The notes below the pieces were generated by a model, which was not told where the DNA came from, did no database searches, and saw only the letters and a list, made by a program, of their open reading frames with translations. Both the position numbers and the translations under genes were made by a program. Of a stretch of DNA of 64,000 nucleotides, positions 1-64,000 are shown in pieces (position 1 is the first letter of the stretch; each line of letters opens with the position of its first letter). Location: NCBI GenBank assembly GCA_903927185.1, contig CAIYLW010000085.1:62001-126000 (forward strand). The letters are read 5' to 3'. This stretch comes from an uncultured Bacteroidota bacterium (GTDB lineage: Bacteria; Bacteroidota; Bacteroidia; Chitinophagales; Chitinophagaceae).

Positions 1-3000
1 CATCTGCTATTAGATTTGTTTGAGGAAGATTTGCAGATGATTTAATTAAAGCTTCCTGATACCTTGATTTTAGCTCTTCATTTTTTACTTGAAGATTATG
101 TTGCATTGCGGTATCAATTGCCGCGTTCAGACTGATAGGGGTTTGCGCACGCAAACTAGACCCAGCTGTCATTAGCATGATTAAAATAAAAAGCACAGTT
201 ACCGAATTTTTATTTCTTTTCTTTTTCGGGGAAGTCTTTTCAAAAGTCATATATAAAACAGGCAAAATGTAAAGAGTTAGAAATGTTGCTATCAATAGAC
301 CACCAATCACAACTGTTGCTAAAGGTCTTTGCACTTCAGCACCCGCTCCATTACTGATTGCCATTGGGAAGAAACCTAATGATGCAACGAATGCTGTCAT
401 TAAAACAGGTCTTAACCTTACTTTGGTACCCATTAATACAATTCTTCGCAGATCCGATATCCCTTCTTCCTTAAGTTGATTAAATTCAGCGATTAGTACA
501 ATCCCATTCAATACCGCTACGCCAAACAATGCAATGAATCCAACACCAGCACTTATACTGAAGGGCATTCCCCTTAATGCTAAAAAAATGATTCCGCCAA
601 TTGCAGATAAAGGAATTGCAGAATAGATAAGTAGCCCTTGTTTCAGAGAATTAAATGCAAAATGTAATAAAATAAGGATCAACAATAATGATACAGGTAC
701 TGCAATCATCAATCTACTTTTGGCAGCGTTTAAGTTTTCAAATGCACCACCATAAGTAACATAATATCCTGTAGGGAATTTCATTTGCTTAGCAATTTTT
801 TCCTGTAATTCTGTTACAATGGTTTGAACATCCCGACCCCTTACATTAAATCCAATCACAATTCTTCTTTTCGCATCTTCTCTTTGAATTTGATTAGGCC
901 CTTGTTTAATTTGAACATCAGCCAGCTGACTTAATGGAATTTGTGTGCCTTGAGGAGTAGGTATTAAAAGGTTTTGTATATCCTTCAAATCTTTTTTCTG
1001 CTCTCCGCTAATTCGTACTACTACATCAAATCTTTTTTCTCCTTCAAAAAGCATTCCTGTTGTTTGACCGGCAAATGATGTGTTTACAATTTTATTGATG
1101 TCAACAATATTCAAACCGTATTGTGCAATTGTATTGCGATTATAATTGATGATTATTTGAGGCATCCCCGCTACCTGTTCTACATATAGATTTTTAGCTC
1201 CCTCAACAGAATTTACAATTACACCTAATTTATTAGCATATAAAGCAAGGGTATCAAGGTCTTCCCCAAATATTTTACAAACCACATCTTGCCTAGCTCC
1301 CGTCATTAATTCATTGAAACGCATTTGAACAGGGAACTGAAATCCGGCCGTAACACCGGGTACTGCTTCTAAAGCCTTACCCATTTTTTCACTTAATTCG
1401 TTGAAGGTTTTCGCAGAAGTCCATTCTTTTTTTGGTTTCAGAATCACCATCATATCACTAGCATCCATCGGCATTGGATCGGTAGGCACTTCTCCACTTC
1501 CAATTTTTGTAACAATTTTTTCTACTTCAGGAAACTGCGTTTTTAAAATGTGTGCCGCTTTTTGTGTATTCACTATGGTAGTATTTAAACTACTACCTGT
1601 TAACACTCTTGTATCCACTGCAAAATCGCCTTCTTCTAATGCAGGAATAAATTCAGCACCAAGATTTGTGAGCAATAGCACTGCAAAAACAAATAAAGAA
1701 AAAACAGAAGCAAGAGCAATTTTAGGAAATTGAATCACGAAATTCAATGTTCGTTGATACACTCTTTCTACTTTCGACATCCATATATCAGAGATATTGG
1801 GTTTGTGTTTAATTTTTTTACTAAGGAATAAAGCACTCATCATAGGAATATAAGTGAGCGACAACACAAATGCCCCAAGTAAGGCAAATGCAACTGTTTG
1901 TGCCATTGGCTTAAACATTTTTCCTTCAATGCCTTCTAAAGTAAAAATGGGTAAGTAAACTACTAGAATAATCACCTGCCCAAAAACAGCACTATTCATC
2001 ATTTTACTAGCCGACTGATTTACTTCCACATCCATTTGATTTTGATTCAACTTGTTAATGCTTGCAAAATGTTTACTATGTCCTAGCCGATGCATTACAG
2101 CCTCTACGATAATAACTGCACCATCAACAATTAATCCGAAATCAAGTGCCCCCAAACTCATTAGATTTCCGCTTACCCCAAAGAGGTTCATCATAATAAC
2201 AGCAAATAACATTGCCAATGGAATAACTGAAGCCACTAATAAACCTGCTCGGAAATTTCCAAGAAATAAAACCAACACAAACACTACAATCAGCGCTCCT
2301 TCTAATAAATTTTGCTCCACTGTTCCGATAGCATTATTTACCATTTTAGTTCTATCGAGAAATGGTTCAATAACAATTCCCTCGGGAACTGTTTTTTGAA
2401 TCTGTGCGATTCTTTCTTTTACACTTTTTATTACATCGCTACTATTAGCACCTTTCAGCATCATCACAACTGCACCTGCTACTTCGCCTTGATCATTATA
2501 GCACATAGCACCAAATCGAGTGGCATTACCAATCTTAATGGTAGCCACATCTCTAATAAATAAAGGATTCCCTGTATTTGTATTTTTAATGGCTATATTA
2601 TTGATGTCTTCAATACTTCCCAATAACCCTTCCGTACGTATATATAAAACAGTTGCCCCTTTCTCGATATACGCACCTCCCGTGTTTTGATTATTTGATT
2701 CAATTGCTTTAAAAACATCAGCAATCGTAATATTGTAGGAAAGCAATTTATTAGGATCAACTTCAATAGAATACTGTTTTAGTTTACCACCAAAACTGCT
2801 GACTTCTGCAACACCTTTTACTCCTAATAACTGACGGCGAACAATCCAATCTTGTATAGTTCTTAAATCAGTTTCGTTGTATTTAGTTTCATATCCGTCT
2901 TTAGGACGAACTACATATTGGTATATCTCACCCAATCCTGTGCTTACCGGACCAAGCTCGGGTGAACCAATTCCTTGCGGAATAATGGCTTGCACTTTCT

Positions 3001-3343
3001 GTAACCGTTCAGCAACTTGTTGTCGGGCCCAATACACATCGGTATTATCGTCAAAAACAATGGTTACTAATGAAAGCCCGAATCTTGAGAAACTTCGAAT
3101 TTCTTTTAGTCCTGATATATTATTATTCGCTTGTTCAATTGGAAAAGTGATTAGCCTTTCTATATCCGTTGCTCCAAAAGATGGAGCGATAGTGATGACT
3201 TGTACCTGATTATTAGTAATATCTGGCACTGCGTCAATTGGTAATTTGGTGAATTGGTAGCTGCCATATCCAATCAGGGTAATAATAAATAACCCAACGA
3301 TCAGTTTATTTTTAATAGCAAACCCAATTATAGCATTAAGCAT
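1..3343 (-). CDS. CusA/CzcA-family heavy-metal RND efflux pump fused to a TolC-like domain (3' part outside the window)
   Basis: Inner-membrane proton-driven pump expected to export monovalent or divalent metal ions. The frame starts at ATG 3343-3341 and stays open to the window edge, giving about 1114 residues. The start reads MLNAIIGFAIKNKLIVGLF, a typical first RND membrane helix, followed by porter-domain text such as LPIDAVPDITNNQVQV and the CzcA-like MRFNELMTG segment. After the last helices (ending near base 215) the frame continues through RAQTPISLNAAIDTAMQHN, which resembles the N-terminus of TolC/CusC outer-membrane factors. That would make this the long CusA-OEP fusion found in Bacteroidota. 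Metal specificity cannot be told. The small secreted protein just upstream is probably co-transcribed. Confidence 0.93.
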   Translation of the reverse strand, partial: MLNAIIGFAIKNKLIVGLFIITLIGYGSYQFTKLPIDAVPDITNNQVQVITIAPSFGATDIERLITFPIEQANNNISGLKEIRSFSRFGLSLVTIVFDDNTDVYWARQQVAERLQKVQAIIPQGIGSPELGPVSTGLGEIYQYVVRPKDGYETKYNETDLRTIQDWIVRRQLLGVKGVAEVSSFGGKLKQYSIEVDPNKLLSYNITIADVFKAIESNNQNTGGAYIEKGATVLYIRTEGLLGSIEDINNIAIKNTNTGNPLFIRDVATIKIGNATRFGAMCYNDQGEVAGAVVMMLKGANSSDVIKSVKERIAQIQKTVPEGIVIEPFLDRTKMVNNAIGTVEQNLLEGALIVVFVLVLFLGNFRAGLLVASVIPLAMLFAVIMMNLFGVSGNLMSLGALDFGLIVDGAVIIVEAVMHRLGHSKHFASINKLNQNQMDVEVNQSASKMMNSAVFGQVIILVVYLPIFTLEGIEGKMFKPMAQTVAFALLGAFVLSLTYIPMMSALFLSKKIKHKPNISDIWMSKVERVYQRTLNFVIQFPKIALASVFSLFVFAVLLLTNLGAEFIPALEEGDFAVDTRVLTGSSLNTTIVNTQKAAHILKTQFPEVEKIVTKIGSGEVPTDPMPMDASDMMVILKPKKEWTSAKTFNELSEKMGKALEAVPGVTAGFQFPVQMRFNELMTGARQDVVCKIFGEDLDTLALYANKLGVIVNSVEGAKNLYVEQVAGMPQIIINYNRNTIAQYGLNIVDINKIVNTSFAGQTTGMLFEGEKRFDVVVRISGEQKKDLKDIQNLLIPTPQGTQIPLSQLADVQIKQGPNQIQREDAKRRIVIGFNVRGRDVQTIVTELQEKIAKQMKFPTGYYVTYGGAFENLNAAKSRLMIAVPVSLLLILILLHFAFNSLKQGLLIYSAIPLSAIGGIIFLALRGMPFSISAGVGFIALFGVAVLNGIVLIAEFNQLKEEGISDLRRIVLMGTKVRLRPVLMTAFVASLGFFPMAISNGAGAEVQRPLATVVIGGLLIATFLTLYILPVLYMTFEKTSPKKKRNKNSVTVLFILIMLMTAGSSLRAQTPISLNAAIDTAMQHNLQVKNEELKSRYQEALIKSSANLPQTNLIAD

Positions 3344-3434
3344 AATGGTCTTGTTTAGGAATAAATAGATTAAAGGCCTTTGTGTGGTACAAAAGCATTG
3401 CGCAACTGATCTAAAACAATTGCATCAATAAATA

Positions 3435-3821
3435 TTAACAAGACTTGGGCGGCTGCCAGATATTGGCTAAGTAAGATGGAAGGAGATCGTTTTGGTCAAT
3501 ATCGATTTTCTTTTCAGATACTAAAACAACCGGAGCTGTTATTGAAATATGTTCATTTAGAGGAACGAATTCATTAGCTAACACATATATAAAATCTCCT
3601 GAACTTTTGAAAGGCAATTGCATGTCTTTGCTATAGTCTTTGTCTTTAGGACTTCCATGCATATAATGCATATCCAAAAATTTCAGAAAACTAATGCCTT
3701 TCTCGGCCTGACGATGTTCTATAAAATGATTATAAATCATCGGCATTTTCAATAGCTGATAAGCATCTGTTGTGGAAAACAAATAAATACTTAGGAATAG
3801 TATAGCTATTGACTTTTTCAG
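3435..3821 (-). CDS. Small secreted protein upstream of the metal pump (unusual CTG start proposed)
   Basis: Unrecognised function. The mature part contains HYMHGSPKDKDYSKDMQLPFKS, reminiscent of small hypothetical proteins that precede CusA genes in Bacteroidota (from memory, not searched). A TTG at 3782-3780 would give 115 residues, but the open frame continues upstream for 13 codons that read as a textbook signal peptide, KKSIAILFLSIYLFSTTDA, starting from CTG at 3821-3819. The next in-frame stop is at 3842-3840 and no ATG, GTG or TTG lies between. I therefore take the CTG as the start (128 residues). It lies 91 bases upstream of the pump gene on the same strand. A TAnnTTTG-type promoter box (TATCTTTG, 3833-3826) lies only four bases before the CTG. 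Confidence 0.65.
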   Translation of the reverse strand: MKKSIAILFLSIYLFSTTDAYQLLKMPMIYNHFIEHRQAEKGISFLKFLDMHYMHGSPKDKDYSKDMQLPFKSSGDFIYVLANEFVPLNEHISITAPVVLVSEKKIDIDQNDLLPSYLANIWQPPKSC

Positions 3822-3911
3822 GTTACAAAGATAATCATCTTATTTTAATGATTTTTAAAATGTAGACAAAACAGTGCTAAACCGTAAATTACGTAACTTT
3901 TAAAATGTAAG

Positions 3912-5147
3912 ATGAAAAGAAGATATCAAGTTTTAGTTGTTTTGTCTGTCTTGTCGATGATTACTTTCCTTGATAGGATTGCACTTTCTTCTGCCAGTGG
4001 TTCTATCATGTCTGATTTACATTTGAGTACTGTTCAATGGGGATGGATATTAGGCATGTTTACTTTGTCTTACGGACTATTTGAAGTACCCACAGGTTGG
4101 TTGGGGGATAAAATTGGTGGGAAGAAAGTTTTGATACGGGTGGTAATCTGGTGGTCGTTCTTTACCATCCTAACTGGGTTTTCTACTGGGTTTATCATGT
4201 TATTAATAGTAAGAACATTATTCGGAATGGGAGAAGCGGGTGCATACCCCAATACTTCCATTATACTCAGTAAATATTTTCCTGTCATAGAAAGAGGAAG
4301 AGCTCAGGCCATCATATGGGGGGCTTCAAGAATAGGAGCTGCCTTAACTCCATTTGTAGTACTGCCATTGCAACAAAGATATAGTTGGCATATCCCATTT
4401 TATATTTTAGGAGCCGCGGGATTTATTTGGGCTTTATTTTGGTTGTTTTGGCATAAAGAAGAACCCACTGAAGTAAAAGATATCGAGCCGAAAGAATTAG
4501 AATACATCTTAGCCCATAGAGATCTGCCAATAGTTTTAGAAGAAAATAAAAAATCATATTGGAGCATTTTTGAATCAAGAAATATCTGGTACTTATTAGG
4601 GATGTATATCTGTTATGCTATAGGTGCCTACTTTTTTCAAAGCTGGTTTCATACTTATTTAGAGAAGGGAAGATTAATTCCAAAAAATCAATTGATCTGG
4701 GCATCTTCAATTCCTTATTTATTAGCTGGCTTGGGTTGTTTGAGTGGTGGATGGTTGAGCGATAAAGCAGTATTAAAATACGGCAAGAAATGGGGAAGAA
4801 GAATTGTGCCAATGATTGGTTTATTTGTATCAGGATTATGCATGATCGGCGCATCATTAGTAGCAGATAATACAATAGCCATTATCGCTTTGGGAATTGG
4901 AATGGCATTCATGGATGTAACAGCTCCTGTGGCATGGGCGGTTGCCATGGATTTAGGTGGATTAAAAAGTGGATCAGTTTCAGGCTCTATGAATGCTGCA
5001 GGATTAACTGCAGCATATTTAAGCACCGTTATATTTGGATATTTAGCCACTGCATATGGTTACTATTTACCCGTATTATTAATAGGAATAATAGTGCTGC
5101 TTGGTGCATTTGTTTGGTTGAAGATTGATGCTACAAAAAAGATTTAA
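3912..5147 (+). CDS. MFS transporter, anion:cation symporter (ACS) type
   Basis: Inner-membrane major facilitator, 411 residues with about 12 hydrophobic segments. The N-terminus (FLDRIALSSASGSIMSDLHLS) and the loop GWLGDKIGGKKVL match the ACS family, which moves organic anions such as hexuronates, glucarate or phthalate with a cation. GMGEAGAYPN in helix 4 is also typical. The substrate cannot be predicted, because no sugar-acid catabolic gene lies beside it. It is divergent from the small secreted protein and convergent with the next gene, separated by a weak hairpin. The start at ATG 3912 is the first in frame after the AT-rich promoter region. Confidence 0.85.
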   Translation: MKRRYQVLVVLSVLSMITFLDRIALSSASGSIMSDLHLSTVQWGWILGMFTLSYGLFEVPTGWLGDKIGGKKVLIRVVIWWSFFTILTGFSTGFIMLLIVRTLFGMGEAGAYPNTSIILSKYFPVIERGRAQAIIWGASRIGAALTPFVVLPLQQRYSWHIPFYILGAAGFIWALFWLFWHKEEPTEVKDIEPKELEYILAHRDLPIVLEENKKSYWSIFESRNIWYLLGMYICYAIGAYFFQSWFHTYLEKGRLIPKNQLIWASSIPYLLAGLGCLSGGWLSDKAVLKYGKKWGRRIVPMIGLFVSGLCMIGASLVADNTIAIIALGIGMAFMDVTAPVAWAVAMDLGGLKSGSVSGSMNAAGLTAAYLSTVIFGYLATAYGYYLPVLLIGIIVLLGAFVWLKIDATKKI

Positions 5148-5150
5148 AAA

Positions 5151-5180
5151 TAAGTTGGTTAAAGATTATATCTCAACTTA
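5151..5180. terminator. Weak convergent hairpin
   Basis: A 7-base inverted repeat (TAAGTTG, 5151-5157, with CAACTTA, 5174-5180) lies between two convergent genes. The stem is short and A+T-rich, so the assignment is tentative. Confidence 0.35.
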
Positions 5181-5735
5181 ATGCTCAATCCATATTTTTA
5201 AAGATTGATTTACTTTTCTCCATCTATTAAAATCTCTATTAACAACTATAAATCTAGGTGGCTTAGCTTCCCTGATTGCATAGCCAAATAAAGCTCCTGG
5301 CAAAGCTGCAGATATTGCAATGATACCAGCTTTTTCAATATTAGTATCTATTAATAATTGAGATAATGGGTGGCTTTCCATTAATCTCATGGAAAACCCT
5401 ACTACAGAAAATACCAATGCCGATAAAAACATATAATGGCCTAATGACCTGTTGGTTTTAATCAGTTCAATTTCACTGGCATGTAATTCAACAACCTGAG
5501 TCGGGGTGGAAACCAGGATACTCGAATTGGTTACATAAATAAGTTTTCCCTTTAATATCTTTTGGTTGTTGCTATCAAACACCCGAACAAAATGTTTTGA
5601 TTGCAAAAGGGAATTCATGCTTTTCAAAACAAATAAAATAGAGCTCCGTTTCATAAAAAATAATTTAGCGTTGAATGAATGAGTTGTATTGAATCGTTTG
5701 TAGACTAAAAATATCTCCCTGTAATTGTGATTCAT
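5178..5735 (-). CDS. Hypothetical protein with two membrane segments
   Basis: Not recognised. 185 residues from ATG 5735, or 158 from an internal ATG at 5654-5652 (MKRSSILFVLKSMNSLL), which may be the true start. The middle part (KHFVRVFDSNNQKILKGKLIYVTNSSILV) looks like a small beta-rich domain. Two hydrophobic stretches follow (HYMFLSALVFSVVGFSM and IIAISAALPGALFGYAI), and the protein ends in a basic, soluble tail. It stands alone between a transporter and a divergent regulator. Nothing in the sequence gives a function. Confidence 0.6.
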   Translation of the reverse strand: MNHNYREIFLVYKRFNTTHSFNAKLFFMKRSSILFVLKSMNSLLQSKHFVRVFDSNNQKILKGKLIYVTNSSILVSTPTQVVELHASEIELIKTNRSLGHYMFLSALVFSVVGFSMRLMESHPLSQLLIDTNIEKAGIIAISAALPGALFGYAIREAKPPRFIVVNRDFNRWRKVNQSLKIWIEH

Positions 5736-5903
5736 AATTGATAACTACTCAACAAATGCCAGTCTTAGGATTTATTAATTAATGCCTAATTGCAGCTACT
5801 TATAGTTTGTTTTTTTGCTATTTATCTCTTAAATTGTTATAGCAGTATGCGTTTTTCGCAAAAAGATGGTATCCAATAAGTAAAAAATGCCAAAATAATA
5901 CGA

Positions 5904-6905
5904 ATGGAAAGCTTGCAATTACAACAACTCTTTTTTCAGCAGATCAAAGGGAAAACTCCCCCAAACAAATCATTTGTAGATGAAATAGCTGATTTACTAG
6001 AGATCAGTAATGATAGTGCTTACAGAAGAATCCGGGGCGAAAAGCAGATTTCGTTTGAAGAGATCAAAAAGCTTGCTTCCCATTTTAAGATATCCCTTGA
6101 TCAGCTATTACACTTGAAAACAGATTCTTTTATTTTCACTGGGCGAATTACAAATAATACAGATTACAAACATGAAGAATGGCAGAAATCAGTACTCGCT
6201 CATTTGCAAACAATCGACAGTTTTAAACCTAATAATCATTACTACTATTTGGCTAAAGAAATTCCCTTTCTTTATTATTATATGATACCAGAGATTGCTG
6301 CTTTCAAAGCCTTTTTCTTTCTTAAATCGATTCTCTTTTATGACGATTGGAAAAATGCCAAATTTTCTGTGAAAGATGATTATAGCCAGTATCATGAATT
6401 ATGGAGAAACATTAGTAACACATATTCCTCAATTCCCGCAACCGAAATTTGGAGTATCGATATTATCACAAGTACCATTCAACAGATAGAATATTACAAA
6501 CTAACAGGTTCTTTAAAATCTAAGGATGATGCAATTTGTCTCTTAGATAAACTAGAAGAATTGATTAATCATATCGAAAAGCAGGCAGAGGCTGGCGTTA
6601 AGTTCCAATACAAACAAGAGCCTAAGCCAGGATTGGCGCCTTTTAAAATGTATGTGAATGAATTAACAATGGGTGATAATATGCAGTTGATCCAATTAGG
6701 TGACAATCTGATAACTTATATTAACCATAGTGTGCTTAATTTTATTTATACCCAGGATGAATCGTTCAATAACTATACAAAAAAAACTTTTGATATCATT
6801 ACTCAAAAATCAACTTTACTCAGTGAAGGAAATGAACGCGAAAGATTGCTTTTCTTTAATCGTCTTCGCGAAAAAATAAACAATTCGAGAAAGCAGTTTA
6901 TTTAA
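5904..6905 (+). CDS. Helix-turn-helix (XRE-like) transcriptional regulator
   Basis: 333 residues. Residues about 15-70 form a helix-turn-helix of Cro/C1 type (FVDEIADLLEISNDSAYRRI followed by a region ending in HFKISLDQLL). The remaining 260 residues are an uncharacterised, probably all-alpha effector domain. Proteins of this layout are common single-gene regulators in Bacteroidota. The ligand and targets are unknown. It is convergent with the DUF6268 gene, only four bases from its stop codon. Confidence 0.75.
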   Translation: MESLQLQQLFFQQIKGKTPPNKSFVDEIADLLEISNDSAYRRIRGEKQISFEEIKKLASHFKISLDQLLHLKTDSFIFTGRITNNTDYKHEEWQKSVLAHLQTIDSFKPNNHYYYLAKEIPFLYYYMIPEIAAFKAFFFLKSILFYDDWKNAKFSVKDDYSQYHELWRNISNTYSSIPATEIWSIDIITSTIQQIEYYKLTGSLKSKDDAICLLDKLEELINHIEKQAEAGVKFQYKQEPKPGLAPFKMYVNELTMGDNMQLIQLGDNLITYINHSVLNFIYTQDESFNNYTKKTFDIITQKSTLLSEGNERERLLFFNRLREKINNSRKQFI

Positions 6906-6909
6906 TGGT

Positions 6910-7776
6910 TTAAAAACGTATTCGAAAATTGGCTTGAATTTTACAATAGAATCCATCCTGAATGGGTATTTCCATCAGGTCAGTTTTTATCCTACGTAAA
7001 ATTGTATGGCCCACCTCTACTCGAATTACAAAATGTTTTAAAGGATATAGATCTGTATACGCACCTAGCCTATTATCATCCACCCGAACAAAATGATTTG
7101 TGTCGTAACTTTTGTAAGAACTTGAAAGTGATTCAAAAATTACCCCATAATAAAAAGCTTTACTCACTTTGTGCTCATAAATTATTTTATCGGGAAGTAC
7201 TCCAAACAGCAAGTTTTTTTCATTGATTTTCCAATCGATACCGGCTAATGGAAGGATCAGTTTTCGGCCATATTCTTTATTGAAATACAGACCAAATTTG
7301 AATTTCATCGTTTTCTTATACTCATAAGTGGAAAGTGCATACCCCCCGAATTGATTAAATTTCAATGATGGGATCGTATTGTCCAAATTATCTTTTCCCA
7401 AACTTGTTCTGGGAACAAATACAGTTATCAATTTCCACTTTGTATTCAGTTTTGTTAAATAACCAATAGGCATTCCAAAAGAATTCAATTGAAATCTACT
7501 AGCGGCACTCTTAAAAATATTGTTTGTATTTGAAATTGTATTTACTTCCCATTTTTCAAAAAAAGGGCTAAATAGCAACAGTTTCGAGCCTTCTTTATTC
7601 AGCTTTATAGGCAGATTTAATGAAGTATTACAATGGACTAACCTGTTTGTATTATTAAAGAAATTGAAATTAGGTCCAACTGTATTTTGCACATTTAAAA
7701 GATCTAAATAGGGCTGCGCTTTTAAGTATACATGAGCGCTTAAAATAAAGACTATTAAAAAGAGGCTCTTTCTCAT
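6910..7776 (-). CDS. Probable outer-membrane beta-barrel protein (DUF6268-like)
   Basis: 288 residues with a clear Sec signal peptide (MRKSLFLIVFILSAHVYLKAQ). The mature part has alternating hydrophobic strands and ends in an aromatic residue (CKIQANFRIRF), as expected for an outer-membrane barrel. The pattern resembles DUF6268 proteins, a family of unknown function in Bacteroidota; this is recognition by eye. It stands alone, and no substrate or partner can be inferred. Confidence 0.65.
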   Translation of the reverse strand: MRKSLFLIVFILSAHVYLKAQPYLDLLNVQNTVGPNFNFFNNTNRLVHCNTSLNLPIKLNKEGSKLLLFSPFFEKWEVNTISNTNNIFKSAASRFQLNSFGMPIGYLTKLNTKWKLITVFVPRTSLGKDNLDNTIPSLKFNQFGGYALSTYEYKKTMKFKFGLYFNKEYGRKLILPLAGIDWKINEKNLLFGVLPDKIIYEHKVSKAFYYGVIFESLSSSYKSYDTNHFVRVDDNRLGAYTDLYPLKHFVIRVEVGHTILRRIKTDLMEIPIQDGFYCKIQANFRIRF

Positions 7777-7936
7777 ATTTCTAATTTTTGGTTTGATGAA
7801 TGTTTTATCAAACTTATTATTAGAAATATGCTTTAGATAATTGATTAAAAAGGGGAATGGGTGAATAAGAATTAAAAACTACAATTCAAACGCAAAAGAC
7901 TCGTATTTAGAGTGTTTTTCTTCTATAATAAAAATA

Positions 7937-7963
7937 AGGAGGAGAGTTTTTGCAATTCCTCCT
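7937..7963 (-). terminator. Rho-independent terminator after the pentein gene
   Basis: Read on the minus strand, AGGAGGA and TCCTCCT form a 7-base stem with a 13-base loop, followed by TATTTTTATT. It lies 44 bases downstream of the stop codon of the upstream minus-strand gene. Confidence 0.75.
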
Positions 7964-8006
7964 AATAATCTTTTCATAATTGGTAAATCTTACTAAAAGA
8001 TAATTT

Positions 8007-8885
8007 CTATTTCAATCTGGAGATTGGTCTGGTAAGACAAGTTGGGCCCCCTCCTCCTTTTACGCTAATATCATTTCCTTTATATTCTATCACTTTACAT
8101 CCGGCAGCAATCAATCCTGTTTTTGTTTTTGGGTTACCTTCTACCATCAAACAAGTTCTGGGTGCCATTGCCAGCACATTACATCCCATACTTTCAAATT
8201 CTTCATCAGGCACTTCTACTAACTGATAACCTCTTGCAATTAAAAGGTTACGGAATACAATCGGGATCAATGGAGAATATACTACTGCAAGATTGGTATC
8301 TACCGGGCTTAAAACCGACATCAAATGAAATACATCAGATGGTCCTTTATAGTGAGGAAGTGAAACGGTTATCACTTCTACTCCCAAAGGTTTTAATAAT
8401 GCTGTAAGTTGTCGGATCCCTTCCTCATTAGTTCTGTAAGTATGCCCTACAGCCAATGTGTGTTCATCTAACCAAGCCACATCACCACCTTCTACAGTTC
8501 CGGGAGCTACTATTTCTCCAAGGACAGCAATACCGTTTGCTTCGAAAGTTTCTTTTTCAGCTCTAGGCTCATGAATCCTTCCAGCTTTACCCATATTGCA
8601 AATAATCATTCCCTTATCGGTTGCGATGGCAGCATCTCTGCAATAAATGGAATCCATGTTCACAGTGCTGTTTTGAGGAAAGTATAGAAGTTCCGCGCCA
8701 TTGTCTTTTAAGATCTGTTCAAAAGAAGCGTATTCTATCAGTGAGTTCGCTATATCTGGCTTCCCCAAATAATTCAAGTCCTTCCAATTAGCATCAATAT
8801 GCGCATCACTAATAAAAGCAGCAGCAGCTTGTTTAATAAAAAGCGATTTAATTTTTCCTATTTCTGAATGTGCGCTTGTTGACAT
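8007..8885 (-). CDS. Arginine-modifying pentein enzyme (DDAH / arginine deiminase-like)
   Basis: 292 residues. This superfamily hydrolyses or transfers the guanidino group of arginine or methylarginines. The likely catalytic residues are in place: Glu132 and Asp135 in VEGGD, His187 in SDVFHLMSVL, and nucleophilic Cys283 in GGGGPTCLTRP close to the C-terminus. YCRDAA near residue 81 fits the substrate-binding loop. The order and spacing fit dimethylarginine dimethylaminohydrolase more than the longer arginine deiminases. It lies 39 bases downstream of an APC-family permease on the same strand, so uptake and hydrolysis of arginine-like compounds are probably coupled. The exact substrate is not settled. 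Confidence 0.85.
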   Translation of the reverse strand: MSTSAHSEIGKIKSLFIKQAAAAFISDAHIDANWKDLNYLGKPDIANSLIEYASFEQILKDNGAELLYFPQNSTVNMDSIYCRDAAIATDKGMIICNMGKAGRIHEPRAEKETFEANGIAVLGEIVAPGTVEGGDVAWLDEHTLAVGHTYRTNEEGIRQLTALLKPLGVEVITVSLPHYKGPSDVFHLMSVLSPVDTNLAVVYSPLIPIVFRNLLIARGYQLVEVPDEEFESMGCNVLAMAPRTCLMVEGNPKTKTGLIAAGCKVIEYKGNDISVKGGGGPTCLTRPISRLK

Positions 8886-8924
8886 ATTTATAATTTAAAA
8901 AGATGTTTAATAAAATATGATGTG

Positions 8925-10238
8925 CTAATTTTTTCTATCCCTTAACCAAATAATCCAAACATAAAATGGAATACCCGACATTAAAAGTAAAAATCCCCAA
9001 TAAACTATTTCTTGTCCGGACCCAATAATTATCCATAAACAAAACAAGAAAGCAAATGAAGATAATAAGATCGTTGATATCCATCCGCTTTTTGTGTTTA
9101 TTTTATTTCCAACACGAATGATGATATATGCGGCTGTTGAAAACAGATACGGTATTAAAATTGTAAGTGTAGAAAGTAAAATTAAAAATTTGAATTGATC
9201 AGCCAAGCCTTTCGTATAATTCATACACATTAATACGGAAACCAACACACTTGAAATAATGATGCCAATTGCAGGAACGCCATTCCCATTTTTTTTTGCA
9301 AATAAAGGAGGAAATAATTTGTCTTTAGCAATAGCAAAAGGAATTTGACCTTGTATCAATATATATCCATTCAATGCGCCAAATGCAGCAATAGCGGCAC
9401 CTGCACTTACCAGATACCTGGCACTAGAGCCCCAGACTAATTCTGCTGCATCGGCAAAAGGGGTAACAGAATGTTGCAAGTTTTTAGCAGGGATCATACC
9501 CATGATACTGATACTACTTACAATATAGATTAAAGTAGTAATTACAGTTCCAAGCATGGTAGCTCTGGAAATAGTTTTATCAGGATTGTCTACACTGCTT
9601 GAAGGAATGGTAGCACATTCTAATCCAAGAAAAGCAAAGAAGGTTAAAGTAGCAGTAGCAGTTATTGCTGAGAAAAAAGTACCCCCACTTGCATTAAATG
9701 GGATAAAATTATTTAATTGGAAAAAAAATAATCCTGCAATCGCAACCAAGATGAGCGGTATTACTTTTAATATAGTAGTAACTAATTGCAATTTACCTGA
9801 AGCCAATATGCCCTTTGTATTTATCCAAGTAAGAAACCAAATAGCAACTAGCCCCGCGGCCACTGCAACTATTGCATTATTGCCAAGGATGGGAAAAAAA
9901 GTACTCATTGCACTTACTAATGAAACAGCAATTGCAGCATTGGTACACCAAAGTGATATCCAATATCCCCAGGCAACTAAGAAACCAGCGAAATCTCCTA
10001 AGCCTTTTTGAGAATAGGCGTACGGACCACCGTCAACCGCAGGCAATAACTTACTTAAATTGGAAAATATTTTAGCTAACAATAATGCCCCTACAGCCGA
10101 TATTACCCATCCAACTAAACTAATAGCACCATAATTTGCCAGTGTGGAGGGCATTAAAAAAACGCCTGCACCAATCATGTTACCAACCACCAATGAGGTG
10201 CTTGTCCATATTCCCAATTTATTCGGGGTCTTTTGCAT
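8925..10238 (-). CDS. APC-family amino acid permease (basic amino acid type)
   Basis: 437 residues with about 12 membrane helices. The start (NKLGIWTSTSLVVGNMIGAG) carries the GxG-type substrate-binding loop of helix 1 of the APC superfamily. The segment GGPYAYSQKGLGDFAGF resembles the AdiC/CadB branch of basic amino acid and polyamine antiporters. The pentein enzyme downstream suggests arginine or a methylated arginine as substrate; that link is inferred from position. Both genes precede a terminator at about 7950. Confidence 0.85.
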   Translation of the reverse strand: MQKTPNKLGIWTSTSLVVGNMIGAGVFLMPSTLANYGAISLVGWVISAVGALLLAKIFSNLSKLLPAVDGGPYAYSQKGLGDFAGFLVAWGYWISLWCTNAAIAVSLVSAMSTFFPILGNNAIVAVAAGLVAIWFLTWINTKGILASGKLQLVTTILKVIPLILVAIAGLFFFQLNNFIPFNASGGTFFSAITATATLTFFAFLGLECATIPSSSVDNPDKTISRATMLGTVITTLIYIVSSISIMGMIPAKNLQHSVTPFADAAELVWGSSARYLVSAGAAIAAFGALNGYILIQGQIPFAIAKDKLFPPLFAKKNGNGVPAIGIIISSVLVSVLMCMNYTKGLADQFKFLILLSTLTILIPYLFSTAAYIIIRVGNKINTKSGWISTILLSSFAFLFCLWIIIGSGQEIVYWGFLLLMSGIPFYVWIIWLRDRKN

Positions 10239-10330
10239 AAGTTATCCCAAATATATTTGTTATTAGGATTACATGATGGACAGATTTATGATTCGTTCAA
10301 AGAGGCTAAATTATAATCAAAAGCTTAAAC

Positions 10331-10987
10331 TTAGTTTTTAATAAAATCAAATTGTTGCACTTGAAACCGTTTTTCCTGAATAATTCTAGCTAGGTTTTTG
10401 AATGTTTCCAATGGTGCTTTAGCAATAAACATATTAACCATCCAAGGTGGAATTCCACCACCAGGGTTAATTTTTAAAGTATACTCTACTTGAATTCTAT
10501 TCAACCCAAAGGGAGTTACTTCCCATGTAGCATTTGAAAATGGAACGCGTTGTAACCCGGCAAGGTCTGGCATTATTTGGTTAATAGTATTAGCCTGAAT
10601 AGTCATTTTTTTTGTGATAGAATCCTGATGTATCAATAAATCAATCACCATGTCTCTATTTAACATGGGCCATGGCAAACTAGCAATAGCATAATAATAA
10701 AGATGATTAGGCGCTAATTTTTTTTCAAGTCTGGCGGTTTTAGTTGCCAATACCCATTCAGGCTGTAATTCGGGCTGTAAAACAATCGCAGCTAAAGCAG
10801 ACAAACTTCCATTTAGTATACAGCTAACTCTAATCGCATTAAATTTTGAATCAGCTAATTTGCCAGTAAAAACTTTAATTCCATCTTTATCTTTTTTTAA
10901 AGACCATTCAGTTTGAGCATTACAAACAACTACAAAAAAAGTACCAGCCAATATCAAAAGTATACTGTAATTAAAAATTCCCTTCAT
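10331..10987 (-). CDS. Secreted START-domain (lipid-binding-like) protein
   Basis: 218 residues with a Sec signal peptide (ending in VVVCNAQ). The mature part follows the START fold: WSLKKDKDGIKVFTG at the beginning, LQPEWVLATKTARLEKK, then YYYAIASLPWPMLNRDMVI and a C-terminal long helix over WMVNMFIAKAPLETFKNLA. START domains bind lipids or other hydrophobic ligands; the bacterial periplasmic versions are not well characterised. It is preceded by its own intergenic region and shows no evident operon partner. Confidence 0.8.
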   Translation of the reverse strand: MKGIFNYSILLILAGTFFVVVCNAQTEWSLKKDKDGIKVFTGKLADSKFNAIRVSCILNGSLSALAAIVLQPELQPEWVLATKTARLEKKLAPNHLYYYAIASLPWPMLNRDMVIDLLIHQDSITKKMTIQANTINQIMPDLAGLQRVPFSNATWEVTPFGLNRIQVEYTLKINPGGGIPPWMVNMFIAKAPLETFKNLARIIQEKRFQVQQFDFIKN

Positions 10988-11080
10988 GTGATTTGTAAGT
11001 TAACGATATCAAGATAGGATTCCTCCTCAAAAAAATATTAAAATATTAGTTAAATAAAATATTTTATTTAATCTATGATT

Positions 11081-11485
11081 TTAAAAAAACAACGCTAGTC
11101 GCTTATTTAATATCCCCATTGCGATATAAAGCATTGGGGATATTAAAAACTCTTGCATACTTGCTGCAATTTCTTTAACCTGATAACTTACCATTCCAAA
11201 TATCCAATCGTATAAACCAATGCATGTAATAGTGCCTAAAAGGCTTATATGCACTATATGCCAGAGATAAAGCATCCAAAAGTTTTGTTGTTCCCGTAAA
11301 TGGGAAGTGCCAACCAGATAAACAATTAATGTAGTTGAAAATTTAATTACATGTCTCCATTTCCTGGGAATTAAAATAGTATCAGCCCTATCTGCAAAAA
11401 ATATATAAAAAAGGCAATAGATTAGTACTATTATAGATAGTCCTATAAAATAACGTTGTTGATTTGATTTATAAAGTCGCAGCAT
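11081..11485 (-). CDS. Small exosortase-associated membrane protein
   Basis: 134 residues with about four hydrophobic segments (FIGLSIIVLIYCLFYIFFAD, TTLIVYLVGTS, MLYLWHIVHISLLGTITCIGLY and SPMLYIAMGIL). Its start overlaps the end of the exosortase gene by 17 bases, so translation is probably coupled. Its size and position fit the small partner proteins of Bacteroidota exosortases such as XrtX. The sequence shows no catalytic motif. A role in exosortase assembly or substrate handling is an inference. Confidence 0.65.
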   Translation of the reverse strand: MLRLYKSNQQRYFIGLSIIVLIYCLFYIFFADRADTILIPRKWRHVIKFSTTLIVYLVGTSHLREQQNFWMLYLWHIVHISLLGTITCIGLYDWIFGMVSYQVKEIAASMQEFLISPMLYIAMGILNKRLALFF

Positions 11486-12068
11486 TGATTTCTGTTTTTC
11501 TGGTAAAACGAACCCAAAGAGCCACTATAACTGAGTAAACAATTGCCTTAAAAATAAAATGGTGCGAAAAATTAAAATAGGGATGATAATATTCTTTGAT
11601 GAATCCAAGAACAGAACACCGTAAAATGTTGATAGCATCAATAATAATCAAACCAAATAAAATAGAAAATGTTTTTCTTAAACCGGATACAGGGAAGCAA
11701 AAAATAAAACCTGCATATATAACCATTAATTCAAGTCCATTACACCCATCAGCAATATGTAATACTTTTTTATTGTAATGAATAATTTTAGTAACTGGCG
11801 CAATTTGAATTTGCCCTTCCATGAATGTGGTATCCGAAATGTTGAACGATTGAAAATTTTGCAGGCCGCTAAATTTATTTAGTATATAAACAGCTGAAGA
11901 TCCTACATGAGAAGTTAAGGGGGCATCAAGTATTCTGTTGTTCATTAAAAATAAAAGAAAAATTATTTTCCATGATATGATTAAAATGCCAGCCTTACCT
12001 AAAAAAAATCTAACAGATTTTGGTATTAATAGATATGAATTTAATATTTTTTTTTGCCTCATACCCAT
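11469..12068 (-). CDS. Exosortase / archaeosortase family transpeptidase (possibly XrtX type)
   Basis: 199 residues with several membrane helices. Exosortases are integral-membrane cysteine transpeptidases that cleave C-terminal sorting signals and hand proteins to the cell surface. The catalytic triad is visible: Cys109 in GCNGLE, Arg150 in NILRCSVLG, and His169/His170 in FSHHF. The length is typical of the short exosortases of Bacteroidota. The overlapping small membrane protein gene suggests the XrtX subfamily, but the subtype is uncertain. I found no protein in the window with a convincing C-terminal sorting signal, so its substrates are probably encoded elsewhere. Confidence 0.88.
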   Translation of the reverse strand: MGMRQKKILNSYLLIPKSVRFFLGKAGILIISWKIIFLLFLMNNRILDAPLTSHVGSSAVYILNKFSGLQNFQSFNISDTTFMEGQIQIAPVTKIIHYNKKVLHIADGCNGLELMVIYAGFIFCFPVSGLRKTFSILFGLIIIDAINILRCSVLGFIKEYYHPYFNFSHHFIFKAIVYSVIVALWVRFTRKTEINAATL

Positions 12069-12274
12069 GTTTAAAAACGGGTTTATTTTTCTATTTTATT
12101 CTATTCATTAGCATGCAACAAAATTTGTAAAATAGAAGTAAGAAAATAGCTATTTGTATTATAATTTTTTTTATATAATAATTTTAGGCATTATATAATG
12201 TTTAGTTCAATAAAAACTAGTAACAAATCAAGTAATCCTATATCTTAAATACTCAATTTATTAAATAATATTAT

Positions 12275-12301
12275 TTGACAATTCCGTCATACTTTTATAA
12301 T
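12275..12301 (+). promoter_or_regulatory. Possible promoter of the LytTR gene
   Basis: TTGACA (12275-12280) and TATAAT (12296-12301) match the classical -35 and -10 boxes, but the spacer is 15 bases and this phylum normally uses a different consensus. It is offered as a candidate only, about 35 bases upstream of the start codon. Confidence 0.3.
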
Positions 12302-12335
12302 AGTGTAATTCTTAAACAAGGAAGCAACTAACAAT

Positions 12336-12668
12336 ATGACTGAGACTAGTAAATTTATTTTTATTAAATCAGACTATAAGCTGATAAAAATATTTATTGC
12401 GGATATAATATTTCTCGCTGGTATGCGGGATTACACTCAGATATATTTAAAGAATAAACCCAACCCCTTAGTTACTTTAATTAATTTAAAAGAGTTTGAA
12501 AAGAAGTTCGAAGAACTTTATTTTGTACGTGTTCATCGATCCTATATCGTATCTCTGAGTCAGGTTGATTCGATTAGTAAAAATGAAATTAATATAGGCA
12601 TCCACAATATTCCAATTGGAAATTCATATCGCGAAAAACTACATATTGCAATAGAAAAGAGCTCCTAG
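12336..12668 (+). CDS. Free-standing LytTR DNA-binding regulator
   Basis: 110 residues that consist almost only of a LytTR domain: FIFIKSDYKLIKIFIADIIF, then GMRDYTQIYLKNK, and the hallmark VRVHRSYIVSLSQVDSI. No receiver, sensor or membrane segment is attached, unlike AlgR/AgrA-type regulators. It is transcribed divergently from the exosortase gene across 267 A+T-rich bases, so it may control that operon or itself. The gene ends in a strong terminator whose stem includes the stop codon. Confidence 0.88.
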   Translation: MTETSKFIFIKSDYKLIKIFIADIIFLAGMRDYTQIYLKNKPNPLVTLINLKEFEKKFEELYFVRVHRSYIVSLSQVDSISKNEINIGIHNIPIGNSYREKLHIAIEKSS

Positions 12669-12686
12669 TAAAAACTAGGAGCTCTT
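12657..12686 (+). terminator. Rho-independent terminator of the LytTR gene
   Basis: A perfect 12-base stem (AAGAGCTCCTAG with CTAGGAGCTCTT) with a 6-base loop, followed by TATTTATT. The left arm contains the TAG stop codon of the LytTR gene. Confidence 0.88.
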
Positions 12687-12706
12687 TATTTATTAGAAGA
12701 CTAAGT

Positions 12707-13036
12707 CTAATGTATTTTTAAACTATCTAAATCCTTCAATGATATCACTGGGAATTGATTGTACTTCATTTTCTCTAAAACCAAACTCGCTACTTTCTTT
12801 GCATCAGATTCTGTTTTAAAACTTCTCAATCCCTCTAATGCAGGAATTGTCATCTGATGAATGTATACCGAATCTTTTTTATAGATGTCATATCCCCACC
12901 CGCCTTCGATTTGAACAGTTTTATAAAAAGGCTGGTCATTTTTTCCTTTCGTATTGAATGGATAAAATTTGACTATAAAAAGAACTAATGCAAAAGCAAA
13001 AAGTATCCAGACAAAATTCTTTTTAATCATTAACAT
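12707..13036 (-). CDS. DUF4907 family protein
   Basis: 109 residues with one N-terminal hydrophobic segment (FVWILFAFALVLFIVKF), so membrane-anchored or exported. The motifs GGWGYDIYKKDSVYIHQMTIPAL and FKTESDAKKVASLVLEKM fit DUF4907, a small family of unknown function often found beside kelch-repeat proteins in Bacteroidota. Its start overlaps the end of the kelch gene by 14 bases, indicating a translationally coupled pair. Confidence 0.75.
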   Translation of the reverse strand: MLMIKKNFVWILFAFALVLFIVKFYPFNTKGKNDQPFYKTVQIEGGWGYDIYKKDSVYIHQMTIPALEGLRSFKTESDAKKVASLVLEKMKYNQFPVISLKDLDSLKIH

Positions 13037-14060
13037 TTAGAACATCGTTTGGTAAGAACTCATCTAAATTGTCGAAATAATAAGTACTATTTCTACCCGC
13101 GATTACGAATCCTCTGCCTTTCACTGTAAAAGCTACAGCGCCGCTTCTTTCTAATCTTTCATATGGAGTTTTCTTTACCCATAAGTCGGTTGCAATATCG
13201 TATTCCCAAGTAGTTTTAGTGTAGGCTCCGTTTTCTCCAACAGATACATATGCTTTAGTTCCGATTGTAAATGCTACAGCATTACTTCTAACGATATCAG
13301 TATAAGTATCATCATAAGTATCGGTACTTGTATTTGCGATATCTCTTAGTTGTTTCCAAGGAGTGCTAGCATTTGATGGATCAAAAACCCAAAAATCACT
13401 TACAGATGTACCATTATTAATGCCAGTTAATACATATGCTTTATTGTTACTTACAAAACTAACAGCGCCAGATCTTTTAGAACCACCAAAACTTGGTAAT
13501 TGAACCCAGGCACCAATTCCATTAACACCTCCATTTGGTGAAAACTGCCATAGATCTTTTGTATATCCACCATCAAATCCTGTAGAAAGATATCCATTTT
13601 GGTTAATACCAAAAGCCACTGCTGAGTATCTTGCGGTACCCGCAAAATCGGCTTTTTGCATCCAACTATTTGTAGCGGGGTTGAATTCCCAGGTATCACT
13701 TAATTTATTAATACCATCAAAACCAGTAGATATATAACCTTTTGTTCCAACTGTAAAGCCTACAGCTGAATTTCGGGCAATACCTGGTAAAGAAGCACGC
13801 TGAATCCAATAATTTTTATTCGGATCATACGCCCATAGATCACTGTACCTAATTGTACCGTCATAACCTGTGCCAATATATGCTGTGTCACCAATTGCGA
13901 AACTAATTGCACCAGTTCTTACATTACCATCAAATTCTGATCTTTTTACCCAGTTGCCACTTGTATCTGTTGTAACAGTATTAGTAGTTTTAGTACAAGA
14001 AACAATAATTAAGACAATACTAATGGGCAGGATAATGAAATTTTTTATTTTTTGCATCAT
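13023..14060 (-). CDS. Kelch-repeat lipoprotein
   Basis: 345 residues. The signal peptide ends in a lipobox (IVLIIVSC), so the mature protein is a lipoprotein probably at the outer membrane. Five or six kelch units follow, each with a G-Y-STG-D-G-type turn, an S/D-x-W-x-Y/F-P strand and a W-x-x-x-x-x-PG-AR element (for example YISTGFDGINKLSDTWEFNP). Kelch propellers usually bind proteins or glycans. It forms a pair with the DUF4907 gene and is divergent from the DUF4270 gene 298 bases away. Confidence 0.85.
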   Translation of the reverse strand: MMQKIKNFIILPISIVLIIVSCTKTTNTVTTDTSGNWVKRSEFDGNVRTGAISFAIGDTAYIGTGYDGTIRYSDLWAYDPNKNYWIQRASLPGIARNSAVGFTVGTKGYISTGFDGINKLSDTWEFNPATNSWMQKADFAGTARYSAVAFGINQNGYLSTGFDGGYTKDLWQFSPNGGVNGIGAWVQLPSFGGSKRSGAVSFVSNNKAYVLTGINNGTSVSDFWVFDPSNASTPWKQLRDIANTSTDTYDDTYTDIVRSNAVAFTIGTKAYVSVGENGAYTKTTWEYDIATDLWVKKTPYERLERSGAVAFTVKGRGFVIAGRNSTYYFDNLDEFLPNDVLNVND

Positions 14061-14358
14061 ATAAATTTTGCTGAAATTATCATCAGCTGATTTCCTAAAA
14101 TCGTTAAAATGGATTTATAGCTCTTATTTAAAGACGAATATACGATTATTTTCTGCAAACGATTTCAGAGTGCCTAAATATTTTTTTAATTAATACAAGG
14201 TCAATCTGCCAATAAGCAATAATTCTGCCGATAAATACTATATCTTTATCGTTTTAAAATAGTCGTTAATCCATACTAACAATTTTCTAACACCTAGCTC
14301 TGCTAACATTGCTTCCTATTTTGATATAACTTAGTTCCTTCTCTTATAATATTTTGAA

Positions 14359-15705
14359 ATGATTACAAAGAAATATGTTGGTTTTTTATTGATTTTTGTT
14401 CTTCTGATTTCCTCTTGTACAAAGGTTGATATTTCTTTCGGGAACTACTATCTAGATAACAACTATACTCAGATTATTAAAGTTGATACGTTTTCCACAG
14501 AACTGTCTACCGTTTTAATTGATTCATTTGCTACTTCTAATAATGGTAGTCTTTGGATTGGTAGCTACTTGGATCCAGAATTTGGTTTTATTAAAACCAA
14601 GGCATATACGGAGTTGGTTCCACCAGCTTATACAAATACTTATGCCAATACCACTTTTGATTCTATCGCATTAATCATAAAACTCAATAAAAAGTTTTAC
14701 GGAGATAGTACTAAAGTGCTTCATATTGATGTAAAAAGGTTGTCAGATCCGATTAGCCCTTATTCAACAACGCCATTGGAACTATTCAACACCCAGCAAT
14801 TTGCATCATATAGCAGCACATTAGGGAGTACCGATGTAATAGTAAGACCAAATCTTACAGATACCATCGCTATCCGACTTAGTGATGCGCTAGGAAAAGA
14901 GTTTTTAAACAAACTTAAAGACCCGAATAATACTGAAATGATCAGCTCAACTGCTTTTGTTCAATATTTCAAAGGAATAGAATTGAGTTCTTCTGCTAAC
15001 AGTTCAATTGTTTTAGGATGTAACGATAGTTTAAAAATGCGTTTGTATTATAAAACGCCTTCTATTTATAATCAGCAAGCCACTTTGGATTTTAAAATCC
15101 CTACTGATGCCAATAATGTATATGATGCGATTAATAGATTCACTTATATCTCTTCAGACAGAACTGGGACTGCATTACAAAACTTAAACGATCAAACGAA
15201 AGAAATTAGTGCTAGCCAAATGGGCAATGCCGCCTATTCTCAATATTTTACAAGAGTTGTTCCGAAACTAAGATTCCCCAATATTGGAGACGTTCAAAAA
15301 TTGCCAAACTTTGTAAAATTAGTAAAAGCAAGCCTAATTTTAAGACCAGTTCAGAAATCGTATACGAGTATATTAACACTACCTCCCACATTGACAATGT
15401 ATTTAACAACTCAGTTAAATCTAATTGGTGCAAATTTTACAACTGTAAGTGGTGCCAAAGCTGCAGCTCAAACTGGCAACCTGTTTGTTGATGATTTATT
15501 CGGACAAAACACAAACTATAGCTATGATGTAACTGATTATATCAAAAGTCTTATTGCTGATGCCTCAATAAATAAGAATGGATTAATGATTTTACCTGGA
15601 GCGTCACAAGCATATGGCAGTCAATTTTCCAGATTAAAAATTGGTGACAAAAATAATATTAACGGAAAATTGGAATTGCAATTATTCTATATCACAGTTC
15701 AATAA
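14359..15705 (+). CDS. DUF4270 family lipoprotein
   Basis: 448 residues with a lipoprotein signal (LLIFVLLISSC). The mature sequence begins with VDISFGNYYLDNNYTQIIKVDTFS and WIGSYLDPEFGFIKTKAY, the characteristic start of DUF4270, a Bacteroidota surface family of unknown function. The rest is beta-rich without repeats. It is separated by only ten bases from the outer-membrane protein gene downstream, so the two are likely co-transcribed. The 298-base divergent region upstream is shared with the kelch/DUF4907 pair. Confidence 0.85.
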   Translation: MITKKYVGFLLIFVLLISSCTKVDISFGNYYLDNNYTQIIKVDTFSTELSTVLIDSFATSNNGSLWIGSYLDPEFGFIKTKAYTELVPPAYTNTYANTTFDSIALIIKLNKKFYGDSTKVLHIDVKRLSDPISPYSTTPLELFNTQQFASYSSTLGSTDVIVRPNLTDTIAIRLSDALGKEFLNKLKDPNNTEMISSTAFVQYFKGIELSSSANSSIVLGCNDSLKMRLYYKTPSIYNQQATLDFKIPTDANNVYDAINRFTYISSDRTGTALQNLNDQTKEISASQMGNAAYSQYFTRVVPKLRFPNIGDVQKLPNFVKLVKASLILRPVQKSYTSILTLPPTLTMYLTTQLNLIGANFTTVSGAKAAAQTGNLFVDDLFGQNTNYSYDVTDYIKSLIADASINKNGLMILPGASQAYGSQFSRLKIGDKNNINGKLELQLFYITVQ

Positions 15706-15715
15706 AAGGTAATTA

Positions 15716-16966
15716 ATGAATAAGTCTATATATATCATACCATTCCTATTTTTAGTCTTCTTGAAAACTAATGCTCAAAATAATAATTCTCCATATTCAA
15801 TTATTGGAATTGGTGATATTGAGAAAAGTAATTTTGATAGATCAACAGGTATGGGGTCTGCAGGATTAGCTTTAAATTCTAATCGTTTTTTGTATCAAGC
15901 CAATCCGGCTTCCTTTGTTTCTTTAGATAATCAATTCTTTTATTTTGATGTGTCATCAAGATATAAATCAGTTAATTATTCTGGTGCACCAATTGTTGAT
16001 CCAACTCAAGCAACATCGTCTGATTTACAATTCAGAAAAATTGCTGCAGCTGTTAAATTAAAAAAACGATGGGCCATCAGTGTGGGGCTATTGCCTTATA
16101 GTACTGTTAATTATTCCTTCATTGGATCAAAGTCGATACTTGGAACTAATTCTAGCGCATCGGCTTATTACACAGGAGTTGGCAGTACCAATAAATTATA
16201 CATCACCAATAGTTTTGCAATTACAAAAGACTTAAGTGTTGGTATTGAGTTTGATGATATATTCGGACAAATTAAAGAAACTGAAACTATTGCCCCTGGA
16301 ATTGTAGATAATACCTTGGTTACAAATAGGAATATTCTAATTGGAAAGTCGCTTTTTAAGGCTGGCTTACAATATGGATTTAATCTTAATAAAAAAGTGA
16401 GAATAAAGATGGGTGGAACCATTACTCAAAAGGCGTCGATTAATGCAGATTATACCCTTTTAGTAACTGACGGAACTACTACTGTAGTGAATAATGAAAA
16501 CTACAAAAAACAATTTTTTACTTTACCAGCTACCTACGCAGGAGGAATTGCAGCAATATTTAATAACTCAATTACGGTCGCTGCAGATTATACAACCCAA
16601 AATTGGGCTGCTAATAACACTTCAGGTTTAAGTTATTCATTGGTTGATAGTAGAAAATTTGCCTTAGGTGCAGAATATTCAAATAAAGTAACCTACTTTA
16701 ATCAAACATTAGAAAAATATTATCTTCAAACTGGTGTATTCTATGCCGACTCATATTTGAAAATAAATGGTATACAATTAAAAAATTATGGACTAAGTTT
16801 TGGAGTTGGTGGACAACTTAAAAGAAGTGGTTTAGGTTTGCAATTAGCTTTGGAATTAGGGCTAAACGGAACTACTGATAATAATCTAATTAAAGAAAGA
16901 TATACTCAATTTAATTTCACGATCAGCTATAGAGACCTTTGGTTTATTAAACGTAAATACGATTAA
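15716..16966 (+). CDS. Outer-membrane beta-barrel protein
   Basis: 416 residues with a Sec signal peptide (MNKSIYIIPFLFLVFLKTNA). The mature N-terminus (SPYSIIGIGDIEKSNFDRSTGMGSAG and the later QANPASFVSLDNQFFYFD) resembles the long-chain-fatty-acid-transporter-like (FadL/OmpP1) barrel family of Bacteroidota. It ends in beta strands and an aromatic-rich tail. It follows the DUF4270 gene closely and is followed by a strong double hairpin. A role as the membrane partner of the DUF4270 lipoprotein is an inference from position. Confidence 0.75.
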   Translation: MNKSIYIIPFLFLVFLKTNAQNNNSPYSIIGIGDIEKSNFDRSTGMGSAGLALNSNRFLYQANPASFVSLDNQFFYFDVSSRYKSVNYSGAPIVDPTQATSSDLQFRKIAAAVKLKKRWAISVGLLPYSTVNYSFIGSKSILGTNSSASAYYTGVGSTNKLYITNSFAITKDLSVGIEFDDIFGQIKETETIAPGIVDNTLVTNRNILIGKSLFKAGLQYGFNLNKKVRIKMGGTITQKASINADYTLLVTDGTTTVVNNENYKKQFFTLPATYAGGIAAIFNNSITVAADYTTQNWAANNTSGLSYSLVDSRKFALGAEYSNKVTYFNQTLEKYYLQTGVFYADSYLKINGIQLKNYGLSFGVGGQLKRSGLGLQLALELGLNGTTDNNLIKERYTQFNFTISYRDLWFIKRKYD

Positions 16967-16993
16967 TACTACTTCTTAGTAATATAAATCCTT

Positions 16994-17024
16994 ATTATTC
17001 AACAATAATAAACTGTTGAATAAT
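16994..17024 (+). terminator. First hairpin after the barrel gene
   Basis: An 11-base perfect inverted repeat (ATTATTCAACA with TGTTGAATAAT) with a 9-base loop. Its right arm shares bases 17021-17024 with the next hairpin, so the two cannot form fully at the same time. Confidence 0.6.
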
Positions 17025-17062
17025 GTAAAAATGAATTCTAAATAGAATTCATTTTTACATTA
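17021..17062. terminator. Convergent bidirectional terminator with a 19-base stem
   Basis: Bases 17021-17039 and 17044-17062 are perfect inverted repeats with a 4-base loop. The stem lies between two convergent genes and includes the stop codon of the minus-strand oxidoreductase gene. The A and T runs in the arms serve as U-tracts in either direction. Confidence 0.8.
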
Positions 17063-18440
17063 TTTTCATCTCATCAGGATTCCAAAGAATAGGTTTTTGA
17101 ATCTGAGCACTCAAATTACATGCAATGCTAGGAGCAGCTGCTCTTAATCCAAAAGAAGCATCTTCATGTATCATACTTCCAGTTTTAACTCCATTGAAAA
17201 ATACTATCATGTGATCTAAGCGATCATCATACCCTTCTGCAGTGCTGAAAACTTTTTCTTTAGCTAAATCATAACCACCATCAGTATCATTCCCATATTC
17301 TGACTGGTACCATTTTTTATATTCTTCTTTTTGTTTTTTTGAAAAACTATCGAAAGAATCATATCCTCCATATCCAGGAGCAGCTCTTCTTTTAAGCGTT
17401 CTTAAAGTGAAACCAGTTCCATTGCCTTCTATCACTCCATCTGTACCTATTAATTTTAGACCAAATGCACCCTTTCCCTCACCATCAGTTAAATTAATTC
17501 TAGTGCTTACATGAAACGAATTATGCTTATCCGATGCTTTATAATCCATGATAGCATTTATAATATCAAAAGAATCTCTTCCATCTTTCCACAATTTTAA
17601 ATTTGCAAAACTCATTATTTTACTAGGCCCTTTTGATTCTGTAATAGTATGAATCCCAGTTAATAAGTGAACAATCAAATCACCAGCAGCCCCTGTTCCA
17701 TAAGCTCCATAATTACGCCATCTAAAAAATCGTTTTGCATCAAAGGTAACTTTCGGAGTATTTCCTAAAAAAGTATCAAAATCAATTGTTTCAGGAGAAG
17801 CATCAGTAGGAATAGAGTATTGCCATGCTCCCCTTGCTTCAGTTCGATCACAATAAGACTCTACCATAGTTAGCTCACCAATAGTTCCAGCTGCAAGAAC
17901 TTTTTTAGCTTCTAATATTCCAGCCGCGCTTGCCATCTGACTACCAACTTGAAATACCTTCCCTGTCTTTTTTTGTGTATTAATTACATCCCAACCTTGT
18001 TCAATCTTTTGAACCATTGGTTTTTCACAGTAAACATGCTTACCTGCATTCATTGCATCAATCGCAATTTTTTGATGCCAATGATCCGGTGTACAAATTA
18101 AGACTGCGTCTATTTCTTTCTTAGCTAATAACTCTCTATAATCTCTTGTCGTAAATAAATGGTTTCCCCATTTTTCTTTTGCCCTATCTAATCGTCCACT
18201 ATATAAATCGCAAACTGCAACTAACTCTACTCCGGGAATCTTTAAGGCAGTATCGGTATCAAAATGGCCAATAATACCTGAGCCAATTAAACCAATTTTA
18301 ATAGAATCATTTGCACTTACTTTAATGCTTGATATTAAAGAATATTTTGTTGAACTGGAAGCAATTGAATTAGACCCCATTGCAAGCAGTGCCATGGAAC
18401 CACTAATGTTTCTAAGAAATTTTCTTCTATCATTATTCAT
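17055..18440 (-). CDS. Gfo/Idh/MocA-family oxidoreductase, exported
   Basis: 461 residues. The N-terminus (MNNDRRKFLRNISGSMALLAMG) looks like a twin-arginine-type signal, as in many periplasmic members of this family. The Rossmann motif IGLIGSGIIGHFD and the conserved CEKPM are present, together with DHWHQKIAID. These enzymes use NAD(P) to oxidise or epimerise sugars; the substrate is unknown. It is located downstream of the glutaminase-family gene on the same strand but is separated by about 110 bases, so it may have its own promoter. Related catabolic genes (ThuA, DUF1080 and PIG-L types) occur elsewhere in the window. Confidence 0.88.
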   Translation of the reverse strand: MNNDRRKFLRNISGSMALLAMGSNSIASSSTKYSLISSIKVSANDSIKIGLIGSGIIGHFDTDTALKIPGVELVAVCDLYSGRLDRAKEKWGNHLFTTRDYRELLAKKEIDAVLICTPDHWHQKIAIDAMNAGKHVYCEKPMVQKIEQGWDVINTQKKTGKVFQVGSQMASAAGILEAKKVLAAGTIGELTMVESYCDRTEARGAWQYSIPTDASPETIDFDTFLGNTPKVTFDAKRFFRWRNYGAYGTGAAGDLIVHLLTGIHTITESKGPSKIMSFANLKLWKDGRDSFDIINAIMDYKASDKHNSFHVSTRINLTDGEGKGAFGLKLIGTDGVIEGNGTGFTLRTLKRRAAPGYGGYDSFDSFSKKQKEEYKKWYQSEYGNDTDGGYDLAKEKVFSTAEGYDDRLDHMIVFFNGVKTGSMIHEDASFGLRAAAPSIACNLSAQIQKPILWNPDEMKIM

Positions 18441-18549
18441 GTAAAAATTTTTAGTAGTATTTAATTATTAGTATATCTAAGATACTAATTTTAAAAATAG
18501 TTTATTCTTTATTAGTCTGTATTGTTTTAAGAATATTAGCGGCTTCAAT

Positions 18550-20586
18550 TTATTTTTTCCACTTATTTTCTAAAACTTTTATGAAATAACCTCCTACCAC
18601 ACTTCTTGCTTGAAATCCAATTTGTTTACCATTTGTGGTTTCATGCCAATCACTTAATGGAACTCTTGTTGGAGTTGCTGTACTAAAATGATACACTGGA
18701 TGAATTAAGGCTTCGAAATCAGCTCTTGAATTAGCTAATGTTGCAGTCCATGTTATCCAATCAGATTTGGTATATGTTTTACGACTATCCAATGGCAAAC
18801 CAAATGCATTTTGCTTGGTTAAATAATAAGCAATTTCGGTATCGTATACTTTTTGAGGGAAGATATGAAAGCCCAATACCTTATCCCATACCATATTGTA
18901 TTTCTGACTCCAGGTATTTTTGTCGTTATAAGTAAGTCCATAATGATCTCCAGCTCCTGCCAATGTTTGCCATTTTGATACCATCTCATTGGCGATTAAA
19001 CGGTACTTATTTGCCAAATCAGTTTTGCCTAATTTACTTGCCATCATTGCATAACAACGGATACCAATAATGGCTTTGATTGCTAAATTGGCATTACGTG
19101 CTAAATGACCAGCAAAATCATCCGTGCATAATTGATTAGCTGGATCCAGTCCTTCCTTTTCTAAAAAATGCACCCATTGAGTAAGCGTTGCCCAATGCTT
19201 ATTTGCATAATCTGCATTTCCATCTGCTTTAACTATTGCTCCGGTTAAAATAATCATATTGCCCGATTCTTCAACTGGCATTCCTTCTGGATAGGTTTGT
19301 CCATTTGCAATTGGATACGTTCCTAGATCATGGGCCGCATAAGGCCGATCATACAGTCCGCTTTTTTCACTAAAATAAAATATGCCATTTAGCATTCCTT
19401 TCATCAATGCAGGATTGTATGCTAAGAATAATGGTGCTGATGGATAAGTTACATCCACAGTGTTAATACTTCCATTACTATAATTTTCTTTAGATAAGAA
19501 TAATAGATCCCCATTTTGTGTACTCTTTACCAGATTATGAGCAGCAATTGATTGTCTGTAAGCGGTTATACAAAGTTGCGCATACTCAGCGCCGCCAGCT
19601 TTAAAAGCATCATCATAAATACGCTGATTGAATTCTTTACATTTTGCTAGCACGTTTGAATATTCATTTTCTGCTTTCTGCAACATTTTTTCCATAGTCA
19701 TAGTTGGATCTAATTTCCACCATGGTTTTAGATTTTCTTTGAAATATTGAATCGCAAATAATTCATCATAGCCCACCAATAATAAATGATCTTGTTCTTT
19801 TGGAGAAATAGTCTCCTCTTTAAATAGGGTATTTAAAAATAGTTTTTTGCCATTTACATTTGAAGCTAATGAGGTAACGGCCACAGTAGGTTTAATGAAT
19901 TTTTTTACAGCATCGATTATGTTTAAAATCGATTGAGCTGTTTTGCTTGCATTTGCCGCGATATAAGCATATCCCCAATCTATTCTTAAATCATCACCAG
20001 TTTTTTTCAATAAAGGCTGCTCTACGGTTCCAACTTTTAAAATACTCAATTGATTTGCACTAAAGATTTGTGCCTTCATTTCTTGATCTCCAGTATTAGA
20101 AGCTAACTGAGAAGATAATCCAACAAATAATTGTACCTGATGAGTTTTATTATCAATCGACTTTGTTTTCATATTAATATAAGAAACCGGCCGAGACATG
20201 ATTGATAAATCTGTAATAATTAAAGGAGAAGTAAAACTCACATTCAATTGAATGCCGCCACAAGAAAATGTATAAAGCGTTTGTGTAGCATTCATATCTA
20301 ATGCCACCTGTTGTGCAGGTTCAATAGACAGATTCTTTAAAGTATCTTCATTACCTAAGAAGCGAAACACTTTCCCATCCACTTTAATGAGTCCGAGCAT
20401 TGAATTTGGTGCACCCGTCCAATGCTTGGTAGTTGATTCATTTAATAAATCTGAAAAGGACCAAATACTAAAATATGGGTTATGTGTTATTAACGGATAG
20501 GCAGGTGCTTTACTTACTTGCGCAATTCCATTAGGTGCATTCAATAATATTAAAGCTGTCAAACACAGCAAGGCAATCTTTTTCAT
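18550..20586 (-). CDS. Glutaminase-A-family protein (DUF4964/5127/4965/1793 type), secreted
   Basis: 678 residues with a Sec signal peptide (ending in APNGIAQ). The start of the mature part, AYPLITHNPYFSIWSFSDLLNE followed by TKHWTGAPNSMLGLIKVDG, is the N-terminal domain of the family named after fungal glutaminase A. The later segments TVDVTYPSAPLFLAYNP, GTYPIANGQTYPEGMPVEESGNM and the alpha-helical C-terminal region match the following domains. The bacterial members are little characterised and may act on glycosides or amides. It follows the SusC/SusD operon but is separated from it by a terminator at about 20660. Confidence 0.8.
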   Translation of the reverse strand: MKKIALLCLTALILLNAPNGIAQVSKAPAYPLITHNPYFSIWSFSDLLNESTTKHWTGAPNSMLGLIKVDGKVFRFLGNEDTLKNLSIEPAQQVALDMNATQTLYTFSCGGIQLNVSFTSPLIITDLSIMSRPVSYINMKTKSIDNKTHQVQLFVGLSSQLASNTGDQEMKAQIFSANQLSILKVGTVEQPLLKKTGDDLRIDWGYAYIAANASKTAQSILNIIDAVKKFIKPTVAVTSLASNVNGKKLFLNTLFKEETISPKEQDHLLLVGYDELFAIQYFKENLKPWWKLDPTMTMEKMLQKAENEYSNVLAKCKEFNQRIYDDAFKAGGAEYAQLCITAYRQSIAAHNLVKSTQNGDLLFLSKENYSNGSINTVDVTYPSAPLFLAYNPALMKGMLNGIFYFSEKSGLYDRPYAAHDLGTYPIANGQTYPEGMPVEESGNMIILTGAIVKADGNADYANKHWATLTQWVHFLEKEGLDPANQLCTDDFAGHLARNANLAIKAIIGIRCYAMMASKLGKTDLANKYRLIANEMVSKWQTLAGAGDHYGLTYNDKNTWSQKYNMVWDKVLGFHIFPQKVYDTEIAYYLTKQNAFGLPLDSRKTYTKSDWITWTATLANSRADFEALIHPVYHFSTATPTRVPLSDWHETTNGKQIGFQARSVVGGYFIKVLENKWKK

Positions 20587-20646
20587 ATGTAGTTATATAT
20601 AGAATTAAGTTATCGGATTTTTCTTAAACCATTAAAAAAAATAAAA

Positions 20647-20679
20647 AAACCAACTAAAGTTTTAAGCCTTAGTTGGTTT
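20647..20679 (-). terminator. Terminator of the SusC/SusD operon
   Basis: An 11-base perfect stem (AAACCAACTAA with TTAGTTGGTTT) with an 11-base loop. Read on the minus strand it is followed by a run of T residues. It lies 26 bases after the SusD stop codon. Confidence 0.85.
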
Positions 20680-20704
20680 GGTATAAGTAAATAAATTCTA
20701 CTAA

Positions 20705-22054
20705 TTAATATCCTGCGTTTTGAGTAAGATTTGGATTTGCGCGTATTTCCCTTTGAGGAATTGGATAAATCAGTTTTGGAGAATTCCAAGGTAACAATGC
20801 AACATTACCTTGATTTCTTTTAATATCATGTAAAGCTGCTCCTTCAAAAGCAAGTTCCAGTTTACGCTCTTTTAAAATAGATGCAAGTGTAAGCTCTAGG
20901 GATGTTAATGGAGTAAGACTAGCCCTTGTTCTAATAACATTTATATCATTCAAGGGTGAATCACCAGTAGTAGTTCCAGCCTTAAAATTAGCTTCTGCTC
21001 TGATTAAATATAATTCAGCCAAACGGATTATATGAACGTTACCATATAAGTAATCGAACTTGCCAGTAAATACTGAACCGCCTGACGAATAGAAAAGGTT
21101 CAATCTAGAATCACCTGTTTCATATAAATCAATATGGGATGGATCAATTTGTATATCACCCCTGCTATTTGCAGAGAAGAAAGTTTGGAAACTATTATTC
21201 CCCGAACTTGAAGTTACCTGCATGGCAAAAATATCTTCCGTAGTATTAGCAGATACATTATAAGGGAAGGCATCCGAATAAACAGCCTTTAAACTAAACC
21301 CATTTGCTAGACCATTACTTATAGCATTGTTGGCAGCTGATGCCGCATTCGGATAATCTCCTTTTTGTAAATATACTCTTGCCAATAACGCTTCTGCGCT
21401 TACTTTACTTGCATAAAAACCATTTGTTATCGGAAGTTTTGCTTCAGCATCAGTTAAGTCTTTTAATATTTGCGCATAAACATCTGCAACTTTAGCTCTC
21501 TTAACCTGACTCTCTGCTGTAATACTTGAAGTTGGTTTGAGTATTATTGGCACACCATCGTTTGCTGCGGGGTCGCCATCGTTCCAACTTTTAGCATATA
21601 ATCTTACTAAATCAAATAAAGTAGCGGCGCGAATAAATTTTGCCTCACCTTCTACTTTGTTAACCTTAGCAGCATCTACTACACTTAGTGCAGATAATAC
21701 ATTATTAACATCATTAATAGCTGTATATCCCGACAACCAAGTATTTGCTACAAATGAATTATCAACTGGAATTGCTTTGTTATTGATTTGAGTAAATTGT
21801 TGATAGGTACCACTCCAGTTTAATTCTCCGGAATTGGCAAGCAATTCTGATGCAACAAATGGATATCCTCCATAAAAATACGCTGATCCAAGATCTGCAT
21901 AAGCACCAGTTAAAGCCACTAATACATCACTACTGGTGTTTAAGGCTGAGTTTTGATCAATACTTTGAGTAGGTTTGGTATCAAGGTTTTTATTACAACT
22001 GATGGTAACCAAAATACCCACAGTGAATAACAGTTTATAAAAATTAAGTTTCAT
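20705..22054 (-). CDS. SusD/RagB-family nutrient-binding lipoprotein
   Basis: 449 residues with a lipoprotein signal (GILVTISC). SusD proteins cap the SusC transporter and deliver ligands. The typical N-terminal text is present (LDTKPTQSIDQNSALNTSSDVLVALTGAYADL), as are the central tetratricopeptide-like helices (AEALLARVYLQKGDYPNAASAANNAI) and the C-terminal LAELYLIRAEANFKAG and KERKLELAFEGAALHDIKRN motifs. It lies 28 bases downstream of the SusC gene and shares its terminator. The ligand is not predictable, as no glycoside hydrolase is in the operon. Confidence 0.95.
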   Translation of the reverse strand: MKLNFYKLLFTVGILVTISCNKNLDTKPTQSIDQNSALNTSSDVLVALTGAYADLGSAYFYGGYPFVASELLANSGELNWSGTYQQFTQINNKAIPVDNSFVANTWLSGYTAINDVNNVLSALSVVDAAKVNKVEGEAKFIRAATLFDLVRLYAKSWNDGDPAANDGVPIILKPTSSITAESQVKRAKVADVYAQILKDLTDAEAKLPITNGFYASKVSAEALLARVYLQKGDYPNAASAANNAISNGLANGFSLKAVYSDAFPYNVSANTTEDIFAMQVTSSSGNNSFQTFFSANSRGDIQIDPSHIDLYETGDSRLNLFYSSGGSVFTGKFDYLYGNVHIIRLAELYLIRAEANFKAGTTTGDSPLNDINVIRTRASLTPLTSLELTLASILKERKLELAFEGAALHDIKRNQGNVALLPWNSPKLIYPIPQREIRANPNLTQNAGY

Positions 22055-22082
22055 ACTGAATAATTAAATGGATGAATAAAGG

Positions 22083-25000
22083 TTACAGACCGATGTTAAA
22101 ACCGAATACAATTGTTCTTAACTGTGGAGTAGAATAAAAATCTACACCTTGGTTAATATTCGAGGCCTGGTAATCAGCATTTACTTCTGGATCCCATCCT
22201 TTGTATTTAGTAATAGTGAATAAATTCTGAGCCCTTACATATAATCTGAAACGATCGATTTTTAATTTCTTTAAAATTGCAGCAGGAAGATTATAACCCA
22301 ACGTAACTGCCTTTACACGCAAATAAGAACCTTTAGAAATAAATCTGCTGGAAGGGTTTGTTCCATTTGAATAAAATAACCTTGCTTCTGGAACCATTGT
22401 TATATCACCTGGTTTTTTCCAAGCAGCTAGTTGGTCAAGGGTTTGATTATCAAAACCATTACTACCACTGGCAGACATATATTGACCACCACCATTATAA
22501 ATATCATTACCCGCAACTCCTTGAAGTAAAATATCCAAGTCAATGCCTTTATAATTAAAAGAGTTACCAAATCCATAAATAAATTTTGGATTAGGATCGC
22601 CGATTTTAACATCCTGTGCAGCATTATAGTCATTGGTGGTTGTGTGATCAATTGAACCGTCAGCATTTTTTGTATTTTTAAAATACAAAGCATCCCCATT
22701 TTTAGGATCAGCACCTGCAAATTCTCTTGCATAAAACACACCTAATGGCTCTCCTTCTTTTGCTTTATTTACACTATTTCCCAAAACCTGTCCATCAAGA
22801 AATATGATGCGGTTTTTATTAGCACTGAAATTAATATTCGTTGTCCATGTAAACTGTTTAGTTCTCACATTCACAGTATTCAGTGTAATCTCTATACCTG
22901 AGTTTTTAAGCTTACCTACGTTCTGTGTTTGAATTGAAAATCCACTAGTTCCAGGAACTTCTTTATTCAATAATAAGTCGCTTGTCTGTTTATCATAATA
23001 ATCTACTTCCACAGTAATTCGATTATTAAACAAGCCTGCTTCTATACCAAAATCTGAACCATAAGTAGTCTCCCATTTCAAATTAGGATTTGCAAGCTGT
23101 GTTGGATGCTGACCTGCTTGTCCACCATATGCAGCATTCCCTGAGAATAATCCTCTGGCAGAAAAATCTCCGATTCTATCATTACCATTACCCGCATAAC
23201 CTGCTTTTATTTTAAGGGTTTTTAACCAACTTATATTTTGCAGAAATGACTCTTCAGTTAAGATCCAAGCACCAGAGGCACCAAAGAAAGACCCATATTT
23301 ATGATTGCCACCAAAGCGTGATGATCCATCAATACGTCCGGTAAGGTTTAAGAGATATTTATTATTGTACTTATACCCTATCCTTGAAAAATAAGATAAT
23401 AAAGTACTTGAAGTAGAAGAAGAACTTGCATCTGTTTTAGAAGCAGCATTAATTAACTTTTGATAAGAATCACTGGGGAACTGTTGTCCTGAAGCATTAC
23501 TTAAATCATATTGTCTGCTAGTATAACTTGTTCCCAATAATACATCTAAATCGTGTTTAACAGCGAATGTTTTTTTATAGTTGAAATAATTATTAGTTGT
23601 AAGATTTAAAACCTGTGTAGTAGCATAAAAGCCACTTCCATTAGGTACTCCAGAATTACGAGAAGTAAGTTTACCATCATATGCTTCTTCAACTTGGTTT
23701 AATTGGTCAAGACCAAATTCTGATCTGAAGTAAAGGTCTTTTGATAAAGTGATTTTTGCATAAGTATTTCCAAAAGTTCTATTAACATTGGTTTTGTAAC
23801 TCGCATCTTTTACACTCAACATCGGATTATAGTAAAGGGGGAAGTTCGTATTTGGATTTCCAGTTGCCGGATCCAATGCACCACTTATTAAACCAGTTCG
23901 TGGATCTATCACAGGAGTAATAGGCGACAAGGCTATGATTTGCAAAGGAGTTGAAAAGGCATCATCGTTTGCAATACGAAAATTATTTGTCTTAGAGAAA
24001 CTTACATTCATCCCTATGTTTAACCAATCTTTCATTTGATGATCGATATTAATCCTCGTTGAATATCTTTTAAAATTATTCTTTACAATAATCCCTTTTT
24101 GATCAAGGTATTGACCTGATATAAAGAATCTAGTCTTCTCATTACCTCCTGATAAATTCATATCATATTGTGAAATAGGGGCTTTCTGAAATGCCTGATC
24201 CTGCCAGTTAGTATTAATTTTTGCAGTTTGCCAATCATTAGTTCCACCTGATAAACGAGTAAAACTTTTATTAACATAAGCTGTATAATCAGACTGGGCA
24301 GAGCTCAGAGTTGGATAATATCCTGCCAAAAAATCTTGATTAGCCGCACCCGCAGCAGCCTGTGTAAAATAGTCGACAAACTGTTTTGAATTTAAAAATT
24401 CTCTCTTACCCGTTGGATCTTGTAGTCCTGTAAAATAATTGAAATCAACTTTTGAAGTTCCTGCTTTTCCTTTTTTGGTTGTAATCAACACAACACCATT
24501 AGATGCACTTGCTCCATAAATGGCAGTTGAAGAAGCATCTTTAAGGATCTGAATATTTTCGATATCATTCATATTGATATCAGCTAAAGGATTTGTTTGT
24601 GCTCCATTACTAGAAAGATCATCAGTAGTAATTGGAATACCATCTACTACATATAAAGGTTCATTACCTGCAGTAACCGAAGAAGCTCCGCGAATTTTGA
24701 TATTAATACCTTGTCCTAGTTTGCCACTTTGTTGACTAACAGAAACCCCTGCAGCGCGGCCTTGTAGGGAGGATTCAAAACTTGTTGCGGGTGTGTTGGA
24801 AATTTCTTTTGCTCCAACAGACGACACAGAACCTGTTACATCTTTCTTAAGTTTAGTACCATAACCCACAACAACTACTTCCGATAAATTGGAAATACTA
24901 GTTTTCATCACAATCATGAGGGGTTTACCAGTTAACATTACAACCTGTTCTTCAGCACCAACATAGCTAACTCGCAATGATTTTACAGAAGAACTGATTT

Positions 25001-25184
25001 TAATTGTAAATGTTCCATCATTGCCAGAAATCGAAGTGGCTTTGTTACCGGTAGCTTTAATCACAGCACCTATTAACACTGTGCCAGAAGCATCAGTAAT
25101 TTTACCTGTCACAGACAGGTCCTGCGCATAAAGCATGGCAGATCCCATGCAAAAGCACAGGATGAAGATTAAAATCTTTCTCAT
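22083..25184 (-). CDS. SusC/RagA-family TonB-dependent transporter
   Basis: 1033 residues with a signal peptide (ending in GSAMLYAQ). A carboxypeptidase-like beta-sandwich domain comes first (LSVTGKITDASGTVLIGAVI), followed by the SusC TonB-box region (EVVVVGYGTKLKKDVTGSVSSV), the plug (LYVVDGIPITT and ILKDASSTAIYGASASNGVVLITTKKGK) and the 22-stranded barrel ending in TIVFGFNIGL. It imports large ligands across the outer membrane in a TonB-dependent way. The operon partner SusD follows. A promoter box lies 35 bases upstream of the start. Neighbouring peptidases and amidase point to peptides or amides rather than glycans, but that is inferred. Confidence 0.96.
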   Translation of the reverse strand: MRKILIFILCFCMGSAMLYAQDLSVTGKITDASGTVLIGAVIKATGNKATSISGNDGTFTIKISSSVKSLRVSYVGAEEQVVMLTGKPLMIVMKTSISNLSEVVVVGYGTKLKKDVTGSVSSVGAKEISNTPATSFESSLQGRAAGVSVSQQSGKLGQGINIKIRGASSVTAGNEPLYVVDGIPITTDDLSSNGAQTNPLADINMNDIENIQILKDASSTAIYGASASNGVVLITTKKGKAGTSKVDFNYFTGLQDPTGKREFLNSKQFVDYFTQAAAGAANQDFLAGYYPTLSSAQSDYTAYVNKSFTRLSGGTNDWQTAKINTNWQDQAFQKAPISQYDMNLSGGNEKTRFFISGQYLDQKGIIVKNNFKRYSTRINIDHQMKDWLNIGMNVSFSKTNNFRIANDDAFSTPLQIIALSPITPVIDPRTGLISGALDPATGNPNTNFPLYYNPMLSVKDASYKTNVNRTFGNTYAKITLSKDLYFRSEFGLDQLNQVEEAYDGKLTSRNSGVPNGSGFYATTQVLNLTTNNYFNYKKTFAVKHDLDVLLGTSYTSRQYDLSNASGQQFPSDSYQKLINAASKTDASSSSTSSTLLSYFSRIGYKYNNKYLLNLTGRIDGSSRFGGNHKYGSFFGASGAWILTEESFLQNISWLKTLKIKAGYAGNGNDRIGDFSARGLFSGNAAYGGQAGQHPTQLANPNLKWETTYGSDFGIEAGLFNNRITVEVDYYDKQTSDLLLNKEVPGTSGFSIQTQNVGKLKNSGIEITLNTVNVRTKQFTWTTNINFSANKNRIIFLDGQVLGNSVNKAKEGEPLGVFYAREFAGADPKNGDALYFKNTKNADGSIDHTTTNDYNAAQDVKIGDPNPKFIYGFGNSFNYKGIDLDILLQGVAGNDIYNGGGQYMSASGSNGFDNQTLDQLAAWKKPGDITMVPEARLFYSNGTNPSSRFISKGSYLRVKAVTLGYNLPAAILKKLKIDRFRLYVRAQNLFTITKYKGWDPEVNADYQASNINQGVDFYSTPQLRTIVFGFNIGL

Positions 25185-25218
25185 AGTTAGTTTTGGTTTA
25201 TTTACGAAAGGATAATAT

Positions 25219-25247
25219 CAAACCTAAATAAAAACCATTATAACAAA
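25219..25247 (-). promoter_or_regulatory. Bacteroidota-type promoter of the SusC/SusD operon
   Basis: On the minus strand, TTTG (25247-25244) is followed after 17 bases by TAGGTTTG (25226-25219), matching the -33 TTTG and -7 TAnnTTTG elements of the primary sigma factor of Bacteroidota. The start codon is at 25184. Confidence 0.6.
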
Positions 25248-25415
25248 CTAATGTTCACTTATTTTCGAGAATGATGAATTTATTATACCAATTGATTCAA
25301 ATTAGATAGAAAATATAATTCGTTATCTATTTTTTTGTTTAACAAAAAGTCTTGTTATATATTTTTTGTTAAACAGAATATAGATTTACTAGGCCTCTCC
25401 AAATGATATATTTTT

Positions 25416-27035
25416 TTATATTGGATAAAGTGTAGTTAAAAATTTAGGAGCCTTACGCTTATTTGTTGCCTGTTCATATGCATAAGCAAATGAAATAATG
25501 GTTGCTTCTTGATAGGCACTGGCAACAAAAGATAATCCAACTGATAATCCGTTAATATCACCCATTGGCACAGTAATATGCGGATAACCTGCCATGGCTG
25601 CCGGTGGACAAAAATAAAACCCTGAATCGGAATCTCCATTTATCAAATCTATAGGAGTAGCAGGTCCGATGCTGGTTCCTACTATTGAATCTAATTTATT
25701 TTGTTGAAGTATTGAATCGATTATTTTTCTACTAGTCAGTGTTTTTTGCAAAGCGTCTGTATATTCTTTACCATTTAAATCAGATTTAGCCTGGCTACTT
25801 TCTATGGTTTCTTGTTTAAAGAAAGGCATGGCTGAAGCTTCTTCTTTTTTATTAAATACAATTAGATCTGCCATTGTTTTTATTGGTGCATTTTCAGCAG
25901 CAAGATATTTATTAAGTCCGTCTTTAAACTCAAACTGCAATATGGTAAACTCTGCACCTCCAAGCGAATTAGTTTCTTTGAGTAAATCAATTTCTATAAT
26001 CGTAGCTCCTTGTTTTTTTAATTCCTCAATGGCTTGCTGATACAAGGCAACTACTCCTTCGTGTCTGCCTTTTAAGAAAGACTTTTCAATGCCAATACGT
26101 TTTCCTTTCAATGCATTTTTATCCAGGAATTTTGTGTAGTCTTTTTCTGATTTCCCTTTGCTTTCAAGAGTTACTGCATCAGCTGCATCAACACCTGCAA
26201 GTGCTCCTAATAAAATAGCTGCATCTTTTACAGACCTTGCCATTGGCCCTGCTGTATCTTGTGTTTTTGAAATTGGAATAATACCGTTACGGCTTAACAA
26301 CCCAACTGTTGGCTTAATACCCACTAAACCACAATTAGAGGAAGGCGCAATTACAGAGCCATCAGTTTCTGTTCCGATTGCAACAGCACAAAGATTGGCA
26401 GCAACTGCAGAACCAGAGCCAGAGCTAGATCCAGAAGGTGAACGATCGAGATAATAGGGATTCTTTGTTTGTCCACCTCGGCTACTCCATCCACTACTTG
26501 ATCTGCTTGAACGGAAGTTTGCCCATTCACTTAAATTAGTTTTACCCAAGATCACTGCACCCGATTCGCGAAGCTGCTTGATGATAAATGCATCAGATTT
26601 AGCTCTATTTCCAACCAGCGCCAAAGAACCTGCTGTGGTCATCATCTTGTCGCCTGTGTTAATATTGTCTTTTATTAAAACAGGGATTCCATGTAATGGA
26701 CCGCGAATTTTGCCTTCTTTTCTTTCTTTATCCATTGCTTCTGCAATGCTGATAGCGTCTGGATTCAGTTCAATTACTGCATGTAATGCCGGGCCTTTTT
26801 TATCTATTTGATCAATTCTGTTTAGATACAATTGTGTAATAGCTTTTGAAGAAAGAGAACCTTCCTGCATTTTTTTCTGTAACTGATCGATACTGATTTC
26901 ATTCAGCTCAAAATTATCTGTAAATGTGTTTGTAGCCGACGTTGTTTTCACAGAATCATTACATGCAACAACTCCAACACCCGTTAAAGTAACACCTGCA
27001 AGGGAACTATTTTTGAGAAAATTTCTTCTGTTCAT
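25416..27035 (-). CDS. Amidase signature family protein, exported
   Basis: 539 residues with an N-terminal RRNFLKNSSLAGVTLTGVGVVAC segment that combines a twin-arginine-like start with a lipobox-type cysteine. The amidase signature is complete: catalytic Lys122 in PVLIKDN, cis-serine near residue 203 in SPSGSSSGSGSA, and nucleophile Ser227 in GTETDGSV. It hydrolyses an amide bond of unknown substrate. Its position, together with a S9 peptidase 44 bases upstream on the same strand, suggests these two form an operon for periplasmic peptide or amide breakdown. Confidence 0.9.
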   Translation of the reverse strand: MNRRNFLKNSSLAGVTLTGVGVVACNDSVKTTSATNTFTDNFELNEISIDQLQKKMQEGSLSSKAITQLYLNRIDQIDKKGPALHAVIELNPDAISIAEAMDKERKEGKIRGPLHGIPVLIKDNINTGDKMMTTAGSLALVGNRAKSDAFIIKQLRESGAVILGKTNLSEWANFRSSRSSSGWSSRGGQTKNPYYLDRSPSGSSSGSGSAVAANLCAVAIGTETDGSVIAPSSNCGLVGIKPTVGLLSRNGIIPISKTQDTAGPMARSVKDAAILLGALAGVDAADAVTLESKGKSEKDYTKFLDKNALKGKRIGIEKSFLKGRHEGVVALYQQAIEELKKQGATIIEIDLLKETNSLGGAEFTILQFEFKDGLNKYLAAENAPIKTMADLIVFNKKEEASAMPFFKQETIESSQAKSDLNGKEYTDALQKTLTSRKIIDSILQQNKLDSIVGTSIGPATPIDLINGDSDSGFYFCPPAAMAGYPHITVPMGDINGLSVGLSFVASAYQEATIISFAYAYEQATNKRKAPKFLTTLYPI

Positions 27036-27079
27036 TTTATTATTTTAGATCCATTGAAAAATGAGAACGTAATTCTTTT

Positions 27080-29050
27080 CTACTTTAAATATTTATCAAA
27101 CCAGTTAAGATATCTTTCGAACCTATCCTTAAGATAACTAGGCACAGTTATGCCATGAAATTGACCGGGATAAATTATTAGTTCAGTAGGTGTACCCAAT
27201 GATTTAAGTGCTTGATACATTTGTTCGCTACCAGGAGAAGGAACATTAAAATCACTTTCACCAACCATAAATTGAGTAGGTGTTTTAATTTTATCGGCTT
27301 TTAAAAACGGATAAGATATAGCAAGATACTTATCAATATTTTTCCAAGGCGCTCCCAATTCATTATCATATTGCATGATATATTGATCAACGCCATATAG
27401 AGATGAAACCATTGCCACACCTGCACCACTTGATGCTGCTTTAAATCTCGTATCTGAAGCAATCATATAATCCGTCATAATTCCACCGTAGCTCCATCCA
27501 CAAATACCCAGCTTATCTGGATCAGCAATGCCTTTTTCAATAACATAATCTACAGCGCTCGTAATATCTTTAACTTCTTTGTTACCCCAATCAGCACTGA
27601 TGCTGGTAGAGTAATTCCATCCTCGTCCACTACTTCCGCGATAATTAACACCCACAACTGCGTAACCTGCTGCTGCAAAGATTTGGCGGGTAAAATCAAA
27701 CCCATATTCATCCTGTGCAGTTGGTCCACCATGAATATAAAATATAGTAGGTAATTTTTGATTTGCTGGAGTATTAGATGGACGCAATAAAATACTGGAA
27801 ACAATATTCCCATCTATTGCTTTTGAAGTAAATCCTTCTGTAGTAGCCAGATCTAAAGGTGCAACAAAATCATCCTGATGTTTAGTAAGCCTTCTGGTAA
27901 TGCCATTTTCAACTGCATATAATTCATTGGGTAATTGAGGCTCGCTCATTAATACCAACCAATTATTTGCTGATTGAGGTTGTAAAGCACTAAAACTTTT
28001 TTTGCCACCAGTAATTTTTGTAAGCGCTCCAGATTTTGTATTGTATTGTTCCAGATAACTTTCTCTATCATCTTCTACCAAAACAGCGATACTAGATCCG
28101 TCTTTTGAAAACTTAAAATGACTGATGGGTCTATCCAAAGTTTTTGATAATATTTTAGGTTCCACGACAACAAGATCCACTAAGGTTACATACGATTCTT
28201 CATAAGCAGTATAGTTTTCAGAAGCCGTACTTGTGTATGCGAGCATCTTACCATCCGGACTCCAAATAGGATTATTGTCGCCCCCTTTCCAATTAGTAAT
28301 TTTTTTTGCGATGGCTTTTGGTTGGGCATCCATCACAAATATATCAGTGTTTATATTTCTATCCGGATCTTCTGTTCGGTTGCTTACAAAAGCAATTTGT
28401 TTCCCATCAGGACTAAACACTGCTCCTGTTTCATCATACTGACCGTTAGTAAGTGTATCAATTTTTTTTGATTCAACATCTAACAAATACAAATGCACTG
28501 GTTGACGTTGAGTGATATAACCTTCTATATCTCTTTTAAAAGCATACCTATTTATGACAAGGGGTTTTGGTATTTTTGGTTTAGCAGTATCCAATGGAGT
28601 TTGAATAGTTAATAAAATTTTCTTCCCATCAGGACTCCAGGAATAAGCTTCCAGGTTCTCTTTTATATTAGTTAGCTGTTTGCCTTCTCCACCTAAACGA
28701 TTCATTAACCAAATTTGATTATTGGTAGCTCCCTGGCGGGTGGAAACAAAGGATAGATATTTTCCATCAGGGCTCCATCTGGGTTGCGTTTCTGCTTCTG
28801 TACTATTAGTTAATTGAACAGACTGTTTACCGTCCCAACTAATCATCCAAATGTCAGTGTTTCGCTTATTTAAAGCCGAATCAATCGAGGTTAAAGTATA
28901 CGCTATCCAATTGCCTTCTGGAGAAACTTGTGGATCACCAAGAGTTTGAAGCCTGTATATATCTGAAGGTTTTAGTTTTCTTTTTGCAGTGGATTGGGCA
29001 AAAACTAAAAGTGGAATGGAGAATACAAGTAGTAAAAGGATCCTGCGCAT
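27080..29050 (-). CDS. S9-family (acylaminoacyl-peptidase-like) serine peptidase, secreted
   Basis: 656 residues with a signal peptide (MRRILLLLVFSIPLLVFA). The N-terminal half is a beta-propeller with WD40/PD40-like units, seen as repeated SPDGKxI/L segments (WSPDGKYLSFVS, FSPDGKQIAFVSN). The C-terminal half is an alpha/beta-hydrolase with the nucleophile elbow GWSYGG, the oxyanion region YIHGGP, and a catalytic histidine in YPGQFHG. Such enzymes remove dipeptides or acylated residues from short peptides. It lies upstream of the amidase on the same strand with a 44-base gap. Confidence 0.93.
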   Translation of the reverse strand: MRRILLLLVFSIPLLVFAQSTAKRKLKPSDIYRLQTLGDPQVSPEGNWIAYTLTSIDSALNKRNTDIWMISWDGKQSVQLTNSTEAETQPRWSPDGKYLSFVSTRQGATNNQIWLMNRLGGEGKQLTNIKENLEAYSWSPDGKKILLTIQTPLDTAKPKIPKPLVINRYAFKRDIEGYITQRQPVHLYLLDVESKKIDTLTNGQYDETGAVFSPDGKQIAFVSNRTEDPDRNINTDIFVMDAQPKAIAKKITNWKGGDNNPIWSPDGKMLAYTSTASENYTAYEESYVTLVDLVVVEPKILSKTLDRPISHFKFSKDGSSIAVLVEDDRESYLEQYNTKSGALTKITGGKKSFSALQPQSANNWLVLMSEPQLPNELYAVENGITRRLTKHQDDFVAPLDLATTEGFTSKAIDGNIVSSILLRPSNTPANQKLPTIFYIHGGPTAQDEYGFDFTRQIFAAAGYAVVGVNYRGSSGRGWNYSTSISADWGNKEVKDITSAVDYVIEKGIADPDKLGICGWSYGGIMTDYMIASDTRFKAASSGAGVAMVSSLYGVDQYIMQYDNELGAPWKNIDKYLAISYPFLKADKIKTPTQFMVGESDFNVPSPGSEQMYQALKSLGTPTELIIYPGQFHGITVPSYLKDRFERYLNWFDKYLK

Positions 29051-29309
29051 ATGCGGTTTTATTAGTTGAATAATTAGTTAGGTAGAAAATAGTTAGTAGG
29101 AATAAATACCGGAATAATTTCAAATAAGTTCAAGTATTTAAAACATGATTTTTTATGAAGTTTTAGCAAAAGTAACTCGTTTAATTCTATTTTTCTGATG
29201 ATTACATTGAATGGATTTTGAAATTAAATTAGAGTTTACTGAGAATAACGTTTGTTAATTACTGCCGAAATAAAATAAAACATTAAACTAAATTAGTTTT
29301 CATATAATA

Positions 29310-30071
29310 TTATTTTTTTCCAGTTGCTGCCCAAATAATTCCTGCGGCGATATGACTTAAATAAGTTGGGTCGCTAAAATCAGTTGGCATATGACCAAGA
29401 TTAGTGTAAAATGCGCGGCCACCATCAAATTCATGATACCAGGCTATAGGATGTAATTTACCCATCCCTTTACCAATCTTAGCTCCCCATTGCACATTAG
29501 GATTATAAGAAGTTTCATCGATTGATAAAATGGTATGCAAGCCCTCCACTTTATCCGGACCAAATTCATACCATTCGTCTGTCCATTGTTTATTGTTTGC
29601 AAAACCTTCCAGTCCGGGGAAGCTAGCATCCAACACATTTAATCTTGCAGATTGGATAGTGGGATGTATATGAAACATTCTACCAACTAATTGCGTATAC
29701 CAAGCCCAATCATACTCCGTATCTGCAGCAGCATGGATTCCCATATATCCCTTACCAGATCTGATAAACCGTTCCATAACTTTTTGCTCTTCGTCATTAA
29801 AAATATCTCCAGTTGTATTTAAAAAAATCACAACTTGATAATTGGCCAATGTCTTATCGGTAAACCCATTATTATCTTCTAATAAATCAACTTGGAAAAA
29901 GTTTTTAACGCCTAATTGTTGAATAGCCAATACCCCTGCATGAATTGATTCATGATGCCAGCCTCGTGTAGTTGTTACAAGTAGGGCCTTAAATTGTTTC
30001 TGTGCCTGTATTTGGAAGGAAACAGCAATTGTTAGAATAGCCAAAAGTAAAAGTGATTTTATAGATTTCAT
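29310..30071 (-). CDS. ThuA-domain protein, secreted
   Basis: 253 residues with a Sec signal peptide (ending in QIQAQ). The body is the glutamine-amidotransferase-like ThuA fold: VTTTRGWHHESIHAG, then YQVVIFLNTTGDIFN, MERFIRSGKGYMGIHAAADTEYDW and the end region GGRAFYTNLGH. ThuA proteins are linked to trehalose and related disaccharide catabolism and often occur with Gfo/Idh and DUF1080 proteins. No such gene is directly adjacent here, so the gene is annotated on family grounds alone. About 260 bases without gene separate it from the S9 peptidase. Confidence 0.9.
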   Translation of the reverse strand: MKSIKSLLLLAILTIAVSFQIQAQKQFKALLVTTTRGWHHESIHAGVLAIQQLGVKNFFQVDLLEDNNGFTDKTLANYQVVIFLNTTGDIFNDEEQKVMERFIRSGKGYMGIHAAADTEYDWAWYTQLVGRMFHIHPTIQSARLNVLDASFPGLEGFANNKQWTDEWYEFGPDKVEGLHTILSIDETSYNPNVQWGAKIGKGMGKLHPIAWYHEFDGGRAFYTNLGHMPTDFSDPTYLSHIAAGIIWAATGKK

Positions 30072-30319
30072 GGATTACATATTATTAAACTAATGTATGA
30101 AATTCATCGCTAAGTAAAAGGATTATTTTAAATGGCATTTTCATTTATGAGACACATATAAAGTTCAACAAATTGATTAAATAATTCAAACGACAAAGCC
30201 CACAAGTAAACAAAGTTGATGGGTATCTTAGCGGGGATATTATTTTAAGTAACCTTTTATATTTTAGGTAATAGAATAATACTTGGGATTGCAATAATTA
30301 CAAACACTGAAAATTATCA

Positions 30320-31267
30320 ATGAAAGATTATTACTACATATTGGGTGTTTCTAAAGAAGCAACAATAGATGATATTAAAAAAGCGTATAGAAAATTAAGT
30401 ATGAAGTTTCACCCCGACCAAAATAATGGTGATAAATTTTTTGAAGAACGTTTTAAGGATATCAAAGAGGCTTACGAAACGTTAACTGATACTAGTCAAC
30501 GAGAAAAGTATCATGAGGAATTTTTTAGAAGTAGTGAAACTAAAAAAGAAAATTATCAATCTACTAATACTGCTTCTAATACAAATGCAGAACCCAAAAA
30601 GGAGAGGTCTAATTCTAAAACAAAAACTAGTTCTTCAAATTCGAGAACTAAGACAAAGAAAAAGCCTTCAAATTTAACGCCTAAACCAATTATATCCGCC
30701 TTTGTAGTTTTACTAATTTTAATCCTTGCTTATAATTTTTTTAGCAAAAATTCCAATCCCCCAAATGCTATAGAATCAAATCAGATGAATGCTCGGGCCA
30801 TGGCTATTGATTCAACCATGGTTGTTGACACAAACATTGTTACCATTGATTATGCTGCAAAAATACCTGCTGACCAATCCAATGTTGCCATAGGAGATAT
30901 GTATGAGGGAGGGATTGTTTTTTTTAAAAAAAATAATCATATTAGAATAGTAACACCCTATGATCTTGCTTTAGTGGGTACTATAAATAATGATTTTAAA
31001 AAAGCAAAAAAAGCATGTAGCGATCTAAATATTAACGGTACAAAGGGTTGGTATTTGCCAGAAGCCGCAGAGTTAGATTTGATTTTTACTAATTTGAAAA
31101 AAAATAGATTAGGCAATTTTATTTACAATAGTTACTATCTAAGTTCTACTCCAAATGAGAGAGGAGAACCTGAAATGGTTAACTTTTCATTGGGCTGGAC
31201 AGAAAGTGGAGGAGATATAAATAATACTAAATTTCATGTGAGAGCAGTTAGAAAAATTGGATACTAA
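30320..31267 (+). CDS. Membrane J-domain protein with a C-terminal Lcl (DUF1566-like) domain
   Basis: 315 residues. Residues 1-70 are a J domain with the HPD motif at 31-33, the part that stimulates DnaK ATPase. A Ser/Thr/Lys-rich linker (about 75-122) leads to one membrane helix (about 124-141, IISAFVVLLILILAYNFF). The C-terminal part (from about 195) has the pattern of Lcl/DUF1566 domains: GGIVFF, a central GTKGWYLPEAAELDLIF, YYLSST and a final FHVRAVRKIG. With an N-in topology the J domain is cytoplasmic and the Lcl domain periplasmic or surface-exposed. I know of no function for this combination. It is a single gene convergent with a M28 peptidase. Confidence 0.85.
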   Translation: MKDYYYILGVSKEATIDDIKKAYRKLSMKFHPDQNNGDKFFEERFKDIKEAYETLTDTSQREKYHEEFFRSSETKKENYQSTNTASNTNAEPKKERSNSKTKTSSSNSRTKTKKKPSNLTPKPIISAFVVLLILILAYNFFSKNSNPPNAIESNQMNARAMAIDSTMVVDTNIVTIDYAAKIPADQSNVAIGDMYEGGIVFFKKNNHIRIVTPYDLALVGTINNDFKKAKKACSDLNINGTKGWYLPEAAELDLIFTNLKKNRLGNFIYNSYYLSSTPNERGEPEMVNFSLGWTESGGDINNTKFHVRAVRKIGY

Positions 31268-31268
31268 A

Positions 31269-32642
31269 TTAAAAATTTACCCCATATTGATCTACTAAAT
31301 AAATAAAAGCAGCAATATTAACTGCGCCTAAATGCAGCTCGCGTTTGTTTACATTTTCAAAAACATCTGTTTTTGCATGATGTAAATCAAAATATCTTTG
31401 ACTATCTACCAGTAAACTAGTCTGAATTATATTTTTAAAATCTTTACTAAGTGGACTAATATCTGCACCTCCGCCACCAGCTATTACTTCAGTACCATAA
31501 GGTTTTAATAATGGTGTCCAAGTTTGAAATTTTTTCAACTGAGCAGCAGTACAACCAATTCCAATCGCCCTTGGCGTGAAGCCTCCATCGTCGCTCTCTA
31601 GGGCAAGAATATGTTTTTCTTTATTTAATTTGGCTAATTCAGCATATTTCAATCCTCCCATTCCTCCATTTTCTTCATTTGCAAATAAAACAAATCTGAT
31701 GGTTCTTTTTGGATGATAGTTAAGCGACTTAAACGCTCGCAATACTTCCATCGTATGAACCACGCCAGTACCATCATCATGAGCACCTTCATTTACATCC
31801 CAGCTATCAAGGTGTCCGCCAATAGTTATAATCTCATTAGGAAACTCAGATCCTGTTAATTCAGCAACTACATTATTTTCATCTGCATCGGGTAAAAAAT
31901 AACCAAAGGTTTCCATTTGCACACGAAGCATAGATTTTTTTGCTTGTTCAAATAAATTTTTTGCATCAGTTGGACCTAAAGCTATCGCTGGAATTTTAGG
32001 GAAAGAATCATTGTATTCCATCACTCCTGTCTGGGGTTCATTATCTGGAGCAGTACTTAGAGAATGAATCATTACGCCAATAGCACCATACTTCGCTGCT
32101 CTGCTGGGGCCATCCGAACGATAAATATACGCATCTTCATAAGCTTTACCTGTTTCGATGATACTAGGATGAAGTATGCTATGGAAATAAACTATTTTAC
32201 CTTTTACTTCATTTTTTCTAGCTTCCAACTCATTAAAATCTGATACTACTATTACCTCAGCTTCCATTAAACCTTTGCTGCTTAAAGAATTGCCAAGAGC
32301 CATAACTTCTAATTTTTTATTGGTTGCTTTTCCATTAATTCCAACTATTGCAGCATAATCCTTTCCTCCTCTCTTCCAATTTGGGGTTTTACAGGGTTGA
32401 AAAAAAACTTTATCCGGCTGAAACGCTTCCATATTTATTTTACCCCAAATTGCAGCATTATGTTGCTCAGGAGATCCGGCTAAACGACCACCAATATTTT
32501 TCGTCAGCTCTCTTAATAAATCGTAAGCTCTACCATTGGTCATAATCTCATAGGAGATCTTCTTAATCATCAAACTATCCTTATTCAACTGAGCTGAGAC
32601 AAGTAAGGGAAAGCTTAAAATAAAAAACAATAAACAACGCAT
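31269..32642 (-). CDS. M28-family zinc aminopeptidase / carboxypeptidase-Q-like, secreted
   Basis: 457 residues with a signal peptide (MRCLLFFILSFPLLVSA). A PA (protease-associated) insert covers about residues 110-235. The zinc ligands of family M28 are visible: GGHLDSWD, AHDDGTG, ANEENGG, ESDDGG and a C-terminal HHAKTDVFENV. It is expected to trim exported or imported peptides in the periplasm. It ends two bases from the stop codon of the convergent J-domain gene. Confidence 0.92.
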   Translation of the reverse strand: MRCLLFFILSFPLLVSAQLNKDSLMIKKISYEIMTNGRAYDLLRELTKNIGGRLAGSPEQHNAAIWGKINMEAFQPDKVFFQPCKTPNWKRGGKDYAAIVGINGKATNKKLEVMALGNSLSSKGLMEAEVIVVSDFNELEARKNEVKGKIVYFHSILHPSIIETGKAYEDAYIYRSDGPSRAAKYGAIGVMIHSLSTAPDNEPQTGVMEYNDSFPKIPAIALGPTDAKNLFEQAKKSMLRVQMETFGYFLPDADENNVVAELTGSEFPNEIITIGGHLDSWDVNEGAHDDGTGVVHTMEVLRAFKSLNYHPKRTIRFVLFANEENGGMGGLKYAELAKLNKEKHILALESDDGGFTPRAIGIGCTAAQLKKFQTWTPLLKPYGTEVIAGGGGADISPLSKDFKNIIQTSLLVDSQRYFDLHHAKTDVFENVNKRELHLGAVNIAAFIYLVDQYGVNF

Positions 32643-32843
32643 AATATATTTTTTGGAATTTTAAATATATGTAAGTTCAATTAAACGGACTTAGTTTTAA
32701 ATTTTTTGAGGATAATAACCTTTAATAGTCTTTTAGATATTTATTTGACCTAAACACACCCAATCAGTTTCAACTGTTTCTTATCAGAATTATATTGCCG
32801 GGAAATTGGGATCTTAGCCAGAAGCATGCTTATGTCAAGAGTT

Positions 32844-32892
32844 CTACTACAAAATTCTGGGGTTTACCACTACAAAATTTCGGTGTTTTCAC
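32844..32892. repeat. Two tandem 24-25-base direct repeats in a 315-base intergenic region
   Basis: Bases 32844-32867 and 32868-32892 both contain ACTACAAAATT followed by C/TC-GG and a T-rich end. The period is about two and a half helical turns, as for regulators that bind paired direct repeats. They lie about 65-115 bases upstream of the first small membrane protein gene. The rest of the 32643-32957 region shows nothing else I can support. Confidence 0.5.
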
Positions 32893-32957
32893 GGGGTTTT
32901 TTCTTAAGATTTTTTAATTGCTTTGTATAAGAATTAAAAAACAATAAAAATAATTTT

Positions 32958-33140
32958 ATGAAACTTAGAACCCTCATCTCTTTAGCCCTGGTAATCGCTG
33001 CTTTAGGATTTGTTTTAATTAACATTAACCTAAGTAACGATTCTACCATCTACAAGATTGGAACTGCAGTATCTATTTATGCGTTAATCGCAAGCGGTTT
33101 TTTCTTTGCATTTGATAAGAAAGAAAACAAAATAGCATAA
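32958..33140 (+). CDS. Small two-helix membrane protein, copy 1
   Basis: 60 residues with two hydrophobic segments (about 5-24 and 34-52), a short polar hairpin (NLSNDSTIYKIG) between them and a charged tail (DKKENKIA). The same protein is encoded 476 bases downstream with 52 of 60 residues identical. The selective pattern, with changes mainly at the ends, suggests both copies are or recently were expressed. Function is not recognised. The leader AATTAAAAAACAATAAAA just before the gene is identical in both copies. Confidence 0.75.
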   Translation: MKLRTLISLALVIAALGFVLININLSNDSTIYKIGTAVSIYALIASGFFFAFDKKENKIA

Positions 33141-33192
33141 TTCAGAGTCCTCAACACTAAATCTACTTTTAATTTAATGTAATTGTATTTGA

Positions 33193-33230
33193 GCTTAGTT
33201 TCAAGTTTCCACGGAGGCTTGAAACTAAGC
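33193..33230. terminator. Hairpin after small membrane protein copy 1
   Basis: A 13-base perfect stem (GCTTAGTTTCAAG with CTTGAAACTAAGC), 12-base loop. It lies between the copy 1 gene and the panD relic. The copy 2 counterpart keeps the stem while the sequence differs at its outer and inner ends. Confidence 0.75.
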
Positions 33231-33298
33231 CTAACCAGTTTAAGCCCAAATCGAAATTTGATTGGTTGAATTAGTACACGCACTAAAATAAGGGGATC

Positions 33299-33349
33299 CT
33301 ACAATTTGATTTCACATGTAGGAAATACGATTGTAAGGTTAAAACTTTT
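33299..33349 (-). pseudogene. Relic of the panD 3' end
   Basis: Read on the minus strand, 16 codons and a TAG stop encode KSFNLTIVFPTCEIKL, compared with [16 protein letters not shown] at the end of the intact panD gene nearby (12 of 16 identical). Upstream of this the similarity ends. It is a leftover of the duplication, not a functional gene. Confidence 0.85.
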
Positions 33350-33433
33350 ACGAATACCAAAAACATGGTATTGGATTGATAAAATATAAAACATTGCTTT
33401 GTTACATAATTAAAAAACAATAAAAATAATTTT

Positions 33434-33616
33434 ATGAAACCTAGAGTCCTCATCTTTTTAGCCTTGGTAATCTTTGCATTAGGATTTGTTTTAATAAATA
33501 TTAACCTAAGTAACGATTCAACTTTCTATAAAATTGGAACTGCAGTATCAATTTATGCTTTAATAGCAAGCGGTTTTTTCTTTGCATTTGATAAGAAAGA
33601 AAGCAAAAGCGAATAA
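33434..33616 (+). CDS. Small two-helix membrane protein, copy 2
   Basis: 60 residues, 52 identical to copy 1. Differences are at residues 3, 5, 8, 14, 31, 57, 59 and 60; the second helix is unchanged. The two hydrophobic segments and the charged end suggest a small inner-membrane protein. Function unknown. It is convergent with panD, separated from it by a conserved hairpin. Confidence 0.75.
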   Translation: MKPRVLIFLALVIFALGFVLININLSNDSTFYKIGTAVSIYALIASGFFFAFDKKESKSE

Positions 33617-33667
33617 TTCAGAGTACTCAACATTAACCTCTTCGATTAATTCAATGTCAGTGTTTTT

Positions 33668-33709
33668 GTGCTTAGTTTCAAGTTTCTCTGGAAATATGAA
33701 ACTAAGCAC
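33668..33709. terminator. Convergent hairpin between copy 2 and panD
   Basis: A 13-base perfect stem (GTGCTTAGTTTCA with TGAAACTAAGCAC); the loop can extend the stem further through TTTC and GAAA. It lies between two convergent genes and probably terminates both. Confidence 0.78.
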
Positions 33710-33727
33710 AACTAAAATAAGGGTACC

Positions 33728-34075
33728 CTACAATTTGTTTTCTCTTGTAGGAAATACGATTGTAGGTTTAAAACTCTTTGCTTTCTCAAAATCCATCAAT
33801 GCATAAGAAATTATAATCACAATATCTCCAACAATTGCTTTTCTTGCTGCCGGACCATTAAGGCATGCAATTCCAGATCCTCTTTTGCCTTTTATAAGAT
33901 AAGTTTCTAGACGCTCCCCATTATTTATATTTACAACTTGTATTTTCTCGTGCTCAATCATATTTGCGGCATCCATAAGATCTTCATCCAGAGTTAGACT
34001 TCCAATATAATCAATGTTTGCTTCTGTAATGGTAACTCTATGAACTTTCGATTTTAGTATTTGTATTTGGTACAT
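33728..34075 (-). CDS. panD: Aspartate 1-decarboxylase
   Basis: 115 residues. It makes beta-alanine from L-aspartate for pantothenate and coenzyme A. The precursor self-cleaves between Gly25 and Ser26 (YIGSLTLD), turning Ser26 into the pyruvoyl cofactor. The conserved LNGPAAR and [10 protein letters not shown] motifs are present. Length is normal. No other pantothenate gene is in the window. Its 3' end was copied in the tandem duplication next to it. Confidence 0.95.
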
Positions 34076-34377
34076 GATTTTTTTTTAGAAGGCGCAAGCT
34101 AATAAAATGAGATAAGATAGAAGCATTAAATTGCTGCTAGTTTGTTAACTTTTCTAAACGCTATAATCGTTCTTGTGTTTAAAAGCTAAAGCTATTAATT
34201 TAAAGATTATTCAAATTGAGGGTGGTGATGAAGGGACTTATTTCATCCTCTTTCACTTATCATGTTATGAAATTTAATAGATAGTTTTTAAAAAAGTGGG
34301 GGATATTATTAAAATTGCATCATCTCAACTTTACAATTCATCCTAATAATTATATCAATCATCATTCAAAAAACCAT

Positions 34378-35466
34378 ATGAAAAAAATAATCCTAATAGT
34401 AGTGGTAAGTATCTGTTTTACAATTACTACACTTGCAAATCCTGTGTTTTCATTTTTTAATGAAATGAAGACTCCCGCATTAGTGCAATTATTCAAAGAC
34501 ACCAGTATTATTTATGATTTAAAGAAACTAAACGCTCAAATTCGAATGGGCATTTTAGATTTAACAGATGAGAGGGCTCAAATAATCAGAGATTTAAATA
34601 AATCTGGTGTGCCTGTGGTTGCCTGGTTATTATTGCCAGAAGAAAAGGGATATTGGTTTAATAGTGGAAATGGTCAAGCCGCCATAGCAAGATATCAAGA
34701 GATCAAAAAATGGGCTGATGACAATAAATTGGTCTTCAGTGGTATTGGACTTGATTTAGAACTAGATTTCAATGATGCTAAAATGATCAAATCAAATCCC
34801 TGGAAATTGCTTTCTAAAATTCCAGGCAGATTATATGATAAATCTGAAATTGAAAAAGGCAGAATAGAATATGCCAAATTAATTAGTCTGATAAAAGCAG
34901 ATCACTACCCAGTAGAAAGTTATTATGCCAGTTTTATTAAAGATGAAGTAAATCTGAATCAAACAGCCATACAGCAAGCCACAAAATTTTTAGATATAAA
35001 AACGGATAAAGAAATCCCTATGCTTTACAGCTCTTTTATGGGAAATCCAGATGGGCTTATTAAAATATATGGCATTGATTTGAAATTGGAAGCTGTAGGT
35101 TTAGGTAGCACAGGTGGAGGTTTTGACACTACATTACCAACTTTATCATATGAAAAATTGGTTCATGATATCAATGTGGCAGCTAAGCAATCAAAAGAGA
35201 TTCATATTTTTAGTTTGGAGGGATGTGCTAAAAACGGTTATTTATCTAAACTGTTGGATTACAAATATGATAGCACAATTACTCTAGATTCAAAACAGAT
35301 ACAATCCATTGAAAATCTACAAACTATAGTTAAGAGAGTTTCTACCATCCTTAGTTACCCAACCATCTTTTTTTTAGTGCTCATTGCAATTATCAGTTTT
35401 CTAATATGGTTAATTTATAGGTTAATCATATTGATTATCAGAAGACTAAAGCCTCAAAAAAAATAG
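34378..35466 (+). CDS. Hypothetical secreted/membrane protein with a TIM-barrel-like body
   Basis: 362 residues from ATG 34378 (MKKIILIVVVSICFTITTLA signal peptide); an upstream TTG at 34315 in frame is less likely. The body contains GILDLTDERAQIIRDLNKSGVPVVAWLLL and SGIGLDLELDF, a pattern seen in glycosidase-like TIM barrels where the acidic residues after a strand would be catalytic. The C-terminus has one or two membrane helices (PTIFFLVLIAIISFLIWLIY) and a basic end. I do not recognise the family. Confidence 0.7.
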   Translation: MKKIILIVVVSICFTITTLANPVFSFFNEMKTPALVQLFKDTSIIYDLKKLNAQIRMGILDLTDERAQIIRDLNKSGVPVVAWLLLPEEKGYWFNSGNGQAAIARYQEIKKWADDNKLVFSGIGLDLELDFNDAKMIKSNPWKLLSKIPGRLYDKSEIEKGRIEYAKLISLIKADHYPVESYYASFIKDEVNLNQTAIQQATKFLDIKTDKEIPMLYSSFMGNPDGLIKIYGIDLKLEAVGLGSTGGGFDTTLPTLSYEKLVHDINVAAKQSKEIHIFSLEGCAKNGYLSKLLDYKYDSTITLDSKQIQSIENLQTIVKRVSTILSYPTIFFLVLIAIISFLIWLIYRLIILIIRRLKPQKK

Positions 35467-35527
35467 TAGTTTATTAAAGGGATACAGGTTGCTATATTTT
35501 ATTTATGTGAGAGTCAATATACTATAG

Positions 35528-35689
35528 GCAGGAATAGAAGCAGTAACATCACAAAAAGCTAACTATCAAGAAGTTAAATTGACAGGTAAATTGAAGGATT
35601 AAAATGCATTCCAAAAGAAGTTTGGTAAAATTTTTTTCCCGGCTTTTGTTGAAGTACCCACGGGTAATCCATGGAGTAAAGTTTATTAA
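35528..35689 (+). pseudogene. Possible decayed gene fragment
   Basis: One frame reads GIEAVTSQKANYQEVKLTG, then a single stop codon (35600-35602), then FQKKFGKIFFPAFVEVPTG and ends at TAA 35687-35689. The wording is protein-like on both sides of the stop. No start codon precedes it and I do not recognise the family, so this may be chance. The rest of the 35467-35835 gap holds only the hairpin at its right end. Confidence 0.25.
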
Positions 35690-35780
35690 GTTTAGGACAG
35701 GACAGATAGACAGGCAACCTTTAACTCTGGAAGATTTTTAATTAATAAAGTGCTTAGCTAATATTTTCAAAAATAAATTA

Positions 35781-35842
35781 TAAATAAAAGCAAGAAGGCC
35801 ACAATTTCATCCCCCCGGATTAAGCCCCCTTGCTTTTATTTA
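35781..35842 (-). terminator. Long-loop hairpin after the NTF2-like lipoprotein gene
   Basis: A 14-base perfect inverted repeat (TAAATAAAAGCAAG at 35781-35794 with its complement at 35829-35842) enclosing 34 bases that contain a C-run. The right arm includes the stop codon of the minus-strand gene. Confidence 0.55.
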
Positions 35843-36303
35843 TATTCTTCCATATGCAACACTTTTAATTTCATAGTATTATCTGGTTGTTTCTCCCATA
35901 TGAAAGTATAGACTCCTTCTTCTTTTCCGATTATTTTGCCGGATTGCATAGCGTGGAAAACGTATGTTCCTGAAAGATAACATCCTTCAGACCATGTTTT
36001 CATCACTAAAGTCTTTGTTTGTAAATCTGTAAGAGTACCTATAAAGTGATGTACAAATTTAGCGCTAATACTATCTAAACTTTTTATTTGAGACCGTCCC
36101 GAAATTAGTAAAGCATCTTTTGCCATCAGATTAACCACAGCAGTGCTGTCTCTATTATTCCATGCTGCATTCCAAAGTGCGTTTAAAGAATCCACAGATA
36201 TTGTCTTGGACTCAGTTAATTGGGGATTGCTGCTATTACAACTTGTAAAAAATAAAAGACTCAGAATTAAGGCGCAAATGTAAGTTTTGAATACTTTTTC
36301 CAT
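35836..36303 (-). CDS. NTF2-like (SnoaL/DUF4440-type) lipoprotein
   Basis: 155 residues with a lipoprotein signal (ILSLLFFTSC). The mature part follows the NTF2-like pattern: LNALWNAAWNNRDSTAVVNLMAKDALLISG, KFVHHFIGTL, and a C-terminal sheet with GVYTFIWEKQ and MKLKVLHMEEY. The family includes binding proteins and small enzymes, so function is open. It lies about 130 bases downstream of the response regulator gene on the same strand. Confidence 0.75.
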   Translation of the reverse strand: MEKVFKTYICALILSLLFFTSCNSSNPQLTESKTISVDSLNALWNAAWNNRDSTAVVNLMAKDALLISGRSQIKSLDSISAKFVHHFIGTLTDLQTKTLVMKTWSEGCYLSGTYVFHAMQSGKIIGKEEGVYTFIWEKQPDNTMKLKVLHMEEYK

Positions 36304-36435
36304 AACATCTTGTTTTATAAGATGTGAAAATAGAATAGCTGTTTATTAAATACAATCGCATTTTTGTGTGAGAAAAAATTAAAAGACAATTTAGTGTAGC
36401 CAAGTATTAGGCATTTTGGAACAGGATTATTTTGA

Positions 36436-37062
36436 TTATGCCTTTTTATAGTATTTATTCAAAGCATCTGTGCGGGATTGGACTTGTAGTTTTTCATAAA
36501 TATTCCGAATATGGCTTCTGACGGTATCCATTGAGATGCATAGATTAAAAGCAATTTCTTTATATCGAAGTCCTTTTTCAAGGCAAGTCAAAATTTCTTT
36601 TTCTCTAGTTGTAAGACTAAATTGATCTTGCAATTCAGTAACTTTTGAAAATGAGGATACGACTTTTCGGGCGATGCTACTTGTCATAGGAGACCCTCCA
36701 CTTTTGATATCAATGATTGCCTGTACTATCATTTGGGGGGTGCTATTTTTTAGTAAGTACCCGGTTGCACCAGCACACAAGGCATCAAATATTTTTTCAT
36801 CATCTTCTATTACAGTAAAAATTAAAAAATGGATGGAAGGGTATTTTTTCTTCAATAAAAAAATACATTCAATCCCATTCATATTTGGGAGATTTATATC
36901 TATAATGGCAACTTCAATTTCTAAATCATCAATTGCTACAATAAAATCTTCCGAATTATCAAATGAAGCCAATACAGAAACAGTTTCGGTATTATTTAAA
37001 ATAGTACTTAAAGTTTCTCTTATGGTAGTATCATCTTCCAAAATCGCAACCGGAATAGACAT
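36436..37062 (-). CDS. LuxR-type (NarL/FixJ) response regulator
   Basis: 208 residues. Receiver domain 1-120 with acidic pocket Glu9-Asp10-Asp11, phosphorylation site Asp55 (AIIDINLPNMNG), Thr83 and Lys105. A LuxR helix-turn-helix (about 145-205) follows: LTTREKEILTCLEKGLRYKEIA and the recognition region ISMDTVRSHIRNIYEKL. It is the last gene of a FIST/kinase/regulator operon, 48 bases after the kinase. Confidence 0.95.
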   Translation of the reverse strand: MSIPVAILEDDTTIRETLSTILNNTETVSVLASFDNSEDFIVAIDDLEIEVAIIDINLPNMNGIECIFLLKKKYPSIHFLIFTVIEDDEKIFDALCAGATGYLLKNSTPQMIVQAIIDIKSGGSPMTSSIARKVVSSFSKVTELQDQFSLTTREKEILTCLEKGLRYKEIAFNLCISMDTVRSHIRNIYEKLQVQSRTDALNKYYKKA

Positions 37063-37110
37063 GTTATTGTTATTTTAAATGAATTTAGTAATTCTATTTA
37101 CAGAGTATCA

Positions 37111-38370
37111 TCACATTTTAGTATTAGGCAAGTAAGGAAGCTGCCTAAACTTTAAAGATGTTCCAATGTTAGTTTGTGATTGAATAATAAATTGACCATG
37201 AATTTCATTAATTCTTTTTTCCATATTTTGAATTCCATTCCTTTTTTTTAACCGATAATTTTCATCAATGCCAATTCCATTATCAGTGATTTCTAAATTA
37301 AAATAGTCTAATTCTAAGGCCAATTGAATTTTTACATGAGTAGCATTGGAATGTTTTACAATATTATTCAATGCTTCTTTTACCAACATAACTAAGTGTC
37401 TTCTTAATTCCGCACCAATTGCTCTTATAGGTATTTCATCAGGAAAGTTTATACTAAAATGGATGCCAGATTGAGTTAAATAGTCGTAGATATAGTTTCT
37501 TAAATAAGCGCATAAAATATCAAATGAATCATTTTCGGGATTTGTTGACCAAACAAGTTCATTTAAATTGGTTATTAATTCTCTAGCGATAATTGGAATT
37601 TTATTAAATAAGTTTTTGTTAGGAATATTTTCTTGTTGCAATAAATCGCTTAGTAATGCTATTTGTGTAAGACCAGACCCTATTTCATCATGTAAATCGC
37701 TTGAAATTCTGGCGCGTTCTTTTGCCAGTTGGTTAAACTGCTCATGTTGGTTTTTAATAGCTGCAATAACACCAGCAATTGCCTCTAGCGCATGGGCATC
37801 TTGAATCATTAAGCGAGAAGAAGCAAAAAGCAAGGTTTCTTTTTTTCTTCCAGTAAAAATATAAGCAATAATATTATCAGCAAAGATTATTGGGGTTATA
37901 ATAAAAAAAGGTATGCCAAATATTTCAATAATTAATTCATTAAACGCTGTATTCTTTGATAAGCTATTTACAAGCAACGATGTTTTTTGTTTCAACATTG
38001 ATTGATCAAATAGTATTTTCTTTTCTTTTATATCAATATTACTTGAACCAAAATTTCCTTTTATATAAGTTGGAATAAAATATCCTTCAAATAAGTTGTC
38101 TGGCTGAAATATTATTGTTACATCATTTTGTAATTGTATATTTATTTCTTCTGCAAAATGATCATAGATTTCTTCAAAATTATATGCTGCTTTGAAATGG
38201 TTTAAATCTGCAATGAGCGCAAAACCTGTTCTCATTTGTTTAGTCATGTTATTCATTTCGGCAATTCTATAATCACGACTAATAGCACTTCCAGACAAAG
38301 AGTTCAACTGTTTTTTGTAGTACTCAATTTCTTTTTGAAGTTCTTGAATTATTTTGTGTTGATTTTCCAT
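37111..38370 (-). CDS. Cytoplasmic sensor histidine kinase (HisKA_3 type)
   Basis: 419 residues without membrane segments. A coiled coil starts the protein (1-25), a GAF-like sensor region covers about 60-205, and the HisKA_3 dimerisation domain carries the phospho-acceptor His227 in RARISSDLHDEIGSGLTQIALL. The ATPase domain follows with the N box in VKEALNNIVKHSNATHV and DNGIGID. It is nine bases downstream of the FIST gene and phosphorylates, presumably, the LuxR-type regulator encoded next. The lack of a membrane segment fits a cytoplasmic signal delivered by the FIST protein. Confidence 0.93.
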   Translation of the reverse strand: MENQHKIIQELQKEIEYYKKQLNSLSGSAISRDYRIAEMNNMTKQMRTGFALIADLNHFKAAYNFEEIYDHFAEEINIQLQNDVTIIFQPDNLFEGYFIPTYIKGNFGSSNIDIKEKKILFDQSMLKQKTSLLVNSLSKNTAFNELIIEIFGIPFFIITPIIFADNIIAYIFTGRKKETLLFASSRLMIQDAHALEAIAGVIAAIKNQHEQFNQLAKERARISSDLHDEIGSGLTQIALLSDLLQQENIPNKNLFNKIPIIARELITNLNELVWSTNPENDSFDILCAYLRNYIYDYLTQSGIHFSINFPDEIPIRAIGAELRRHLVMLVKEALNNIVKHSNATHVKIQLALELDYFNLEITDNGIGIDENYRLKKRNGIQNMEKRINEIHGQFIIQSQTNIGTSLKFRQLPYLPNTKM

Positions 38371-38378
38371 AATACTAA

Positions 38379-39575
38379 TTATTCAGAAATCATGCACAAT
38401 ACACCTGTCCAATCGAGTGGCTGTAGTTTGTTATTTATTTTGGCAACTTCAACACCAGAATATATTCCCATAAAAGGTATTTCTCTTAATCCCTTTTGTA
38501 CTTCCTCTGCATCTTCAAATTCTTCACCAGTATAAGGTTTTGCCCTTCCAGCACAATTAATATAGAATGCGAATGAAAGTTTTTTTAAATGATCTACCCT
38601 TCTTAACTCCTCAATACCTGATTTAATATATTTTAAATCGAAGCTTCTTTGCATTAACTGAACATCATCTCCCTTTTTTAAATCGGGCTCAAACATGATT
38701 AATGATTTGTTTGTTATATCAACAGAAAGAACAAGTCTATTGGCGTAATCTTTTTCAATAAATGGCCCAAACTTTTCTCCTTTATTCACACCTAATGTTA
38801 CAAAAAGCGAAAAGTCTTTCCATTGCAATCTATGATCATTACCTAATAACTCATCGATTAGTTCAAGGGCTGGGCGATTATCAATTTCATATATAATGGG
38901 ACCTTCTGCTTTTGTAATAGTAAGGTATGCGCTAGCAGGCTTACAGCCATGCAGAACAGTTGTTTGCATGCTACATCCTCCCATTAAAACAGCAACCACA
39001 TTTTGAGTTAGTACTTGATCGTTAAAGAATTGATAGGTTGTGGTTAACTGCATATCAGACAACAAACCTCCACCAGCGCATGAAATTGACTTAGGTAAAT
39101 GAATTTCTAATCCTTCAAAAAGCCAAGTGGCAAAATTAAGCATCGGAGGATTTTGTTGCTTACTTGAGTCATAAAAAACCAATAATGTATTTTCATCTTC
39201 AGTTGCAATTTCTTTAATTTTTTTCCCTAGCAAAATACCTGCTTTTTTTTCACCTTTATTTAATTCTGGTTGAGAAAAATTTTTAAAGGTAATTCTGTCA
39301 GATGCAAATACTGTTACACCAGCTTCAAATCCTTCATACCCAATAAAACTGTCAGTGATTATTCCTATAGCGGAACCCCCAATTAATGGGGTATCACCTA
39401 ATACTGAGTTTACAGCTTTTAAAAATTCAAATGGATTATGCTTGCCACTACAAAAAACAAATGCAAAATCCGCTTTATCTATTCCCGCATTTGCTAATGC
39501 TTTTTGTGAAGCCTCAATTGCAGCGGCTTTTGAATTGGTTTGAATACTATGAGAAACTCCAATTTTTGTAGGCAT
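38379..39575 (-). CDS. FIST-domain sensory protein
   Basis: 398 residues covering FIST_N (about 30-215) and FIST_C (about 220-370). Recognisable parts are KADFAFVFCSGKHNPFEFLKAV, the glycine-rich PLIGGSAIGIIT and CAGGGLLSDM, MGGCSMQTTVLHGCKP, and the C-terminal FYINCAGRAKPYTGEE. FIST domains are predicted to bind small ligands such as amino acids and are usually linked to signalling proteins. Here it precedes a cytoplasmic histidine kinase by nine bases, so it is probably the ligand sensor of that system. Confidence 0.92.
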   Translation of the reverse strand: MPTKIGVSHSIQTNSKAAAIEASQKALANAGIDKADFAFVFCSGKHNPFEFLKAVNSVLGDTPLIGGSAIGIITDSFIGYEGFEAGVTVFASDRITFKNFSQPELNKGEKKAGILLGKKIKEIATEDENTLLVFYDSSKQQNPPMLNFATWLFEGLEIHLPKSISCAGGGLLSDMQLTTTYQFFNDQVLTQNVVAVLMGGCSMQTTVLHGCKPASAYLTITKAEGPIIYEIDNRPALELIDELLGNDHRLQWKDFSLFVTLGVNKGEKFGPFIEKDYANRLVLSVDITNKSLIMFEPDLKKGDDVQLMQRSFDLKYIKSGIEELRRVDHLKKLSFAFYINCAGRAKPYTGEEFEDAEEVQKGLREIPFMGIYSGVEVAKINNKLQPLDWTGVLCMISE

Positions 39576-39752
39576 TGTTATATGTTATTTTGTGAAATAT
39601 TATTATGAATGTAACAAATACAATATAGTATTTTAATATAATAAGTTGTTGATTAAAAATATATCGAACAATTCAGAGAAGGAGCATCTAACACAAAAAT
39701 GTGATTGTATAAGGATTAAAGCCTGGCTACTTTTAAATAAATAAAAATCATT

Positions 39753-40202
39753 ATGAGAAAAATAATTTTAATAATTTTAGTATCTGTGACATCCTTAATT
39801 AGTTGTTCTCCAAACAAGATTGGAGCAAGTGTTGCTACAGTTGGAAATAATGCCTGGAAAGTAACTTTATACCATTATTCTAAAGATGTAATTATTAGTG
39901 AGAATGGTGTGGAGTGCGAAAAGGTGTCAGCATTAGCTGGTTTTAAAAAACCTGGCTACGCTAGCTATGAGACAGGCAGTGCGGGAACTCTTTTGTATAC
40001 AAATGGAATTCAGTTGGATAAAACAATTGAATCGCATACTATTTCTATAGAAAAGAATGGTAAAAAAGTAACTGCAACTTATTCTAGAAAAAGTCAACCA
40101 TTTTTAGATGTCACTGCAGTTTTGGGAGAATCTACTATTATGAGTTTTGGGGAATTAAAGGATGAGTATGTTAAGCTACATAGTGGTAAAAAGAAGAAAT
40201 AA
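39753..40202 (+). CDS. Hypothetical small lipoprotein
   Basis: 149 residues. A lipoprotein signal (MRKIILIILVSVTSLISC) is followed by a beta-rich body: NAWKVTLYHYSKDVIISENG, ESHTISIEKNGKKVTATYSR and a Lys-rich end (HSGKKKK). I do not recognise the family. It is divergent from the FIST operon across about 180 bases, so it could be a target of that signalling system; this is a guess from position. Confidence 0.65.
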   Translation: MRKIILIILVSVTSLISCSPNKIGASVATVGNNAWKVTLYHYSKDVIISENGVECEKVSALAGFKKPGYASYETGSAGTLLYTNGIQLDKTIESHTISIEKNGKKVTATYSRKSQPFLDVTAVLGESTIMSFGELKDEYVKLHSGKKKK

Positions 40203-40240
40203 ATACAATCAAATCCTTCGATTGTTATTCTTGCCCTGCT

Positions 40241-40321
40241 TGATTCTTTATTAAGGACACCTATTTGAAAATAGATGTTCTAATTAATTATTATTCATCG
40301 AAACCACCAGCAAACCACCAC
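40241..40321 (+). repeat. Diverged intergenic repeat, copy A
   Basis: Bases 40262-40281 are identical to 41181-41200, and similarity extends from about 40241 to 40321 (including AAACCACC and CACCAC blocks). Both copies lie about 300-380 bases upstream of a plus-strand gene for a small exported protein. The remainder of the 40203-40560 gap shows nothing I can name. Confidence 0.6.
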
Positions 40322-40560
40322 TCAATTTAAGTTTGATTTGGCATAAAATATTTAATTTAAAAGCCTTGAATAATGCTAGGTGCTTTTCTATTGTTTTCGG
40401 ATGAAAACACGTTAATATAGAATTGAGCTTCAAAAATAAATTAGAATGATTCAGTTCAAAGGGAAGAAATGGGTTTATATATTACAAAAAAGAGTACTTT
40501 CACCTAACTATCTTCTAGTTGTGATATTCTTTTTGTCTTAAGAACTAATAAATCATTTTT

Positions 40561-41037
40561 ATGAAAAACAATGTTTCAATTTATTTGACATTCTTTATAC
40601 TATTTTATTTTTGTTATAATTCTTCTGAAGCTCAGTCTTCATCTGATAAAATTAAAATCGAAATAACTGAAACATTAAATGTTTGGAATACTATCGGGAA
40701 AATTAATAATGTTGATGAAGTAATGTCACAGTTTGACTCTTCTGAAAATATAATATTAGTAGGATCAGATAATGGAGAAATCTATAGAGGGAAGAAACAA
40801 ATCAAAGGATGGCTAGACCAGCTTCTTAAACATGCTGGTTTTTCATGGGAAATGAATAAAATTGATATTGATTATAATGATAACACAGCATGGGTATTTG
40901 TTGAAGGTAAAATGGTTGTGAATTGGGATTCCGGGGAAACTCATAAAACTCCATATCGTTTTACAGGAATTATGGTTAAGAAAAAAGGTGTTTGGAAATG
41001 GAGATTATTTGATGGTTCCATACCTAGAGGGGAATAG
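40561..41037 (+). CDS. NTF2-like (SnoaL-type) secreted protein
   Basis: 158 residues with a signal peptide (ending in SSEAQS). The body follows the SnoaL/ketosteroid-isomerase-like pattern: ITETLNVWNTIGKINNVDEVMSQFDSSENIILVGSDNGEIYRGKKQIKGWLDQLL, then NTAWVFVEGKMVV, RFTGIMVKKKGVWKWRLFDGS. These proteins act as small enzymes or binding proteins. It stands alone, preceded by a 358-base region with repeat copy A. Confidence 0.8.
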   Translation: MKNNVSIYLTFFILFYFCYNSSEAQSSSDKIKIEITETLNVWNTIGKINNVDEVMSQFDSSENIILVGSDNGEIYRGKKQIKGWLDQLLKHAGFSWEMNKIDIDYNDNTAWVFVEGKMVVNWDSGETHKTPYRFTGIMVKKKGVWKWRLFDGSIPRGE

Positions 41038-41093
41038 TTTTATCTTAATTTAGGTGAGAGAGACTGAAGATCAGTTTAATATAATCATAATTA

Positions 41094-41106
41094 GTGGCCT
41101 CGTCAG
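41094..41106. repeat. 13-base copy of the tRNA-Arg 3' end (possible attachment-site remnant)
   Basis: GTGGCCTCGTCAG here is identical and in the same orientation as 44914-44926, which is the 3' end of the tRNA-Arg gene. The tRNA 3' end points toward this copy, the arrangement left by tRNA-site integration. No integrase lies between. Confidence 0.35.
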
Positions 41107-41159
41107 AACTCTTGCTTTTGAATATTTTTGATACAAACAGATATAAATGAATGCCTGTT

Positions 41160-41243
41160 TGGTTCTTTGTTTAGGATTGATATTTGAAAATAGATGTTCT
41201 TATTGATACTTATTTATCAAAACCACCTCTATATCACCACATG
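41160..41243 (+). repeat. Diverged intergenic repeat, copy B
   Basis: Second copy of the element at 40241-40321, with 20 identical bases at 41181-41200. It lies in the 519-base gap before the TIG-kelch gene. The gap also holds the tRNA-like 13-mer and otherwise nothing recognisable. Confidence 0.6.
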
Positions 41244-41556
41244 TTTTATATTCCCTGGCAGCTCCATTTTTGCCTAAACCCCTGTTATTCAGCTTCCCAA
41301 GTGTCTAAAATGAGTAGTATTCTATTATTGATTCCACTATTAAATAAATAAATATTTTTATTATTTTTATATTTCTCAGTAAGCTTTCAATTATGATAAC
41401 ACTGGCAAGTACGATCAATTTTAAATAATACACCTGTATCATGTGCTGATTTAGGAGGTTGCTAGTTTTTAAATTTATTTTTAAAATATTATCCTAGGAA
41501 GTAATTTTCTTTTAAAGCAAAAAAATGTTATTCTAATTAGTTTTAAACTCGATTGA

Positions 41557-42741
41557 ATGAAGACAAAAAAGGTATTTATCATTATTGCTTTGATTATGGT
41601 CTTTATAGGTTGTAATAAAGTCGAAAAGGCACCCTTGGTAACCATTACAAGCTTTGATCCACAAAAGCTTTCTCCGTATAATTATATCACTATTTATGGA
41701 TCTCATTTTGATACATCAGCTTTAAAAAATTTGGTGAGTTTTAATGGGGTGCCTTCAACTGTTTTTTTTGTGGAAGGTGATAGTATTTTAACTGTTATTG
41801 TACCTCAAAATGTAACCCCAGGTAAAATTTCGATCACTGTAAATGGTAATAATGTTACTAGTGCAAATAGCTATACTGTTTTGCCAGGAGGCTGGATCAG
41901 AAAAGCTGATGTACCATTTGTTGATGCACCACCAAACGATGCTCGGGTGGATGGAATTGGATTTGCAATAGGAAACACTGGTTATATTGGTTTAGGAACA
42001 GCCAATGGCAAAGCCTTTAGCGATTTAAATGCCTATGATCCCACAACAAATAAATGGACAAAAAAAAGCTCTTTGCCAATTGGCCTACAATCAGCATTTA
42101 GTATGGTGATCAATGGAAAGGCATATGTTGGAACGGGAGATACAAGAGGGCAAGGATATTCAAATAAAGTATTTGAATATGACCCTACGATTGATCAATG
42201 GAATGCAAAGTCAGATTTTCCCGGGCTTGCAAGAAGAGAGGCATCTGCCTATGGATTGGGTAATTTGGGCTATGTAGGTCTAGGGAAAGATTATAATATA
42301 TATAATGACTGGTGGCAATACAATTCTGTATCAGATCTTTGGACAAGAAAAAAAGATTTTCCAGGCACTTTTTCTTATGGTGGGAGTGGGTTTGTTTTAA
42401 ATAATAAAATTTATATCTGCTCTTATGCTGAATGTTGGCAGTATGATCCTTCAAATGATACATGGACTAAAAAGAATAATTTACCAATGCAAAATTCAAT
42501 CTTTAAAGGTGTTACAATTAATAATACAGCATTTTTAATGGGATCTGGAAACTGGCAATATGATGATCTAACCGATACCTGGACACAAAAAGCCTTTTTT
42601 ACTGCGAGAATTGGCGGAGCTATTTTCTCTATAGGGAACAAAGCTTATTATGGAACAGGTTCAGGCTTCCCAGGTAATGGCCTTGCTCATGCTTACAATA
42701 CTTATTTTAATAGAGATTTTTGGGAATATACTCCACAATAA
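41557..42741 (+). CDS. TIG/IPT-domain kelch-repeat lipoprotein
   Basis: 394 residues with a lipoprotein signal (IIALIMVFIGC). An IPT/TIG immunoglobulin-like domain covers about 28-110 (ITSFDPQKLSPYNYITIYGSHFD, GKISITVNGN). A kelch propeller follows with about six units (YIGLGTANGKAFSDLNAYDP and YVGTGDTRGQGYSNKVFEYDP are two). It is probably anchored at the cell surface and binds a protein or glycan. A second kelch lipoprotein sits in the DUF4907/DUF4270 cluster. It is convergent with the DUF1080 gene across a strong hairpin. Confidence 0.85.
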   Translation: MKTKKVFIIIALIMVFIGCNKVEKAPLVTITSFDPQKLSPYNYITIYGSHFDTSALKNLVSFNGVPSTVFFVEGDSILTVIVPQNVTPGKISITVNGNNVTSANSYTVLPGGWIRKADVPFVDAPPNDARVDGIGFAIGNTGYIGLGTANGKAFSDLNAYDPTTNKWTKKSSLPIGLQSAFSMVINGKAYVGTGDTRGQGYSNKVFEYDPTIDQWNAKSDFPGLARREASAYGLGNLGYVGLGKDYNIYNDWWQYNSVSDLWTRKKDFPGTFSYGGSGFVLNNKIYICSYAECWQYDPSNDTWTKKNNLPMQNSIFKGVTINNTAFLMGSGNWQYDDLTDTWTQKAFFTARIGGAIFSIGNKAYYGTGSGFPGNGLAHAYNTYFNRDFWEYTPQ

Positions 42742-42750
42742 TATTGAGGG

Positions 42751-42782
42751 TGTATTTGTAAATGATATCATTAACAAATACA
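42751..42782. terminator. Convergent hairpin
   Basis: A 32-base near-perfect palindrome with 16-base arms and one mismatch, located between two convergent genes, ten bases after the first stop codon. Confidence 0.65.
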
Positions 42783-42807
42783 TTTTAGTCCTATCAAATT
42801 AAAAAAT

Positions 42808-43488
42808 TTATAAAGTTTTTATTTTAATATTTTTAAAATAGATAGGAGCCCCTGCATGCTTACCCTGTAATCCAATATATCCATGTAATTCTAATTCTGA
42901 CATCGGATTATATAGCCAAGCTGGAATGTCGCTACCATTTGGATTTTTTTTACTGGAGGTAAAGTCATCCATATTACATTCATTTACTAATCTACCATTT
43001 AGTTCTACTTTTATTTTTTTTCCGATACAAGTAATAGTAAAATGATTCCATTCACCTGGTTTTTTCAGGTCTTTATTCGTTGCAGCTTGATGTCCAAAAA
43101 TAGCAGCACACTGCCAAGTTGGATCCGACTTCCCCCATACTTCAGAAAAATCATCTGCGATTTGTATTTCAACTGAATGAGGAATCCACTCTTTAATATC
43201 AGTAGCATGAACAATTACACCACTATTAGTAGCATTAGCATTTTGAAAATCAAGATCTAAAATAAAATTATCATACTTAACAATACTCCAGATTGATTCA
43301 TCTTTGGAAGCGGTTAAAACACCTGCTGAGTCTTTCCATATACTTGGATCATATTGAGCATTTTCTAAATTTTCGCCAAATAATTTCTTCCAGTCTTTAG
43401 GGTTCGAATTTAAAGTAGGATTCAGGCTTTGTGCATTTAAGTTAAAACTAACTATTAGCCCAAAACAAATTAAAAGCAATGTTTTCAT
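42808..43488 (-). CDS. DUF1080 (3-keto-disaccharide hydrolase-like) protein, secreted
   Basis: 226 residues with a signal peptide (ending in SFNLNAQ). The concanavalin-like fold of DUF1080 is seen in WKKLFGENLENAQYDPSIWKDSAGVLTASKD, FILDLDFQNANATNSGVIVHATD, GEWNHFTITCIGKKIKVELNGRLVNE, and the final GYIGLQGKHAGAPIYFKNIKIK. Members of this family cleave 3-keto-glycosides. The Gfo/Idh oxidoreductase at 17-18 kb could in principle supply 3-keto sugars, but the two genes are far apart. Confidence 0.88.
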   Translation of the reverse strand: MKTLLLICFGLIVSFNLNAQSLNPTLNSNPKDWKKLFGENLENAQYDPSIWKDSAGVLTASKDESIWSIVKYDNFILDLDFQNANATNSGVIVHATDIKEWIPHSVEIQIADDFSEVWGKSDPTWQCAAIFGHQAATNKDLKKPGEWNHFTITCIGKKIKVELNGRLVNECNMDDFTSSKKNPNGSDIPAWLYNPMSELELHGYIGLQGKHAGAPIYFKNIKIKTL

Positions 43489-43706
43489 GATAAATTAATT
43501 TATTCAACTTAACACTTATTTCGATAATAAATGATAAAAAATGAACCCCATTCAGTTTAGGAGAGAACGCAAGGTTATTTTATAAAGATCAAACCAAGAA
43601 TACTGCTGTTTATATTTCGGAATTTGAAATTCGATTTTAAAAAAAATAGTATAGTAATTGCAATTCCATAAATAATACTGGTATTCGTCCTCTATTTTGC
43701 AACTGA

Positions 43707-44507
43707 CTATCCATTCAATCCAATTATACTGGATCTTTCCCCTATTGCTTTAAAATGAATAAATCCTTCAGCAGCTTTTACACCAGCTTCTAATCCTCTA
43801 AATTCTTCCAGAGGTTTAAAATAGTCATTGTATGTCGCTATGGGGTCCTGGGTTTTATGAGCAAACATCGCAAGCTTTTTTCGATCTCTTACTGATGTAA
43901 TATCAACATAATCTGTAGGGGTAAAAGACATAGTTTCACTACCTGTATTAACTTCATAAAAGTATAGATGAAATTGACGATTGGATCTTATCCATGCAGT
44001 TAGGGGTAAAAGGCCTGTTACTTGATGATCTGGATGGGCATCTACTGGCCATTGTGTAAAAACGATGTCGGGCTTTAAAGCAAGAATCATTTTTGTCATT
44101 TCCTGATTCTGCGTTTTATCTAATACAGTATTGCCATCAATTTGTCCGGCAAATAAAGGGAGGGCATTTAATATTTTGCAGGAAGCTTCAGCCTCTTTAA
44201 TACGAAGGGCTGCCATCTGTGCATAAGATATTTTTGGATCACTTGCTTCCCCTTTGGTTAAATATAAAAAAGTAACGGCATGCCCTGCATCACTGTATTT
44301 TGCCATGGTTCCACCACAACCAAATTCTGGATCACCAGGATGAGCTCCAACACAAACTATTTGAAGTTTTTTTATATGAGACTCTTTTGATTTATTTGAT
44401 TGAGCACTTTCTTTAGTAGCTCCTGAAACTTGGGAAATCGCAAGGCTACTTATACCCATTGCAGACAATTTTATAAAATTACGTCTGGCTGATTTATGAT
44501 TTTTCAT
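43707..44507 (-). CDS. PIG-L family deacetylase, exported
   Basis: 266 residues. The N-terminus (ARRNFIKLSAMGISSLAISQVSGA) is a twin-arginine-type signal. The zinc-binding motif appears as VGAHPGDPEFGCGGT, and the second histidine motif as PVDAHPDHQVTG. The family removes acetyl groups from N-acetylglucosaminyl compounds or similar amides; the exported Bacteroidota versions are little studied. It stands alone in a gene-poor region. Confidence 0.9.
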   Translation of the reverse strand: MKNHKSARRNFIKLSAMGISSLAISQVSGATKESAQSNKSKESHIKKLQIVCVGAHPGDPEFGCGGTMAKYSDAGHAVTFLYLTKGEASDPKISYAQMAALRIKEAEASCKILNALPLFAGQIDGNTVLDKTQNQEMTKMILALKPDIVFTQWPVDAHPDHQVTGLLPLTAWIRSNRQFHLYFYEVNTGSETMSFTPTDYVDITSVRDRKKLAMFAHKTQDPIATYNDYFKPLEEFRGLEAGVKAAEGFIHFKAIGERSSIIGLNG

Positions 44508-44887
44508 TTATTAAATTATGCAGTTGCGTTTTTGAAAATGATATGCTGATTGTAAACGACAAAAGAAAGTGTACTAATTGTTAGTCAGTGTTTCTCAGTT
44601 TTTAAATTTACTTACTTTTTTATTTTTTATAGGGTTTGGCTTTAAAACTCAGGTTTGAAGTTTGTACTTCAGATATAAACTACGCCCTAAGTGAAGCGTT
44701 TTTTTTGATTTATTCCCCTTGTTTAAGGATTTCCTTCTGTCTTCCATAGTACAAAAGGATGGTCGGTTGTCTTCCTCTCGTGGTGGACTTACTCAAAGCC
44801 CTTGCACCAACTTTCGTTTGTTGCGGGGTTTATTTTCGCTCATCGCCTCATGCAAGCGAGCATACTTCGCCTTCTTCGCAAAAATAA

Positions 44888-44910
44888 GCCCCGGCACTTA
44901 GTGCCAGGGC
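44888..44910 (-). terminator. Rho-independent terminator of tRNA-Arg
   Basis: On the minus strand GCCCTGGCAC and GTGCCGGGGC form a 10-base stem with one G-T pair and a TAA loop, followed by TTATTTTT. It lies four bases after the tRNA 3' end. Confidence 0.9.
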
Positions 44911-44914
44911 TTTG

Positions 44915-44986
44915 TGGCCTCGTCAGGAATCGAACCTGAATCAGGAGCTTCGGAAACTCACATACTATCCGTTGTACTACAAGGCC
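44915..44986 (-). tRNA. tRNA-Arg (anticodon CCG)
   Basis: The acceptor arms GGCCTTG and CGAGGCC pair fully (one G-T), the T arm is TCAGG-TTCGATT-CCTGA, the D arm is GTAC/GTAT, and the anticodon loop is TTCCGAA, giving CCG, which reads CGG arginine codons. The anticodon stem has one mismatch at its outer pair (T27/C43). CCA is not encoded. A TACATTTG promoter box precedes it and a strong terminator follows. Confidence 0.92.
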
Positions 44987-44992
44987 AGATTG

Positions 44993-45000
44993 CAAATGTA
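44993..45000 (-). promoter_or_regulatory. Promoter box of tRNA-Arg
   Basis: TACATTTG on the minus strand matches the TAnnTTTG element, ending seven bases before the tRNA 5' end. The promoter lies in the 28 bases between the PfkB kinase gene and the tRNA. A clear -33 element is not seen. Confidence 0.55.
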
Positions 45001-45014
45001 ATAGATGCTGCATA

Positions 45015-45944
45015 TTAATGCCGCAATTGCTCAAAAATTCGTTTGGTGATTTCTATATTACATAGCTCAGTACCATGCCCCATAGTGGCAGAAGTACCCG
45101 CTGCTACGCCATAACAGAGTACATCCCTCATCCCCCATTCATGATGCGCCATACCCATTAACATTCCGGCCACCATCGAATCCCCTGCACCTACAGTACT
45201 ATGCACGTCCACTTTTGGTGCCTTTACTTCAAAATGTTCCGTTGCTGAAATTAACATCGCACCATCTGCACCCATTGAAACAACAATTATTTCACAGCCC
45301 CCTTTCTCAATAATACCTCTTGCTGCTGCAACAATCTCTTCGTGTTTCAATCTTTCTTTTCCTACCAGATTACTTAATTCACCGAGATTGGGTTTGCATA
45401 AAAATATACCTTCTGCTACCGCCTGCTTTAATGGTTCTCCGGAAGTGTCTATGACTAGTTTTGCATTCTTCTCTTTGGCTATCACTGCTAATCTTCCAAA
45501 AAAATCTACGGGTACACCAGGAGGTAAACTTCCACTAGCTACAATAAATTCTAAATCCTCTATTTTTTGTACAGCATTTAAAATGGCCAGCCATTCTTCT
45601 TCAGATACCTTCGGACCTTCCATGCCAAAACGATATTGCAAATTAGTATTCGCATCTACTGCTATAAAATTTTCTCTGGTGTCTTCCTTTATTGGAAAAA
45701 CTTTATACTGAATATTTTCGGCCTTTACTAACTCTGTAAATTTTTCTCCCGTATACCCTCCTGCCAGATACATTGCTCTGGAATGTCCACCTAGCTTATG
45801 TATTGCACGTGTAACATTAATCCCACCACCACCTGGTTCCAATACCGCATCCGAACATCTTAATTTTTTTTCGGGCACTAAACCATGTATCACAATACTT
45901 TTATCGAGAGCTGGATTCAATGTGATGGTGATGATCTTTCTCAT
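45015..45944 (-). CDS. PfkB-family hexose kinase (1-phosphofructokinase-like)
   Basis: 309 residues. The ribokinase-type motifs are present: TLNPALDKSI at the start, the substrate loop EPGGGGINVTRAIHKLGG and the C-terminal catalytic signature TVGAGDSMVAGM with the base Asp. The start is typical of 1-phosphofructokinase/tagatose-6-phosphate kinase branch. It is the last gene of the carotenoid operon, ten bases after crtY. A metabolic link to carotenoids is not evident; it may simply be carried along. Confidence 0.88.
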   Translation of the reverse strand: MRKIITITLNPALDKSIVIHGLVPEKKLRCSDAVLEPGGGGINVTRAIHKLGGHSRAMYLAGGYTGEKFTELVKAENIQYKVFPIKEDTRENFIAVDANTNLQYRFGMEGPKVSEEEWLAILNAVQKIEDLEFIVASGSLPPGVPVDFFGRLAVIAKEKNAKLVIDTSGEPLKQAVAEGIFLCKPNLGELSNLVGKERLKHEEIVAAARGIIEKGGCEIIVVSMGADGAMLISATEHFEVKAPKVDVHSTVGAGDSMVAGMLMGMAHHEWGMRDVLCYGVAAGTSATMGHGTELCNIEITKRIFEQLRH

Positions 45945-45954
45945 GTATATGACT

Positions 45955-47112
45955 TTAATGGATTAACTCATACAAAGCAGCAGGGAAGAAAATTTTTGTG
46001 GGTACCGAATTCATGATTTTTAAATCTTCGAAAATATTCGATTCATTATCTAAAAACCTCAATACCATTTCTGTTTTGTTTTTAGAAAAAATAGATCCGA
46101 AAATTTTATCTCCGCCCATTTTTTGATGATGCAACACATGCAACAATACGGCATCATACAAATTTCCTTTTCTTTGCGATAACCTTACTATATCGAACTT
46201 AGTTGATCCTTGTTTTATTCCCTTAACTATTGCCGCTGTTCGTTTCTGAATAAACTGAAATGCATATCCACTACTTCCCTTTACCTGTCCACCCGCAACT
46301 CCCATTTGAATGATTCGACGATCTTGCAAATCGAACAGCTGATTGGTCATAGGTATAATTCCAAATTCAGTATGCTGAATGCTATAATTTTTAATGCCAA
46401 GGAATTCACTAATATACGCTTTTAGAGATGCTTCATAATCATCATCCGTCAGAAGTGTTTCTGAAAACAATGTATACTCCACCAACGCAGTATTAGCAGC
46501 AGTGGGCATTACATAAAAAAAAGTAGTGCCCTTTTCCTGACTTGTTCTAAAGTCCATCAAAGTAGCCACAGACGGATCAAAACATGGTTCCTCCGTTTGT
46601 ATTACCCATCCTTTAAAATGTTGCAAGAGCTGATATACCTTTTTGGATGGAGTTGATTTGTCTTTCTCAAAAACAATACTATTAAAAACATAATCTGCAG
46701 TTACAGACTCATTTTTCAAATGTACTTCTGCCTTAGAAGAAGTAGTATGAATATTTAAAACCTCTTCATACCGAAATTCAATATTAGAAAATTGTGCCGC
46801 CCTATGCATAACCGATTCATACAAATCAATCCCTTGAATCATTTTATAACGATAGGGAGCTAAATCCAGTTTTCTAAAAAAGTCCTTAGAAAAGAAATTA
46901 ACATGCTGCCATTGATGATGTACAATTGTTTCAAACAATCCTTGTTCCTTTTCCCAAAAACACCAGGTACGATCGTTTTTATTTTTGAACTCCCGATCAA
47001 TGACAAGTATTTTTTTCTCAGAGAAAAAAGGATCCTCCATCATGCGCATTAGTAAACTTAATCCCGCACAACCGGCACCAGTAATGATATAGTTGTACTC
47101 TTTAGGCGCCAT
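45955..47112 (-). CDS. crtY: Lycopene beta-cyclase
   Basis: 385 residues. The N-terminus (YNYIITGAGCAGLSLLMRM) is the dinucleotide-binding motif of the CrtY/CrtL cyclases. Other family parts are NDRTWCFWEKEQGLFE, the YRYKMIQGIDLY region, MDFRTSQEKGTTFFYVMP and MGVAGGQVKGSSGYAFQFIQ. It forms beta-ionone rings on lycopene. With CruF and CrtD in the operon it would cyclise only one end. It lies 14 bases downstream of crtZ. Confidence 0.93.
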   Translation of the reverse strand: MAPKEYNYIITGAGCAGLSLLMRMMEDPFFSEKKILVIDREFKNKNDRTWCFWEKEQGLFETIVHHQWQHVNFFSKDFFRKLDLAPYRYKMIQGIDLYESVMHRAAQFSNIEFRYEEVLNIHTTSSKAEVHLKNESVTADYVFNSIVFEKDKSTPSKKVYQLLQHFKGWVIQTEEPCFDPSVATLMDFRTSQEKGTTFFYVMPTAANTALVEYTLFSETLLTDDDYEASLKAYISEFLGIKNYSIQHTEFGIIPMTNQLFDLQDRRIIQMGVAGGQVKGSSGYAFQFIQKRTAAIVKGIKQGSTKFDIVRLSQRKGNLYDAVLLHVLHHQKMGGDKIFGSIFSKNKTEMVLRFLDNESNIFEDLKIMNSVPTKIFFPAALYELIH

Positions 47113-47126
47113 TTTTAATGATGAAT

Positions 47127-47603
47127 TTATTGAGGATTATTTTGAATGGCTTCGTCTTTTCTAATTTTTTCCCAATACTTTTTTGCCACCAATAACATAC
47201 CAAAGCTTTCTCCTTCCTCTTTATCTATATGTTTATGATGCATTTTATGTGCCCAGCGAATGGCTTTGATATAACGACTTTTTGACCTTGTAAATAATTT
47301 AAAACGTTGATGGATGATGATCTCATGCACCAGAAAATAGGCGAACCCGTATAAAGCAATGCCGGCTCCAATAGCTACCACCCAATAAACCTGATTCATA
47401 CTGCCTAACATAATACAAAGCCAACTAGGTATTGCGAAGATGACAAAGAAAGCATCGTTCTTTTCAAAAAATCCGGTCCCTTTTTTATGATGATCTTCAT
47501 GCAAATACCATAAAAATCCATGCATCACAAATCTATGTGTTAGCCAGGTTATGCCTTCCATGATGCAAAATGTGATCAGTGTAATGAATACAAAATTCAT
47601 CAT
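47127..47603 (-). CDS. crtZ: Beta-carotene 3-hydroxylase
   Basis: 158 residues. The di-iron histidine motifs of the fatty-acid-hydroxylase-like CrtZ family are seen: THRFVMHGFLWYLHEDHHKKG near the N-terminus and HEIIIHQRFK and AHKMHHKHID later. It adds a hydroxyl group to C3 of the beta-ionone ring. The start codon overlaps the end of cruF by four bases (ATGA-type overlap), a sign of translational coupling. Confidence 0.93.
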   Translation of the reverse strand: MMNFVFITLITFCIMEGITWLTHRFVMHGFLWYLHEDHHKKGTGFFEKNDAFFVIFAIPSWLCIMLGSMNQVYWVVAIGAGIALYGFAYFLVHEIIIHQRFKLFTRSKSRYIKAIRWAHKMHHKHIDKEEGESFGMLLVAKKYWEKIRKDEAIQNNPQ

Positions 47604-48295
47604 AAAAAAAATCTTAGAGTTAAAAAAAACAATACTTGAATAATTAATAAATCAACCGCAAAATAATTGTCCTTATTAAATTTTAGCTTACTAAATACCC
47701 ACAATAAAAACATGCTGATTAAAAACCAACATAGGTAATTATATAAAGGTATTTCCCCGTCTTTCCATTCCCAAAAGCCCATCTTAATTGCTACAGGTTC
47801 CATGATCCAATCGAAAAATAGTGCAATCGAAGCTCCATCAAATATCAACGAAAGTCTTTCTAATAAAGGAGTCATGCTAAATCCTGAAGCTTCATACTGT
47901 TCAGTGATCCATCGATGCAATTTAGTCATTACAATACCACAACAAAACATCAGAATAAACCAGTTCAATCCTATCAACCATGGAACTCCGTTAAATTTAG
48001 CACCCATTTTTACACCATAATGATACGCACCGAATAAGTGTCCGGTATGAACCCCTATCATTTCTACACCCATACCTATCAAAAAACTAAAGATAAAAAA
48101 AGCAAAAAAAGCTTTATTCTTTTCTGGCTGATTCCATATAAGTAATACAGCCATTAAAACCAGATTCAAACTCGTATTTTGTATAAACCATTCTTTCTGA
48201 TTAGTGTATATGATACCAATGAACCCACTAAAATGAAAAAGAATCGCAAGGAAAGTGGCGATATTATGTTTCGATATTTTTATATTTCCAATCAG
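47600..48295 (-). CDS. cruF: Carotenoid 1',2'-hydratase (CruF family), non-ATG start
   Basis: Integral-membrane enzyme that hydrates the acyclic end of gamma-carotene-like intermediates. Recognisable parts are the GVEMIGVHTGHLFGAYHYG segment, GVPWLIGLNW and FDWIMEPVAIKMGFWEW. A TTG at 48169 would give only 189 residues and remove the first membrane helix. The open frame extends to the crtD stop codon and encodes that helix (IATFLAILFHFSGFIGIIYT). No ATG, GTG or TTG is available before it; CTG 48295-48293 or ATT 48292-48290 are the best candidates. I use the CTG, giving 231 residues, which is normal for the family. Confidence 0.82.
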   Translation of the reverse strand: MIGNIKISKHNIATFLAILFHFSGFIGIIYTNQKEWFIQNTSLNLVLMAVLLIWNQPEKNKAFFAFFIFSFLIGMGVEMIGVHTGHLFGAYHYGVKMGAKFNGVPWLIGLNWFILMFCCGIVMTKLHRWITEQYEASGFSMTPLLERLSLIFDGASIALFFDWIMEPVAIKMGFWEWKDGEIPLYNYLCWFLISMFLLWVFSKLKFNKDNYFAVDLLIIQVLFFLTLRFFL

Positions 48296-48307
48296 TTGAT
48301 TCTTATT

Positions 48308-49798
48308 TTATTTTCCTTTAAAATCTTCTGCCACAATTTTACTCGTGATGGCAGCACTCTTTAAACACAAAGGTATGCCACCGCCCGGATGTACACTTCC
48401 GCCTACAAAATATAAATTTTTTATTTTCTTCGAAAAATTTGGATGCCGTAAAAAAGCAGCCATTTTTGAATTGGAACTGGTACCATATAAAGATCCCCTA
48501 TAGGAATCAGTTCTGTTCTCTATCGTAACTGGGTCCAGAACTTCCTCCACTTCAATCATTGGGGATATATCCACTCCAAGTATTCTATTCAACTTTTCAA
48601 TAATTGCAGCTTTGTATTGCTCTTTAAATTTCAACCAATCTTGTCCGATATTAGCTGGAGCATTAACCATTACAAACCAATTTTCTTTTCCCAATGGAGC
48701 CTGTAATCCCGGCTCTATCTTACCTGTGATATTTATATAAACGGTAGGATCTTCATACACTTTTTTAGTTTTAAAAAGTGATTTAAATTCTTCCTGATAA
48801 TTTGTAGTAAAAAATATATTGTGCAGCTCCAGTTCCGGAAAAGAACGATTTATGCCCCAATAAAAAATCAAGGCACTACTACTTCTTTCTTGTTTTAATA
48901 CTTCACTTGCTTTGGAATGATCTAACAACAATCTCTGATATGTAAAATATACATCCATATTGCTTACTACAATATCGGAGAATATATTCTTACCTGCTAC
49001 CACTACACCATTTGCACAGTTTTCGTTTTGAATGATCCGTTCAACTGGTGTTGAAAAATAAAACTGTACCCCTTTCTTTAATGCAAGCTGGTATAAGGCT
49101 TTGCTAATACTAATCATGCCGCCTTTGGGATAAAAAGTGCCTTGATTTAACTCCAGATGAGGAATCAGGCTTAACATCCCCGGGGCCTGGTAGGGATTAC
49201 TTCCATTATAGGTAGCAAAGCGATTAAATAATTGTATGGTGTGCTTTTGTTTAAAATGACTTTCATTTAAATCATGCATCGATTTAAAAAGGTGCTTCCA
49301 TCGCAACGTTTTAATTGCTTTATAAACACCCGGTGAAAACAAAGTCTTTATTTGGTGTAAAGAATTATTCAGAAATAGTCCTGCAATATTTTGATACAGT
49401 TTCTTAGAGCTCTCCAAATAACTTAATATTCTTTCTTTTTTTTCTCCCGTTTTATTTTCAAGTTCTTCAGCAAATACGAGATTATTTGTATAGGCGTTGA
49501 TAACAGTTCCGTCTTCGTAAAAATATTTGAAAGAGATGGGGAGTGATTGGTAATGAAAATAATTTTCGATTGGTTCTCCTGCTAGTGTAAAAAGTTCTTC
49601 GATATTTTCAGGTTGGGTAAACAAACTCGGACCCGCATCGAATTGATATCCCTTTACTTTAAATTCACTAATCTTACCTCCGGGATACTCGTTCTTTTCA
49701 TATACAATTACCTGAAATCCTTGTGCAGACAATCTTATAGCTGATGCTAGCCCGGCAACTCCTGCTCCAATAATGATCGCTGTTTTAGAATGGCTCAT
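48308..49798 (-). CDS. crtD: Carotenoid 3,4-desaturase (CrtD-like), phytoene desaturase family
   Basis: 496 residues of the CrtI/CrtD flavoprotein family. The FAD motif AIIIGAGVAGLASAIRLSAQG, the glycine pair in NEYPGGKISEFKVKGYQFDAGPS and the C-terminal YFVGGSVHPGGGIPLCLKSA are present. It is the second desaturase in the operon. Because it sits next to cruF and crtZ rather than crtB, I assign it as the enzyme that desaturates 1-hydroxylated carotenoids at C3,4. The assignment against CrtI is by context. Confidence 0.8.
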   Translation of the reverse strand: MSHSKTAIIIGAGVAGLASAIRLSAQGFQVIVYEKNEYPGGKISEFKVKGYQFDAGPSLFTQPENIEELFTLAGEPIENYFHYQSLPISFKYFYEDGTVINAYTNNLVFAEELENKTGEKKERILSYLESSKKLYQNIAGLFLNNSLHQIKTLFSPGVYKAIKTLRWKHLFKSMHDLNESHFKQKHTIQLFNRFATYNGSNPYQAPGMLSLIPHLELNQGTFYPKGGMISISKALYQLALKKGVQFYFSTPVERIIQNENCANGVVVAGKNIFSDIVVSNMDVYFTYQRLLLDHSKASEVLKQERSSSALIFYWGINRSFPELELHNIFFTTNYQEEFKSLFKTKKVYEDPTVYINITGKIEPGLQAPLGKENWFVMVNAPANIGQDWLKFKEQYKAAIIEKLNRILGVDISPMIEVEEVLDPVTIENRTDSYRGSLYGTSSNSKMAAFLRHPNFSKKIKNLYFVGGSVHPGGGIPLCLKSAAITSKIVAEDFKGK

Positions 49799-49815
49799 GA
49801 AAGTATTGGTTGAAG

Positions 49816-50349
49816 TTAGGCTATTTTATGAGCATAATTCAGCTGCCACCATTGCATCATTTTAGGAAAGATAATTTCGAACCAGGCAGTAAACATGCCA
49901 TCATGGGATACTAGTGATTGCTGTATGCTTTCCATAGAACGAAAAACAAAATCATTAACCTCTAAAGGATTCACCTCTATTGAACCATCATAATATCCTA
50001 CAAACACATGATCGAATTCATGTTCGGTTAACCCATTATCAAAACTTGCCTGATATACGAAATCAAAAACTTTTTCTAAGGGCACTGAAAAACCCATTTC
50101 TTCATGTAGTCTTCTATTTGCAGCATCTTCCACTGTTTCGTTAGGTCGGGGGTGACTACAACAGGTGTTAGTCCATAAACCGCCGCTATGGTATTTATTA
50201 AGCGCTCTTTGTTGTAATAACAATTCGCCTTTTTGATTAAAAACAAAAACACTAAAGGCCCTATGTAATAAAGCTTTTTCGTGTGCTTCCATTTTCTCCA
50301 TCACACCTAATTCTTCATCTCGATCATTTACTAATACTACCTGTTCCAT
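49816..50349 (-). CDS. idi: Isopentenyl-diphosphate delta-isomerase, type 1
   Basis: 177 residues of the Nudix-fold type 1 isomerase. Catalytic Cys lies in TNTCCSHPRPNE and the acidic Nudix-like helix in RRLHEEMGFSVP; the QRALNKYHSGGLWTN region is also conserved. It converts IPP to DMAPP to supply the prenyl precursor of carotenoids. It lies 17 bases upstream of crtD. No GGPP synthase gene is in the window. Confidence 0.95.
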   Translation of the reverse strand: MEQVVLVNDRDEELGVMEKMEAHEKALLHRAFSVFVFNQKGELLLQQRALNKYHSGGLWTNTCCSHPRPNETVEDAANRRLHEEMGFSVPLEKVFDFVYQASFDNGLTEHEFDHVFVGYYDGSIEVNPLEVNDFVFRSMESIQQSLVSHDGMFTAWFEIIFPKMMQWWQLNYAHKIA

Positions 50350-50376
50350 ATACTGGTATCAACTATAAAAGTGAAG

Positions 50377-51213
50377 CTACAACATATTCATTTGACTTCG
50401 GATGCCCGCCTTTGCAAGTATAAAAAATTTGCCATAGTCAGGAATTCGAATCCTTTGTTGCATAATTTTTTGTGGTTGAATTTTTTTGATTTTTTTGAAG
50501 AGCGATAAATAGTATTTAAATGCTACATATACGCCAAACCTTGCTTTGATAGGCAATTTTTGAATCCCTTCAAATGCATGATCAAAATCCTTTTGAATAT
50601 CTCTCTCAATTTCTTGTTTATCCTTTTCACTGAAGTTGTTGAAATTACAACCTGGAAAATATATTCTATCTAATCCTTCATAATCTGCTCGAAGGTCTCT
50701 CAGAAAATTTACTTTCTGAAAAGCAGCACCTAAACTTTTAGCATAGGGTTTTAAGGATTCGTATTCTTCTTTATGTCCTGCACAAAATACATGAAGACAC
50801 ATCAAGCCTACTACTTCTGCACTACCATATATATATTCTTCGTATCCTGCTTTATCGTACTCACGTTTCTCCAAATCCAATTCCATACTATACAAAAAAG
50901 CTTCAATCAGATGATGGTCGATCTGGTATTCATTTACTGTAATTTGAAAGCTATTTAAAATTGGATTTAAACTTATTTTTTTGTCGATGGCTTCATATGT
51001 CGATTTTTTAAAATCAGCCAATAGGTCGGCCTTTGGATGCTCGTGAAAGCTATCCACTATTTCGTCAGCAAATCTCACAAATCCGTAGATATTGCAAATT
51101 GGCGTTCTGAAATCTTTATGCAATAGTTTAATTGCCGAAAAAAAGCTGGTGCTATATTTTTCGGTGGTAATTCTACTGCAATCCTGACTCACTTCATGAA
51201 ACAGGTCCATCAT
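50377..51213 (-). CDS. crtB: Phytoene synthase
   Basis: 278 residues of the squalene/phytoene synthase family. The two Asp-rich regions are visible: YGFVRFADEIVDSF and NFLRDLRADYEGLDRIYFP. It condenses two GGPP molecules to phytoene. The order crtI-crtB-idi-crtD continues as a single minus-strand transcript with gaps below 60 bases. Confidence 0.95.
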   Translation of the reverse strand: MMDLFHEVSQDCSRITTEKYSTSFFSAIKLLHKDFRTPICNIYGFVRFADEIVDSFHEHPKADLLADFKKSTYEAIDKKISLNPILNSFQITVNEYQIDHHLIEAFLYSMELDLEKREYDKAGYEEYIYGSAEVVGLMCLHVFCAGHKEEYESLKPYAKSLGAAFQKVNFLRDLRADYEGLDRIYFPGCNFNNFSEKDKQEIERDIQKDFDHAFEGIQKLPIKARFGVYVAFKYYLSLFKKIKKIQPQKIMQQRIRIPDYGKFFILAKAGIRSQMNML

Positions 51214-51272
51214 ACTGCTTGATTTTTGGTACTAATTATATAAAACAGAAATTGGAAGATTTTGTTTAAAAT

Positions 51273-52778
51273 CTAATTTGATTTTCCAAAAGCCTTAATC
51301 ACTTCACCTGCCACCACTTCTCCGCTAATCAAACTTGGCGGTACTCCTGGCCCTGGAACTGTTAATTGTCCAGTATAAAAAAGGTTCTTCAGTTTTTTAC
51401 TTTTGCAGGCTGGTTTTAGAATAGCTGTTTGCAGCAAGGTATTCGCTAAACCGTATGCATTTCCCTTAAAGGAATGATAATCATTGATAAAATCGCTATT
51501 TGAATAGGATCTTTTATAAATAATGCTTTCTTTTATTGTTTGCCCCAGATGCTTTTCCATCCTATTAATGATCAAATCAAAGTAATGATCTCTTAAAGCT
51601 TCATCATCGTTTTTCAGGCCTGCGGCAACGGGTATCAATAAAAATAAATTCTCACAACCTTCAGGAGCTGATTGCGGATCTGTAACTGAAACCGCACTCA
51701 CATAAAACAAGGGGTCTGTGGGCCATTTCTTTGATGTATAAATTTCATCTCCATGAACTGCAAATGAAGTGTCGAAAAACAATGTATGGTGTAAAATGCC
51801 TGAAATCTTTTTATTTAAGCCAATATAAAAGATAAGGCATCCGGGTGCCATTACCCTTTTTTCCCAATAGGCTTCTGAATAAGATCTAAATTCCTTCGGC
51901 AAAATTTTTGTTTCAACATGGTGATAATCGGCTCCGGCAACAACCACATCTGCTTTATACATTTGGGGAATTTTTATTCCATCATGTGTTGCATTTGATA
52001 TAACAGTTCTAATAGAATTATCCTGAAAAGTTACATTGGTAACTTCTTCTTCGAACTTAAATTTTACTCCAAGTTCAACTGCTAATAAATACATGGCTTC
52101 CACAATTTGATACATCCCTCTTTCGGGATACCAAGTACCACCTTTAATATCTGCATAGTTCATCAAACTATATAATGCTGGTGTGTCTTCAGGTAGCGCT
52201 CCTAAAAATAAAACCGGGAATTCCATCAGCTCTTTTAACTTAGGATTGTTAAAATGCTTTGATACATGTTTTTTAATAGAGTTAAAAACATCTAACCGAA
52301 AAATTCCACTGACCAGTTCTTTATCTAAAAATTCTGTCAATGATTGTCCGGGCTTGAAAACCAATTTATTGATACCAACCTGATATTTATAAGCAGCTTC
52401 CCCAATATATTTATCAAGCTTATCGCCACTACCCGGTTCAATGCTTTCGAACAAATCTCTGAAGGCATTATAATCTGCTGGAATATCCATTGGACCGTCT
52501 TTCCAAACAATTCTATAAGAAGGATCTAACCTGATTAATTGATAGTAATCAGAAACTGATTTGCCAAATTGTTTAAAGTAACGTTCAAACACATCTGGCA
52601 TCCAATACCAACTAGGCCCCATATCAAAAGTGAATCCATCTACTTTAAATTGTCTGGCCCTCCCGCCGGGTTGATTGTGCTTTTCCAGCACAGTTACATC
52701 CCATCCAGCTTTTGCCAGAAACGACGCAGCCGAAAGGCCTGCAAATCCACTGCCTATAACAATAGCTTTCTTAGTCAC
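51273..52778 (-). CDS. crtI: Phytoene desaturase
   Basis: 501 residues. FAD motif AIVIGSGFAGLSAASFLAKAG and the flavin-binding HNQPGGRARQFKVDGFTFDMGPSWYWMP are typical of CrtI, as is the C-terminal FYTGQLTVPGPGVPPSLISG. It introduces double bases into phytoene to give lycopene. The start is GTG at 52778-52776, preceded by an in-frame TAA, so no earlier start is possible. It lies 37 bases after the sigma factor gene. Confidence 0.93.
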   Translation of the reverse strand: MTKKAIVIGSGFAGLSAASFLAKAGWDVTVLEKHNQPGGRARQFKVDGFTFDMGPSWYWMPDVFERYFKQFGKSVSDYYQLIRLDPSYRIVWKDGPMDIPADYNAFRDLFESIEPGSGDKLDKYIGEAAYKYQVGINKLVFKPGQSLTEFLDKELVSGIFRLDVFNSIKKHVSKHFNNPKLKELMEFPVLFLGALPEDTPALYSLMNYADIKGGTWYPERGMYQIVEAMYLLAVELGVKFKFEEEVTNVTFQDNSIRTVISNATHDGIKIPQMYKADVVVAGADYHHVETKILPKEFRSYSEAYWEKRVMAPGCLIFYIGLNKKISGILHHTLFFDTSFAVHGDEIYTSKKWPTDPLFYVSAVSVTDPQSAPEGCENLFLLIPVAAGLKNDDEALRDHYFDLIINRMEKHLGQTIKESIIYKRSYSNSDFINDYHSFKGNAYGLANTLLQTAILKPACKSKKLKNLFYTGQLTVPGPGVPPSLISGEVVAGEVIKAFGKSN

Positions 52779-52815
52779 TTAATAAATAAAAGGTGTATAG
52801 CAAGATACGTTGAAA

Positions 52816-53316
52816 TTAGTGGCGTTCAATCTGCGATTTCAATAATTTACGCGCAAAGTGAATCCTACTCTTAATAGTACCTAAAGGTTCTTTTAGCATA
52901 TCTGCTATTTCATGATATTTGTACCCATCAAAATAAAGGAGAAAAGGATTACGAAAAATTTCCGGAAGCTTATGGATGGCTTCTTGTACCTCTTTCATAT
53001 TTAAGGTTGCAATGGCTTCATTAGCAACAGCCACTTGATTAGTATCTAATAAAAAGTCGTTCGCTGTATGATCGAAAATAGTTTGTTGCTTTGACTTTCT
53101 GCGGTAGTTATTAATAAAAATATTACGCATGATGGTATACATCCAAGCCTTAATATTTGTACCAATATGGTACTTCTCTTTATTTGCCAGAGCCCGGAAT
53201 AAAGTCTCTTGAACAAGATCTTTCGCAGCTTCCTGATCTCTTGTTAAAGTAAAAGCAAATGGCCTAAGAAACTCTGTGTTCTTAATCAGTATTTGATCGA
53301 AATCGAGCGTTGACAT
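52816..53316 (-). CDS. ECF-type RNA polymerase sigma factor
   Basis: 166 residues. Sigma region 2 appears in RPFAFTLTRDQEAAKDLVQETLFRALAN and IKAWMYTIMRNIFINNYRRKSK; region 4 in IHKLPEIFRNPFLLYFDGYKYHEIADMLKEPLGTIKSRIHFARKLLK. No anti-sigma factor gene is adjacent. It is the first gene of the carotenoid operon and lies downstream of a CarH-like regulator. By analogy with Streptomyces LitR-LitS the regulator may repress this sigma factor in the dark; that remains an inference. Confidence 0.92.
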   Translation of the reverse strand: MSTLDFDQILIKNTEFLRPFAFTLTRDQEAAKDLVQETLFRALANKEKYHIGTNIKAWMYTIMRNIFINNYRRKSKQQTIFDHTANDFLLDTNQVAVANEAIATLNMKEVQEAIHKLPEIFRNPFLLYFDGYKYHEIADMLKEPLGTIKSRIHFARKLLKSQIERH

Positions 53317-53321
53317 ATATC

Positions 53322-53418
53322 TTGTTTAACTATTTACTTTGTAAAGCTAAACAAAATATAGTCGTATTTCCTTAAATTTTGTTTAATATTTTCATATTAA
53401 TAGTAAAACAAAGTAAAT
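53322..53418 (-). promoter_or_regulatory. Probable operator cluster upstream of the sigma factor gene
   Basis: The element TTTTGTTTA occurs at 53377-53385 and, inverted, at 53348-53356; TTGTTTAAC is at 53322-53330. An 11-base inverted pair (ATTTACTTTGT at 53332-53342, ACAAAGTAAAT at 53408-53418) frames them. The same TTTTGTTTAAT occurs before the CarH-like gene (54385-54395). Confidence 0.5.
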
Positions 53419-53474
53419 CAATTAGTTAGGACTAAATGAGGATTTTTAACTCTTTTAATTGGTATAATTATCAA

Positions 53475-54359
53475 TTATTTGTTCAATTCACTAATAAATT
53501 CCATGACATGCTCTAATGAACTTTTGAATTGCACATTTGCCGGAATAGCCTTTTTATAAGAAGAAGTTACAAATCCAGATATAATTGTAAGCTGGTCAGG
53601 GATTTTTTGACCTATGAATTTGAGAAATTTTTCAAAATTGAAATTATGGGCTAAAGAAGTTAGGTGGCTGTAGATGAAATCGGGCGACTTTCTCTTGCAC
53701 AAATACTCGATATCTGCAATTGGCACATTCGCTCCTAAGTAAATTACTTTTATCCCTTTCGATTTTAGCAAATAATGTATAAATAATATACCCAATTCAT
53801 GGTGTTCACCTTCAGGCAAGAAAACGATACATAGTTTTGTAGAATTAAAAATACTTGTTATCGTTTCAATTCCAAGAATGATCTTTTGTCGGATAATATT
53901 GGTAATCAAATGCTCCTGAGCTGGATTGATATTACTAGTAACCCACAAAATACCTACTCGTTCTAAAAAAGGGAAAATGATTTGAGTAATCGATTTTTCA
54001 ATGCCTAACCTGCTGATATGTTGGTCTAAAATTGATTCAAATTGCTCAAAATCAATATCTATCATGCAATTAATCATCTCATTTACAATGCGTTCTTGCT
54101 GGGCTTGTAAATTAGTGAGAGAGAAGATTTTGTTTTTCAGCTCTTCTTTATTCATCTGAGCAATATGAGAAATCTTAAACCCGTACTTATTTAATAGTGC
54201 AATATTTAGTACCGTTTTTAATTCTTCATTACTATATATACGTATGTTGGTTCCTGTTCGATTAGGATTTAAAAAGGTATAGCGTTGCTCCCATATACGA
54301 ATTGTATGAGCTTTAATGCCAGAAAGGTTCTCTAGATCTTTAATATTGAAAGAGTTCAT
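53475..54359 (-). CDS. CarH/LitR-like MerR regulator with adenosylcobalamin-binding domain
   Basis: 294 residues from ATG 54359 (a TTG 18 bases upstream is in frame but unlikely). The N-terminal MerR helix-turn-helix reads FNIKDLENLSGIKAHTIRIWEQRY. The cobalamin domain contains W-x9-E-H (WVTSNINPAQEH), the light-sensing pocket of CarH, and E-x-H-x-x-G (EHHELG), whose His is the expected lower cobalt ligand; then KGIKVIYLGANVP. CarH binds DNA as an AdoCbl tetramer in the dark and dissociates in light. It precedes the ECF sigma gene by 158 bases on the same strand. Confidence 0.92.
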   Translation of the reverse strand: MNSFNIKDLENLSGIKAHTIRIWEQRYTFLNPNRTGTNIRIYSNEELKTVLNIALLNKYGFKISHIAQMNKEELKNKIFSLTNLQAQQERIVNEMINCMIDIDFEQFESILDQHISRLGIEKSITQIIFPFLERVGILWVTSNINPAQEHLITNIIRQKIILGIETITSIFNSTKLCIVFLPEGEHHELGILFIHYLLKSKGIKVIYLGANVPIADIEYLCKRKSPDFIYSHLTSLAHNFNFEKFLKFIGQKIPDQLTIISGFVTSSYKKAIPANVQFKSSLEHVMEFISELNK

Positions 54360-54384
54360 AACTGTATAAACAGTCAAGATAATG

Positions 54385-54395
54385 TTTTGTTTAAT
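54385..54395 (-). promoter_or_regulatory. TTTTGTTTAAT element upstream of the CarH-like gene
   Basis: An exact copy of the 11-base element at 53377-53387, about 26 bases upstream of the CarH-like start codon. A small inverted repeat, ACTGT-ATAA-ACAGT (54361-54374), lies between. This may be an autoregulatory site. Confidence 0.4.
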
Positions 54396-54431
54396 CTTTT
54401 ATTCTGGAAATCAAATATTTCTGAAATTTAT

Positions 54432-55289
54432 TTATTTCAACTTACGTAAGTACTCTCCATAGCCACTCTTAGCATATTTATCTGCAATCACTAAAAGCTG
54501 TTCACGATTGATATATCCTTTACGAAAGGCAATTTCTTCGATACAGCCAATTTTCTGACTTTGCCTTTTTTCTATCACCCTTACAAACTCACAAGCATCA
54601 GCAAAGGAGTCGAATGTTCCCGTATCCAGCCATGCAGTACCACGGCTCATGACACCCACTTGCAAGTTCCCCGCTTCGAGATACACCCTATTCACATCAG
54701 TAATTTCGTATTCACCACGAGGGGAAGGTTTTATATTTTTAGCGATAGCTATAACAGTATTATCGTAGAAATATAAACCTGGAACAGCAAAATTTGATTT
54801 AGGCTCCAAGGGTTTTTCTTCAATAGAGACCGCGATATTGTTCGCATCAAATTCAACCACTCCATATCTCTCAGGATCATTTACTTCGTAAGCAAATACC
54901 GCTGCGCCTGTTACATTATTGAACGATTCCACTAACTTTCCAAAGCCTGCACCATAAAAAATATTGTCGCCTAATATCAAAGCCACTTTATCATCGCCAA
55001 TAAATTTTTCACCAATTACAAAAGCCTGAGCTAAACCATTCGGCACAGCTTGCACTGCATACTCAAACCTGCAACCCAAATCTTTCCCATCTCCCAGTAA
55101 ACGTTGAAATTGTGAAGAATCTTCGGGTGTTGTGATGATCAGAATTTCATTAATTCCTGCTAACATCAATATAGACAAAGGATAAAAAATCATCGGCTTA
55201 TCGTAAACTGGCATTAACTGCTTACTAATTCCACGTGTAATTGGATACAATCTTGTTCCAGAACCGCCTGCTAGAATTATTCCTTTCAT
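54432..55289 (-). CDS. rfbA: Glucose-1-phosphate thymidylyltransferase
   Basis: 285 residues. The start [37 protein letters not shown] is diagnostic for RmlA/RfbA, which makes dTDP-glucose. Normal length. It is the last of three dTDP-sugar genes, 39 bases after rfbC. The dTDP-4-dehydrorhamnose reductase gene rfbD is not next to it. Confidence 0.96.
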
Positions 55290-55328
55290 CTTATCTGAAT
55301 TAGGTTATTAGGTAATTATTTAAAGATA

Positions 55329-55886
55329 TTAAAAAAGCAAACTATCGATCATTTCACTCATCTTAGGCAATACTTGATCCTTATCAGAAATCAATAACTG
55401 ATCTGCTGGTAATTGCCAATCAATATTAAGTTCTGGATCATTATAAATTACACCTCCTTCAGAAGATTTATGATATAAGTTATCGCATTTATAAAAGAAA
55501 GTAGCCGTTTCGCTTAACACTACAAATCCATGTGCAAAACCACGAGGTACAAAAAACTGAGTTCGACTTTCAGCAGAAAGTTCTACCGCTATATGTTGTT
55601 TAAAAGTGGGAGATGCTCTTCTTAAATCAACCGCAATATCAAGCACACTACCTTCCAATACACGTACTAGTTTTGCTTGTGCATGCTCACCATGTTGAAA
55701 ATGCAAACCACGCAAAACACCTTTACTAGATTTTGATTGATTATCCTGAATAAAGTTGATATCCATTCCCGTTTTATCAAAGAATGTTTTCTTATTAAAA
55801 CTTTCAAAAAAATAACCTCTGCTATCACCAAAAACAGTATCATGAATAATAATACAATCGGCTAATTTAGTCTGCTCTACTGTCAT
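55329..55886 (-). CDS. rfbC: dTDP-4-dehydrorhamnose 3,5-epimerase
   Basis: 185 residues of the RmlC cupin family. Key parts are FGDSRGYFFESFN, the LRGLHFQHGEHAQAKLVRVLEG segment with the catalytic histidine, and FFVPRGFAHGFVVLSE. It lies seven bases after rfbB. Confidence 0.95.
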   Translation of the reverse strand: MTVEQTKLADCIIIHDTVFGDSRGYFFESFNKKTFFDKTGMDINFIQDNQSKSSKGVLRGLHFQHGEHAQAKLVRVLEGSVLDIAVDLRRASPTFKQHIAVELSAESRTQFFVPRGFAHGFVVLSETATFFYKCDNLYHKSSEGGVIYNDPELNIDWQLPADQLLISDKDQVLPKMSEMIDSLLF

Positions 55887-55892
55887 AAAAAT

Positions 55893-56948
55893 CTATCTGT
55901 TTTCGTACATCCCGGTATAATAATTCTGATAATTTCCGCTAGTTACATTTTGTAACCATTCTGAATTGCTGAGGTACCAATCAATGGTTTCGCTCAAGCC
56001 TTGTTCAAATGTTACTGTGGGCTTCCATCCTAATTCGCGATTGATTTTTGTAGCATCTATCGCATAGCGGCGATCATGCCCTGGCCTATCTTTCACATAT
56101 TTAATCAATTTTTCGCTATACCCTTTTGCTCTGCCCAATTTTTCATCCATTTGAGCACATAACAATTTTACCAGATCAATATTTCGCCATTCATTAAAGC
56201 CACCAATATTATAAGTTTCCCCATCCACTCCTTTATGGAAAATGGTATCAATTGCAATAGCATGATCTTTCACATACAACCAATCTCTGGTGTATAAACC
56301 ATCGCCATAAACAGGAAGCGGTTTTTCTTCAATGATATTGTTGATAAATAATGGAATTAATTTTTCTGGGAAATGAAAAGGGCCATAATTATTAGAACAA
56401 TTAGATACCACCGTTCTCATATGATACGTTTCTCTATATGCTCTTACAAAATGATCTGAGGCAGCTTTACTGGCAGAATAAGGAGAGTTTGGATCATAAG
56501 CTGTTGTTTCTAAAAAGAAACCTTCTGCACCTAAACTACCATATACTTCATCAGTAGAAATATGATAAAATAAATGGTCGGCATAATTTTCTTTCCATTT
56601 TTTCCTTGCCGTATTTAAAAGATTTACGGTGCCAATCACATTAGTATATACAAAATCTAATGGAGAAACAATGGAACGATCCACATGCGACTCAGCAGCT
56701 AAATGCACTACATCCGTAATATCATGTTCTTCAAAAGTCGCATCTAAAGCTCCGGCATCCAGAATATTAATTTTTAAAAAATGGTAGTTTGGAAGATGAT
56801 CAATATCCTTCAAATTTTCCAAATTCCCGGCATAGGTTAAGGCATCTAAATTAAAAATCTGATACTCAGGATATTTTGTAACAAATAATCTCACCACATG
56901 TGAGCCAATAAACCCTGCACCGCCAGTTATTAAAATATTTTTTTTCAT
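55893..56948 (-). CDS. rfbB: dTDP-glucose 4,6-dehydratase
   Basis: 351 residues of the extended SDR family. NAD motif ITGGAGFIGSHVV, catalytic YSASK, and STDEVYGSLG are as in RmlB. It makes dTDP-4-keto-6-deoxyglucose. It is the first gene of the rfbBCA operon. Confidence 0.96.
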   Translation of the reverse strand: MKKNILITGGAGFIGSHVVRLFVTKYPEYQIFNLDALTYAGNLENLKDIDHLPNYHFLKINILDAGALDATFEEHDITDVVHLAAESHVDRSIVSPLDFVYTNVIGTVNLLNTARKKWKENYADHLFYHISTDEVYGSLGAEGFFLETTAYDPNSPYSASKAASDHFVRAYRETYHMRTVVSNCSNNYGPFHFPEKLIPLFINNIIEEKPLPVYGDGLYTRDWLYVKDHAIAIDTIFHKGVDGETYNIGGFNEWRNIDLVKLLCAQMDEKLGRAKGYSEKLIKYVKDRPGHDRRYAIDATKINRELGWKPTVTFEQGLSETIDWYLSNSEWLQNVTSGNYQNYYTGMYENR

Positions 56949-57114
56949 GTGCTATTCCGTTTCAAGGACCGCGAAGTTACAACTATAAATGTTATTTATA
57001 ATACCACCCAATAGTTAGAAAATCGTGAACATTTGAGCTTAAAATTTAATTGAAAGCTTAACAATTGTTCATTTCAACCAAGCAATCATTATCTTCCCTA
57101 TTGAAATTATTGCC

Positions 57115-58269
57115 ATGAAAGAACGCTATTATTCACTCGACGTTTTTAGAGGTGCCACCGTTGCACTGATGATTTTGGTAAATAACCCGGGTAGCTGGGC
57201 ACATATTTACGACCCGCTCGAACACGCTCCCTGGCATGGCTGTACCCCAACTGATCTTGTATTTCCCTTCTTTCTTTTTGCAGTAGGAAATGCAATGGCT
57301 TTTGTAATGCCTCGTTTTGAGGAAGCAGGGCCAGCCCTTTTCTGGAAAAAAGTGTTAAAAAGAACCCTACTTATATTTGCCATCGGCCTGTTTTTGAACT
57401 GGAGTCCCTTTGTTAAATGGGATGGCGAGAACCTGATATTTAAAGTTTGGGAAAACGTTCGCATCTTAGGCGTTCTTCAAAGAATTGCCATTGCTTACTT
57501 CTTAGCTTCAGTCATAGTTTTTTATGCTAAAGCAAGAGGCGCATATGTAATTGGGGCAATTATTTTATTAATCTATTGGTTTATCTGTTTAATAGCTGGT
57601 AGCGCGGGCGACCCGTATAGTTTATCAGGATGGTTTGGCACCAACATAGATATCCATATTTTAGGTATCTCACATATGTATAAAGGCGAAGGTGTAGCTT
57701 TTGATCCGGAAGGATTGGCTAGTGCTGCGCCCGCAATTGTTCAGGTAATTTTTGGATTCTTAGTGGGACAGTATATTCAACAGAAAGGGAAGAATTTTGA
57801 AATGCTAACAGGACTCATGATCGCTGGCCTGGTAATAGTATTCAGCGGATATTGTTGGGATATGGTTTTCCCAATTAATAAGAAAATTTGGACCAGCAGT
57901 TATGTGCTTTACACTAGCGGTCTCGGCATACTTACGCTATCCTCTCTTATCTATTTGATTGAATTCAAATCTGTAAGAGGCACCTGGAGTAAATTCTTTG
58001 ACGTATTCGGGAAAAACCCTTTATTTATTTTTGTATTAAGCGGTTTTCTACCAAGAATATTGGCTTTATTACGATGGGTTGACCATATAGACGGTACAAC
58101 AGGTAAGAAGGTATATACTTCTGCATTCCCATGGTTCTATGAAAATGTTTGTAAAAATGTTGCAACTGATTTAAGAGTAGGTTCATTGGTTTATGCATTA
58201 ATTACGATTGCGTTTTATTGGTCAATCGTATATCTGTTAGACAAAAAGAAAATCTATATTAAAGTATAA
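57115..58269 (+). CDS. Membrane acyltransferase of the HGSNAT / DUF5009 family
   Basis: 384 residues with about ten membrane helices. RYYSLDVFRGATVALMILVNNPG, PWHGCTPTDLVFPFFLFAVG and LGVLQRIAIAYFLAS are characteristic of the family that includes human heparan-alpha-glucosaminide N-acetyltransferase. The bacterial members likely acetylate sugars across the membrane. It is divergent from rfbB and convergent with the acetyltransferase gene (stop codons three bases apart). Substrate unknown. Confidence 0.88.
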   Translation: MKERYYSLDVFRGATVALMILVNNPGSWAHIYDPLEHAPWHGCTPTDLVFPFFLFAVGNAMAFVMPRFEEAGPALFWKKVLKRTLLIFAIGLFLNWSPFVKWDGENLIFKVWENVRILGVLQRIAIAYFLASVIVFYAKARGAYVIGAIILLIYWFICLIAGSAGDPYSLSGWFGTNIDIHILGISHMYKGEGVAFDPEGLASAAPAIVQVIFGFLVGQYIQQKGKNFEMLTGLMIAGLVIVFSGYCWDMVFPINKKIWTSSYVLYTSGLGILTLSSLIYLIEFKSVRGTWSKFFDVFGKNPLFIFVLSGFLPRILALLRWVDHIDGTTGKKVYTSAFPWFYENVCKNVATDLRVGSLVYALITIAFYWSIVYLLDKKKIYIKV

Positions 58270-58271
58270 TA

Positions 58272-58724
58272 CTACCGTAATTTTTTTGCTGGATTGCCCG
58301 CATAAACTCCAGGAACTGTAATATTTTTGGTTACAACTGCGCCAGCACCGATCACCACATTATCACAAATACTTACAGGTAGTATCGTGCTGTTGCTTCC
58401 AAAATAAACATTATTTCCAATGGTTGTTTTTTTCCAATGGGCTGGGTTACCAGACGGGCCACCGTTCGTAAATAAGTCGTTTATAAAAATAACAGCATGC
58501 CCTACAAAACAGTTGTTTCCTAACGTAACTAATGCGCAAATAAAACTATGTGATTGTACCCTGCAATTATCGCCAATAACCACATCATTCTGGATTTCTA
58601 CAAAGGGGCCAACAAAACAATCATCACCTAATTTGCATTGATAAATATTGGAAGGTTGAACGATGGTTACGTTTTTTCCGAACACTACATCACGGACGCT
58701 TACTTCTTTCTGTTGGTATTCCAT
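58272..58724 (-). CDS. Hexapeptide-repeat sugar N-acetyltransferase (WlbB-like)
   Basis: 150 residues from ATG 58724; an upstream in-frame start at 58760 would overlap the previous gene more. The left-handed beta-helix pattern is seen in GKNVTIVQPSNIYQCKLGDDCFVGPFVEIQ and GDNCRVQSHSFICALVTLGNNCFVGHAVIFIND. The last part (VIGAGAVVTKNITVPGVYAGNPAKKLR) is typical. With the Gfo/Idh gene it overlaps by 35 bases, as WlbA/WlbB of the diacetamido-uronic acid pathway are linked. The aminotransferase of that route is not in the window, so the specificity is uncertain. Confidence 0.85.
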   Translation of the reverse strand: MEYQQKEVSVRDVVFGKNVTIVQPSNIYQCKLGDDCFVGPFVEIQNDVVIGDNCRVQSHSFICALVTLGNNCFVGHAVIFINDLFTNGGPSGNPAHWKKTTIGNNVYFGSNSTILPVSICDNVVIGAGAVVTKNITVPGVYAGNPAKKLR

Positions 58725-59733
58725 GTGGGGTAATTTTTGCAGACTTATAAATGCGTTCAATCAGTTCCACTGTTTTCATCGCTTCATAAGCTGTGGCATA
58801 AAAGGGCAGACGCTCCTGCAGTGTCTGAACCAAGTTCTCATACACTTTATGATGATTACTCATCGAACCCTGATAACTGCCATACTCATTGGGAAGCTGT
58901 GATTTTGTTGTGTTGCTTATTTGAATGCCATTACCTTGTTGATAGGCAACTGTATTCAGATATTCTCCACCAATCTTTAACGTTAACTTATCTGCAATTA
59001 TTGTAAGTGATCCCTCTACATTTTTGTCAACACTATTAACAGAATAATTAATGGTACCAATAGACCCACTCTGCATTTCAAGCATTACTACGCCCGTATC
59101 TTCTCCCTGTATCAGATCCTGATGAGCAAAATTTTTGACAATTGCATGCACTGATTTCACCTCGCCAAAAAGCCAATAGAGGAGGTCGATAAAATGACTA
59201 AACTGTGTATACAAAACACCCCCATCCAATGCTGTTCCATGCCAAGAATTTTTATAATAAGCTGGTGGTCTATTCCAAAAGCAACTTAGTTGAAAGGAGT
59301 AAATTTCTCCTACTTGATTTTGGTCGATGGCATTTTTCAATGCCATCACTGGTGGGTTAAATCTATTTTGCTTTACAGTAAATAATTGTTTGCCAGCATT
59401 TTCTGCAGCTTGCATCATGGCTTCACAATCTGCTACTGAGATGGCCATTGGCTTTTCAACCAATACATGATAACCTGCTTGAAGTAATTGAATACTATGT
59501 GTTGCATGCAAGCCATTGGGTGTACAAACAACTACTACATCCAGTATTAACTGCTTTTGGAGAAAGTCTTCAATACTAAAAAATGCCAGGGCCTTGTATG
59601 GTTTGGCGAGTGCATTTGCTTTTTCAGGAAGAATATCACATACCGCAATCAGTTCTCCATAATTACTCGCATGAATAGCATGCCTTTCGGCAATTCTACC
59701 ACAACCAATAATAGCGAATCTGATTTTATTCAT
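58690..59733 (-). CDS. Gfo/Idh/MocA-family sugar-nucleotide dehydrogenase (WlbA-like)
   Basis: 347 residues, cytoplasmic (no signal). NAD motif FAIIGCGRIAERHA, VVVCTPNGLHATHS and VEKPMA follow the family pattern; TAL-DGGVLYTQFSHFIDLLYW resembles the WlbA/WbpB branch. It probably oxidises a UDP- or dTDP-sugar for a surface glycan. It overlaps the acetyltransferase gene and lies 16 bases downstream of the MurU-like gene, so three or four genes probably form an operon. Confidence 0.85.
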   Translation of the reverse strand: MNKIRFAIIGCGRIAERHAIHASNYGELIAVCDILPEKANALAKPYKALAFFSIEDFLQKQLILDVVVVCTPNGLHATHSIQLLQAGYHVLVEKPMAISVADCEAMMQAAENAGKQLFTVKQNRFNPPVMALKNAIDQNQVGEIYSFQLSCFWNRPPAYYKNSWHGTALDGGVLYTQFSHFIDLLYWLFGEVKSVHAIVKNFAHQDLIQGEDTGVVMLEMQSGSIGTINYSVNSVDKNVEGSLTIIADKLTLKIGGEYLNTVAYQQGNGIQISNTTKSQLPNEYGSYQGSMSNHHKVYENLVQTLQERLPFYATAYEAMKTVELIERIYKSAKITPHGIPTERSKRP

Positions 59734-59748
59734 TTCTAAAAAAGTTGA

Positions 59749-60483
59749 TTAATGAAATATTTCAGCTGCTCTGATTAGGCTTTCAGGGGTTCCAACATCT
59801 ATGAGTAACCCACCTGTATGGTCAAAACTATTGATGTATTTTTTCTGCATCAGATCGAGATACACATCCACCATCGAAAATTTACCTTCTTGCTTTATTA
59901 ATGAAAAAATGAACGGGTCAATAATATGAATACCACTAAAAGCTTTGATTTTTAAATCAGCATAATCTTCATTACTCGATTTTAAATCCGCGGGTTTCTC
60001 CTCACCAGTTTCTACATTTCTCCAACCACATAAATGACTATTCCAATCAAATAGAAAATACCGGGATGTGTTACGCTGTGTTACAGCCAAGGTAGCCAAC
60101 GGCCTTTCTTGTTGATGCTGCAAAATCATTTCATTCAAATCGAAATCAGTGAGGATGTCTACATTCATTACCACAAATTCTTTTTTACCTTCAAAATACC
60201 AAGCAGCTTTTTTTAGACCTCCTCCAGTTTCCAATACTTCCTCTCGCTCATCTGAAATAGTAATGTTAGAACCCCACCCATTATTTTTTTCAATGGTATC
60301 AATGATTTGATCTGCAAAATGATGTACGTTTATTATCACTTCATAGATTTCAAATTTCTGTAAATACTTTATATTTCTTTCCAGTAAAGTTTTCCCATTC
60401 ACTTCGGCCAATGCCTTGGGTTGGCTGTCTGTAAAGGGTTTCAACCTACTTCCTAAACCTGCCGCAAATAACATCGCTTTCAT
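59749..60483 (-). CDS. Sugar-1-phosphate nucleotidyltransferase (MurU-like)
   Basis: 244 residues. The start MKAMLFAAGLGSRLKPFTDSQPKALAEVNGKTLLERNI is the signature of the MurU/HddC-type nucleotidyltransferases. NVDILTDFDL is the metal-binding segment. MurU of Pseudomonas converts MurNAc-1-phosphate to UDP-MurNAc. Here it lies ten bases downstream of a gene whose first half resembles AmgK, the MurNAc/GlcNAc 1-kinase, which strengthens the MurU assignment. Confidence 0.85.
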   Translation of the reverse strand: MKAMLFAAGLGSRLKPFTDSQPKALAEVNGKTLLERNIKYLQKFEIYEVIINVHHFADQIIDTIEKNNGWGSNITISDEREEVLETGGGLKKAAWYFEGKKEFVVMNVDILTDFDLNEMILQHQQERPLATLAVTQRNTSRYFLFDWNSHLCGWRNVETGEEKPADLKSSNEDYADLKIKAFSGIHIIDPFIFSLIKQEGKFSMVDVYLDLMQKKYINSFDHTGGLLIDVGTPESLIRAAEIFH

Positions 60484-60493
60484 ATAAATGTTT

Positions 60494-61936
60494 TTATCCT
60501 TTAAACCAATTAGCAGTATTGGTATGTGTTAATACCAATTTCACTTTGTACTTATTTCTTAAATGACGTGCAGTTTGCTCAGCAGCATATACACTTCGAT
60601 GCTGACCGCCAGTACAACCAAAATTTATTTGCAAATGACTAAATCCTCTTTTTAAATAATCTTCCACTGCTATATCCACTAAGTCCCAAACACTATTCAA
60701 GTACTTATTCATTTTTGTACGTTGCTCCAGAAAATCTTGCACGGGTTTATCTTTGCCATTCAATGTTTTATAATCATCAAATCTACCTGGATTTAATATA
60801 CTTCGCATATCAAAAACAAATCCGCCACCATTGGAACTTTCATCCTCCGGAATGCCCTTCTTATAACTGAAACTATTTACTTCAATCAGTAACGCTGTAT
60901 CCTCATTAGCCAGTACAGGCTCAAAACGATCCATTATTTCATCTGAAACCACAAGGCGTAATACCCTATCAAACTCTGGCGTATGAATCCCAATACTTTT
61001 ATGTTCTAAAAAGAATTTTAAATTCTTTAACCCTAAAGGGATGCTCGCTAAAAAATGTGCTTTCCTTTCAAAAAGTCCACGAAAACCATAAGCGCCCATC
61101 ACCTGTAATAAACGAATCAACACATACCCATTATATTGACTCACAAAAGTGATTTTATCAACCGGGCGATCCAACAGCTTATTTATTTCATCGATATAAA
61201 ATTCTAATAAATCATCTTTCCACTTTTCACTCAATTCCGCTTTTGCTTGCCAAAGTAAAGATGCCACATCATATTGCAACGCACCTTTCATCCCACCCTG
61301 AAAATCGATGAACTGTACTTCGTCATCATTAACAATAATATTACGACTCTGAAAATCGCGGAACATAAAATACTTGTTCTCTGTTCGTGTAAGGTAGGTG
61401 CTCAACGCATCAAAGTCGTCCATCATCGCCTGCTTATCGTAAGGAAGTTGTAGGGTATCTAAAAAGTAATATTTAAAATAAAGCAGGTCGCTCAAGATGG
61501 CTTGCTTACCAAATTCCTTTGCAGTTAAACATACACTATAATCCAATCCTGCATCGCCTTTTATCTGCATATTTGCCAGAGCCGTTAAGCTTTTTTGGAA
61601 TAGGCTGTACGACCTTTCACCATGCCCATGTAGTTCAAGCTCGTTTAATAAAGAGACCGTTCCAAGATCTTCTTGTAGATAAATAGTTTGATCATCGTTA
61701 ACCAATAATATTTCTGGAACAGGTAATCCCTTGCTCTTAAAATGTTTACTAAAAGCAATAAATGTTTGGTTTTCTTTAACGTGTAAATTATAAGTGGCTA
61801 TAAAGGTTTCTGTTTTGTAATAAACTCTAAAGTATACCCGGTCGCCCCCGCTTTGTGGCAGTTTTTCAATCTTTTCAGACCCCGCTTTCTTAAATTTAAC
61901 AAATAGCGTTTCAATAGCTGCAATCACTTCCTCCAT
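60494..61936 (-). CDS. AmgK-like sugar kinase fused to a RapZ C-terminal domain
   Basis: 480 residues. Residues about 1-330 are an aminoglycoside-phosphotransferase-type kinase: QSGGDRVYFRVYY, YLQEDLGTVSLLNEL, catalytic FMFRDFQSRNIIVNDDEVQFIDFQGG. Residues about 350-480 match the C-terminal domain of RapZ: VEVNSFSYKKGIPEDES, GGFVFDMRSILNPG, HLQINFGCTGGQHRSVYAAE. In E. coli that domain binds glucosamine-6-phosphate. AmgK phosphorylates MurNAc and GlcNAc at C1. The fusion with a amino-sugar sensor module next to MurU suggests regulated cell-wall sugar recycling. Confidence 0.88.
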   Translation of the reverse strand: MEEVIAAIETLFVKFKKAGSEKIEKLPQSGGDRVYFRVYYKTETFIATYNLHVKENQTFIAFSKHFKSKGLPVPEILLVNDDQTIYLQEDLGTVSLLNELELHGHGERSYSLFQKSLTALANMQIKGDAGLDYSVCLTAKEFGKQAILSDLLYFKYYFLDTLQLPYDKQAMMDDFDALSTYLTRTENKYFMFRDFQSRNIIVNDDEVQFIDFQGGMKGALQYDVASLLWQAKAELSEKWKDDLLEFYIDEINKLLDRPVDKITFVSQYNGYVLIRLLQVMGAYGFRGLFERKAHFLASIPLGLKNLKFFLEHKSIGIHTPEFDRVLRLVVSDEIMDRFEPVLANEDTALLIEVNSFSYKKGIPEDESSNGGGFVFDMRSILNPGRFDDYKTLNGKDKPVQDFLEQRTKMNKYLNSVWDLVDIAVEDYLKRGFSHLQINFGCTGGQHRSVYAAEQTARHLRNKYKVKLVLTHTNTANWFKG

Positions 61937-61962
61937 GTACTCGGTTTAGCGCGAATTTAATC

Positions 61963-62121
61963 TTAAGAATCGAAAGACCTAATAAATGACCAAGTATCCT
62001 TTTCCCTAATTAATTCAATCGCTATTTGTGTATGGAGATTTTTTAACAAAATAATTGCAGCAAATCCTTCAGCTTTGGGATGAAAATTTAGTGGGCATGT
62101 ATCTACAGTTTTTAGAATCAT
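61963..62121 (-). CDS. Possible 52-residue protein upstream of the kinase
   Basis: An open frame from ATG 62121 to TAA 61963 encodes a small protein-like sequence (TCPLNFHPKAEGFAAIILLK, then WSFIRSFDS). It ends 26 bases before the kinase start on the same strand. The other side overlaps the leader of the thioredoxin gene by only a few codons. Family unknown; may be chance. Confidence 0.3.
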   Translation of the reverse strand: MILKTVDTCPLNFHPKAEGFAAIILLKNLHTQIAIELIREKDTWSFIRSFDS

Positions 62122-62143
62122 GCTTATTTTAAAATCCCAGATT

Positions 62144-62584
62144 ATGAAATTCACAGGAATTGTTTTGTTAAGTTTTTTAATGATGTCGTTTACCAGTTGG
62201 GAGACCAGTTTTGAAAAAGCGAAGTCCATTGCAAGTAAGGATCATAAATTCATCCTCCTGAATTTTTCGGGCTCTGATTGGTGTGGACCTTGTATTCGTA
62301 TGCATAAAGAAATGTTTGACAATGATTCTTTCAAACAATTTGCCGGAGAAAAGTTAGTGATGCTGAATGCTGATTTTCCTAGACAGAAAAAAAATCAGTT
62401 GGCAAAGGATTTGCAAAAGCAGAATGATCAGTTGGCCGATAAATACAATTCTAAAGGAAGCTTCCCTTTTACTGCAGTACTAGATGAAAAAGGAAATATA
62501 CTTCGTTCTTGGGACGGTTTGCCCAAAGAAAGCCCCGAAGAATTTTTACAGGAAGTAAAGGAAGCTACCCAAGGCAATCAATAA
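62144..62584 (+). CDS. Secreted thioredoxin-fold protein
   Basis: 146 residues from ATG 62144 (MKFTGIVLLSFLMMSFTSW signal peptide); ATG 62120 is in frame but would spoil the signal. The active site is GSDWCGPCIRMHKEMF, and the cis-proline region is GSFPFTAVLDEKG. It fits the thioredoxin_7/DsbD-gamma-like proteins that reduce or isomerise disulphides outside the cytoplasm. Single gene, divergent from the kinase operon. Confidence 0.9.
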   Translation: MKFTGIVLLSFLMMSFTSWETSFEKAKSIASKDHKFILLNFSGSDWCGPCIRMHKEMFDNDSFKQFAGEKLVMLNADFPRQKKNQLAKDLQKQNDQLADKYNSKGSFPFTAVLDEKGNILRSWDGLPKESPEEFLQEVKEATQGNQ

Positions 62585-62594
62585 TAATGAAGCC

Positions 62595-63191
62595 CTAAAC
62601 AGGCTGCAATACAAATTTATTGACCTGTTTATATCCGTCGAACGCATGGCTTCGACGTAATAAAAGCAATTCATTCACCTCAAAGATCTCGTGAAAGCTA
62701 CGTTGCGAAAAATCCAGCATGGCTCGCAGATAATTGCTTTCGGTGAGTTTCTTAGCCACTGATACCATTGGCTTCGTATTGATGCGAATGGCCGGACAAT
62801 TATTGGTAGTTACATAATCATTCAATTGTTCTAACTCAGCTGCTATTCGCTTTATGGCTTGCGGCTCTGGTATGCGCAGGTAAAGGGTATCCGGCGGGAA
62901 TCCACTAAAATTATTTAGGGTGCAACTAAATGCCTGTTGCTGACTAATGATCCGATGCATCCAGCGAATAAGGGTGGGCTCCATTTCTTCGCGAGCTTGA
63001 AAAGAAGCCAACTCAATATGCGGTTTCATTTTGATAGCAGTGCGCTCTAAATAGTGCATCGAAAAATATTCCTGCTCTCCCAAAATCTTATTATGCAAAT
63101 CCACTCCCGGATGCGCCACTAGTAAGTATTCGCTGAAATGGATAGCATGTGAAATGCCATTCCCTCTTTGCTGTAAGCTGCTCATTTCCAT
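62595..63191 (-). CDS. 2H-phosphoesterase-like (2'-5' RNA ligase family) protein, partly degenerate
   Basis: 198 residues. The first half has KPHIELASFQAREE, which resembles the first H-x-T/S-type motif of the 2H superfamily. The end (FEVNELLLLRRSHAFDGYKQVNKFVL) has the C-terminal strand pattern of 2'-5' RNA ligases. The expected second His motif near residue 145 reads INTKPMVSVAK, without histidine, so catalysis is doubtful. It is divergent from umuD across 74 bases with a palindrome. Codon use is richer in G+C than upstream genes. Confidence 0.55.
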   Translation of the reverse strand: MEMSSLQQRGNGISHAIHFSEYLLVAHPGVDLHNKILGEQEYFSMHYLERTAIKMKPHIELASFQAREEMEPTLIRWMHRIISQQQAFSCTLNNFSGFPPDTLYLRIPEPQAIKRIAAELEQLNDYVTTNNCPAIRINTKPMVSVAKKLTESNYLRAMLDFSQRSFHEIFEVNELLLLRRSHAFDGYKQVNKFVLQPV

Positions 63192-63217
63192 AAATAAAAT
63201 TTTATAACGATAAATAT

Positions 63218-63237
63218 TTTAGTATAAATTTACTAAA
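63218..63237. promoter_or_regulatory. Palindrome between the 2H-like gene and umuD (possible SOS operator)
   Basis: TTTAGTA (63218-63224) and TACTAAA (63231-63237) form an inverted repeat with 6 bases between, in the middle of a 74-base divergent region. Position before umuDC suggests a LexA-like site; the LexA motif of this organism is not known to me. Confidence 0.4.
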
Positions 63238-63265
63238 TAATTTAGCATATTAAAATTTATTTATC

Positions 63266-63700
63266 ATGTTTACCGACGAATGGGGCAGTGCCTCCTATAA
63301 AGGCAGCAAGAATTTCGATCAGTGGGAAGTGCCCACAGCCAATGCCACCGGCTTCGGGGCAGCAGCCGACGATTATATGGAAAGGGGTATCGACCTAAAC
63401 GAGCAGTTGATCAGAAACAAGCCCGCTACCTTCTTTTTCCGCATGAACAGCGATGCCATGATCGGTGCCGGCATTCACCATGGCGATGTACTGATTGTAG
63501 ACCGCAGCATCAAAGCTGTGAATGGAAAAGTAATCGTGGCCGTAATCAATGGCGAGCTATTGGTACGCCGTCTGCAAACACATATGAAGGGCATTACGTT
63601 GATTGCGGAGAATAAAAAATACGGGCATCTTCAAATTGAAGAATTCAGCAATTATACTGCCTGGGGGGTGGTGGTCTATGCCATTCACAGTTTGCACTAA
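63266..63700 (+). CDS. umuD: UmuD-like S24-family protein lacking catalytic residues
   Basis: 144 residues. The body aligns with UmuD: GAAADDYMERGIDLNEQLI, FFRMNSDAMIGAGIHHGD, VLIVDRSIKAVNGKVIVAVINGELLVRRLQ. In active UmuD the serine nucleophile stands before the Met of G-D-S-M and the lysine base in F-T-V-K-K-L. Here these positions are Ala64 and Arg101, so self-cleavage should not occur; Ser62 is two residues off. It lies ten bases before umuC. Base composition is markedly higher in G+C than the preceding DNA. Confidence 0.85.
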   Translation: MFTDEWGSASYKGSKNFDQWEVPTANATGFGAAADDYMERGIDLNEQLIRNKPATFFFRMNSDAMIGAGIHHGDVLIVDRSIKAVNGKVIVAVINGELLVRRLQTHMKGITLIAENKKYGHLQIEEFSNYTAWGVVVYAIHSLH

Positions 63701-63710
63701 TATTAATTTC

Positions 63711-64000
63711 ATGAAAGCCATCATCGACTGCAATAGTTTTTATTGCTCCTGCGAAAAATTATTCAAGCCCGAACTGGAAGGTCGGCCTGTGATTGTATTG
63801 AGTAATAACGATGGATGCATTATATCCAGAACCGATGAAGCCAAGCAGATCGGCGTAGAAATGGGAGGCCCTTATTTCAAAGTAAGAGACCTGATTGAAA
63901 AACATGGGGTGTCCACTTTTTCATCGAACTATAACCTCTATGGCGATCTTAGCTGGCGTGTGATGGAAACACTGCGATCCATGCTTCCCCTGGGAGCCGT
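63711..64000 (+). CDS. umuC: UmuC / DNA polymerase V catalytic subunit (5' part)
   Basis: The first 96 codons, cut by the window end. MKAIIDCNSFYCSCEKLFKPELEGRPVIVLSNNDGCIISRTDEAKQIGVEMGGPYF contains the first polymerase Y-family motif with metal ligand Asp6. It performs translesion synthesis with UmuD. Start ATG 63711 lies ten bases after the umuD stop. Confidence 0.95.
   Translation, partial: MKAIIDCNSFYCSCEKLFKPELEGRPVIVLSNNDGCIISRTDEAKQIGVEMGGPYFKVRDLIEKHGVSTFSSNYNLYGDLSWRVMETLRSMLPLGA

Follow-up and report, generated by a model that had tools for sequence, protein, structure and literature searches.

A CarH/LitR-type regulator and a conserved candidate operator at an ECF sigma-carotenoid locus of the Chitinophagaceae

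The locus and its regulator

The window, by which is meant the whole 64,000-nucleotide stretch analysed, contains a co-directional row of minus-strand genes in the order litR, ECF sigma gene, crtI, crtB, idi, crtD, cruF, crtZ and crtY. The litR/carH-like gene (53475..54359) opens with an ATG at 54359 and reads down to 53475, encoding 294 aa with a MerR domain, a four-helix bundle bearing a Wx9EH motif and a Rossmann B12 domain bearing ExHxxG. A gene that reads by eye as rfbA-like lies 72 bp upstream of it on the same strand. The ECF sigma factor (52816..53316; 166 aa) follows, with no anti-sigma gene noticed beside it, and 37 bp further on lies a crtI-type phytoene desaturase (51273..52778), above the cut-off of NCBIfam CrtID. 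The remainder of the row consists of the phytoene synthase crtB (50377..51213; Pfam SQS_PSY), the type I isopentenyl-diphosphate isomerase idi (49816..50349; NCBIfam), the hydroxycarotenoid 3,4-desaturase crtD (48308..49798; NCBIfam), a cruF-like carotenoid hydratase (47600..48169; above the cut-off of Pfam Caroten_synth and below those of the NCBIfam CruF models), a crtZ-like beta-carotene hydroxylase (47127..47603) and a crtY-like lycopene cyclase (45955..47112; Pfam). The ECF sigma gene and the crt operon, which an earlier sequence-only reading had placed downstream of the regulator, are confirmed by Pfam/NCBIfam, except that the 158-aa protein at 47127..47603 has no family match and is presumed to be CrtZ from its histidine motifs and position. 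Elsewhere in the window, positions 11469..12068 encode a membrane protein that reads by eye as exosortase-like.

Pfam matches within LitR comprise MerR_1 (PF13411; E 7.5e-13), which places a MerR-type DNA-binding domain at the N-terminus, B12-binding_2 (PF02607; 29 bits, cut-off 23) and B12-binding (PF02310), the last at 31.8 bits and slightly under its cut-off of 32.1. A phmmer comparison with Thermus CarH gave an E value of 7.6e-20 across residues 4-225. In this alignment, the residues opposite the Arg-Asp salt bridge of the CarH dimer are His and Asn. The predicted fold has a mean pLDDT of 91.7, and a search of the PDB with this model (threshold E 0.001) returned 98 matches, the best 50 of which are all CarH structures (top E 4.6e-15). 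Judged by sequence and predicted fold, the best match of LitR is Thermus CarH. Its score against the NCBIfam CarH equivalog (NF052513) is 108.9 bits, far below the curated cut-off of 400, and because of this score and an SG in place of a conserved GG, LitR is classed by its sequence as a CarH/LitR-type variant outside that equivalog. The gene is under purifying selection (dN/dS 0.09 against L036), and LitR diverges faster than its neighbours, as seen in identities to L036 of 91% for LitR and 99% for the ECF gene product.

Both cobalamin motifs that had been claimed for the regulator alongside its MerR domain are in place, as W139-VTSNINPAQ-E149-H150 and E185-H-H187-E-L-G190. The Thermus CarH equivalents named in excerpts of PMC10442372 and PMC11796333 are W131, E141, H142 and H177. 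Across an alignment of 29 homologous sequences, W139, E149, H150, E185 and H187 do not vary, and G190 hardly does. The C-terminal part of the alignment spans 205 columns, 17 of them invariant, and five of these six pocket residues lie in such invariant columns (p 1.2e-5). This value is too kind, because the sequences were retrieved by two peptide patterns and E149-H150 is part of one of them; retrieval favours these two residues and not the other pocket positions. Of the longer signature ExHxxG-x41-SxV/T-x22-27-GG, LitR retains an intact ExHxxG, a spacer of 40, S231-H-L and, at 261-262, the SG that replaces GG.

The position directly after the motif Trp is V140, such that His132 of Thermus CarH, a residue that many but not all CarH proteins have, is absent. 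Among the 79 homologues showing the motif (drawn from the best 80 of 586 relatives) none has His there, the residues being Leu, Val, Gln, Ile, Met and Thr, and one of 31 other family sequences has it (L021). Four positions after the Trp, 64 of the same 79 homologues carry His, and LitR of the window carries Asn. His132 is the light-state ligand in Thermus CarH, of which the H132A variant is, as excerpted in PMC10442372, mostly tetrameric after light, where an earlier report had described disassembly.

A second CarH/LitR-like protein is encoded in the same genome (C45:50877-51731, corresponding to L003:7833-8732). It is 37% identical to LitR, retains Wx9EH and has E-x-H-x-x-P in the place of the second motif. 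Its gene is flanked by lepB on one side and a sigma-54 response regulator on the other, both named by eye, and has no adjacent operator pair of the kind described below.

A candidate operator in the litR-ECF interval

The interval between litR and the ECF gene contains a candidate operator, which is a new observation. It consists of two inverted pairs of a CarH-type half-site, of the general form TGTTTA-N18/19-TAAACA, which stand 55-57 bp apart and share the half-site core TnnACA. Both pairs of the window lie within this interval and read TTTGTTTA-N18-TTAAACAAA on the minus strand. The distal pair, TTTGTTTTA...ATTAAACAAA, occupies 53378..53412, and the proximal pair, TTTGTTTAG...GTTAAACAAG, occupies 53321..53355, where 4 bp separate it from the ECF start codon. 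Enclosed within the proximal pair is a -7-like element, TAGCTTTA (TAnnTTTR; 53342..53349, minus strand). According to an excerpt of PMC9723704, the primary sigma factor of Flavobacterium has the related TAnnTTTG as its -7 box.

Conservation of this arrangement was assessed over 70 promoters, namely that of the window and those of 69 further loci. The latter derive from the best 80 of 586 confirmed relatives in genome_contigs, a sample fetched by two peptide patterns and biased to close kin and to the E149-H150 motif; the 11 of these 80 loci without an ECF match on record were excluded, and in two of the 69 the ECF gene is divergent from litR. The proximal pair was found in 66 promoters and the distal pair in 50, with both present in 48 and neither in two. 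The dominant start-to-start spacings over the 70 promoters are 24 and 25 for the two half-sites of a pair and 31-32 from one pair to the next, with the repeat as a whole recurring at 55-57, and each of the commonest spacings is expected in at most 0.08 promoters after mononucleotide shuffling. Under a strict N18-only pattern, 48 of the 70 promoters beat all 200 shuffles. The proximal pair ends within about 9 bp of the ECF start codon, and TAnnTTTR is in place inside it in 54 of 66 cases, compared with 1 of 50 for the distal pair.

The excerpted text of PMC9304148 gives TnnACA as the core of the CarH repeats, with which TAAACA agrees; it describes tandem 11-bp repeats as the CarH operators, with inverted repeats in some Myxococcus operators. 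In place of tandem direct repeats of this Thermus/Bacillus type, the interval has conserved inverted pairs. Single half-sites average 3.80 before ECF genes against 0.47 in shuffled sequence, and 1.31 against 0.52 before litR. They also exceed the shuffled value before crtB (0.52 against 0.24) and cruF (0.74 against 0.29), and therefore only pairs are counted as evidence here. A possible autoregulatory site before litR (54367..54393, minus strand) is correspondingly weak: it is made of a TAAACA at 54393-54388 and a TGTTTA at 54372-54367, convergent and 21 bp apart, and a half-site precedes litR in 73% of 81 loci, but the excess over shuffled sequence is similar before crtB and cruF. In 5 of 24 genomes searched (G070, G141, G143, G008 and G080), the roughly 100 bp ahead of litR contain a full inverted pair.

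The gap between the ECF gene and crtI has a median of 23 bp and is 60 bp or less in 55 of the 63 measurable loci among the best 80 of 586 relatives; in the eight gaps of at least 80 bp, no shared promoter was visible by eye. A LitR-controlled promoter ahead of the ECF gene can therefore read into the crt genes, and with so short a gap the pigment genes are, from their arrangement, probably also under direct LitR control. Induction of pigment through a sigma relay, as the sequence-only reading had it, is only partly supported: the LitR site at the ECF promoter is a predicted one, and direct read-through is possible, beside which the relay may serve as an extra branch.

Co-occurrence with LitR, distribution and further sites

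A strong LitR, defined by hand as a best E value below about 1e-75, is present in 118 of 244 genomes of the same family, and 115 of these 118 also have the ECF gene. From these 115, 35 genomes were taken, comprising the 28 best ECF scores, three within-genus partners and four in which litR is elsewhere or apart. They were compared with 31 genomes of the family that keep the ECF gene and have no LitR match at E 1e-20 (all of 32 but G050). All 35 genomes that carry this LitR have an operator pair in the 200 bp ahead of the ECF gene, as does 1 of the 31 that lack it (Fisher 5.6e-18, ignoring the tree). Since that value ignores the tree, the paired losses seen in four genera are the sturdier evidence: in g1, g9, g25 and g36, a member without this LitR is also without the pair, and the examined congeners carry both. 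In nine of the 35 genomes litR is on a different contig, at a large distance or, in G039, 1.7 kb from the ECF gene, and the pair is kept in all nine, so mere adjacency is no explanation. The sole LitR-less genome with a pair is G112, an assembly 69% complete, and one of the 35 LitR-bearing genomes, G223, has a stop within the LitR frame. The promoters of the LitR-less genomes retain TAnnTTTR in 19 of 31 cases, where 4.7 are expected.

The pair is absent from all three genomes having only a weak LitR relative. By the same rule G036, in which a weak LitR stands beside the ECF gene, has no pair. The ECF upstream region of G036 (L198) shows a TTGTTTTA...TAAAACAA repeat, which is perhaps a shifted, co-diverged operator. 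The repeats were also considered as a site of the lepB-linked paralogue, which is unlikely, there being no pair in L003 and none in the three genomes whose one LitR relative, of whatever type, is weak.

Record titles among the best 80 relatives name Sediminibacterium, Ferruginibacter, Chitinophagaceae and many MAGs. In a phylum-wide sample, a LitR relative at E 1e-30 occurs in 58 of 296 genomes. The order LitR-ECF-CrtI is common in the family and is also found in other families of the class. For 21 other-family loci (L159-L179), LitR is followed by an ECF gene in 10, with LitR identities of 35-43%, and an inverted pair lies between the two in 8 of those 10. L177 has LitR, a pair and CrtI without an ECF gene in that place, and L164 has a pair before litR. 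The examined flanks of 11 of the 21 lack a pair, among them L162 and L163 despite LitR followed by ECF. On gene order, LitR-ECF-crt is accordingly a module common to several families of the class. This distribution speaks for a shared module and against the suggestion that the circuit of Streptomyces had been rebuilt locally in a Bacteroidota genome.

Exact matches to TGTTTA-N18/19-TAAACA number four in this genome (control 0). One is at the ECF promoter, and a second, the sole further match outside coding frames, precedes PTPS-folE on C54. The remaining two fall inside coding frames, one on C103 in an apparent leuS and one on C56, and were set aside as chance. Copies with other spacings were likewise set aside as chance, namely L116, which lies inside a frame, and L119, which is flanked by the 3' ends of two frames. 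The C54 pair (L250:4242-4272) lies between two PTPS-like genes, upstream of PTPS2-folE, where PTPS was read by eye and FolE is family-matched. A pair stands in the matching place in the congener G087, and two genomes of another genus carry one before the same PTPS-folE genes. Under a 250-bp rule, a folE pair was found in 2 of 15 genomes with LitR (this genome and G087) and in none of the 9 that lack this LitR, a difference that is not significant (p 0.51); those of G206 and G143 fall just beyond the rule. About 2 kb from the C54 pair is a gene that reads by eye as a photolyase.

Rhodopsin was matched in 12 of 80 genomes searched, one of which was weak and left out. In G146 a pair (L253:7499-7530) lies directly before the rhodopsin gene, which is followed by a lycopene cyclase and a gene read by eye as Blh-like, and in G213 (L308) a pair again directly precedes the rhodopsin gene. 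The full pair is absent from 9 of the 11 rhodopsin promoters. This genome encodes a microbial rhodopsin of its own (L312, C111:7139-7801), whose promoter, counted among these nine, has one half-site near the start. The folE and rhodopsin sites are regarded as leads. As for B12 itself, the genome has an adenosyltransferase, and a cobalamin riboswitch (L035) precedes a TonB receptor that reads by eye as BtuB. The co-occurrence of adenosyltransferase with LitR is uninformative because the enzyme is near-universal, being present in 238 of 244 genomes of the family.

Proposed regulation, alternatives and meaning

Set beside the computed protein family, pocket residues, gene order, conserved operator, its dependence on the presence of LitR, the promoter overlap and the B12-related genes, the reading that we consider likely is that LitR acts as a CarH/LitR-type AdoCbl repressor of the ECF-crt operon and is released by light. 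From its sequence, we infer a dependence of LitR on both B12 and light. In the dark, an AdoCbl-bound LitR oligomer would occupy the two inverted pairs, four half-sites in all, that cover the -7 box and the DNA upstream of it, where it would block the primary sigma factor at the ECF-crt promoter; LitR would probably repress its own gene as well. Light would photolyse the cobalt-carbon bond and the oligomer would leave the DNA, upon which the ECF and crt genes would be transcribed as one message. With the ECF gene at the head of the crt row, derepression would be expected to raise the sigma factor and the enzymes together, and the ECF factor may then amplify the response or extend it to unlinked genes. 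Of these steps, we infer the binding of LitR to its operator and of AdoCbl to LitR, the release by light, repression over activation, and the ECF targets.

It is unlikely that LitR is instead a B12-independent repressor resembling CarA of Myxococcus xanthus, acting at the same kind of operator and answering to another signal or to an antirepressor. CarA binds B12 without needing it (excerpt of PMC8156234), and both the missing His132 and the replacement of GG by SG would suit such a protein. However, CarA is without the Trp of Wx9EH in the excerpted account of PMC9304148, whereas LitR has this Trp and it is invariant in the 29 homologues, as are the other four pocket residues, E-H being favoured by retrieval. 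The distant relatives L175, L176 and L178 show neither motif where they align, and reading the listed ORFs by eye brought up neither an antirepressor nor a LOV gene.

Two further accounts are each very improbable. One holds LitR to be mainly a light-dependent activator of the ECF promoter, in keeping with S. coelicolor, in which activated LitR promotes litS transcription according to the excerpted PMC12705666, although derepression of litR and litS is described in an excerpt of PMC5401885. The position of the proximal site, which encloses the -7 box and ends so close to the start codon, is that of a repressor. By the other account, the repeats are bound by a different factor that was lost together with LitR by coincidence, the repeats being tied to LitR by co-occurrence and by the half-site core alone. 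That core nevertheless fits the one given for CarH (PMC9304148, as excerpted), the pair persists where litR is non-adjacent, full pairs also precede litR itself in some genomes, and no pair is seen in the three genomes where the one LitR relative is weak.

The proposed light-released repressor shares with CarH/LitR of Thermus thermophilus the MerR domain, Wx9EH, ExHxxG, the fold, the half-site core TnnACA and a site over the promoter. The Thermus system differs in having His132, GG, tandem 11-bp repeats and the CRP-type LdrP, in contrast to the SG, inverted pairs and ECF factor found here. With LitR-LitS of Streptomyces coelicolor, to which the sequence-only reading had likened the locus, there is agreement in a litR gene that adjoins an ECF sigma gene within a carotenoid cluster and in a predicted LitR site at the sigma promoter. 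The likeness ends where the ECF gene here heads the crt row with tiny gaps, and for this reason the relay is probably not the only route to the pigment genes. M. xanthus CarH/CarA likewise has a large operator at the crt promoter and two paralogues in one genome, but the second paralogue of this genome combines an intact Wx9EH with ExHxxP and sits by lepB outside the crt cluster. Pseudomonas class II LitR (PplR/PmlR) has folE in its light regulon, for which the operator-like pair before PTPS-folE is the counterpart here; it differs in retaining the four-helix bundle only, and PmlR2 has a LOV partner (excerpts of PMC9758184).

Mechanisms of CarH have been described for Thermus, Bacillus, Streptomyces and myxobacteria (excerpts of PMC9304148, PMC8156234 and PMC5401885). 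Within the Bacteroidota, Chryseobacterium lacus has a light-induced carotenoid phenotype, the regulator of which was unknown in the excerpted paper (PMC7064467), and a MerR-family gene stands first in a flavobacterial crt cluster (excerpt of PMC11855829). Searches of one literature collection brought up no paper on a CarH operator or circuit from the Bacteroidota. The operator described here allows footprint and reporter tests as well as the finding of a regulon, and natural CarH-type proteins without His132 bear on the disputed ligand-switch step. More tentatively, and as a possibility that we hold at somewhat below even confidence, the Bacteroidota may possess a CarH branch spread over several families, which would switch mostly without His132 from a four-half-site inverted-repeat operator. 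In some lineages, this branch would also control pterin synthesis, through the PTPS-folE genes close to a photolyase gene, as well as a rhodopsin-lycopene cyclase-retinal set, such that light would turn on a light-driven pump.
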